A DNA stretch of 41,704 bases, from contig PAFA01000069.1 of assembly GCA_002700845.1 (NCBI GenBank), forward strand, positions 1 through 41,704, given 5' to 3'. The stretch's first letter is position 1, and every line of letters starts with the position of its first letter. The DNA comes from Phycisphaerae bacterium (GTDB lineage Bacteria > Planctomycetota > Phycisphaerae > Phycisphaerales > SM1A02). The notes beneath the pieces were generated by a model. The model ran no database searches, was not told where the DNA came from, and was given only the letters and a program-made list of their open reading frames with translations. Positions 1-41,704 of this stretch are shown in pieces. The position numbers and the translations under genes were made by a program.

Positions 1-19
1 CGTAGTCTGTCGAACTGCG

Positions 20-988
20 ATGACTGGAGCCATCCCACAAGCCACCACCCATGCCGCGATACTGGCCCCAAACTGGCTGGGGGATGTGGCTATGGCCATA
101 CCGAGCATCCAGACACTCTTGCAAAGAAGGCCCCAAACGACGTTCCATGTCTTGGCTCGCGCGCCATTTTCCGATGTCATCGGATTGCTCAATGCACCCC
201 AACTGAAATGCCACGAAATGGGACCAAGCGTCCAAGAACTCCGGAAGACCTTGCGAACCATTGACCCCGAAGCAGTAGTCCTTTTTCCCGGGAGCTTCCG
301 GAGCGCTTGGATCTGTCGAGGAATCGGAAAAGTTCGAATTGGTGTCCGTCAAGACTCGCGATCATGGTGGCTGACACATGCTTTCCCCCGAGGCACCAGT
401 CGCCCGAGAGCAACCCACGAGCACTACGCCGATCTGGTTGAACATGCGGTTGGCATTCGTCCCGGACCACCTCACTCTTTGCGAGCAAAAGGAAGGGGCA
501 TCGATCGGTCAGGCATTGTGCTGGTCCCCGGGGCAAGCCGCCCTTTCAAACGCTGGCCCGAATCGCGTTTTGTAGTCCTCGCTAAAGCTCTTCAAACATA
601 TCAAGAGCCGATCACCCTCATAGGCGCACCGGCTGAGCAAACGATGCTCAACGCCATCGCGAGGGAAATCCCCGACAGCAAGGTGATTTGCAACGAACGA
701 TTACCGCAAACCTTGGAATCCATCAAGAAGGCAAAGATCTTGGTCGGCAACGACACCGGACCAAGACATCTGGCCGCGTTGTTTGGCACCCCATGCGTCA
801 CACTGTTTGGCCCCACCGATCCTCGGTGGGCACCACCCACTCAATATGAGCATGCTTTGCGGTCGCAACCATTTGCACCAGGAGAATTGGTCGCGAATGA
901 TGCTCCGGGCGTCTTCCACTTGGAACGGATTTCTGTGGGTGATGTCGTGTCGGCGGTTCAGCAGGTTATGGCCAACCAATATGGCTAA
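20..988 (+). CDS. waaF: ADP-heptose:LPS heptosyltransferase family (glycosyltransferase family 9)
   Basis: N-terminal APNWLGDVAMAIPSI; VLVPGASRPFKRWPESRF; ILVGNDTGPRHLAALFGTPCVTLFGPTDP, typical of GT9 heptosyltransferases. Confidence 0.85.
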   Translation: MTGAIPQATTHAAILAPNWLGDVAMAIPSIQTLLQRRPQTTFHVLARAPFSDVIGLLNAPQLKCHEMGPSVQELRKTLRTIDPEAVVLFPGSFRSAWICRGIGKVRIGVRQDSRSWWLTHAFPRGTSRPRATHEHYADLVEHAVGIRPGPPHSLRAKGRGIDRSGIVLVPGASRPFKRWPESRFVVLAKALQTYQEPITLIGAPAEQTMLNAIAREIPDSKVICNERLPQTLESIKKAKILVGNDTGPRHLAALFGTPCVTLFGPTDPRWAPPTQYEHALRSQPFAPGELVANDAPGVFHLERISVGDVVSAVQQVMANQYG

Positions 989-2178
989 CGAAGTTGGAGT
1001 GGCACTTTGGCTACTGCTGAACGTCGCGCCTGTTCGGCCCACTGTTGAACCAGCCGCTGCGCGGCCACAAAATCAAGCACTGCGGCTTCACCAACCACTC
1101 GGCCATCAGCAGCCATTGGCGGCAATCTTAGGACTTGAAACGCCCCGCCGGCACGATCAACAAGCGAAGCCATCGCTTCTGGAGCATCGGCCGCATCCAC
1201 TTCCAGCAAATGAGTAATTCCAAATGAGGCCAATGCGTCTTGAGGAGGAATCGGCTCGAGAGTGCTGTCGGCCATCAACTCTGCTGGTACTCGGCAGAAA
1301 AAGGCAGCGACCGCTTCACCTTCTCGCTGGGGTTCATCCAGTCGCGGCTGGACCGGAACCGGACGTTGCGGACGCGGATACGCCTGTAATCCTGGAGGAG
1401 GCCAAGCCTCTGGAACTTTGGCCACCGACGATCCCCCCCGGTCAAACCACGAAAGGGCAGGTCGAGGGGCGACGAACCAAAGCATTGAAAGCACCAGCAA
1501 AAGCAAGCAACCTCCAATAATCGTCTGACGAACAGGCTTCGCCATCTGGCGACGTGGCTCAGGCAATCCTGGAGGACCCAACAAAACGGGCCTTGCAGCC
1601 ATGCCACTGGGATCAAACCGAGGCGGTTCTGGGATTTCGCCTCGATGCTGCAAGGCTGCACGATCGGCTCGCATCCCTTCAACCAAATCGCGGAGTTCAG
1701 CATCAGCGTCAAGATCACGCGACAGCCGAATGCGATCTGCTTCCTCAAGTCGTGATTCGACCCAGCCAAGCAATTGACCAAGTTGTCCACGACCTACCCC
1801 CGGGTCATCCTCAGCGAGCAACCCGAGACGGGCTCGCCAGCGGAGGGAACGAACCTCATGCAACGTGGTGTTCAACGCACCAGCAATGACCGTGTCTTCC
1901 AATTCCCCCAAGTCGCACAACACCAAAGCCGCCCGCTCGCGGGGCGCTAAACGATGCACCGGCAACGCCGCATCAGGCGAAGCGCCAGGCAACCCTTCCA
2001 CCAAAGCAGCGAAGGCTGATGCACTTTCTTCGGCTTCTGTCGCTGAAAGTGCCGCTCGAAGCCCTCCATCAAGTCGAGCCTCGGCGTGGCGTGGATCCAA
2101 AGCGAGCGCGCACTCCCAGAGCTTCGACTGAAGTCGGTTGAGTCGCGGTCCGGATGGGCGCTGGCGTACCATCAGCAC
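985..2178 (-). CDS. Membrane protein with an N-terminal sigma-70 region-4-like HTH and a central TM segment (regulatory or anti-sigma-like); start may be GTG at 2178 or ATG at 2172
   Basis: LAPRERAALVLCDLGELEDTVIAGALNTTLHEVRSLRWRARLGLL resembles sigma region 4.2; TM QTIIGGCLLLLVLSMLWFVAP; no region 2 visible. Confidence 0.6.
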   Translation of the reverse strand: MLMVRQRPSGPRLNRLQSKLWECALALDPRHAEARLDGGLRAALSATEAEESASAFAALVEGLPGASPDAALPVHRLAPRERAALVLCDLGELEDTVIAGALNTTLHEVRSLRWRARLGLLAEDDPGVGRGQLGQLLGWVESRLEEADRIRLSRDLDADAELRDLVEGMRADRAALQHRGEIPEPPRFDPSGMAARPVLLGPPGLPEPRRQMAKPVRQTIIGGCLLLLVLSMLWFVAPRPALSWFDRGGSSVAKVPEAWPPPGLQAYPRPQRPVPVQPRLDEPQREGEAVAAFFCRVPAELMADSTLEPIPPQDALASFGITHLLEVDAADAPEAMASLVDRAGGAFQVLRLPPMAADGRVVGEAAVLDFVAAQRLVQQWAEQARRSAVAKVPLQLR

Positions 2179-2182
2179 AACG

Positions 2183-3625
2183 ATGGTACTCCCCCAAGAC
2201 GAATGGCAGAGTCCACTGGCAAGCCGCTATGCCTCAGTGGAAATGCGAACCCTCTTTTCTGACCGAAACCGCATCGGACTGTGGCGGCGGCTTTGGCTGG
2301 CTCTCGCCGAATCTGAGCATGAATTGGGCTTGCCCATCACCGCTCAGCAGCTCGACGAACTTCGAAACACCCTCGACGACATCGATTTCGAGAAAGCAGC
2401 CGCCTACGAGGCCGAATTGCGGCACGACGTCATGGCCCATGTGCACACCTGGGGGGATGTGGCCCCCACCGCTCGTCCAATTTTGCACTTGGGCGCCACC
2501 AGCCAATTCCTGAATTGCAACGCCGAGGCCATCATGCTCAGGGATGCTCTGGATCAGATCGCCGGCACCCTTGCCGCGGTCATTGATGCTCTGGGCACGT
2601 TTGCTTGCACCCACCGAGCCGTCCCCACCCTGGGATCAACCCACTTCCAAACCGCACAACCAACAACTGTTGGCAAACGTGCGAGCGTCTGGTGTTGGGA
2701 TTTGTGCCTTGCTCTTGAAGAAGTAGAACGCCAACGCGATGGCATCCGACTTCGCGGCGTCAAAGGAACCACCGGCACCCAAGCATCTTTTTTGGCTCTT
2801 TTCGACGGAGACCATGACAAAGTAGATCAACTGGAAAACATGGTCGCCGAAAGAATGGGTTTCACGGCTGATCAGTTGCATCCGGTCACCGGTCAAACTT
2901 ACCCCCGGTTGGTTGACGCCAAAGTGCTGAGCGCCCTTGGCATCGTCGCCACCGCAAGCCACAAGTGGGCAACCGATGTCCGCCTGCTTGCCGGACGTGC
3001 CGAAATCGAAGAACCCGTTGCCAAGAAGCAAATTGGTTCATCAGCAATGCCGTACAAACGAAATCCCATGCGTTGTGAAAGGGCATGTGGACTGGCGAGA
3101 TTTGTGATGAACTTGGTCCCCAACACCTACCAAACGGCCGCCACCCAATGGCTCGAACGAACCCTTGATGACTCGGCAAACCGACGGTTGGCGTTGTCCG
3201 AGGCGTTTTTGGCCACAGACGCAACGTTGGGCATTCTTAGAAATGTCTCGAAAGGCCTGATCGCCAACCCTGCCGTGTGCCGCACCAACCTGATGCGTGA
3301 GATGCCGTTCTTGGCCACTGAAGCGTTGCTTATGGCTGCAGTTCGACAAGGCGCAGACCGACAAACCACCCACGAAGTCATCCGTTCCCACAGTCGGGAG
3401 GTCCAAGCAGACCTTCGAGCTGGCGCAACCACGAATGATTTGCTGGACCGTCTTCGAACCGAACCAGCCTTCGACGGCGTCAGCATGGAAGAAGCTCTTG
3501 AGCCAGAGCGTCACATTGGGCGAGCGCCAGAGCAAGTTGACCGCTTTATTGGCCAGTACGTGACTCCAATTCGACACCGATATGCGTCGAATATCGAAGG
3601 AGATGTGTCAGATCTCGCCATTTAA
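2183..3625 (+). CDS. purB: Adenylosuccinate lyase (start chosen at ATG 2183; ORF is open from 2138)
   Basis: Fumarase/ASL superfamily signature SSAMPYKRNPMRCERACGLAR; HLGATSQFLNCNAEAI; GSTHFQTAQPTTVGKRA. Confidence 0.93.
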   Translation: MVLPQDEWQSPLASRYASVEMRTLFSDRNRIGLWRRLWLALAESEHELGLPITAQQLDELRNTLDDIDFEKAAAYEAELRHDVMAHVHTWGDVAPTARPILHLGATSQFLNCNAEAIMLRDALDQIAGTLAAVIDALGTFACTHRAVPTLGSTHFQTAQPTTVGKRASVWCWDLCLALEEVERQRDGIRLRGVKGTTGTQASFLALFDGDHDKVDQLENMVAERMGFTADQLHPVTGQTYPRLVDAKVLSALGIVATASHKWATDVRLLAGRAEIEEPVAKKQIGSSAMPYKRNPMRCERACGLARFVMNLVPNTYQTAATQWLERTLDDSANRRLALSEAFLATDATLGILRNVSKGLIANPAVCRTNLMREMPFLATEALLMAAVRQGADRQTTHEVIRSHSREVQADLRAGATTNDLLDRLRTEPAFDGVSMEEALEPERHIGRAPEQVDRFIGQYVTPIRHRYASNIEGDVSDLAI

Positions 3626-3706
3626 GTAAAAAAAAGGCTCTGCTGGGCCCAAATCACTGATCTGAGCCCGCACACATGCCCGTCATGCGGCACAATGGAA
3701 TTTGAA

Positions 3707-3721
3707 GGGCCCTAACGGCCC
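3707..3721 (+). promoter_or_regulatory. Short hairpin just upstream of the Shine-Dalgarno of the Hc1-like gene
   Basis: GGGCC-CTAAC-GGCCC followed by AAAGGAG at ~3725 and ATG at 3739. Confidence 0.4.
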
Positions 3722-3738
3722 ACTAAAGGAGAACCACT

Positions 3739-3915
3739 ATGGAGTCCTACGACAACCTTCGACGTCTTGTGGAATCGGTTGATGAAGACATCAACAAAGC
3801 CAAGGGTGGCAACAAAGCTGCTGGCACACGTGTTCGCAAGATCATGCAAGAGATCAAAGCTGCGGCCCAAGAGATCCGCGCTCAAATGCTTGAAATTCGT
3901 ACTGAAGACAACTGA
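3739..3915 (+). CDS. Histone H1-like (Hc1-family) small DNA-binding protein, 58 aa; absent from the supplied ORF track
   Basis: Translated by eye: MESYDNLRRLVESVDEDINKAKGGNKAAGTRVRKIMQEIKAAAQEIRAQMLEIRTEDN; core GNKAAGTRVRKxMQEIKxxAQEIR typical of Hc1-like proteins; SD AAAGGAG. Confidence 0.85.
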   Translation: MESYDNLRRLVESVDEDINKAKGGNKAAGTRVRKIMQEIKAAAQEIRAQMLEIRTEDN

Positions 3916-3954
3916 TCTTCAAATCGGCCTTCTTCGGAAGGCTCACCAAACATC

Positions 3955-3984
3955 AAGAAGGCCGTCCTACGGGGCGGCCTTCTT
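3955..3984 (+). terminator. Rho-independent-like terminator hairpin after the Hc1-like gene
   Basis: Perfect 10-bp stem AAGAAGGCCG / CGGCCTTCTT with 10-nt loop; only a weak trailing T-run (GCTTTG). Confidence 0.65.
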
Positions 3985-4008
3985 GCTTTGAGTATTCTGT
4001 CATCGCAC

Positions 4009-4482
4009 ATGGCCATAGAACCTGCCCTACCGCTTGATCAGATTGATCCCAATGCCTGTCTGCATGACGCCAAGGCTATTGATTTGCTCATTCCACACCG
4101 TGGCCCGATCCGCCAAGTGGATCGCATCGTCTTTGCCGAGACACCAATGCTTATTGCTGGGGTGAAGGAAGTTCGTGATGACGAGTTTTGGTGCGATGGA
4201 CACATTCCCGGCCGGCCCGTCATGCCGGGAGTTCTGCAGCTTGAAGCAGGCGCCCAATTGGCTTCAATCTTGGACACGTTGTGCCACGGTCCCGACCGCT
4301 TCATGGGGCTGGTTCGTATCGATGATGCTTCATTCCGAGGCTCCGTTGAACCAGGCGATCAACTGTTGCTTCTTGGTCGTCGCCTAAAGCCTGCACACAA
4401 ACGTCGATTTGTCTGTCAATGCCAAGGATTGGTACGTGGCAATATCGTATTCAATGCACAAATAACCGGCTTCACCCTGTAA
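4009..4482 (+). CDS. FabZ/FabA-like 3-hydroxyacyl-ACP dehydratase (hotdog fold); ORF open from TTG 3988, ATG at 4009 preferred
   Basis: LIPHRGPIRQVDRIV and GHIPGRPVMPGVLQLEAGAQ match FabZ active-site motifs. Confidence 0.82.
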   Translation: MAIEPALPLDQIDPNACLHDAKAIDLLIPHRGPIRQVDRIVFAETPMLIAGVKEVRDDEFWCDGHIPGRPVMPGVLQLEAGAQLASILDTLCHGPDRFMGLVRIDDASFRGSVEPGDQLLLLGRRLKPAHKRRFVCQCQGLVRGNIVFNAQITGFTL

Positions 4483-4491
4483 AGCAGATCC

Positions 4492-5478
4492 ATGTTCACT
4501 CCTCCGTTCCGCTGCCATCCTTTGCTCAAATCCCGAGTGTGGGGCGGTCAAAAACTTGCCGATTGGGGACGCTCGCTTCCCAACCCAGGACAAGGTCAAT
4601 GGGGTGAATCTTGGGAGTTGGCAGATCTTCCGGAAGAAATTGCTGACGGCCAAAGCATCATTTGCGATGGACCACTTGCTGGCCAAACCTTTCGAGATGC
4701 CTTAAAGCATCACTCCAAATCTTTGCTGGGTGACCTTCCACTCAGCCCCCAGGGTGGCTTCCCTTTGCTGGTGAAGCTTCTTGATGCCCAGCGAAACCTC
4801 TCGGTACAAGTGCACCCCACGGCCGAATACGCTGAAATTCATCCGGGCGCGTACAAAAAAGACGAAGCATGGCTCATCCTTGATGCTCATCCAGGGAGCA
4901 CCCTTTACACCGGCTTGGCCGATGGGATCACTCCCAAACAACTGTGTGCTGCCGCCCGACGTGGCGAGGATTTACAACCACTCATGCACACGGTGCCCGC
5001 GGTCCCCGGAACCTGTCATGTGCTGCAAAGTGGGACTTGTCATGCCCTTGGAGGCGGCATTTTGGTGGCTGAGTTCCAGACACCCAGTGACACCACCTAC
5101 CGGGTGTGGGACTGGGGGCGTGAGGGGCGAGAAATGCACCTTGAGCATGCCTTGGCCTGCATGTCTTCTGGCCGAGCAGTTGAGCCCTCCTTCACGCGTG
5201 CCGATGCCGATGGTCTGGAGATTCGTGTTGTTGCCACGACACCTGCCTTCGTACTCCGAACGCTTCATGCCCCTGCCCGGCATACCCTCCATCGCCCCCC
5301 CTGCGATCGACCTGAAATCTGGCTCCTCCTCGAAGGAGACATGATGTGTGGAGACCTCCACTGGCGTAAGGGGGATACCGTCTTTTTTCCGGCCGACAGC
5401 GACGTTGAGGCTGAAATCAGCCCTGGTTGCCGCTGGGTGCACTGTCATTTGCCCTTTGGACAAGAACGTCTTGCCTGA
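4492..5478 (+). CDS. manA: Mannose-6-phosphate isomerase, class I (cupin)
   Basis: RVWGGQKLADWG; LSVQVHPTAEYA; KDEAWLILDAHPGSTLYTGL. Confidence 0.88.
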   Translation: MFTPPFRCHPLLKSRVWGGQKLADWGRSLPNPGQGQWGESWELADLPEEIADGQSIICDGPLAGQTFRDALKHHSKSLLGDLPLSPQGGFPLLVKLLDAQRNLSVQVHPTAEYAEIHPGAYKKDEAWLILDAHPGSTLYTGLADGITPKQLCAAARRGEDLQPLMHTVPAVPGTCHVLQSGTCHALGGGILVAEFQTPSDTTYRVWDWGREGREMHLEHALACMSSGRAVEPSFTRADADGLEIRVVATTPAFVLRTLHAPARHTLHRPPCDRPEIWLLLEGDMMCGDLHWRKGDTVFFPADSDVEAEISPGCRWVHCHLPFGQERLA

Positions 5479-6064
5479 GGGAATACCTGACCCTTCGGGC
5501 TCGTCCCTCAAGCATGGTGAACATGCTGCCCGACGACCTCTGTCCGAATCCAAACTCCGCCAAATCATGCAGGAGCAAGGGCCAAGGCTCTTGGCTCTGG
5601 CCCGTGGCGTGGTCCGTGACTCGCATGTGGCAGAAGACATCGTTCAGGAGAGCTTTGTGAAACTCTGGCGGCAACCTCCAGAAGCCGCAGCCGCCATGCC
5701 CTCTTGGCTACGAACAACGGTGGTTCGAGCTTCAATCGACCGACTTCGAAAACGTCAGGCCACACCAAGCGACACGCTGAATCCTGCCGCACCAGAACAT
5801 CCACCGCCCGCCGATGCCCAAGAACGAGCAGCATGCATCGAAGACGCCATGGCTCGTCTTGATCCTGAAAAACGTGCGGTACTTTTGCTGCGTGCCCGAG
5901 ACCAACTTCCGTACGAAGCCATCGCCGCGGCCCTTGAAGTTCCAATCGGAACCGTCATGAGCCGACTTGCTCGAGCCAGAAAAGCATTGCTTCACGAGCT
6001 GGCTCAGTCAGAAAAAAACACCGACAGTGATCCCATCCCACTTCCACGGAGACAGACGCCATGA
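5348..6064 (+). CDS. ECF-type RNA polymerase sigma factor; true start is probably downstream of 5348 because the ORF overlaps manA
   Basis: Region 2 LLALARGVVRDSHVAEDIVQESFVKLWRQ; region 4 LDPEKRAVLLLRARDQLPYEAIAAALEVPIGTVMSRLARARKAL. Confidence 0.85.
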   Translation: METSTGVRGIPSFFRPTATLRLKSALVAAGCTVICPLDKNVLPEGIPDPSGSSLKHGEHAARRPLSESKLRQIMQEQGPRLLALARGVVRDSHVAEDIVQESFVKLWRQPPEAAAAMPSWLRTTVVRASIDRLRKRQATPSDTLNPAAPEHPPPADAQERAACIEDAMARLDPEKRAVLLLRARDQLPYEAIAAALEVPIGTVMSRLARARKALLHELAQSEKNTDSDPIPLPRRQTP

Positions 6065-6714
6065 CAATGGACTGCGAGAATTTTGATCAATACCGCGACG
6101 CATTTTTAGATGGCCGGCTTTCTTCCGATCAAGCCCGTTCAGCGGAACAACATTTGGCAAACTGTCCAAAGTGCCAAGTCGAGATTGAACACCTGCTGGC
6201 CACCGAATCCCACCTTCGGGACCAAGTGGAACCTGCATGGACCGAACAGATGACCCAAGTCGTGTTGAATCAAACCACGGCGCCCATTGCACAAATCACC
6301 TGGCCATGGCAAGTGGCCACAGCTGCAGGCTGGCTCTTGGCCATTGGGTTGGGACTGCAAATGCTTCGCCCCTCTGGTTCGCCTGATTCAGTTGCTCAAC
6401 CCGTGGCTTACTATCAGCCAGCACCTTGGATGAAATCGACCTTAGGCCCCCGGCGTGAGGTGGAAGCAATCACACCACTTGTTCAGATGCTGGGACACCT
6501 CCAAACCGGTTCCCCCCCATCCGCCGTTCTTTTGGAAGATCTTGCCACCATGCGGCAAACCGCCTTCGGTGAGAATCGGATCCTGATCCTCGAAGCAGAG
6601 GCCGCGTGTGCGCATCTTCTTCAACCGGCCCGAGTTGATCTTGAGACCCTTTTTCCAGGTTTAAGCAAACGATTACAAGCCGCCGTCAGCGAACATACTT
6701 CTCCACAAGCTTGA
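6061..6714 (+). CDS. zf-HC2-type anti-sigma factor, TM protein
   Basis: CENFDQYRDAFLDGRLSSDQARSAEQHLANCPKCQVEIE (HxxxCxxC) plus TM; ATGA overlap with the sigma gene. Confidence 0.8.
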   Translation: MTMDCENFDQYRDAFLDGRLSSDQARSAEQHLANCPKCQVEIEHLLATESHLRDQVEPAWTEQMTQVVLNQTTAPIAQITWPWQVATAAGWLLAIGLGLQMLRPSGSPDSVAQPVAYYQPAPWMKSTLGPRREVEAITPLVQMLGHLQTGSPPSAVLLEDLATMRQTAFGENRILILEAEAACAHLLQPARVDLETLFPGLSKRLQAAVSEHTSPQA

Positions 6715-6757
6715 CCCTGGAGGACGTCCGAGAACCGTAGCCTTCGACGGAAGTCCC

Positions 6758-7039
6758 GTGCGCTCGTACCATACAGCCGTGAATTCAATCAACGGACTCC
6801 CCCCGATTCTCCCCCCAACGACTTCGGCTGTCCGTACAGCCCCGCTTCGTTTGGAAGAGGCCGGTAGCGAAGGAGCCCCAGTGGCCCGGATCGCACCCAG
6901 CCAACCCGTCGACCCACTGGTCGCTGGGCGTCTGGCACCGGGTTCCCGATTGACACTTCGCCCGAACTTGGCCCAAATCCAAGCCACCTACGGTGCCTCA
7001 GCTCAGGCGGCACCCGCTGGACCTGAGACCATCGCGTGA
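6758..7039 (+). CDS. Hypothetical small protein, 93 aa
   Basis: GTGA overlap with downstream eda suggests coupling; no recognised domain. Confidence 0.4.
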   Translation: MRSYHTAVNSINGLPPILPPTTSAVRTAPLRLEEAGSEGAPVARIAPSQPVDPLVAGRLAPGSRLTLRPNLAQIQATYGASAQAAPAGPETIA

Positions 7040-7662
7040 ATCGCAATGAATTTGTCAGTGCTTTTGCTGCGGCCCGAGCCAGTGCAATTCTTCGCACCCC
7101 CCACGAACATCTGGCCGGCCCAGCGATGGAGGCTGCCGTTGACGCAGGATTTCAAATTGTTGAATTCACTTTGACCATCCCGGGGGCGTTGGAATTGATC
7201 CGTTCGTTCTCAAAACAAGATGGTCTTTTGGTGAGCGTCGGTACTGTCCTAACGCCGGTGGATGCACATGCCGCCATCGATGCAGGCGCGGCATGCTTGG
7301 TTTCACCTGTCCTGAATCCCGAAGTTGGTGCGGTTGCCGCTGAACGCGACATCGCATGGATGCCAGGTATTGCCACCCCAACCGAGGCCTACGCAGCCCA
7401 TCAAGCTGGCGCCCCCCTGCAGAAGATCTTTCCTATGCCTGGAATTGGTGCCGCCTGGGTCAAAGCCATCCGGGGACCGATGCCATTTCTCAACCTGGTC
7501 CCAACCCATGGCGTGCACGAAAACAACGCCGCTTCGTTCTTAAAGGCTGGGGCTCACGCGGTGGGTTTTGTGCAGTCAGTCTTTGATCCGAACGACATCG
7601 CAGAACAGCGTTGGGGCAAGATCAAAGAACGAGCCCAAAAAGCCTTGGCATCAATTGCTTGA
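7036..7662 (+). CDS. eda: 2-keto-3-deoxy-6-phosphogluconate (KDPG) aldolase family
   Basis: Class I aldolase pattern: AAVDAGFQIVEFTLTIPGALELI, VSVGTVLTPVDAHAAIDAGAACLVSPVLNPEV, MPGIATPTEA, KIFPMPGIGAAWVKAIRGPMP. Confidence 0.88.
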   Translation: MNRNEFVSAFAAARASAILRTPHEHLAGPAMEAAVDAGFQIVEFTLTIPGALELIRSFSKQDGLLVSVGTVLTPVDAHAAIDAGAACLVSPVLNPEVGAVAAERDIAWMPGIATPTEAYAAHQAGAPLQKIFPMPGIGAAWVKAIRGPMPFLNLVPTHGVHENNAASFLKAGAHAVGFVQSVFDPNDIAEQRWGKIKERAQKALASIA

Positions 7663-7695
7663 TCTGAAGCACCCGACGGCAAAAACCATTGATCG

Positions 7696-9228
7696 TTAAT
7701 AACTCTTGGCCCAAACGACCCGCATGGGGCTGGGTTCGCCGCTGAATGGGCATGTCCCGGGACCATCTCCCAAATCTTCAAGCGGGATGCAGCGAATGGT
7801 GACTCCCAACTCATCGTTGACGCGTTGCTCAACTTCCTCCGAGCCATTCCAGTGGGTGAGGGCAAATCCACCGTGAATTGGCGTTGGCGTCCCTTCTTTG
7901 TGCGCTGGCGGCGTAAAGAACGCACGAAAGCTTTCCTCGTCGTCGATGATCTTTGTGTGCTCTTCTTGGAAAGCCTTCGCTTTCGCCAACAAACCACTCT
8001 GCATATCGGTCAACATGTCCGGAAGACCGGCAATGAATGTGTCGCGAGGCAAAGATTCTTTGTCCTTATGGCCACGATCGCGGCGTGCAACAAAAACCGT
8101 CCCAGCTTCCATATCCCGTTCGCCAACTTCCACTCGAACGGGGATGCCCTTTTTGATCCAACCCCACACTTTGTCACCGCCACGAATATCTCGGTCATCG
8201 ATTTCCACTTCGATGGCACGGCCCATGAAAGTGCGTTGACGGAGTTCCTCAGCGATCTTCTTGCAGTGGGCCAAGACGGCTTTAGGATCCTTCGCTTTCA
8301 TTGTGATGGGCAACAAAACCACATGGGCCGGAGCCAATGCTGGCGGCAGCACCAAACCGTCATCATCGGCATGGGACATGATTAATCCACCAACCAAACG
8401 GGTCGACACACCCCAACTGGTTGTCCACGCGTGGCGTCGTTCGCCCTGCTCATCAATAAACACAATGTCTTGAGCCTTGGAAAAGGTCTGGCCAAGGAAG
8501 TGGCTGGTTCCTGCCTGCAACGCCTTGCGGTCTTGCATCATGGCCTCAATACAAACCGTATCGACAGCTCCCGGGAATCGCTCTCCAGCACTTTTGTGCC
8601 CAGTCATCACCGGCATCGCCATGATGTCCTCAGCAAAGCGGGCATACACCTCGAGCATCTTCATCGTCTCTTCACGGGCTTCCTCTTCCGTGGCATGCAC
8701 CGTATGGCCCTCTTGCCAGAGGAATTCTGCGGTGCGTAAAAACAAACGGGTTCGCAACTCCCATCGCACCACGTTCGCCCACTGGTTAATCAGCAAGGGA
8801 AGATCGCGATAGCTCTCGACCCATTTGCTGAACATGGCTCCAATGATGGTTTCACTGGTGGGACGAACAATCAGTGGTTCATCAAGTTCACCCGCCGGCT
8901 TCAGCCCCCCCTCACCATCATCTTCAAGGCGATGGTGGGTGACTACCGCGCATTCCTTCGCAAAGCCGTCAACATGCTCAGCTTCTTTTTCCAAGAAGCT
9001 TTTGGGGATGAACAGTGGGAAGTACGCGTTGCGATGCCCAGTTTCTTTGAAGCGCCGATCAAGATCACGCTGAATATTTTCCCAAATGGCATAACCCCAC
9101 GGCTTGATGACCATGCAACCGCGAACCGGTGAGGACTCAGCCAAATCAGCGGCCTTGACAACCTGTTGGTACCACTCTGGGTAGTTCTCACTTCGGACGG
9201 GTTCGATCGCCGTTTTGGGCTTGCTCAT
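7696..9228 (-). CDS. proS: Prolyl-tRNA synthetase, archaeal/eukaryal-type (start chosen at MSKPKT; ORF open to 9291)
   Basis: GCMVIKPWGYAIWENIQRDLDRRFKETGHRNAYFPLFIPKSFLEKEAEHVDGF; IVRPTSETIIG; TVHATEEEA; C-terminus ends in Tyr (VVWAKSY). Confidence 0.95.
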   Translation of the reverse strand: MSKPKTAIEPVRSENYPEWYQQVVKAADLAESSPVRGCMVIKPWGYAIWENIQRDLDRRFKETGHRNAYFPLFIPKSFLEKEAEHVDGFAKECAVVTHHRLEDDGEGGLKPAGELDEPLIVRPTSETIIGAMFSKWVESYRDLPLLINQWANVVRWELRTRLFLRTAEFLWQEGHTVHATEEEAREETMKMLEVYARFAEDIMAMPVMTGHKSAGERFPGAVDTVCIEAMMQDRKALQAGTSHFLGQTFSKAQDIVFIDEQGERRHAWTTSWGVSTRLVGGLIMSHADDDGLVLPPALAPAHVVLLPITMKAKDPKAVLAHCKKIAEELRQRTFMGRAIEVEIDDRDIRGGDKVWGWIKKGIPVRVEVGERDMEAGTVFVARRDRGHKDKESLPRDTFIAGLPDMLTDMQSGLLAKAKAFQEEHTKIIDDEESFRAFFTPPAHKEGTPTPIHGGFALTHWNGSEEVEQRVNDELGVTIRCIPLEDLGDGPGTCPFSGEPSPMRVVWAKSY

Positions 9229-9274
9229 GGAACGGACCATTGTCGGCCTTTGTGCCCAGAAGAGCAAGACACCA

Positions 9275-9302
9275 CAAAAAACGCCTCCCAAATGGGAGGC
9301 GT
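9275..9302 (-). terminator. Rho-independent terminator downstream of dnaK
   Basis: On minus strand ACGCCTCCC-ATTT-GGGAGGCGT followed by TTTTT. Confidence 0.85.
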
Positions 9303-9330
9303 GAATGAATGATCTTGAGCGATACCGGAC

Positions 9331-11232
9331 TTACTTCCCGTCCTTGACCTCATACTCGGCGTCAATCACATCGTCATCACCATCGGATTCAGAATCGGCT
9401 GACTCAGCACCTTCAGGCTTTGCTTCGGCGGTTTTTGCCGCTTCATACGCCGCCTTGCCAAGCTCCATTGACTCGGCTTCAAGCTTCTTCATGGCTTCTT
9501 CAATGGGGTCTTTTTCCTCACCAGCAAGGCTGGCCTCAACTTCGGCCACGGCGGCCTCAATCTTGGACTTCACATCCTCAGCAACTTTCTCGCCATGCTC
9601 TTCCAAAGCCTGTTTGGTCTGGAAGACCATTTGCTCGGCACGGTTCTTGACGTCGACCAGCTCACGACGCTCTTTGTCGGCCGAAGCGTTGGCTTCAGCT
9701 TCGGTCTTCATCCGCTCGATTTCCTCTTCGGAAAGTCCCCCAGAGTTGTCAATTCGGATGTCAGCACTCTTGCCTGAAGTTTTCTCCGTCGCAGTGACTT
9801 GGAGAATGCCGTTGGCATCGATGTTGAATTCCACTTCAATCTGCGGAGTACCCATTGGGGCCGGCGGAATACCACCCAAGTCAAACCGGCCGAGTGAGCG
9901 GTTGTCGGTGGCAAATTCTCGCTCACCTTGCAAAATATGGATGGTGACCGATGGCTGATTGTCCGCAGCGGTGGTGAAAGTCTCTTTCCGCGAAGTCGGG
10001 ATGGTGGTATTTCGCTCAATGAGCTTCGTAGTAATGCCACCCTTCGTCTCAACACCCAAAGAAAGAGGTGTCACATCCAGGAGCAATACGTCCTTTACGT
10101 CACCGCCAAGCACGCCACCCTGAATGGCGGCGCCGATGGCCACAACTTCATCAGGATTGATGGACTTGTCGAGTTCAGCTTTGCCGAAGACTTCCTTGGC
10201 GACCTCTTGGACCTGAGGGATCCGGGTCGATCCTCCGACCATTACGACTTCATCAACACTGGTTCCATCAAGTTTGGCATCAGCCAAGGCTTGTCGACAA
10301 GGGCCGGCCAATCGCTCAAACAAACTTGATGCCAGCTGCTCAAACTTTGCACGGTTGATCGATTGCTGCAAGTGCAGAGGTCCACGATCTGGGGTGGCCG
10401 TAATAAAGGGCAAGTTCACTGAAGTCTCCGACATCGTGGAGAGTTCGTGCTTGGCTTTCTCGGCTGCTTCTTTCAATCGCTGTAGGGCCATGGGGTCTTG
10501 ACGAAGATCAATCGAAGATTCTTTCTTGAACTCGTCGGCAATGTGATCAATCAGAACTTGATCAAAGTCATCACCGCCCAGGTGGCCATCCCCATTTGAA
10601 GCCAAGACTTCAAAGACGCCATCACCAACATCAAGAATCGACACGTCAAACGTTCCACCACCAAGGTCAAAGACCGCAATACGCGCATTGGTGTTCTTGT
10701 CGAGTCCATAAGCCAAAGCCGCGGCCGTAGGTTCGTTAATGATCCGCTCTACTTTGAGCCCTGCAATTTCGCCGGCATCTTTGGTCGCCTGACGCTGTGA
10801 GTCGTTGAAATATGCCGGAACGGTGATCACCGCTCGGTCGACTTTTTCACCGAGATAGTCCTCCGCAGTCTTTTTGAGTTCACTCAAGACCATGGCGCTC
10901 ACTTCTTGCGGGGTGTAATCCTTGTCGCGGACGCGGACACTGACGAATTCATCGCCCTTCACCTCGTAGGGCACCTGCTTCTCTTCACCCGTGACTTCTT
11001 CCGCCCGACGCCCCATAAAGCGTTTAATGGAGAAGACGGTGTGCTTGGGGTTGGTTACCTGCTGGTGGCGTGCAGCCTGTCCAATCAGCCGCTCACCTTT
11101 TTCAGTGAATCCAACAACGGAGGGGGTCGTTCGGTTCCCACTCGCGTTGATGATGACCTTGGGCTGGTCACCTTCCATTACGGATACCACAGAGTTGGTC
11201 GTACCGAGGTCAATACCAATGATCTTTGACAT
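9331..11232 (-). CDS. dnaK: Molecular chaperone DnaK (Hsp70)
   Basis: [51 protein letters not shown]-like; [13 protein letters not shown]; acidic C-terminus [17 protein letters not shown]. Confidence 0.98.
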
Positions 11233-11388
11233 TCGAGGGGTCTCCTTGAGGTCCAGGTGTTCAAAATGCAATCGCCATGCCAAAGCCCAGGGGCCCTTTC
11301 CGTGGGTTCTGACCGCCGTGAACCGAAGAAGGGCAATTCAGAGTGCCAATCCGGCAGACTGGAGTCCGTGTCATGAGACTCGTAGGAT

Positions 11389-12453
11389 GTGACCATGGTT
11401 GGAATTGCCGCAGGACGCCCCCCGCTGCAAATTGGGGCATTTCACCCTCCTAGCAGGGTGTTTTTGGCCCCAATGGCCGGATTTACAGATTTGGCATTCC
11501 GGCGCCTGGTTCGCGAGTGTGGAGGCTGCGGATTGGCCACCACCGACTTGTTGAACTGCCGTTCAATTCTGGCGGGTCATCCCACGGCCCTTCGCTTGGC
11601 AGAAACCAACGAGGCCGACAGTCCTGTGGGCATGCAGTTGTACGGCAATGACACCGACCCCTTGCCCGAAGCCGCCGCCTGGGCCGTGGAGCGTGGCATT
11701 GATGTCTTGGATATCAACATGGGCTGCCCAATCGACAAGGTCTGCAAGAAAAATGGCGGTTCACTTCTTCTGTGTGATCCAGATCGCACCGTTCGGCTGG
11801 TTGAACGCATCTTGGAGGCCGTCCGCGGAAGAGTCCCAGTCACCGCAAAATTACGCTTAGGCTGGGACGACGATCAGCTCACAGGTCCGCGGCTTGCCCG
11901 AATGCTGGAGTCCGTGGGCGTATCCGCAATCGCTATTCACGGACGCACCACAGAAATGAAATTCCGCGGGCATGTTCGACTTGAAGGCATTGGCCGGGTC
12001 GTCGAAGCCGTGCAGAACATCCCCGTTTTGGGCAATGGCGACATTGAATCACCGCAAGATGCCGAACACATGATGCGGTTCACTGGCTGCGATGGCGTCA
12101 TGTTGGCCCGGGCCGCGACCCGGCAGCCATGGCTGCTTTCACGCATTCATCAACTTCTTGAGTTTGGTGAGGATCCAGGTGAACTCAACCACCACGGCAT
12201 TCTGAAGGTCATTCAGCGGCACGTGGAATTGTGCCGAGAACATTGCGAAGAACGGCGTTCACTCCACATCCTCCGCAGTCGAATTTCACGTTACGCGCGA
12301 AGTCTAGGTCACGTGAAACCACTCAAGGAATCCTTCCGCCTCGCCAAGCACACTGACGAAATGCTTCACGCGATTAACGACTGGCTGGAACGACCCGAAC
12401 CGCGTCCACGGGTTCCGCAATCGCAATCTTTGGCGTGTCCGTCGCCACCATAA
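11389..12453 (+). CDS. dusB: tRNA-dihydrouridine synthase (DusB-like)
   Basis: LAPMAGFTDLAFRRLVRECGG; DINMGCPIDKVCKKNGGSLLL; VTAKLRLGWDD; GRTTEMKFRG. Confidence 0.9.
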   Translation: MTMVGIAAGRPPLQIGAFHPPSRVFLAPMAGFTDLAFRRLVRECGGCGLATTDLLNCRSILAGHPTALRLAETNEADSPVGMQLYGNDTDPLPEAAAWAVERGIDVLDINMGCPIDKVCKKNGGSLLLCDPDRTVRLVERILEAVRGRVPVTAKLRLGWDDDQLTGPRLARMLESVGVSAIAIHGRTTEMKFRGHVRLEGIGRVVEAVQNIPVLGNGDIESPQDAEHMMRFTGCDGVMLARAATRQPWLLSRIHQLLEFGEDPGELNHHGILKVIQRHVELCREHCEERRSLHILRSRISRYARSLGHVKPLKESFRLAKHTDEMLHAINDWLERPEPRPRVPQSQSLACPSPP

Positions 12454-12547
12454 GCCGAGCCCATAACAACAAGCCCAAGACCAAAGCTGTTCCCGCATGA
12501 GGGGCGTGGCGGCAAGTCTTCGATTTCTCTCGTATCCAACCCATCAT
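12374..12547 (-). CDS. Possible small single-TM protein, 57 aa
   Basis: MMGWIREKSKTCRHAPHAGTALVLGLLLWARLMVATDTPK...; ATGA overlap with the upstream minus-strand ORF ending at 12544. Confidence 0.3.
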   Translation of the reverse strand: MMGWIREKSKTCRHAPHAGTALVLGLLLWARLMVATDTPKIAIAEPVDAVRVVPASR

Positions 12548-12933
12548 GGCTGAACCTCCGATGCAATCCGCCAATGCGAATCATTGGTCTGAAATTCGGC
12601 AACCCCATTTTGTATCAAGCGGGTTGAGAATCGTTGCACTCCGGTTTGAATCCGTATGCGCTCGGCCGTGCGATCGCATTTCACCAAATCAAGGGTGCCA
12701 AAATCAGTGTCGCATTCGAGAGACCAAATGGCTGAAACACCCATTGGCTTCAACAACAGATCTCCATCGGACTCACGCCACACACGCTCGATCGGGCCAA
12801 GCTTTTGCTGGAGTTCGGAATGCACTGAAGTTCCACCAGAGTGATCCGGAAGAGCAACAATACCCACCGTGAACACAAAACCACTCGCGGCCAACACCAG
12901 AGCTACGGCGGTTTCTGTAAGACCTCGTTTCAA
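12544..12933 (-). CDS. Hypothetical protein with an N-terminal hydrophobic, prepilin-like helix (approximate TTG start; ORF open to 13086)
   Basis: LKRGLTETAVALVLAASGFVFTVGIVALPD, then a soluble C-terminal part. Confidence 0.35.
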   Translation of the reverse strand: MKRGLTETAVALVLAASGFVFTVGIVALPDHSGGTSVHSELQQKLGPIERVWRESDGDLLLKPMGVSAIWSLECDTDFGTLDLVKCDRTAERIRIQTGVQRFSTRLIQNGVAEFQTNDSHWRIASEVQP

Positions 12934-13132
12934 AGTGGACAATGGCGCGATCCTTAAGGAGTCACGCCGCCCGCGAATTCGGCGACCACTGCGGTCAGCC
13001 TCAGGAATCCGCGGGCATGCGCTCCTTCCCATGCACCATGCTGATCGGCCCAAATGGAATCTCACTTGGGTGCGATCTTGGGTCAAAGCCGAACAAGCGA
13101 TCTAAGCCGTTCAAACTGACCCAGTTGTTCGG

Positions 13133-13504
13133 TCAAGCGGCTGCCAAGGCCGCGTCGAGTTCAAATCCCAAGCGATATTGCTGATCACCGATCTGCTCAC
13201 AACGAACGACACGCCCTCGGCGGGCAAACATGTCAAATCCTGAGAATCCAAGCGTCACTGCAGCCCCAATGGGAAGTGGCTGAGGCGAAAAGGCCCCCAA
13301 GCCATGATCGGATCGGTCGGCAAGGGTCAACGCGTGGGTCGCACCAAAATGCTCCGGATCGAGCAGGAACGCGGTAGCGCTGCCCAAAGCGTGCAATCTG
13401 GATTCACGACGCTGTTCAAAATGAAGTGATCCAGCCACCGGCTCCGTGGGAGCGGGTTTGGTGAATTCGATTTCAGCGGCGGGTCGGTAATTCAAATCGG
13501 CCAT
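13133..13504 (-). CDS. PilZ-domain protein (putative c-di-GMP binding)
   Basis: FEQRRESRLHALG ... LADRSDHGLGAFSPQPLPIGAAVTLGF ... RRGRVVRCEQIGDQQYRLGFELD: RxxxR and [D/N]xSxxG pattern. Confidence 0.72.
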   Translation of the reverse strand: MADLNYRPAAEIEFTKPAPTEPVAGSLHFEQRRESRLHALGSATAFLLDPEHFGATHALTLADRSDHGLGAFSPQPLPIGAAVTLGFSGFDMFARRGRVVRCEQIGDQQYRLGFELDAALAAA

Positions 13505-13566
13505 GGGAAACCTCCAAAAGGCTCATCGGCAAGCCATAAGGGTGACTGAATCGGAAGTTTCGCTTT

Positions 13567-14694
13567 GTGGGGAAGAATCCATCGTGGATCATGCCGATGA
13601 TGGCTGCACAGATGGAACAATCCGCAGGAAACTTCTCAGCCGGCCCCTCCCGCATCCCTGACGCGGTCCGAGCCCTCGTGGCCCAAGATCTTCTGGATCT
13701 GGATGGTTCTGGTATCGGCTGTCTGGAACACTCGCACAGGGGCGAGGTCTTTGATGAGGTATTGAACCAAACAGAGAGGCTGGTACGAAGCGTATTGGAT
13801 GTACCAGATGCATTCGAAGTGCTCTTCCTGCAAGGTGGTGCCACACAGCAATTCAGCATGATCCCAATGAATTTCGGGACGGACACCCCTTCAGTTCACA
13901 CCAACACTGGCATCTGGACCGCAAAGGCCATACGAGCCGCCCAACAATTCGGCCCCACCAAGATCATCTTTGATGGTTCGGACAACAAGTTCCGAACCTT
14001 GCCCGAACCCACGAATCTCCTCATCCCGCAAGATGCATCATTTCTTCACACTTGCGCCAACAACACGGTCATGGGTACCCAATGGCCAAGCCTTCCTCAC
14101 GCCCCCAAGGAAATCCCACACCTCTGTGATATGAGTAGTGAAATTACCAGCCGGAGGATCGAGTGGGGTGACTTGGACATGGTGTACGCTGGATGCCAAA
14201 AAAACCTCGGCGTGGCTGGAACCGTACTGGTCATCATCAAAAAAGAGCTGCTAGCGAAGAGCAATGCCCCAACACCATTCAACTATCAAGAACATGCTGA
14301 CGCGAGTTCACGACTCAATACGCCGCCCACTTTCGGTATCGCAGTGATGCGGCGAATGCTTGAGTGGGTTCAAACCCAGGGTGGCGTCAAAGGTATGGCG
14401 GAGGCTTCCCAAAGGCGATCGAAAATGATTTACGACGCGATTGATGCAACCAATGGATTCTGGCGGCCTCATGCCTCGCCGAAATGCCGAAGCGTGATGA
14501 ACATCACGTGGCACGGACCAACCAGCAACGCAGAGTTGGATTTCCTTCAAAAAGCCTCCGAAATCGGATTCTCGGGGCTCAAGGGACACCGTTCGCTGGG
14601 TGGTCTCCGCGCTTCTGTCTACAACGCGGCCGATGAAGTGGCGTGCCGTAAACTGGCTGAATTGATTCAGTCCAGTGCGTCCGACTCCAAATAA
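13567..14694 (+). CDS. serC: Phosphoserine aminotransferase
   Basis: NFSAGPSRIPDAV; EHSHRGEVFDEVLNQTERLVRSVLDVPD; LFLQGGATQQFSMIPMNF; AGCQKNLGVAGTVLVI. Confidence 0.95.
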   Translation: MGKNPSWIMPMMAAQMEQSAGNFSAGPSRIPDAVRALVAQDLLDLDGSGIGCLEHSHRGEVFDEVLNQTERLVRSVLDVPDAFEVLFLQGGATQQFSMIPMNFGTDTPSVHTNTGIWTAKAIRAAQQFGPTKIIFDGSDNKFRTLPEPTNLLIPQDASFLHTCANNTVMGTQWPSLPHAPKEIPHLCDMSSEITSRRIEWGDLDMVYAGCQKNLGVAGTVLVIIKKELLAKSNAPTPFNYQEHADASSRLNTPPTFGIAVMRRMLEWVQTQGGVKGMAEASQRRSKMIYDAIDATNGFWRPHASPKCRSVMNITWHGPTSNAELDFLQKASEIGFSGLKGHRSLGGLRASVYNAADEVACRKLAELIQSSASDSK

Positions 14695-15137
14695 TCAAGC
14701 AAACCAAGCGTGGCAGAATCAACCAGATCCAAAACCAAATCAAACGCATCCTGCCCGTCGTAATACGGATCTGGAACCGCAGTTCGAGAAGAGTTTGGAT
14801 GGAATTCAAGCAAACGTCTTACCCGCGTAGGTTTAACCCAGGACAAAGAAATGACGTCCTTGAAATTGACCTCATCCATGACAACGATCAGATCAGCGCT
14901 CTGATCTGAAGAAGAAATTTTTCTTGCTCTGGAAAGAATTTGAACCCCGCGATGTTGAGCGGCTGACCTCATCCGAGCATCAGCCAATTCACCCTCGTGC
15001 CACCCACCTGTGCCTGCAGAATCAATATTGAATCGATCATCAGCGCCCCGCGTCGTGACGTGGTGGCGGAAGAATGCTTCTGCGGCGGGGGAACGGCAGA
15101 TGTTGCCCAGACACACAAAAAGGATATTTGGCATCAA
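14667..15137 (-). CDS. Low molecular weight protein tyrosine phosphatase (Wzb/Etp-like)
   Basis: ILFVCLGNICRSPAAEAFF active-site loop; VPDPYYDG catalytic Asp loop. Confidence 0.92.
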   Translation of the reverse strand: MMPNILFVCLGNICRSPAAEAFFRHHVTTRGADDRFNIDSAGTGGWHEGELADARMRSAAQHRGVQILSRARKISSSDQSADLIVVMDEVNFKDVISLSWVKPTRVRRLLEFHPNSSRTAVPDPYYDGQDAFDLVLDLVDSATLGLLDYLESDALD

Positions 15138-16372
15138 CTGGCCTTTAATGGGATAGCACGGCGGCGCGCAACCTTGATCGCATAGGTCACAATCGAGCAG
15201 AACACCACCAGTGCCCCGGCGTACACCACCCGACCTCGCAATTCTGTCGAGACGTCAAGCCATGCCAGCAAAACTCCAAGAGATGCGAAAAAAGCAGCGA
15301 TGCCATACAACGTCAAAACCGCGGGCTTTACCCCACCCAGTGATCGCTTCAGTTGATGATGAATATGGTCAGAGTCTGGATCGCTCATACGCTTCCCGGA
15401 CAATCGACGTCGCACGATAGCCATGAAGGTATCCAAAATAGGGACCGTAAACACCATCAGCCCCGCCAACACCACGTGGGTTTGACCTCGATCCCCCAGC
15501 ATCAAAATGATGGCCACAACCAAATAGCCCAACATGAGACTCCCAGCGTCTCCTAGGAAGATCGTGGCGGGATTGAAGTTGTGCGGCAAGAAGCCCAATA
15601 AGGCGCCGAGTCCCACAGCAGCCAATACGATCCGGGCAACTGCTACGGACTGCGAGGCTTCTACAGAGTCCCCCCCAGCTTCGGGAAGCAACATGATGCC
15701 GATCAAGGCCAGACCGATCAGAGCTATTGCCGTCACACCAGACAGAAGGCCATCAAGGCCGTCAAGCAGATTGGCGGCGTTGCACCCTCCCAGCACCATA
15801 GTCGCCACGAGTCCCGTTCCAACGATTGCATAGATATGAGAACTAAGTACCCAGTCCACTCCGGGGAAGAAGAAAAGCTGGGTATCGCCACCACCGAGAA
15901 TAGGATTCAAGACGCCCGCAGCAACTTGTACCCCTACGTTTTCAACCGCCAAAGCCGCAGCTGCCATCATCTGACCAGCAATCTTGAGCCGGGGATCCCA
16001 ACCGAACATGTCGTCACCCACCCCGGTGATAAAAATAACGATCAGTCCAAAAACCACCGAGATCGGTACGGAGCGATATTGATCGAGAGGTGCTTCGACA
16101 AAGGCGGCCGAAAGGATGCCCGCCATGATCCCGATGAAGACCGCGAGTCCACCCAGATAGGCAATAGGTTCAGTGTGTATCTTCCGGCCACCAGGCTGAT
16201 CAATCACACCCAAAGCAATGGCAAGCTTTCGAACAAGTGGTGTCACCAGTAGTGTCACAATAAATGCCACAAAGAACGAAGGGGCAAAAGCGTTTAACAC
16301 TTCCACAACGCCAACCGAGTTCAAAGTTTCGGCAATCGATGGGGTATCACTGGGTGGGTCTAAAGGATTCAC
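15134..16372 (-). CDS. Glycosyltransferase 4 / WecA-TagO-MraY family undecaprenyl-phosphate sugar-phosphate transferase
   Basis: Multi-TM; GCNAANLLDGLDGLLSG; NPATIFLGDAGSLMLGY; SDPDSDHIHHQLKR. Confidence 0.9.
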   Translation of the reverse strand: MNPLDPPSDTPSIAETLNSVGVVEVLNAFAPSFFVAFIVTLLVTPLVRKLAIALGVIDQPGGRKIHTEPIAYLGGLAVFIGIMAGILSAAFVEAPLDQYRSVPISVVFGLIVIFITGVGDDMFGWDPRLKIAGQMMAAAALAVENVGVQVAAGVLNPILGGGDTQLFFFPGVDWVLSSHIYAIVGTGLVATMVLGGCNAANLLDGLDGLLSGVTAIALIGLALIGIMLLPEAGGDSVEASQSVAVARIVLAAVGLGALLGFLPHNFNPATIFLGDAGSLMLGYLVVAIILMLGDRGQTHVVLAGLMVFTVPILDTFMAIVRRRLSGKRMSDPDSDHIHHQLKRSLGGVKPAVLTLYGIAAFFASLGVLLAWLDVSTELRGRVVYAGALVVFCSIVTYAIKVARRRAIPLKAS

Positions 16373-17334
16373 AATGCGGCCTCCATGCGGATGGAATCAG
16401 CGAGGTCCCGGATGGTCTCAGAAAGCGAACGTGATGGCTGAAGCTGGACAAGCTCGCGAGCCCGGGACAAGTCAGGAACACGTTCCTGCAAATCTTGAAA
16501 TCCACTTCCCCAAGCTTGGTCATAAGGCGTGATTTTGATCGGGGAGGAAGATTGAAGAACAGAGCGAACCATTTCAGCCAGCTCTAAAATTGAAATAGGT
16601 TCGTCATGACCAATATTGACCGGTAGACCTCTGGATTGGGGGGTCCGAAGAAGAACAGGCAATGAACCAACGACATCACGAACATCGGCAAAGCATCGAC
16701 GTTGGGTGCCATCTCCATGCACCTCGATGGGTGAGTTTTCAAGTGCTGCTTGAACGAATCGTGGCAGAACCATCCCCCACTCACCACGTTGACGGGGCCC
16801 CACCGTATTGAAGAACCGAACCACTACCGAAGGCAACTCATCTTCAAGCGCAAATGCCAGATGCTCGTCGACAGCCTTGCTGTGCGCGTACGACCATCGG
16901 GCGACAGTAGTAGATCCATAGACCGAGTCATCGGTTTCACGGAACGGACGGCCCTGACCTACACCGTAGACCTCACTGGTACTGGCCAGGAGTGTTGGGG
17001 TTGATGATGCGGCCAAGAATTGAAGCAATGAAGCTGTTTCAACCACATTGTTGATGATGGTCCCGAACGGATCCTCAACCACTTTCCGAACACCAACGGC
17101 TGCGGCCAGGTGGTAGGCCTCTGAAAACAATTCAGATGGATGGGTTTCAAGCCACTTTGCAACTGAAAGGTGAACAAACTCAACCCGATCGTGATCCGGA
17201 ATTTGCTGCCGACGCCCAGTGGAAAGATCATCGACGATCAAAACAGAGTGTCCCTCGGCCAAGAGATTCTCGACGAGGTGAGATCCAATGAAACCTGCGC
17301 CTCCAGTGACGAGAACTCGGGACACAGTGATCAA
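16369..17334 (-). CDS. NAD-dependent epimerase/dehydratase (extended SDR)
   Basis: VLVTGGAGFIGSHLVENLL; STSEVYG; WSYAHSKAVDEHLA (YxxxK); GDGTQRRCFADVRDVV. Confidence 0.9.
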   Translation of the reverse strand: MITVSRVLVTGGAGFIGSHLVENLLAEGHSVLIVDDLSTGRRQQIPDHDRVEFVHLSVAKWLETHPSELFSEAYHLAAAVGVRKVVEDPFGTIINNVVETASLLQFLAASSTPTLLASTSEVYGVGQGRPFRETDDSVYGSTTVARWSYAHSKAVDEHLAFALEDELPSVVVRFFNTVGPRQRGEWGMVLPRFVQAALENSPIEVHGDGTQRRCFADVRDVVGSLPVLLRTPQSRGLPVNIGHDEPISILELAEMVRSVLQSSSPIKITPYDQAWGSGFQDLQERVPDLSRARELVQLQPSRSLSETIRDLADSIRMEAAL

Positions 17335-19508
17335 GCCACCTCTGAATAATCACGCATAATGCGGAAGTTTGTCTTGAAGTAGCCACCGGTCTCTGTCCTT
17401 GCTCGGTTGAGAACAACACCAAAGACGTCCGTTCCGGTTTGCTTGACCGCATTGGCCAAGCGAACCAGTAAGCCACGTTCATCTTGACCGGCATGAACCA
17501 CCACCACCGCACCATCTGCCTTGGCCGCAAGGGTGACTGCATCACCCGCCGCCAGTGCCGGTGGGGCATCAAACAAGATCAGATCCCATTGTTCACGGGC
17601 TCTGTCAAGCAATTCATCCATTATTGGGGATCCCAAGCGGTCAACAATTCGTGAGCTTTCGGTACCCGCACCGACCAGATCAAAACCTGCTTCTGTTCGG
17701 ATAGCAACACTCGAGAGATCACCGGACCCACCAAGAGCATCACCCAATCCACTTCCCCCATCAGAGAGGCCAAGATGTTCCGCAAGGCCGGGTCGGCGGA
17801 AATCTCCGTCGATCACCAGGACTTTGCGTCCAGCAGCTGAAGCTGCCGCAGCGATATTCATGACGGTTCCGGTACAGCCCGTATTTGGAGAACAGGGGAA
17901 GAAAACTACTACCCGGCGTTCGGTTGGGGCACAACTTCGAGACAACTGAGTCCATGTTTGACGTAAGGATTCAGCAACCACGCTCTGTCCAGACTCCAGC
18001 ACGGCAGATTCGAACACGGAACATCCATCTGGATCTTCTTCGAGGTGTGGGATGACACCCAATGTGCGAAGACCAGGAACCAAGGACAAATCCTTAACGC
18101 CTTTGATTCGCTGGTCAGTGAATTCACGCAAGAAGACGATTCCGGACACCAGACCGGTCACCAGCAAAAATCCTAGAGGTATAACTATTTCAACTTTGGG
18201 GAATGCCATCTCACGCGGCAATGTTGCGCTACGAGCCAGAACGACCAGCCTCGCATCATCCCGAGAGCGGAACAACTTCAAATCACGAACCAATTGATCT
18301 TCACCATCACGTTTACGCTCGAGGTAATCACGACGGTTTTTTATATTTTCAATACGGCTTAGATTTGCCGCTTGCGACTGCAAGGACCCAACCTTCTCAG
18401 CGTATTCGTCTTGAAGACTCTGCGTAACAGCTTGCGTCTGCTCTAAGATCCTCATCGCCTGGCGAATATCCGCTCGCAAATTCCGCAGCACCACCTCTTC
18501 CCGGCGGGCCTCAAGCGCTCCTTCAGAAGAGTTGAGACGCTGGATTGTTCGCTGAAGAATCGGGCTTGAGGCATCCAGATATTGCTTTCGCAAGTAACTC
18601 AGCTCACGCTTGACGGATTCAACGGTTTGCACATGGACTGATACTGAAGGGTCCGCTTCAGCGGTTCGAACATCTTCTTCATCGTAAGAGAGAGTGCCGT
18701 CGAGCTTCTGCTGTGACTGAGCGACTTGAGTCTGCAGACTCTGTGTAGCTTGTTGATTGGAGTAGATCCGATCGGTCAACTGCTGAGCGGCAATAAGCTC
18801 TGGGCTGTATCTCGGGTCTTCAAGTGATGAAACGCCATTGTCTGTAATGAACTGCTGAAGTTCATCGCTGATGTCATCGATTTGCCGCCGGGTGTCAGCA
18901 AACTCACGACTGAACAGACCATCAATTGATTTGGTTCTATTTTCTTCCGCAGTCACGGTGCTTTCAAGATAAGCCTCCGACAGCGCTGCAATAATAGTTT
19001 GAGAATCTTCACGGCTCCCGGTTGAGAAGCTGATCCGGAAGAGCGCTGTTTTCGAAATTGGCGCCCGAGCCAAATCATCTTCCAACTCGTCTACTGCCTC
19101 TTCAATACGAGGCCCGTCCTCATCGACGTACTTCGATGTGAACCAATTTGATCGCTGCACGGCCCGAGAACGTACTGCCGCCTTGAGAACCTCTCGGTCC
19201 ATCAAGCGTGAAAGCTCTGTATTGGCTCTGCGTTCAATGTCGTCATCATCCAGTTCTTTGGCCGCGCCAATTTCCGTTGCATCTTGGAGACCAGAACGGA
19301 TCTCAAATAACGCCTCGGATCGATACTTTGGAAAAAGTACGGAAAGCCCAACGTAAGAAACACCACCAACACCAATACCGACAAAGCCGGCAAAAACCAA
19401 AAGCAAGAGGTGCTTCCTTAGGATCCGGATTGGATCCACAGAAACGCCTGCTTCAGATGGAGATGGTGCTGAGAACTGTTCCTCAACCTTCGATTCTGAC
19501 GTTTGCAT
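17331..19508 (-). CDS. Wzz-like chain-length determinant fused to a BY-kinase-like (Wzc/CpsD) ATPase domain with a degenerate Walker A
   Basis: Two TM segments flanking a coiled coil; VLVIDGDFRRPGLAEHLGL (Walker A'), LILFDAPPAL (Walker B); P-loop position reads CSPNTGCTGTVMNIA. Confidence 0.88.
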   Translation of the reverse strand: MQTSESKVEEQFSAPSPSEAGVSVDPIRILRKHLLLLVFAGFVGIGVGGVSYVGLSVLFPKYRSEALFEIRSGLQDATEIGAAKELDDDDIERRANTELSRLMDREVLKAAVRSRAVQRSNWFTSKYVDEDGPRIEEAVDELEDDLARAPISKTALFRISFSTGSREDSQTIIAALSEAYLESTVTAEENRTKSIDGLFSREFADTRRQIDDISDELQQFITDNGVSSLEDPRYSPELIAAQQLTDRIYSNQQATQSLQTQVAQSQQKLDGTLSYDEEDVRTAEADPSVSVHVQTVESVKRELSYLRKQYLDASSPILQRTIQRLNSSEGALEARREEVVLRNLRADIRQAMRILEQTQAVTQSLQDEYAEKVGSLQSQAANLSRIENIKNRRDYLERKRDGEDQLVRDLKLFRSRDDARLVVLARSATLPREMAFPKVEIVIPLGFLLVTGLVSGIVFLREFTDQRIKGVKDLSLVPGLRTLGVIPHLEEDPDGCSVFESAVLESGQSVVAESLRQTWTQLSRSCAPTERRVVVFFPCSPNTGCTGTVMNIAAAASAAGRKVLVIDGDFRRPGLAEHLGLSDGGSGLGDALGGSGDLSSVAIRTEAGFDLVGAGTESSRIVDRLGSPIMDELLDRAREQWDLILFDAPPALAAGDAVTLAAKADGAVVVVHAGQDERGLLVRLANAVKQTGTDVFGVVLNRARTETGGYFKTNFRIMRDYSEVA

Positions 19509-19547
19509 ACTCTGCCTCTATCGGCCCAAAAGCTCCCCCGGCTTCCA

Positions 19548-22500
19548 TTAGGGGGATAAAATCGACTCCACTTCCAAAATCATGGCCTCAAATTCATCGC
19601 CCTCAGCATCATCGCGGTTTTTTGCACTTGCGAGGACTGAACCGGCCTGTTGAGCATCACCATCCTTGGCCAAGGCCAAGGCGTAGCGAACATGGGTCAT
19701 GGCCCCCGCACCACGGCGAATGGCTTGAGCAAGCGTTTGCCTGGCGGCTTGAGTATCTCCTAAGGCCAGCTGCACCGAGCCCAAGGTGTCCAAGATGGTG
19801 GGGTTTGTGGGATTGGCGGCCACGGCCTGCTCCGCCAGCGGCAATGCTTGTTGGTGCTCCCCCAAGTTCACGGACAAGATGTACGCAATATTGTTCGCCG
19901 TAAGGGGCTGATCGGGATTCAGAGAAAGACTCTTCCTCCAGGCTGAAATCGCGGTTTCAGGCTGGTCGGCGGCAATCGCAATATTTCCCGCGGCCAGCCA
20001 CACTTGGAACGCTTCTGGGTCGTTCAAATCCTCAGCCAACTTCGCGCTCTGCTGAGCATCTTCGATGGCACCGTCAAAGTCTTTCTCAGTGAGTTTTACT
20101 CTTGCTAAGCCGTTCAAAAGAGGCCATGACAAAGAGTCAGCCCCACTCACTTCTCTGGCAAACCTCGCAATTTCGGCCGAACGGCCCGAACCAAAATAGG
20201 TGCTGAGCTGCAATGGGAATCGAGCCATCCCCATCTTGGGAGCTCCATTCGAAACTTGTCGCTCAAATGCAACATAGCACTCACGAAGTACTTTCCGAGA
20301 CTCTTGCTCTCGCCCTTTTTCCAAAAGGGCTTTCGCACGCATCGAGAGCAAATCTGGGTTGTCTTGGACCCATGCCTTTTCTTTCGCAGTAAATCGAATA
20401 ATCAACTGCCAATCAGGACTGGGGACCGCGACTTCAGAAGCCATACGACGTGCAAACCGTGCTTCATTAGGATCCTGATCGAAAGCATTACGAAGGTATT
20501 CTCGAGCCTGAACAATTTGACCTGTAACACCAGTCAAAAGTTCGCCAGCCTGAGACAACCAATCTGCAGACCGTTTGCCGGAGGGGTACGCATCCGCACC
20601 AGATGAGGCCACCGAGGCAGCAGCAACTCGATCACCAAGCTGCAAATACTGCCGAATGATTCTCGAACGAAGAACATCGTTCTTTGGAGTGCGCTCCAAT
20701 TGTCCAACCAACGTTCGAATCGCTTCTGCACGTTCTCCGCCTGCACCCAGCAGCTGGAATCTTGCAGTGCTGACCGCCGGTGAATTTGGAGCCAACGCTT
20801 CCGCCGAAGCGACCGCGGCTGAGGCCTCATCGTAGCTTTCTCGAGTCCCTACTCGTCGGTAACGTTCGGTCAGGATGGATGCTTCAAGTAGCCGAGGACC
20901 AACGTCTTGAGGCAGCAGCTCTTTCGATTCAGCCAATACCTGCAAGGCCAATGCTTCCTCAGAGGAACCATCTTCGTCACTTCTAAATTTTTTCTCAGAA
21001 ACTCCAGCGTAGATCAAAGCTTGAACCAAGGACCGGGAGGCAAGATCGCGAGTGTCTTCAGTCTGGGGAAGCCCATCCAATACCACCTGAGCCTCATCAG
21101 TGCGATTTGATCGAGCAAGACACTCAGCGTACTGTTCTAAAATTGCATATTGAGGAAGTTCAAACTTATCCAAGCCTGGCCGGAATGTGTTTGGACGCAA
21201 GAGCTGCAGAGTTTTGCCAAGGCCCTCATCCGGCAACAACGCAATAAGTTCTGCATAGACATCCGCCGCGTTGGCAAATTGGTTGTTCGCCATAAGAATC
21301 GCTGCTGAGGCAAAGAGTGCAGATTGATCCGGGGTTTGGCCATCTGGATATGAGAGGGTTTCAACTGCTTTTCTAAATTGTCCAATACCGGAGTACATCT
21401 GAGCAGCCAACAGACGAGTCATCAATTTTGACTCCTGGTTTTCGGCTTGGCTCATTTCCTGAAGGAGTAAGCCAATTGCCTCCTGCGCCTGGCCCTGATC
21501 TTTAAGAATTTCAGCCTTGTACGCGTTTATCAACAACAGGGTTTTACCGTCGTCATCTTTGGCCCTCAGCTGATCCAACAAATTATCTGACCGACTCATC
21601 CACACCTTCTGCGCTTCAGCCAGAAGGGCATTCTGCCGTGCGGCTGAAAGTTGATTAAATCGAGCAGGCGTGTAAGGGAATTCAGGGTTCAACAAAATCG
21701 CTGACTCGACGCTCGGAGTCGTGGTCGCAAGGAGCCGAGCAAATTCGAGTGTGTTCTGAGTGTCATCCGGGTTCACTGAATACCGTGAGGCACGAACCCG
21801 AAGAAGTTCCAAGGTGTCGCCGGCTCGAAGAGCAATATTCAGCCAAGCTTCTCGAATGGCAATATTGCTTGGCGAGAGGCGTGACGCCGTCCGCAAGACA
21901 TCAACTGCCTCTTCATACTTGCCCAACTGAACCAGCAAGGTTGCGTAACTCCGACCGATGCTGACGCTGTTGGACTGAATCTCCCAAGCTTCAACAAAGT
22001 GTCGTTCAGCGTTTGCGTACTCACCAAGATTGGCCTCTGATTGAGCCAGTTGGGCCAGGATCTGCCCATCAGTTGGTATTTCTTCAGTGGCACTCGAAAA
22101 AGCGTCACGAGCCCCAACCCAATCACGTCTGGCTGCTGCCAACCGACCGCGATAGGTGTACCCAGAAGCCTGGTCCAAGTCATCCTGAACTGCTCTTTCT
22201 ACCAATGATTCTGCCGAAGACCAGTCTTCGGCAACAATTGCATCCACGAATTGAAATTCAATGAAGCCTGGGTCGTCAGGGAAATTTATGCTTGCCGCAT
22301 CTGAACGCTTTTTGATCTCATCCTGAATGCGCTGGCCTAAAGAATCATCTGAAGATGATTTGGATGAACCCAAAATACCCTTCAAGCCTCGCAAAATTGC
22401 GACGGCACGTTCCGGCTCATTCAATCCTTTGTCACTCGTATGAAAAAGGACAATGGCATCGATGGGATCAGAGGTACTTGCGATACTGCGAAGCTCTCTG

Positions 22501-24497
22501 AATATTTCATCCACCCGCGGGGACGACGAGGCAAAGCCATCCATAACTTCCAAAGCTCGTTCATTTTGGTTGTTCGCGACCAACATCCTCACGTAGGTAT
22601 TCACCACGCGGAATTCCTCAGGGAACCTGCTGTAGAGGTCAGACATCTCAAGGAGCGCGTTTTCGTATTCACCCGAATCAAACCGTAGAGCGACATCACG
22701 AACCTGGGTCTCCAAGGGCGAAGATGGGCCGCCCCCGTTTAGCGCATCTTTGGCACCCTGTATCGCTTCGAAAGCAATGTCGGCGACAATATCGGCATCA
22801 ACCATTGCTTGACCCAGCGCGACAACGTTTTCCCATTCGCGATTAAGGATTAACAGTTGGAGTTTATTCTGCAGGAGAGTTGGTTCATTTGGCACCTGAT
22901 CAAGCGCTTGGTCCAGTTGACGTAGGGCCAAGCCAATTTGATCTAATTCTCGATTCACTTGAACCGAATAGAGCAGAAGCCGGACATTTGGAGCCCCCCC
23001 AGCAAGGTTCTGGCTGCGCAAAATATCGTCAAAAATCTTTGCGGATTCCCGAAGACTTTGCTTGGTATTGCGCGCATAGGCTTCCTTGGCTTTGATCTCC
23101 AGAAATACAAGATTGCTGTCCGGATCGGTAACGAAAGCTTGAGCCTCGGAACGCAAGGAGGCGATCTGCTCAACGGCATCTTCACGGTCCAATGAACCAC
23201 GCACCAATTGATCCATGACCAAGCCGACCTGAATGCGATACATCGAGAGACGAAGATCATCAAACGAAGCGGCAAAAAGTCCCGTCTTTGGACGCTCACG
23301 GGACATGAAGTCTGCGACCACTTTGGAAGCTCCGATGCGATCTTGTTCTTCAGTGCTCTGACTCAGAATTTCGGCCAAGTTTTGCTCTACGAAATATGGA
23401 GCGTCAGAAAAACCTTGGAGGTTTCGGAATGCTTGTACCAACTGAGCAGTGAGGTCAGGCTCTCCCATGACTGAAAGCGACCGGTAGCATTCTTGGATGT
23501 CAGATATTTCCATCATCAGTGGCAATTCCAGAATGGCGCGCTCACGAAGAGAACCATCAGAAACCTGGACTTCGGGACAAATTTCTTGCACCCGATCAGA
23601 GTTAAGAGCCTTCGCTGCATGAAGACGACCAATCAGCCACAAGGAACGGCCATGTCCAACTCCGTTTTCTGGAACTGGCAAAGCAAAGGCTTCTCCCACC
23701 AAGGATCTCGCATGGCTGGCCAACAATCTCTCTGAGCCTTGCGAAGGAACGTCAGCGGTGGAACTCGCGTCAAAAATCTCCCGGAGTTTTCCTGCATATT
23801 CAAGGATGTAACTGCGGTCATTGTCCAAAACCGCCTCTTCGAGTCGCAGCGACCATGCTCCGAGTGCGATGCCATAATCAATGGCCAGCGGATTGTCTTC
23901 CAAACGATTCTGAATGAGTTCAAAAGCCTCGTCGCGATCACGGCTTTTTAGTTCTGACCATCGGACACGGTTTAAACGGCTAACGGCAACCCACCGTTCA
24001 GCAAAGACTTCGTTGTCCACGTTACGAACACCGGATGCGTCAGCGATCTCTTCAACCATCTCCATAAGACTCGACGATCGAGATGCTTTTGCATCGGAAT
24101 AAACTGCTTGCACCAACGCGCGAGATCTCTCAGTGAGTTCAGGATGGTTCTCAGCCCCCCACTTCAAGGAGCCGATCCAGAAGCTATAAAACTCGTTGGC
24201 CTCGACCCTGGAACCGGGAGAAGTAAGCAAAATCGTACGCTGCAGGTCCGTCAGATAGCCAAGATCACGAGGCTCCTTACCGAGTGCACGCCCGTAGTTC
24301 CTTCGCGCCTCCCGAAGCTGACCCGCAGCTTCAAGCTGCTTCGCCTTCTGATGAATGGCTGTCGCACTACGAAGAACTAGGAAGTAATACGCTCCACCCA
24401 AGCCACCAACCAAACTCATTCCGACAATTGAAATGAGCAAGAGAAGCTTAATATTCAAAGCGCCGACTCGAGCTTGCGAAATATGCTGTCGCATCAA
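19548..24497 (-). CDS. Very large TPR-repeat protein (1649 aa) with an N-terminal TM anchor, EPS/exosortase locus
   Basis: N-terminal TM IKLLLLISIVGMSLVGGLGGAYYFLVL, many TPR-like helices (e.g. AGQLREARRNYGRALGKEP; LGEYANAERHFVEAWEIQSNSVSIGRSYATLLVQLGKYEEAVDVLRTASRLSP). Confidence 0.85.
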   Translation of the reverse strand: MMRQHISQARVGALNIKLLLLISIVGMSLVGGLGGAYYFLVLRSATAIHQKAKQLEAAGQLREARRNYGRALGKEPRDLGYLTDLQRTILLTSPGSRVEANEFYSFWIGSLKWGAENHPELTERSRALVQAVYSDAKASRSSSLMEMVEEIADASGVRNVDNEVFAERWVAVSRLNRVRWSELKSRDRDEAFELIQNRLEDNPLAIDYGIALGAWSLRLEEAVLDNDRSYILEYAGKLREIFDASSTADVPSQGSERLLASHARSLVGEAFALPVPENGVGHGRSLWLIGRLHAAKALNSDRVQEICPEVQVSDGSLRERAILELPLMMEISDIQECYRSLSVMGEPDLTAQLVQAFRNLQGFSDAPYFVEQNLAEILSQSTEEQDRIGASKVVADFMSRERPKTGLFAASFDDLRLSMYRIQVGLVMDQLVRGSLDREDAVEQIASLRSEAQAFVTDPDSNLVFLEIKAKEAYARNTKQSLRESAKIFDDILRSQNLAGGAPNVRLLLYSVQVNRELDQIGLALRQLDQALDQVPNEPTLLQNKLQLLILNREWENVVALGQAMVDADIVADIAFEAIQGAKDALNGGGPSSPLETQVRDVALRFDSGEYENALLEMSDLYSRFPEEFRVVNTYVRMLVANNQNERALEVMDGFASSSPRVDEIFRELRSIASTSDPIDAIVLFHTSDKGLNEPERAVAILRGLKGILGSSKSSSDDSLGQRIQDEIKKRSDAASINFPDDPGFIEFQFVDAIVAEDWSSAESLVERAVQDDLDQASGYTYRGRLAAARRDWVGARDAFSSATEEIPTDGQILAQLAQSEANLGEYANAERHFVEAWEIQSNSVSIGRSYATLLVQLGKYEEAVDVLRTASRLSPSNIAIREAWLNIALRAGDTLELLRVRASRYSVNPDDTQNTLEFARLLATTTPSVESAILLNPEFPYTPARFNQLSAARQNALLAEAQKVWMSRSDNLLDQLRAKDDDGKTLLLINAYKAEILKDQGQAQEAIGLLLQEMSQAENQESKLMTRLLAAQMYSGIGQFRKAVETLSYPDGQTPDQSALFASAAILMANNQFANAADVYAELIALLPDEGLGKTLQLLRPNTFRPGLDKFELPQYAILEQYAECLARSNRTDEAQVVLDGLPQTEDTRDLASRSLVQALIYAGVSEKKFRSDEDGSSEEALALQVLAESKELLPQDVGPRLLEASILTERYRRVGTRESYDEASAAVASAEALAPNSPAVSTARFQLLGAGGERAEAIRTLVGQLERTPKNDVLRSRIIRQYLQLGDRVAAASVASSGADAYPSGKRSADWLSQAGELLTGVTGQIVQAREYLRNAFDQDPNEARFARRMASEVAVPSPDWQLIIRFTAKEKAWVQDNPDLLSMRAKALLEKGREQESRKVLRECYVAFERQVSNGAPKMGMARFPLQLSTYFGSGRSAEIARFAREVSGADSLSWPLLNGLARVKLTEKDFDGAIEDAQQSAKLAEDLNDPEAFQVWLAAGNIAIAADQPETAISAWRKSLSLNPDQPLTANNIAYILSVNLGEHQQALPLAEQAVAANPTNPTILDTLGSVQLALGDTQAARQTLAQAIRRGAGAMTHVRYALALAKDGDAQQAGSVLASAKNRDDAEGDEFEAMILEVESILSP

Positions 24498-25312
24498 TAT
24501 GACTCCGTGTCTGCGTTTAGCGCTCGCCAGTCCGGCAAGCTACGCATGAGATAGGGCAATACCAGTTCAATGAATTCTCGACTTGCATCGACAAATTCCG
24601 AACGGTCTTGACGTCGCTTCAACTGAGTTACCAGTTGAACCTTGCAGTAGTACGCCATTTTTTGAGTTGGGTCAAATGCCAGTCTTTTGACTGACTCAGG
24701 ACTTGCCGCGAAGTTACCGTTGGCGACAAAAAAGTACCCGCCCCACAGGACAACCCCTGGCTGGTCTGAACGCACAAAGCTACTGGTTCTTAAATCGAGT
24801 TCACCTGTCGGCACAAAGACATCTGAAAGACGTCCGGTCAGGGGATCTTTAATGCCGACCTGGAACCAATTTTCGTCAATTTTCTTCCACTCGGGCGGGA
24901 GGATGCCAAGTGGAATATTTTCTGGGAGCTGTTCCAGATCGAAGCCGCCAGTCGCAACCAAGCATCGGTCCGGGACATGCGGCACTGCATCAATCATCCC
25001 GGTGTAATACGCCATGTGCAACTGAAGGTATCGCCCATCAGCATGCTCGTATGAGCGGGTAAGGAACTGATCGGTCCCAAGTTCTTCTATAAACTCCTCG
25101 GACAATCGCTGGTCATCGCCAACGGCTTCCCACTCCCCAAGGACCCGTGGCACATCAGCCAAACCACGGCGAATAGGTACCGCCTCTTTCTTGAGATGGA
25201 TGTTCAAAGCATCCATGGCAAAGCTCATGCCAATCCGAGAGAAAACAATGAGTCCAACAACAACCAGCATCGCGCGCCTCTGAGTCGAAGTCATGGTGAT
25301 GCTAGAAATCAT
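24494..25312 (-). CDS. EpsI-like exosortase-associated protein (DUF3485-like)
   Basis: LGEWEAVGDDQRLSEEFIEELGTDQFLTRSYEH...LQLHMAYYTGMIDAVPHVPDRCLVATGGF; adjacent to exosortase; ATGA overlaps on both sides. Confidence 0.8.
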   Translation of the reverse strand: MISSITMTSTQRRAMLVVVGLIVFSRIGMSFAMDALNIHLKKEAVPIRRGLADVPRVLGEWEAVGDDQRLSEEFIEELGTDQFLTRSYEHADGRYLQLHMAYYTGMIDAVPHVPDRCLVATGGFDLEQLPENIPLGILPPEWKKIDENWFQVGIKDPLTGRLSDVFVPTGELDLRTSSFVRSDQPGVVLWGGYFFVANGNFAASPESVKRLAFDPTQKMAYYCKVQLVTQLKRRQDRSEFVDASREFIELVLPYLMRSLPDWRALNADTESY

Positions 25313-26241
25313 GACGCGGCTCCCGAGGCTGGATCTGGCTCTTCGACAATCAACCTCTTCAACAGTTCCGCAACTCCCAAAAAGAGCAGCCAAGCCGGAA
25401 CCAAGAGAAAAACCCCCACCATTGTGTGCACTTCACCCGAACCCAAGTCCTGATCAATAAGACTGAGCAAACCAAGAACAAGCACCCGAACGATGTTGAC
25501 GATCAGGGCCACTGGGAATGCCGAAAGCACCAAAATGATCCGTTGCCACCACCGATGAAATGAGACAAAAGCCATTGTCGTTCCGATGGCCAAAAACGCC
25601 ATCAGCATCCGCATGCCACTGCACGCCTCAGCAACATTGAGTGGGATAACTTTCAATGTCATGTCATCGCTCATCATGTAGATGCGAATCACATTGCCTT
25701 CGATTTCTGCATCCAAGGTCCCAACGACCAAAAGAAGGTGCGCCCCAAATGCTGTTATTGACTGCATGGGATGCGTGACGTAGGCCATCAGTCGCTCAGA
25801 AATCGTTTGCCCAAAAACGAGCAAAAAGATCATGGGAAAAATCAAGTGCCGGATTGCTGCTGGCCCCAGCAGTACCAAGCCAAACCCACCGAGGCTCAAG
25901 ACAACACCAGCCCCACGGAGATTGTGATGATGCAAAACTGGCGGACCAAAGATGCACACTGCATACCAGATCAACCCAAGGACCAAGGGCAGTAAGCCCC
26001 ACCAGCAGACGCGAACACCTTTTGCTTGTATTTGCGGCCATGCTCGACGAATGAACCAGGCTGCAATCAACGGAGCGACAAGGGTATGCCCCCAGTCATC
26101 CGTCTCTTGTATGGCCCATTCAAATTGACGAACCAAGAAGTCCCAGTAATACGCCAAAAAAGACAGTGCAACCACACCCAACACCAAGAGGTCTCCCGCT
26201 GCAGGGGATGTACTTTTTGGGTGGTCAGGAGTGTCTTTCAT
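25309..26241 (-). CDS. Exosortase (EpsH/Xrt family)
   Basis: Multi-TM; Cys in NVAEACSGMRMLMAF, Arg in VNIVRVLVLG, His in GEVHTMVGVFLLVPAW: exosortase C/R/H triad. Confidence 0.9.
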   Translation of the reverse strand: MKDTPDHPKSTSPAAGDLLVLGVVALSFLAYYWDFLVRQFEWAIQETDDWGHTLVAPLIAAWFIRRAWPQIQAKGVRVCWWGLLPLVLGLIWYAVCIFGPPVLHHHNLRGAGVVLSLGGFGLVLLGPAAIRHLIFPMIFLLVFGQTISERLMAYVTHPMQSITAFGAHLLLVVGTLDAEIEGNVIRIYMMSDDMTLKVIPLNVAEACSGMRMLMAFLAIGTTMAFVSFHRWWQRIILVLSAFPVALIVNIVRVLVLGLLSLIDQDLGSGEVHTMVGVFLLVPAWLLFLGVAELLKRLIVEEPDPASGAAS

Positions 26242-26338
26242 GGCTCAAACGGGCCCCATCGATTCAAAGGGTACGCCCCAGCATCGGCAAGGGTTTGCGG
26301 CAAATCCAATCGGAATCCTGGCCGCTGTGACTTTTTAT

Positions 26339-27718
26339 TTAGGAATCAGAGGGGAACCCGAACACGTCGTTGCCAAAATTCCGGTCCAACCTCAGGCTAA
26401 ATCCATAATTCGAACGAAGCCCTTCGCGAAGAATGAACATAGGGCGATTCCAGAATCCGGTGCCCACAATGATTTGGTCGCTGGGTCGCAGCACCACATC
26501 AGGTTCCGTTCCATTTCGTATACCGGCCAGATCCAATCGGATAATAGCTTCGCGATCCTGGCCAACAATTCGGCGTAAATCAACCTTGTCTGGCTCCGCC
26601 AAAGGGCCCAGACCACCAGCAGAAGTAATGGCACGTGACAGCGTGAAATACGGCTCGTTCAGCGGAATGCCATATGGCCCCGGGCGAGCGATTTCACCAT
26701 CTATGTAGATATTCCCGTCACCGACCCGTTCCACCAAAATGGAGTCACCTGGGCGAACAACGATGTCAAGGCTGCTATCACCTCTGCGAAGCTCTTGCAG
26801 AGGTATGCGTAAGACTCGGTCAATGAAGACCGGAGATTCGTCTTGAACAACACCGGCCAAATGTTGGCTGGCCCCAAGCTTCTGCCATGCTCCAGAAGAA
26901 GTATCCCATCGCCATGGTGATGCACCGATCTCATTCGGAGTTTGGACTTCAGGGAGCGTGCTCTCGGTCAAAGCATCGACATCAATGAAGGTGTCCTCGG
27001 TGGCTCCAATTGCCGCCCCAGCTCCACCTTCGAGGCGGTCCAGAAGACCATCCAAATCCAGAGGGACTGAACGATCAAATTCGGGTTCAGATTCGATTGG
27101 CTCGTCCAATTGGACTCGTCGACGCACAACGGCGTATCGCGCGTTGTCCAAAATGCCGCCGGCCTGACTTAGCGCTTCCAAGAGACGCAGGTCAGATCGC
27201 ACCAATGGATAGACATTGGGTTGCGCGATAAATCCGTTCACCGTAAATCGGAACCCTGTGCGTTGCACCAAAGCAGCATCAACTTGCGGAGCTCCCAGCA
27301 ACCGACCGTACGCCGCACGAACGGATGGATTGAGTTCCTCAGGAAGCAAACCTTGGACTTCCACCAGCCCAATCTCTGGAAGCTGGACGTATCCAGACTG
27401 ATCAACCACCCGATCAACGGTCACTGGCTGGCCAGGCTGATAGACATCAAATGCTGTCACGGTGACCACGTCTCCGGGAACAATGCGATAGTCGCTGAAA
27501 TCGTTCGCGATGAGATCCTCGCGTGAAGGCGTCTCGCCAACGATTTGCTCACCGATCTCGATGGCATGGATCCGACGCAAAATTGGAAGCGTCGTGGGCT
27601 GATGCTCCCAACGACCCGTTACCGAGGGGTCAACAAAGGAATCTGTCTGACAACCAGTCAGGCCGACCAGCGTCAAACCCATTCCATAGCAAGCCAACCC
27701 GGAGGAAAAAATACGCAT
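26339..27718 (-). CDS. Polysaccharide export outer-membrane lipoprotein (Wza-like; poly_export and SLBB)
   Basis: Lipobox LVGLTGC; DYRIVPGDVVTVTAFDVYQPGQPVTVDRVVDQSGYVQLPEIGLVEVQGL; two SLBB-like segments. Confidence 0.87.
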   Translation of the reverse strand: MRIFSSGLACYGMGLTLVGLTGCQTDSFVDPSVTGRWEHQPTTLPILRRIHAIEIGEQIVGETPSREDLIANDFSDYRIVPGDVVTVTAFDVYQPGQPVTVDRVVDQSGYVQLPEIGLVEVQGLLPEELNPSVRAAYGRLLGAPQVDAALVQRTGFRFTVNGFIAQPNVYPLVRSDLRLLEALSQAGGILDNARYAVVRRRVQLDEPIESEPEFDRSVPLDLDGLLDRLEGGAGAAIGATEDTFIDVDALTESTLPEVQTPNEIGASPWRWDTSSGAWQKLGASQHLAGVVQDESPVFIDRVLRIPLQELRRGDSSLDIVVRPGDSILVERVGDGNIYIDGEIARPGPYGIPLNEPYFTLSRAITSAGGLGPLAEPDKVDLRRIVGQDREAIIRLDLAGIRNGTEPDVVLRPSDQIIVGTGFWNRPMFILREGLRSNYGFSLRLDRNFGNDVFGFPSDS

Positions 27719-27888
27719 GGAATTGTTATCGGCCTCATTAGACGCGCACCACCAAGATTTCTGAGGGCTAAGATGTGGATGCTTTGAGCGAATCTGCCCA
27801 AGATCGAACACTGGCCCGTCACCCCAGACCACTTGGGGGAGATACCGCCAAAGATCGACGTGGTGTCCAAGTCGCGCTCAGCGGAATG

Positions 27889-28863
27889 GTCCTCAACAAC
27901 ACCGAGCCTCACCAACTAAATCTTGGTCGCAAACCCGATTGGCTTCGAGCCCGTGTTCCAGGTGGTCCGGGTTACGAACGGCTTCGTGAAATCGTCGACA
28001 CCCATGGTTTGCACACCGTCTGCAAAGAAGCCGCCTGCCCCAATATGGGCGAGTGTTGGAACCGAGGCACCGCAACCATCATGATTCTTGGCGATACGTG
28101 CACTCGAGCCTGTGGGTTCTGCAACGTGAAAACCGGGCGGCCTGCCGAAGTTGATCAAGATGAACCACGACGGGTCGCCGAATCAATCGCCCTCATGGGG
28201 CTTGGCCACGTCGTCATCACCTGCGTGGATCGAGATGATCTGGCCGATGGTGGTGCCGCGATTTGGGCGGAGACCATCGAACGGGTACATGAGGCGTGCC
28301 CAGAAACCAGTGTGGAATGTCTGATTGGTGACCATCAAGGCCACCATGACCAACTCGACGCGATCATTGCCGCTCGACCAGAAATCTTAAGCCACAACAT
28401 GGAAACCGTTCGACGCATGCATCCGGCGGTTCGACCTCAGGCTCGGTACGACCGCTCCATCGACGTGCTCCAGCACATCCGCGAATCCGGACTCGTCACC
28501 AAAACCGGAATCATGGTTGGGATTGGCGAACGAGATGACGAAGTGTTTGAGCTGATGCAAGATCTCCGCAACGCCGCAGACATCCATATTCTGACGGTTG
28601 GGCAATACCTTCAACCCACGCGAAACCACCTTCCAATCGATCGCTGGGTGACACCCGCCTCGTTTGACGAATATCGTGAAGCCGGATTAAAGATGGGCTT
28701 CTCCGTGGTTGAATCAGGACCCTTGGTCCGGTCCAGTTACCACGCGGAAGAACAAGCAGCCCGACTTTCTCCGACCCAACGGGCGGTAAAAGAAGGCATG
28801 GATCAATTGCTTGAAGGCGCCAAAAAAGGCGAACCCCCCAGCCTGCCCAACGTCACCGAGTGA
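27889..28863 (+). CDS. lipA: Lipoyl synthase (start chosen at MVLNNTEP; ORF open from 27775)
   Basis: CKEAACPNMGECWNRGTATIMILGDTCTRACGFCNVKTGRP: both [4Fe-4S] cysteine motifs. Confidence 0.96.
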   Translation, partial: VLNNTEPHQLNLGRKPDWLRARVPGGPGYERLREIVDTHGLHTVCKEAACPNMGECWNRGTATIMILGDTCTRACGFCNVKTGRPAEVDQDEPRRVAESIALMGLGHVVITCVDRDDLADGGAAIWAETIERVHEACPETSVECLIGDHQGHHDQLDAIIAARPEILSHNMETVRRMHPAVRPQARYDRSIDVLQHIRESGLVTKTGIMVGIGERDDEVFELMQDLRNAADIHILTVGQYLQPTRNHLPIDRWVTPASFDEYREAGLKMGFSVVESGPLVRSSYHAEEQAARLSPTQRAVKEGMDQLLEGAKKGEPPSLPNVTE

Positions 28864-28867
28864 TTTT

Positions 28868-28892
28868 TTGGCTTGGCTTGGCTTGGCTTGGC
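28868..28892. repeat. Five tandem copies of TTGGC immediately after the lipA stop
   Basis: TTGGCTTGGCTTGGCTTGGCTTGGC read directly. Confidence 0.9.
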
Positions 28893-28959
28893 AATCATTT
28901 CAACCTGAGTTCAATACCCATTCCATCTGACCCTGCCTCAGCATCATTTGCTGAACATC

Positions 28960-28991
28960 CAAAAAAAGACTCCGGAACTCAAGTTCCGGAG
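28960..28991 (-). terminator. Rho-independent terminator of the rpmI-rplT transcript
   Basis: Minus strand CTCCGGAA-CTTGAG-TTCCGGAG followed by a long T-run. Confidence 0.87.
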
Positions 28992-29022
28992 CCTCAGGTG
29001 TTCAAAAAGAACTCAGCGAACT

Positions 29023-29397
29023 TTAGGATTTGGCGGCCTGAGCCGTGGTAGAGGCTTCAGACTTTTCAACCAATACATCAAAAGCTGCTGGGTCATGAAT
29101 GGCCATTTCGCTCAGCATCTTGCGATTCAGCAAGATCCCTGCATGCATCAAACCATTCATGAAGCGGCTGTAGCGGGTACCACGCATACGACACGCGGCC
29201 GTAATACGGGTGATCCACAGTCGACGCATGTTGCGGCGACGTTGACGACGGTCACGCCAGGCGTATGCACCGGCACGGGTCAGTGTGATCTTGGCTTGTT
29301 GCTTATGACGGCTTCTGGTTCCCCAGTAGCCGCGAGCGGCACGGAGAATTCGGCGTCGAGCTTTGTTGCGGGCAGCGCCCTTGGCAGCACGTGGCAT
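29023..29397 (-). CDS. rplT: 50S ribosomal protein L20
   Basis: MPRAAKGAARNKARRRILRAARGYWGTRSRHKQQAKITLTRAGAYAWRDRRQRRRNMRRLWITRI. Confidence 0.97.
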   Translation of the reverse strand: MPRAAKGAARNKARRRILRAARGYWGTRSRHKQQAKITLTRAGAYAWRDRRQRRRNMRRLWITRITAACRMRGTRYSRFMNGLMHAGILLNRKMLSEMAIHDPAAFDVLVEKSEASTTAQAAKS

Positions 29398-29539
29398 GTC
29401 GAACATTCCTTCGGAAGGACGGGGGCCCACGTAGTGGACACTTGACCCGATCGACGATCACCCATGAAAATTGATCGCTTCGGGTTGGGCGATCATGCCC
29501 CGAAGCAAGACAATGTTGGCTGAAAGCCAAAAAGCTTGA

Positions 29540-29761
29540 TCAAACGTTGGCGGCACCGGCGCGGACGGAACGGAACAACATCCGGCCCACACGACGCATC
29601 TCGCAACTCTTGAAGTAAGCAGGAACTCGATAACTGCGAAGCAACTTGCCAGACTTGTGGCTGCGCTGCTTTCGGGTGAACGCACGGTGGAACTTCACAC
29701 GGCCAGTGCCGGTGAATCGGATGCGCTTGAGAAGGCCTTTGTTGGGTTTACGACCGTGCAT
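29540..29761 (-). CDS. rpmI: 50S ribosomal protein L35
   Basis: HGRKPNKGLLKRIRFTGTGRVKFHRAFTRKQRSHKSGKLLRSYR; next to rplT. Confidence 0.85.
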   Translation of the reverse strand: MHGRKPNKGLLKRIRFTGTGRVKFHRAFTRKQRSHKSGKLLRSYRVPAYFKSCEMRRVGRMLFRSVRAGAANV

Positions 29762-29857
29762 TGGCAAATTCCTGATATTCAGCCCACGAATGGGGAAGAA
29801 ACAATCGTACCAAGACCCAACAAACCACGCAACGATCGAATGGGGCCGAAACTCGAC

Positions 29858-30769
29858 TCAGCGGGCCAAAAATACGTCTCGAGGGTCAATCAATGCGAAT
29901 TTTGGCAGCGTGGTGTGTCCTCGCGGCACCCAGACTGCATCAACCCGACCCTTGTTGATCCAAACTGGACGACGCGCTGAGCGAACCGACAAATCACCAA
30001 GAAGCAAATGAGAGCATCGGCCAGAGTGAGACAAAGCCCCACTCATGGGCCCAGGAGCGGGAACCTGGAGCAACTGAGCGACCTGAAGCGGGTTGGGATC
30101 ACCGACAATTGGACGCTGGGGATTCAAACGATCAAGTCGAATTTTCCCTGGACCAACCTGCACCGAGTAGAACGAAATACCCTTCTTGGCCCCCCGGCAG
30201 CATGGACAGTTCACACGATGATGAGGACAGTATCCGTCATCCACGAACTGGCGAACGGTGGCGAGGGACGGCACCACATTCCAACTGGCCGAAGGGACCT
30301 GACGTCGGTGGTCGCTGGCAAACGACTCAACCGCCGTTCCCAGTGCCCGGATATTGGCCCCACACAACTCATCCCGGCCGTGCAATTTTGCGCCTCGGCC
30401 GAGAGCCAGAAAGATAGAAGTCGCCAAGAGCAGACTGGCTGCGACACCAAAAAGGTCAGGGAAACGGAACTGGAATCGACCTCCCCCACTCACTTCAAGA
30501 GCAGGAGAAAAAGACACGCCGGTCGAAGCTGATGGGACAGCAGATTTGATCCGTGCCAACGTGGCCTGCACCAAAATATCTTCTGCCGGCGGGGTTTCAC
30601 GAAGTGCTTCTAATGGGTGCAGTTGAACAAGAAGATTCTTGGCTTCCTCGGACTTTGGGTCCGAGTCGGAGTCCATCAACTCATCCAAACCTGGGACTTC
30701 GTGGAAGGATTCGTCATCAGAATAGCCTTCACGCTCACCGTCAAATGGGGCTTTCGGCGTATCGCTCAT
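29858..30769 (-). CDS. Anti-sigma-like TM protein with a pseudopilin (DUF1559/H-X9-DG-like) C-terminal region
   Basis: ATGA-coupled to an upstream ECF sigma; TM LFGVAASLLLATSIFLALG; LCGANIRALGTAVESFASDHRRQVPSA and HSGRCSHLLLGDLSVRS. Confidence 0.6.
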   Translation of the reverse strand: MSDTPKAPFDGEREGYSDDESFHEVPGLDELMDSDSDPKSEEAKNLLVQLHPLEALRETPPAEDILVQATLARIKSAVPSASTGVSFSPALEVSGGGRFQFRFPDLFGVAASLLLATSIFLALGRGAKLHGRDELCGANIRALGTAVESFASDHRRQVPSASWNVVPSLATVRQFVDDGYCPHHRVNCPCCRGAKKGISFYSVQVGPGKIRLDRLNPQRPIVGDPNPLQVAQLLQVPAPGPMSGALSHSGRCSHLLLGDLSVRSARRPVWINKGRVDAVWVPRGHTTLPKFALIDPRDVFLAR

Positions 30770-31434
30770 TGGTCGGCCTCCTGTCCCCAAAGCTCTCCGA
30801 ACGTTCGCACGGCAGCGTGAAGTCGGCTCTTAACTGTGCCGACGGGGATCCCAAGAATGTCTGCAACTTGTGCGTAAGGCATGCGTTGAAAGTAGGTCAA
30901 CAACAAGATTTCACGTTGAGTGTCTCCAAGTCGATCAACCACGGCTCGAACTTGTGACACGCGCTCCGCCCCATCAAGTGGCTGCTGAGGGTCTTGGGTG
31001 TCAGCTGGAATCAAATCCGCCATGGTCACCGAATCACCATCGGAGCCAACTGGTGTGTCCAAAGAAACACTTGGACGCCGACGGAGCCAACGCCGTGCGT
31101 CGCGGGCCTTGTTGGTGGCGATGGTGTAAAGCCAAGGCTTTAAACGACGATCGACATCAAAGCTGGCGGCGGAAATATGGATTTGCAAAAACGTCTCTTG
31201 AAACACATCCTCAGCCAGAGCGCGAGATCCAGTGAATCGAACCAAGTATCCGAACAATTCATCTCTGTGACGGCGAATGAGCTCTTCAATTGCACCAGAA
31301 TGGCTTTCAACATGGAGAGCTACCAAACGTTCATCAGATTCGGATCGAAGATCAACAGGCACTTTGGTCGCCATGCTATCGGTCAACCGTGCAGGCTTGG
31401 CAAATGGAAGCGGGTTGATCGCAAAGCCAGACAT
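30766..31434 (-). CDS. ECF-type RNA polymerase sigma factor
   Basis: ELFGYLVRFTGSRALAEDVFQETFLQIH; RLGDTQREILLLTYFQRMPYAQVADILGIPVGTVKSRLHAAVRTF. Confidence 0.9.
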   Translation of the reverse strand: MSGFAINPLPFAKPARLTDSMATKVPVDLRSESDERLVALHVESHSGAIEELIRRHRDELFGYLVRFTGSRALAEDVFQETFLQIHISAASFDVDRRLKPWLYTIATNKARDARRWLRRRPSVSLDTPVGSDGDSVTMADLIPADTQDPQQPLDGAERVSQVRAVVDRLGDTQREILLLTYFQRMPYAQVADILGIPVGTVKSRLHAAVRTFGELWGQEADQ

Positions 31435-31470
31435 GGTTTTGATACGCCGCGGTGGGGTTGAGAGTTCGAC

Positions 31471-31953
31471 TCAATTTGAGGGAGCGTTCTGGCGCCATCC
31501 AGCCCAAGGATCACCTTCCCAGGCGTATCGAGCATTCGGGGGGGCTGGAACTTCAGACCGCCGGGAACACCGCTCGCAAAACCGAAGAAAGGCGTTTGCC
31601 TCAGCCCGAAGCACCCGATGAGACCAGCGGCGGCCCTCAGCGGAAAAATCAACCTGAACCATGTCCGGGGGGCAGGAGGTGGTCAGAACCACACTTCGAG
31701 CCGGTGCATCCAAGCCGAGAATGGCAAGTTGTTCTCGGAACTCAGCTTGGTCTTTTTCGGAAAGTCGGCGAACACATGGAATCGCGCCGTCCTCTTTGGT
31801 TTGACCAAAACGACCAAAGCCATCAAAGCCGTACCTCAAGACCATTTGTTCTTGGGGCACCGTGACCACACAAGCCATTCCTGGTGAAGCCACGGGAGTT
31901 TGGCAACCAACCAGAAACAGCCCAAGAGTCATGATGAGGCGAATGAGGTACAC
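31471..31953 (-). CDS. Hypothetical lipoprotein
   Basis: MTLGLFLVGCQTP lipobox; Cys-containing C-terminal region; no recognised family. Confidence 0.55.
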   Translation of the reverse strand: MYLIRLIMTLGLFLVGCQTPVASPGMACVVTVPQEQMVLRYGFDGFGRFGQTKEDGAIPCVRRLSEKDQAEFREQLAILGLDAPARSVVLTTSCPPDMVQVDFSAEGRRWSHRVLRAEANAFLRFCERCSRRSEVPAPPNARYAWEGDPWAGWRQNAPSN

Positions 31954-32009
31954 ACGTGAAGTGTAAGGGTTTGGCCGAAAGGGCCCCTCCCGGATACCCT
32001 CGACATCCT

Positions 32010-34031
32010 ATGGACGCTTCCCTCCGTTGGATTAATGCTCTCTTGGACCGCCCGATCGAATGCGAGGAGGCCGCAGACCTTCTTACTCGTGCGGGGTTTC
32101 CTGTGGAACACACCGAAGTTGTGTCCACTCGGCTTGGTGAAGATGTTCGCCTGGATGTGGAAACCACGTCCAACCGTGGCGATTGCAACGCCCACTTGGG
32201 CTTGGCTCGGGAAGTGGTGGCACTGACTGACCGAAAGCTCAAAGACCCCACCAATCTTGAACCAACCCCCCCGGTCAGTTCAGCCGAAGCCGGCGTGGTC
32301 ATCGAGAATCAAGTCCCAGAAGACTGTTTGGTTTACCACGCGCGAATCGTTCGTGGTGTCAAAGTTGGCCCTTCTCCAGACTGGCTTGCAGCCCACCTTG
32401 AGGCACGTGGAGACGTCCCTCGCAACAATATTGTGGATGCCACCAATTACGTGCTTCACGAACTGGGACACCCCGTCCATGCCTTTGACTTGAACAAAAT
32501 CCAAGGTGGACGTATTGAGATTCGTCACGCACGGCAAGGGGAACGAATGTTGCCTCTTGGCGCGGATGCCAAAGAAATTGAACTCGCAACCGAAGACCTG
32601 GTCATCGCAGACGCCGAGTGTCCGGTGGCCCTTGCCGGCGTGAAGGGTGGTTCTGCTTCAAGTGTTGATGAGACGACCACGGATCTTCTCTTGGAAACGG
32701 CCACCTTTACGCCAAGCGCGGTCCGGCGAGCCAGCCGTCGGCATGGCATCGCCAGCGACTCGTCGTATCGCTTTGAGCGTCAGGTCCCCGATCGACAAGT
32801 TCCGATCGCAGCAGAACGGCTGCTCGAACTGATCTTGGCCATCGCAGGAGGTGAGGCATCCCCACCAACCATGGCCGGTACCGTTGCCCCCCCTCCAACA
32901 ATGTCCCTTCGTCTCCCCCGGCTCAAGGTCATTCTGGGCATCGACATCCCAACCCCAAGGGTGATTGAAATCCTAGATGCGTTGGGTTTACAGCCCAAAC
33001 ATTCGGATGACACCGTTTCTTGTACGGCCCCAATTGGGCGCGCCGACCTGACGCGAGAAATTGATCTCATCGAAGAAGTGGCGCGCATCCACGGACTTGA
33101 ATCCTTGCCTGTCGAAGATGCTGCCACCATACGAATTCGCCCTGCCCAAACGACCGAGATCGCGCGGCGAATGGTGCGTGACATGCTGGTGGGCTTTGGA
33201 GCCTATGAAACCGTGTCCCACACTTTGGTCTCCGAAGCTGCGGCTGGTCGATTCCTAGAGGCAGGGCAACGTGGGCTGCGAGTGGATGACGAACGAGCTG
33301 GGGGCACACCTATCCTCCGCCCGTCACTCATTGACACCTTGGGGACCATTGCGGGACGCAATCTTGATGCTTCCGGTCGACGGGCACCGCTCTTCGAAGT
33401 TGCGGCAGTCTTTCATGAGCACGAAGGCGGCCACTCCGAACGCACCGCCAGCGCGCTGCTGATCCCTTGCGATGGGGATCCATCACTCCAAACCATCCGA
33501 GGCTGTGTTGACCGGATGATCAGCATGCTGACCGGACAAACGCCAACGGCAGTACCCGCCAAACGTATTTGGTCGGCGCCCGGTGCTGACCTGATACTGG
33601 ATGACACCACCATCGGACACTTGGGATTGCTGGCCCCCGAAATCCTCAAAGTGCATGGACTGGAAGGTCAGTGGGCGGCGAGCGAGTTGTTCTTGGAACC
33701 ACTGCTTGCACAATGGCCACCAGAAATCTCAGTCACCCCGCCACCGGCATTCCCCGCGATCGAACGAGATCTTTCACTCGTGCTCTCCGATGATGTCCAC
33801 TGGCATGCGATCTCCTCACTGATCGAAAGTTTGCAACTTCCGGCCTTTGATTCTGTGGCCTATGTGGGCGTATTCCGAGGCAAACAATTGGAAGTTGGAC
33901 ACAAAAGTTTGACGCTTCGGTTGCGATTCCGAGCCGAAGATCGAACCCTCACCCACGACGAGGTTGATGCCCCCGTCGCCAAAGTGGTGCAGGCCTGTGC
34001 AGCCACTCTCGGCGCGGAACTTCGCCAATGA
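32010..34031 (+). CDS. pheT: Phenylalanyl-tRNA synthetase beta subunit (start chosen at MDASLRWINALL)
   Basis: ETTSNRGDCNAHLGLAREVVAL; NNIVDATNYVLHELGHPVHAFDLNKI; C-terminal FDX-ACB FPAIERDLSLVLSDDVHWHAI. Confidence 0.93.
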   Translation: MDASLRWINALLDRPIECEEAADLLTRAGFPVEHTEVVSTRLGEDVRLDVETTSNRGDCNAHLGLAREVVALTDRKLKDPTNLEPTPPVSSAEAGVVIENQVPEDCLVYHARIVRGVKVGPSPDWLAAHLEARGDVPRNNIVDATNYVLHELGHPVHAFDLNKIQGGRIEIRHARQGERMLPLGADAKEIELATEDLVIADAECPVALAGVKGGSASSVDETTTDLLLETATFTPSAVRRASRRHGIASDSSYRFERQVPDRQVPIAAERLLELILAIAGGEASPPTMAGTVAPPPTMSLRLPRLKVILGIDIPTPRVIEILDALGLQPKHSDDTVSCTAPIGRADLTREIDLIEEVARIHGLESLPVEDAATIRIRPAQTTEIARRMVRDMLVGFGAYETVSHTLVSEAAAGRFLEAGQRGLRVDDERAGGTPILRPSLIDTLGTIAGRNLDASGRRAPLFEVAAVFHEHEGGHSERTASALLIPCDGDPSLQTIRGCVDRMISMLTGQTPTAVPAKRIWSAPGADLILDDTTIGHLGLLAPEILKVHGLEGQWAASELFLEPLLAQWPPEISVTPPPAFPAIERDLSLVLSDDVHWHAISSLIESLQLPAFDSVAYVGVFRGKQLEVGHKSLTLRLRFRAEDRTLTHDEVDAPVAKVVQACAATLGAELRQ

Positions 34032-34600
34032 ATGACTTCCGAAACGACAGTCTTGCTTCATTCCTCTCGCAATTGGCCGAACGTTCACCCGCTCCCGGTG
34101 GTGGCGCGTCAGCGGGCGTGACCGTGGCGTTGGCAGCCGCACAAGCCGAGATGGTCGTGGCATGGACGACTCCAGCATTGCCTGATGTCATCCAAAATTT
34201 GCAGTCGGTCCGTGCGGAGGCCCTTGACTTGGCGGTCCGCGATGCCGACGCCTATGGCCGCTGGTCTTTGTTACGCAAAGAGCGTGCCGAAAACGACCCC
34301 GAACTTCAAAGTGCTGCAGACGAGATCCTGAGGATTCCGAACGCCTTGGCCATCCTGTCTCTCAAACTCCTTCGAGAGTGTGTTCGATTGGCAACAACAA
34401 GCAATCCTCGGCTCGGTTCTGACCTTGGAATCGCCGGCGCATTGGCCGCTGCAGGCGTCCCCGCCGCCGGATGGAATACCAAAGCGAATCTGCATTTGGT
34501 GAAAACCGAGGATCAAGACCAAATTCAAAACGATCTTTTCGAGCAGGAATCCGAGGCCAAAGCCCTGCTGATTGAACTCAACGCTTTGCTTCTTGGTTGA
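34028..34600 (+). CDS. Cyclodeaminase/cyclohydrolase (FtcD C-terminal-like)
   Basis: LAERSPAPGGGASAGVTVALAAAQAEMV; ATGA overlap with pheT. Confidence 0.8.
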   Translation: MNDFRNDSLASFLSQLAERSPAPGGGASAGVTVALAAAQAEMVVAWTTPALPDVIQNLQSVRAEALDLAVRDADAYGRWSLLRKERAENDPELQSAADEILRIPNALAILSLKLLRECVRLATTSNPRLGSDLGIAGALAAAGVPAAGWNTKANLHLVKTEDQDQIQNDLFEQESEAKALLIELNALLLG

Positions 34601-34642
34601 CCGAGGTACACCTTCAAGCATCAGGGAGCCGATACTCTCAAA

Positions 34643-34819
34643 ATGGCTTCACCAAAGAAGTTTTTGATGGTGGTCTACCGCTGCTGCAACACCTACGGCC
34701 GGTTAACTCCCAACCGGAGCAAAACGGCGTATGAGGGGCGATGCCCCAAATGTGGAGCCCAAACTCGGGCCAAAATCGGCACCCAAGGGACCAACCGCCG
34801 CGTGTTCGAAGCTGGCTAA
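34643..34819 (+). CDS. Small putative zinc-ribbon protein, 58 aa; absent from the supplied ORF track
   Basis: Translated by eye: MASPKKFLMVVYRCCNTYGRLTPNRSKTAYEGRCPKCGAQTRAKIGTQGTNRRVFEAG*; CC and CPKC ligand-like pairs. Confidence 0.7.
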   Translation: MASPKKFLMVVYRCCNTYGRLTPNRSKTAYEGRCPKCGAQTRAKIGTQGTNRRVFEAG

Positions 34820-34845
34820 AAATTGAGTTTTTCGCCGCGTCGCGC

Positions 34846-35775
34846 TCAGTCTTCTGAGGCGTCGTTTGCAACCATCTCACGAAAGGTCTTGGTGAACTGC
34901 TGGGTCATTGGTCCCACCTTGCCATTGCCTATGACCCGGTCACCAATTTTGGACGCACCGATGACCTCGGCTGCAGTTCCCGTCAGGAATATTTCATCCG
35001 CGCTGTACAGATCCTCGAGCCGAAGTGTTTGTTCAAGAACCGTTTGACCACAGGCCGGGGCGACCGTATCGATAACAAATTTTCGAGTGATACCCAGCAA
35101 GAAGCCTGAATCAGGCGCGGGCGTGGAGATCACCCCATCCTTGACGATAAAAATATTGTCGCCCGTGCCCTCAGCAACCTCGCCCTTGGTATTCAACATG
35201 ATGGCCTCGTACAAACCTTGGCTTAGGGCTTCGCATTTGGCCAAGATGTTGTTGAGGTAATTCAAACTTTTGACTGAGGGGTCCAAGCACTCGACCGGGA
35301 TTCGAGGACGGCTGGCCACAATGACTTTCATCCCATCTCGGTACATCTCTTCTGGGTAAAGCCGGATGCTGTCGGCAATACAAATGACACCTGGCTCCGG
35401 ACAACTGAAGGGGTTCAAACCCAGAGTGCCCTCCCCTCGGGACAAAATGAGACGGATGTACCCATCCTGCAGGTGATTTGCCGCGACAGTTTTTCGCGTG
35501 AGATCTTCGATCTCATCGATGCTCAACTTGGGGTCCAGATGAATTCGCTCAGCGGATTCCATCAATCTGACCAGGTGGGAGCGAAGTTTGAAGATCCGGC
35601 CGTTGTAGATGCGGATGCCTTCAAAGACCCCATCCCCATAAAGGAACCCGTGGTCAAAGACACTCACCTTTGCTTCGGAGCGTGGCACCAATTGGCCATT
35701 GATCCAAATGAGGCGCTGGTCGGTTTTGGCCTCAGAGGCGGAAGACGAGCTGGAAGCGGCGGAAGATTGAACCAT
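34846..35775 (-). CDS. ilvE: Branched-chain amino acid aminotransferase (class IV); start chosen at MVQSSAAS, ORF open to 35862
   Basis: SVFDHGFLYGDGVFEGIRIYNGRIFKL; KSLNYLNNILAKCEA; EGTGDNIFIVKDG; DEIFLTGTAAEV. Confidence 0.92.
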   Translation of the reverse strand: MVQSSAASSSSSASEAKTDQRLIWINGQLVPRSEAKVSVFDHGFLYGDGVFEGIRIYNGRIFKLRSHLVRLMESAERIHLDPKLSIDEIEDLTRKTVAANHLQDGYIRLILSRGEGTLGLNPFSCPEPGVICIADSIRLYPEEMYRDGMKVIVASRPRIPVECLDPSVKSLNYLNNILAKCEALSQGLYEAIMLNTKGEVAEGTGDNIFIVKDGVISTPAPDSGFLLGITRKFVIDTVAPACGQTVLEQTLRLEDLYSADEIFLTGTAAEVIGASKIGDRVIGNGKVGPMTQQFTKTFREMVANDASED

Positions 35776-35855
35776 CACACAAAAATTGTAGCCATTCACG
35801 ACATCCCCCATGAGAGACTTCGCGGTTCGTACCCCCAAGGAGCCGATAAAAAGAC

Positions 35856-37763
35856 GTGACATTGTTTTTTACATTGCTGATGGGTCTTTTCGATGGTCTT
35901 TCGTTCGATTTGGCGGAAAACCTGTGCTTCGAGACCACCCTGTCAGATCACACCCAAAGAGCCGAGTGGCCCGCTTACATCACCAGCGAACAGCATGGGG
36001 CAGGCAAACTTTTACGTATCCAAGCCAACTCGGGGGCGGTGGCATTTCGACTGGATGGCCCAAAGGGGTCCACCTCCGGTCCCGCAACACTTCGAATTCG
36101 AGCGCAAGTCACCAACCTTGGCGCCGATCAAATCAACTTGTTTGGTCTTCGCGGTGAATTGTCTTCGACCCACACCATTACCACCGATGGCGAACATGAG
36201 ATTCGCCTGGAAGTCCCAGAAGGCTCAACCCCTCCATCCCTTTGGTGCCAGATCCTGCGGCAACATCTCGCGGACGAAGTCACACCACGAACTCCCGTTC
36301 CAAATCCAAGGCTTCGGCTTGATCTCATGTCCGTTGAAGTATGGCCACGGCGTGAACTCCGAATTCTTGGTACTGATCGATCAATCATTGCTCCAAACAC
36401 CGAAGTCCTTTTGGAAGTGGAGGGGCTTGATCCGAGCCTCGCTCCGGTTGTGATCACTGAAGTTCTTCCCAGTGGCGAAGTTGTGCAAGAAACCCTTACC
36501 GAAGTGCTCTTTCCTCTGCAAATATTGAGGACGTTCAACGGACTCGGCCGTTACAAGCTAGAAGTCAGACAAGCAGATCTCCAAGTTGAGAGAGAATTGT
36601 GCATCGTTCCTCCCAGTCCACTGTCCAGTACACGCGTTGCATTCTTTGATCCGCCAAAGTCATTTGGGGATTTGCACCGGTTCCCAAGCACACCCCCGGA
36701 AGGCTCTTCAGTAAGCAGGCCCGATCCCCGTGCCCAACGAGTTGTCATTGAACGTGACCGCACTCAAATTGTGGACCGCTCCAATCTTGTGGCAAACCTC
36801 GATGTGGAACCATCACTGTCATGTGAGCCCTTAGAACTCAATGCAGACGCATTTACCCAAGCTGCTCAACACTTGTTTGCCAATCCAAGACATGTTGTTC
36901 TGGCTCCAGCCAATGCCACAACCGGGCCGAATGCTGCTCGCTGGCACACGTTGACTTGGCTTTCACAGAGCACGATCCAACCGGCCGGTGTTCTTCCTGG
37001 CTACGGCAGTCGTCAACTTTTTCGAAGAGACGGCAAGTTGTATGCATGGCTAGACCAACCTTCATTCCCGGTTGTGCTTCCGGTGACCAATGAAAGCCAA
37101 CGTTCCAACGCTGAAGGGCATATCGAAGCCAGAGGTTTGGCCGCCGGAACCATCCCGTCCGGAGCGCGCAACACCGTGGTTGGTCCATTGCGCGAACCTG
37201 AAGTTCTGGTCCTCCGGCAGTTGAATTTTGTAGAACCGGTACAACTCACACGAAACCAAGAACTTGGGGCCTTCCTGCGAATTCCAAACCCACGGGACGC
37301 ACTGTGGCGTGGAACAATTCAAACCAAACGCGAAGGCCCGTTGCGTTTGCGACTCACCACAAACGAACTCGAACTGCTTCCTGGCCAAGAAATCAAGCTC
37401 CCGGTCAGCGTCGAATGGCCCGGTCCGTTTGTAGAACATGGTCGACACCCAATCAACTTGGAGATCAAGGAGGCTGATGGTTCCAGTATCACTGCAACTC
37501 TTGAAGTTGAAGTCACTTTTCCGGGACTCCAAGTTGAATTGTCTGCGGACAATCGCCTCACCATGATCACGACGAAAACCATGGACACTGAACTCACTTG
37601 GTGGAACGAAAGTACAAAAATCAAACGAGAGCAACGCCAGCGTCTGGCACAAGGACAACGCATTGAACGCGTCATTCCCGAATTGGCGACCCACGTTGAT
37701 GTGATCTCAGGTATCCGGACGATCCGCTACACCCTTCAAGGAATGCGTGAAGGCGGCGTTTGA
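35856..37763 (+). CDS. Hypothetical secreted or cell-envelope protein, 635 aa
   Basis: Long ORF with hydrophobic N-terminus MTLFFTLLMGLFDGLSF; beta-rich composition; no recognised domain. Confidence 0.65.
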   Translation: MTLFFTLLMGLFDGLSFDLAENLCFETTLSDHTQRAEWPAYITSEQHGAGKLLRIQANSGAVAFRLDGPKGSTSGPATLRIRAQVTNLGADQINLFGLRGELSSTHTITTDGEHEIRLEVPEGSTPPSLWCQILRQHLADEVTPRTPVPNPRLRLDLMSVEVWPRRELRILGTDRSIIAPNTEVLLEVEGLDPSLAPVVITEVLPSGEVVQETLTEVLFPLQILRTFNGLGRYKLEVRQADLQVERELCIVPPSPLSSTRVAFFDPPKSFGDLHRFPSTPPEGSSVSRPDPRAQRVVIERDRTQIVDRSNLVANLDVEPSLSCEPLELNADAFTQAAQHLFANPRHVVLAPANATTGPNAARWHTLTWLSQSTIQPAGVLPGYGSRQLFRRDGKLYAWLDQPSFPVVLPVTNESQRSNAEGHIEARGLAAGTIPSGARNTVVGPLREPEVLVLRQLNFVEPVQLTRNQELGAFLRIPNPRDALWRGTIQTKREGPLRLRLTTNELELLPGQEIKLPVSVEWPGPFVEHGRHPINLEIKEADGSSITATLEVEVTFPGLQVELSADNRLTMITTKTMDTELTWWNESTKIKREQRQRLAQGQRIERVIPELATHVDVISGIRTIRYTLQGMREGGV

Positions 37764-38314
37764 CCCAGAAGGGTGCGCCACAACACATCGGTGACGCGCC
37801 AACCCATGGCATCCTTACGAAGTTCGAGGCGCCATGTCGAAGCCATGGGGCGCCCCCCGTCAACCACTCGTACTTTCAATTCCACCTGCACCTGATCGGA
37901 ACGAATCGTGGTGCCATTGATGGCGAGAATCGACCAAGAGCTGAAGCTGTACCGAGCCGCGCGGGAAAGTTGACGATTCAATACGGCAAAGTCTTGGCGT
38001 GGAGATTGGGCATCCCCAATCGCCCAACCAGCTTCGGGATGAAGGAGGCGATGGACGCCTTCAATTTCCCCCTGACACACGTTGGCCACCAACGCTTCCA
38101 CCACCGGGATGGCCTGCTCAGCCGGAGTCTCAACCAGCATGGCTGCACACCAAACCCCAGAAGCCAATCCAAGACAAGCGACACCAGCGTGCCGAGGCCG
38201 AGAATAGCCTTCCCGCAACGCGTATCCCAGCAGACCGATGGCCAGGAGCAGCAAAGGAGCCGCCAAGGGGTAAGGATTGGCCATGAGTGCGTCGAATTCG
38301 ACCATGTCGAGCAT
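37736..38314 (-). CDS. Hypothetical membrane protein (two N-terminal TM segments, soluble NTF2-like-looking C-terminus)
   Basis: MLDMVEFDALMANPYPLAAPLLLLAIGLLGYALREGYS...HAGVACLGLASGVWCAAML...; start chosen to avoid overlap with the divergent LON-domain gene. Confidence 0.6.
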   Translation of the reverse strand: MLDMVEFDALMANPYPLAAPLLLLAIGLLGYALREGYSRPRHAGVACLGLASGVWCAAMLVETPAEQAIPVVEALVANVCQGEIEGVHRLLHPEAGWAIGDAQSPRQDFAVLNRQLSRAARYSFSSWSILAINGTTIRSDQVQVELKVRVVDGGRPMASTWRLELRKDAMGWRVTDVLWRTLLGQTPPSRIP

Positions 38315-38355
38315 CGTAGGTGATGCACATGGCAAAGCGGCGCTAGCATGGTGAT

Positions 38356-39051
38356 GTGCAGACATCCATCCAGTGCGATTTTCGACGGGAATTTCCAATC
38401 TTCCCGCTCCGGCAAACAGTGATGTTTCCGCACAGTGTGGTTCCGCTTCATATTTATGAAACCCGCTACCGCCAAATGTTGGACGATTCGCTCGACCGAG
38501 TCGGACAACTGGTCGCGGCCACCACCCACCCCGACGCCGAAGCCGAACAACCCAACGAACCTTTGCCACTCTTGCCCGTAGGTTGTGTCGCGCAGATTCT
38601 TGACCATGAACGCCTCTCGGACGGGCGGTACAACATTTTGATTCAGGGACTCTGCCGGGTCGAGATCGAAGAACTCCATGAACCAGAAGGTGGTTGCCTT
38701 TATCGCCGAGGGCGTCTTCGACCAATCGTTGACCAAGGTGCGGACGAACATGACCGACCCGAGGCTCGCGATTTGATTCGGCTTGCCCTCCAAGGCCCTG
38801 GCGTTGGGAGCATGTCGATGGCCGAAGATTTGCAGAATTTGCTCGATCGCGACGAGGCCCCCTTAGATGCCATTGTTGATCTCTTGGCCCAACCCTTGCT
38901 CCGTGATCAAAAGAAACGCAGTCAATATTTGTCGTTGTCCACGCTTCCCGACCGGATGGCCCTTCTGCTCCGAACCATGCGGCACATCAACGCCACGGCT
39001 CGTCAGTTCTCAGAAGATGATGGCCAAAGCCCGACCTCTGGCGAAAACTGA
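38356..39051 (+). CDS. LON N-terminal (substrate-binding) domain protein, standalone
   Basis: FPIFPLRQTVMFPHSVVPLHIYETRYRQMLDDSL...LLPVGCVAQILDHERLSDGRYNILIQGLCRVEI; no AAA or protease domain follows. Confidence 0.85.
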   Translation: MQTSIQCDFRREFPIFPLRQTVMFPHSVVPLHIYETRYRQMLDDSLDRVGQLVAATTHPDAEAEQPNEPLPLLPVGCVAQILDHERLSDGRYNILIQGLCRVEIEELHEPEGGCLYRRGRLRPIVDQGADEHDRPEARDLIRLALQGPGVGSMSMAEDLQNLLDRDEAPLDAIVDLLAQPLLRDQKKRSQYLSLSTLPDRMALLLRTMRHINATARQFSEDDGQSPTSGEN

Positions 39052-39488
39052 TGCACCTCACACGGGCTTTCCACTCTGGTCAAGGCCCAGTCTTCGATGT
39101 CCCAAACCAACTGGAACCCAGACCCCGGCAACAGGGGATACTCAGGGCGAGAGTACTGCTCAAGAAAATCTGAAAGACCCGGGTTATGCGCCACGATGAG
39201 CACATGCTTGGCCCAAGAGAGTCCGCACATCACGGATCCCAACTGATCTGCTGATGCCAGATACAACTCTGGGGTCAAGACCACTGCCCCTAGATTTAAG
39301 AGCTCGGCCGTGGTCTTGGTTCGCAGAGCATCTGAAGCCAAAATCAAATCTGGCCGGTAATTCGCCGACTTCATTCTCGTGGCAAGGCCCGCACAGTTGG
39401 CCATTCCAAGCGGGGTCAGATCCCGCGCATGGTCGGAGCGTGCTGATCCAGCTTCAGCATGACGAAGAAACGTGCAGTGGAGCAGCAT
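39003..39488 (-). CDS. sixA: SixA-like phosphohistidine phosphatase
   Basis: LLHCTFLRHAEAGSA; DLILASDALRTKTTAELL; VLIVAHNPGLSDFLE. Confidence 0.85.
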   Translation of the reverse strand: MLLHCTFLRHAEAGSARSDHARDLTPLGMANCAGLATRMKSANYRPDLILASDALRTKTTAELLNLGAVVLTPELYLASADQLGSVMCGLSWAKHVLIVAHNPGLSDFLEQYSRPEYPLLPGSGFQLVWDIEDWALTRVESPCEVHQFSPEVGLWPSSSEN

Positions 39489-39494
39489 AAGGCT

Positions 39495-39788
39495 TCAATT
39501 CGGAGAAGCTGCTGCCCGGAGTCGGACATCAACCCAAGCCCACAGCGGGCCAAAGGGTAAAATGGCCGAAACCATGCCGCCAATCACGGTTTTCCAACCA
39601 AGCAAACGACGACCACCGGCATACACGAACAATGTCCAGACCGACATAAACAACAGACCGTGAAGCCACCCCACCCCGGTGACGACCTCGGGAATACCAA
39701 ACAGGTACTTCAGTGGCATCGCAACCACGAAAAGAATGAGGGTTGAAAATGCTTCAACCAGAGCAAGCCGACGAAGGAAAGTGACCAT
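39495..39788 (-). CDS. DUF3817-like small integral membrane protein
   Basis: MVTFLRRLALVEAFSTLILFVVAMPLKYLFGIPEVVTGVGWLHGLLFMSVWTLFVY. Confidence 0.75.
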   Translation of the reverse strand: MVTFLRRLALVEAFSTLILFVVAMPLKYLFGIPEVVTGVGWLHGLLFMSVWTLFVYAGGRRLLGWKTVIGGMVSAILPFGPLWAWVDVRLRAAASPN

Positions 39789-39792
39789 TGTG

Positions 39793-40072
39793 TCAAGCCC
39801 CCTCGTGAGAGCGGTCGGCCCGCCAACGCATGGCCTCGCCATTTTCTTGCATTTTGACTTGTTCATAGGGCACAGCTTGCACTTGGTACATCTCAAGCTT
39901 GCAGCATTCGAGCACCCCAATAACGTCGTTGATCGCGGCATAACCAGCAGCCTGGTTGTCGATCAGATACGCATCACAAAGGCGAGTGATGGCGTAGTTC
40001 AGTTCTCCGGCGGTCGCAGGGGTACTGCCAGCGTCAATACGATTTCGATCTTCAGGCTTTATGTAGGGCACA
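39793..40072 (-). CDS. Small conserved-looking protein (DUF6899-like), GTG start
   Basis: VPYIKPEDRNRIDAGSTPATAGELNYAITRLCDAYLIDNQAAGYAAINDVIGVLECCKLEMYQVQAVPYEQVKMQENGEAMRW; SD AAGGAG upstream on the minus strand. Confidence 0.7.
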
Positions 40073-40127
40073 GTGGTTCTCCTTCGGGAGTTACAGAAAC
40101 AGACAACAACATCCGATGGTATGACTG

Positions 40128-41141
40128 ATGAGAGACCAACGGGGGCCAGCGGAAACAACTTTGACCCAACAAAACACAAATTGGTGGATCTGGGGCATTC
40201 GTCTGCTGGCCTGTGGCCCCGTGGCGGTGCTGGCGGGAAGTGCTTCATGGTCCTTTGCTGAACCATGGTGCAGTCCTTTTGTTCCTCAGGCCACCAGCAT
40301 GCTGGCCATGATCTTTGCATGGGCAATCTGGAAGCGACTGTCGTACCTCAAAGTGCCAGTATTCTTCGCCACGCTCTGGGGATCGTGGTCATGGATGCAG
40401 GGACTTCATCCGCCTAATGCCGCTGCAACATTCACCCCCCCAAAAAACGAGAAACTGCTGAGCGTGGGATTTGCCAACCTCGGTATCACCACCGCGCCTT
40501 CCCTTGACACACAAGATCCTCTGGCAACTTGGTTTCATTTGGAACCATTGGACATTTTTGGAGTCGTGGAATGTCATCCTGACCGTGTGAATCAAATTCA
40601 GTCTTGGCGAGAATGGCACACCGTCCATGCTGAGCCTGACGCGCGCGGCGCCAATGGCATCGCAATCTTTAGCATGTTCCCTATTGATTCAGTCCAAATC
40701 AGTCGCACCCCCAACGCAAGACTGGACCATCTGACTGCAATCATCAAAGGACCACAAGGCACTCTGCAAGTGGAAGTCACACACCCGTGCCCGCCAATAC
40801 CAGGCCTGCTGCACCAGAGAAAGTCTGAGTTCGACCATCTAGAGAAAGCTGCTCGATCGGCAGAGTTCCCAGTGCTGGTCCTCGGGGACCTGAATGAAAC
40901 ACCGTTTGGTACGGCATGGCAAGAACTGTTGACGAAATCCGAACTCGTGGCAGCGCAACCGTTATCCGTGGCAACTTGGCCAAGCCAACTCAAAGGAGTC
41001 CCCATCCCGCAGTGGCTAGGGATTCGTATTGATCACATCCTGGTGAGTGCCGATTTGGGTTTCACTCCGGTGGAAGTTGGTCCCCGAATGGCCTCTGACC
41101 ACAGAGCAATTAAGACCAAAATTTGGCGACACGCTCAATAA
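40128..41141 (+). CDS. Endonuclease/exonuclease/phosphatase family membrane protein
   Basis: N-terminal TM segments; FGVVECHPDRV, VLVLGDLNETPFG, RIDHILVS, ASDHRAI motifs. Confidence 0.85.
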   Translation: MRDQRGPAETTLTQQNTNWWIWGIRLLACGPVAVLAGSASWSFAEPWCSPFVPQATSMLAMIFAWAIWKRLSYLKVPVFFATLWGSWSWMQGLHPPNAAATFTPPKNEKLLSVGFANLGITTAPSLDTQDPLATWFHLEPLDIFGVVECHPDRVNQIQSWREWHTVHAEPDARGANGIAIFSMFPIDSVQISRTPNARLDHLTAIIKGPQGTLQVEVTHPCPPIPGLLHQRKSEFDHLEKAARSAEFPVLVLGDLNETPFGTAWQELLTKSELVAAQPLSVATWPSQLKGVPIPQWLGIRIDHILVSADLGFTPVEVGPRMASDHRAIKTKIWRHAQ

Positions 41142-41427
41142 GGGCAACAGTTCGATGCGGTCCATTCACAATCAAATGATGAGCGGAGACCGTTTGATTT
41201 TTGCTTGCAAGTCCGTTCAGCCAGAGGCGAACACCCTGGATTGAAATGCCATGGGAGGGTCACACCTCGAAAAGAAGGTTTAAAAAGAGAAAGCTGGTAC
41301 AAATCGTCCCAAAATACGCCATTTTTGAACCCTAAACACGACTTTAACGAAAAGCACCCCCTTACCCGATAAAAGGTAAGCCCCGCTAGTGAGGGCCTCC
41401 GTTGTACAAAGAAAGGGAGTTCGATCC

Positions 41428-41664
41428 ATGAAGGGATTCGACGTCATCAAGGGCTTCGCTAAGGAGCTAATGGAAATTTTGGTGCTCTTTGTTGGTCTCG
41501 GCGTGCTCGCCGGGGTCATTTTTGGTGAAGCGAACATTTCGTTCTTCGCCGGCATCACCTCAAACATCATTGAGTTGCTGAACCAATTCGGATCTAACGG
41601 TCTGGTTGGCTTCATCGCTTTGCTGCTTGTGGTCAGCGTGTTCAAACGCGGCGCAACTGCATAA
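41428..41664 (+). CDS. Small hydrophobic protein, 78 aa (two predicted TM helices)
   Basis: MKGFDVIKGFAKELMEILVLFVGLGVLAGVIFGEANISFFAGITSNIIELLNQFGSNGLVGFIALLLVVSVFKRGATA; SD AAAGGGAG. Confidence 0.65.
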   Translation: MKGFDVIKGFAKELMEILVLFVGLGVLAGVIFGEANISFFAGITSNIIELLNQFGSNGLVGFIALLLVVSVFKRGATA

Positions 41665-41704
41665 GCTTTCAACAACAGTTGAATTGATCACGGCCTCGCG
41701 AAAG

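Follow-up and report, generated by a model that had tools for sequence, protein, structure and literature searches.

The window, the whole stretch of 41,704 nucleotides that was analysed, is one entire contig (C84); the metagenome-assembled genome to which it belongs spans 1.77 Mb and is 78% complete. It carries an exopolysaccharide export locus with an SLBB-domain outer-membrane export (OPX) protein, a WecA-like transferase and an exosortase, and a PCP-2a-like co-polymerase with a kinase-like domain lies within it. The genes are:

14667..15137 (−): low-molecular-weight (Wzb-type) protein tyrosine phosphatase, LMW-PTP (Pfam LMWPc, E 2e-35)
15134..16372 (−): WecA/MraY-type polyprenyl-phosphate sugar-1-phosphate transferase, chain initiation (Pfam Glycos_transf_4, TIGR02380; syntenic)
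16369..17334 (−): NAD-dependent sugar-nucleotide epimerase/dehydratase (syntenic)
17331..19508 (−): PCP-2a-like protein with a lysine-less BY-kinase domain (725 aa, ATG start)
19548..24497 (−): 1649-aa TPR-repeat protein, between the exosortase module and the co-polymerase
24494..25393 (−): EpsI-like/DUF3485 exosortase-associated protein (syntenic)
25309..26241 (−): exosortase, EpsH/Xrt family (Pfam Exosortase_EpsH, E 1.8e-40)
26339..27832 (−): outer-membrane polysaccharide export (OPX) protein with SLBB domains (syntenic)

A TPR protein occupies this place in nearly every locus of the order, and several loci elsewhere in the class have one there too. Three long ORFs elsewhere in the window, at 985–2178 (−, 397 aa), 29858–30790 (−, 310 aa) and 35856–37763 (+, 635 aa), have no Pfam match at E 1e-5.

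The co-polymerase, whose boundaries are exactly those given in the earlier note, has the canonical PCP-2a layout. Hydropathy peaks at residues 35–53 and 441–459 predict two transmembrane helices (TM1 and TM2) that flank a coiled periplasmic part, followed by the kinase-like domain (~490–705) and a tail (706–725). NCBIfam TIGR01005 matches residues 107–707 (E 1.9e-28), and TIGR01007 matches residues 540–707 (E 1.4e-23) at 83.5 bits, under its cut-off of 108.05 bits. The C-terminal domain also matches TIGR03029 (E 2.3e-23) and the Wzc model (E 8.4e-21), both under the curated cut-offs. VpsO, CapA1B1 and Wzc are the best matches of the 725-aa protein in the PDB, and the closest named records, with 82–86% identity across all 725 residues, come from Phycisphaerae metagenome-assembled genomes, one of them filed as Pirellulaceae. 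AlphaFold modelling of the kinase-like domain, with five sequences as input, gave a mean pLDDT of 43.

Active-site motifs of the kinase-like domain

Four motifs define the nucleotide site and the tail:

17862..17888 (−): degenerate P-loop P541-N-T-G544-C545-T546-G-T-V549, with Cys545 in place of the Walker A Lys
17790..17822 (−): Walker A' VLVIDGDFRRP, residues 563–573
17553..17582 (−): Walker B LILFDAPPAL, residues 643–652
17334..17387 (−): C-terminal tail GGYFKTNFRIMRDYSEVA, residues 708–725, with conserved Y710 and Y721 in place of a Tyr-rich cluster

The P-loop reads FFPCSPNTGCTGTVMN, with the core SPNTGCTG. HMMER alignment places C545 at Wzc position 540, which is Lys in the wild type and Met in the solved K540M chain (9exo), bearing out the earlier note's assignment of a Cys to the Walker A Lys position; the canonical GK[ST] is thus absent. 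Thr543 takes the place of the acid in the [ED]GK motif. Walker B keeps its Asp (D647). The same note had called Walker A' and Walker B intact, and both motifs read as it claimed, but the canonical DxD of the window genus (DGD) is atypical, most orthologs being DxN. The oligomer-interface motif EX2RX2R retains E513 and R516, and its third Arg, present in 34% of the order and 100% of canonical rows, is W519. Only two Tyr stand among the last 25 residues, as had also been noted, against a median of 6 in 40 for the canonical set of the phylum. The protein thereby combines BY-kinase homology with the loss of a catalytic residue.

The cytoplasmic domain contains four Cys (496, 526, 539 and 545), all invariant in the five genus members, and two of them fall within the P-loop (PCxPxTGC). 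A metal or redox role is conceivable.

Conservation in the order and origin in the class

GCTG is present in all five members of the genus, encoded at the Cys by TGT in the window and by TGC in its relatives, and kinase-domain dN/dS is ~0.04–0.06 in the genus comparisons with estimable dS. In a first survey of 60 related genomes, every ortholog found lacked the Walker A Lys. A wider sample of the order identified an ortholog in 242 of 251 genomes, and the regions fetched yielded 169 distinct domains. Position 545 is T in 74 of these, A in 47, V in 18, S in 14, C in 8, G in 4, N in 3 and I in 1. Neither K nor R occurs there in any of the 169 distinct orthologous domains of the window's order, which is far beyond chance, and none carries an acidic residue at 543. 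Gly544, Thr/Ser546 and Asp647 are present in 169/169 and Asp567 in 163/169, while position 569 is Asn in 162 and Asp in 7. Tail residues Tyr710 (168/169) and Tyr721 (169/169) are similarly constant. The lysine position has been freed while neighbouring positions stayed frozen.

In a metagenome-assembled genome of 78% completeness, one might suspect a sequencing error or an inactivating mutation that arose recently in a single strain. Either is for practical purposes ruled out by the GCTG of four other members, taken from independent assemblies, by strong purifying selection and by the absence of Lys from all orthologs of the order; close homologues with GKS/T, which the earlier note had named as evidence against its reading, are missing from the 169 domains. 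A special role of Cys was likewise dismissed as a general explanation: Cys is merely one of eight residues used at 545 (T, A, V, S, C, G, N and I), so no particular Cys chemistry is required, and it recurs solely in the window genus and part of family f4.

Three well-assembled genomes of the order (G048, G060 and G393) are missing the lysine-less protein. In G048, a canonical GEGKS BY-kinase adjoins an SLBB gene (L064) and is a possible replacement.

Across the class, a match was found in 198 of 198 sampled genomes, nearly all of them strong. Outside the order, many families have Lys (e.g., GDGKTT) and others Arg (GDGRTT), while Lys is absent from f9 (GGGAST) and f13 (DCGTTT). The GDGRTT orthologs, which keep the acidic residue (L110, L112, L119, L123, L127–L130, L132, L139, L141, L142 and L144), constitute a second kind of P-loop variant at the same locus in several other families of the class. 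Walker A' is DxN in the class orthologs of other orders, whereas the canonical BY-kinases of the phylum combine K with DxD, and GK[ST] is intact in the canonical paralogs that related genomes carry. The gene order OPX/SLBB, exosortase, EpsI-like, TPR and co-polymerase has the same spacing in most sampled loci of the order and is also found in Lys-containing loci from other orders, a synteny that supports orthology of the Lys-containing and lysine-less proteins.

In the tree, the window's order forms one fully supported clade beside f11 (K, DxN) and f9 (A, DxN). Parsimony counts three losses of Lys. Several independent losses were nevertheless dropped as a firm claim, because a single Lys-less clade survives an AU test (p 0.58), and the number is put at one to three. 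The median number of tail Tyr falls from 6 (K, DxD) through 4 (K or R, DxN) to 2 (Lys-less), a graded series from which it follows that Walker A' was weakened first and that the loss of the Lys/acid pair and of most tail Tyr came afterwards. The second Walker A' Asp changed to Asn before the Lys loss, close to the root of the class if not at it, and the DxD of the window genus within a DxN group is most simply a reversal. Position 543 is acidic in 0/76 Lys-less rows and in 55/60 K/R rows, with too few independent pairs for a test.

Basic residues have been gained in the order at positions 524 (85%) and 620 (80%). K/R524, part of the interface helix, and R620, located where the PPNP loop used to be, are lineage-specific gains found mainly in f1–f4.

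The linked phosphatase and the search for another kinase

The LMW-PTP reported for this cluster is intact, with the catalytic signature CLGNICRSP...DPYY, and the puzzle of its substrate is both real and broader than the window. In 14 of 23 genomes from the window's family (G000–G003, G006, G007, G010–G013, G015, G017, G021 and G022), such a phosphatase gene follows the co-polymerase gene on the same strand, a few kb downstream, and it is similarly placed in G026. Linkage was found in 0/14 genomes from other families of the order, and none of the sampled Lys-containing loci has an LMW-PTP within ~9 kb. The linkage therefore arose in a lineage without the kinase Lys. Its target may be some other substrate, or else tail Tyr that an unrelated kinase has phosphorylated.

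By their scores, the remaining AAA_31-type matches of the window genome are ParA/Mrp-like ATPases and not BY-kinases, and all fall short of the TIGR01007 search threshold. The lysine-less protein is the sole TIGR01007 match in three other genomes of the genus (90–91% complete) and in several family members that are at least 93% complete. No second BY-kinase turned up in the four genus genomes or in many complete relatives, which makes it unlikely that a BY-kinase serves as a heteromeric partner.

Function of the lysine-less co-polymerase

We consider it probable that this protein is the PCP-2a co-polymerase of a class-wide, exosortase-linked exopolysaccharide locus and that the BY-kinase domain on its cytoplasmic side has become a fixed pseudokinase, forming a ring without self-phosphorylation. 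The order-wide fixed loss, the purifying selection, the orthologous locus and the lack of a canonical BY-kinase in the genus make this the best-supported reading. A pseudokinase serving as a structural chain-length regulator had been proposed for the window protein; that part is supported, but the state is not specific to it. The domain has kept its P-loop Gly, its Mg-ligand Thr/Ser, the Asp of Walker B and the first one of Walker A', and the leading E..R of the helix at the oligomer interface; it would still fold and pack as a ring-forming BY-kinase domain. No phosphate would be transferred to its own tail. Instead, the degenerate site of a neighbour may accommodate the conserved GGYxxxN...Y tail, whereby the ring would resemble the non-phosphorylated octamer of Wzc K540M, and ring opening would be set by nucleotide occupancy or by partner binding (Wzy, OPX or the TPR protein) rather than by a kinase/phosphatase cycle.

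Some features sit uneasily with a fixed pseudokinase. The residues of the Mg-nucleotide pocket are invariant and not obviously needed by a purely structural scaffold, and the two tail Tyr with an intact neighbouring LMW-PTP hint at tyrosine phosphorylation somewhere. Current PCP-2 models hold that cycles of tail phosphorylation are needed for assembly and disassembly around the polymerase, and export in the canonical models requires such cycling, not a locked octamer.

One rival reading is a kinase or ATPase that is active without Lys, the charge being supplied by another basic residue (a WNK-like relocation) or by a neighbouring subunit, and the LMW-PTP dephosphorylating the two tail Tyr. The invariant Mg-ligand Thr/Ser and Walker B Asp, the first Walker A' Asp in 163/169, the nearly invariant tail Tyr, the adjacent intact phosphatase and the basic residues gained at 524 and 620 all fit such an enzyme. 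However, R620 and K/R524 occur mostly in f1–f4, are missing from many f5/f6 members and are absent from the Lys-less f9/f13 rows; this patchiness outside f1–f4 argues that they were no replacement for Lys at the time of its loss, and neither is a simple WNK-like compensation. The change from DxD to DxN and the loss of tail Tyr indicate eroding kinase function, and substitution of Lys540 abolishes Wzc phosphorylation (PMC8285477). We therefore regard an active enzyme as unlikely, although the earlier note's alternative of an ATPase with altered chemistry may still apply, given that the Mg-binding Thr/Ser and both key Asp are kept in the sequence. Alternatively, another kinase could modify Tyr710 and Tyr721 of the pseudokinase in trans and the adjacent LMW-PTP reverse it, outsourcing the kinase of the assembly cycle. 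Two Tyr are indeed kept while the requirements for self-phosphorylation erode, and the phosphatase is linked in a family without Lys, but the genus and many complete relatives lack a second BY-kinase, and f2–f6 share the two Tyr without a linked phosphatase. Phosphorylation in trans is accordingly quite improbable.

Nucleotide binding is the least certain part of the fixed-pseudokinase reading: with the Mg-ligand Thr/Ser and the Asp residues still in place, the Lys-free pocket may continue to bind nucleotide, a property that would set the group apart from EcpK. A tentative extension, which we hold as possible but doubtful, is that PCP-2 rings across the order are nucleotide-gated and non-phosphorylating, with Mg-nucleotide held via the invariant Gly, Thr/Ser and Asp, its binding and release opening and closing the co-polymerase, and the two-Tyr tail serving as a docking latch.

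One close parallel is Wzc, which has the same architecture, and its K540M mutant, substituted at the same residue (PMC8285477, PMC11986026). Mutation of Lys540 leaves no phosphorylation and gives stable octamers with tails in the neighbours' active sites, and tail phosphorylation takes the ring apart (PMC8285477, PMC11986026); ring formation without self-phosphorylation is hence to be expected of a natural lysine-less homologue. Wild-type Wzc differs in its Lys, DxD, Tyr-rich tail and need for phosphorylation cycling, making the window protein its natural lysine-less counterpart. EcpK and HfsB establish that PCP-2 systems can function with a BY pseudokinase (PMC12004946). EcpK, which acts with EpsV in Myxococcus xanthus, has a BY-kinase fold without catalytic residues, is needed by the PCP-2 of a Wzx/Wzy exopolysaccharide pathway and is proposed to be phosphorylation-independent, but it stands alone and has lost all Walker motifs and tail Tyr (PMC12004946). 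In the window protein, the domain shares one chain with the PCP, and the other elements of the nucleotide pocket (A', B, P-loop Gly and Thr) are still there, as are Y710 and Y721.

Fused PCP-2/BY pseudokinases are known, among them PssP2 of Rhizobium (PMC4182512) and SMc01795, Mlr8439 and VV1_2305 (PMC12004946), in which a single polypeptide joins a PCP to a non-catalytic BY-kinase domain. Walker A, A' and B are reportedly all absent from PssP2, as is the Y-cluster (PMC4182512), whereas the window protein has mainly lost the Walker A Lys/acid pair, a loss fixed across the order with Lys-containing orthologs in sister orders. The XrtA/PEP-CTERM-linked BY-kinases (NCBIfam TIGR03018, matched by 32/32 members of set A1, and TIGR03029, EpsG) likewise place a BY-kinase domain in an exosortase-linked exopolysaccharide locus; the window protein falls far under their equivalog cut-offs (72 of 230.65 bits), and its domain is PCP-fused and lacks Lys. 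BY pseudokinases are thus already known (EcpK, HfsB, PssP2), and the order-wide, fused lysine-less form is a new variant. We found no description of a planctomycete lysine-less family in the open-licence literature.

Throughout one bacterial order, then, a conserved export locus operates with a fused kinase domain devoid of the catalytic Lys and of most substrate Tyr. Automatic annotation of the lysine-less proteins as tyrosine autokinases is probably wrong, and a concrete question is raised as to what the linked LMW-PTP acts on. Sister orders provide graded intermediates, from K with DxN through R with DxN to no Lys, and this natural series allows a direct test of whether phosphotransfer or the nucleotide-dependent ring is what counts in the BY-kinase domain.
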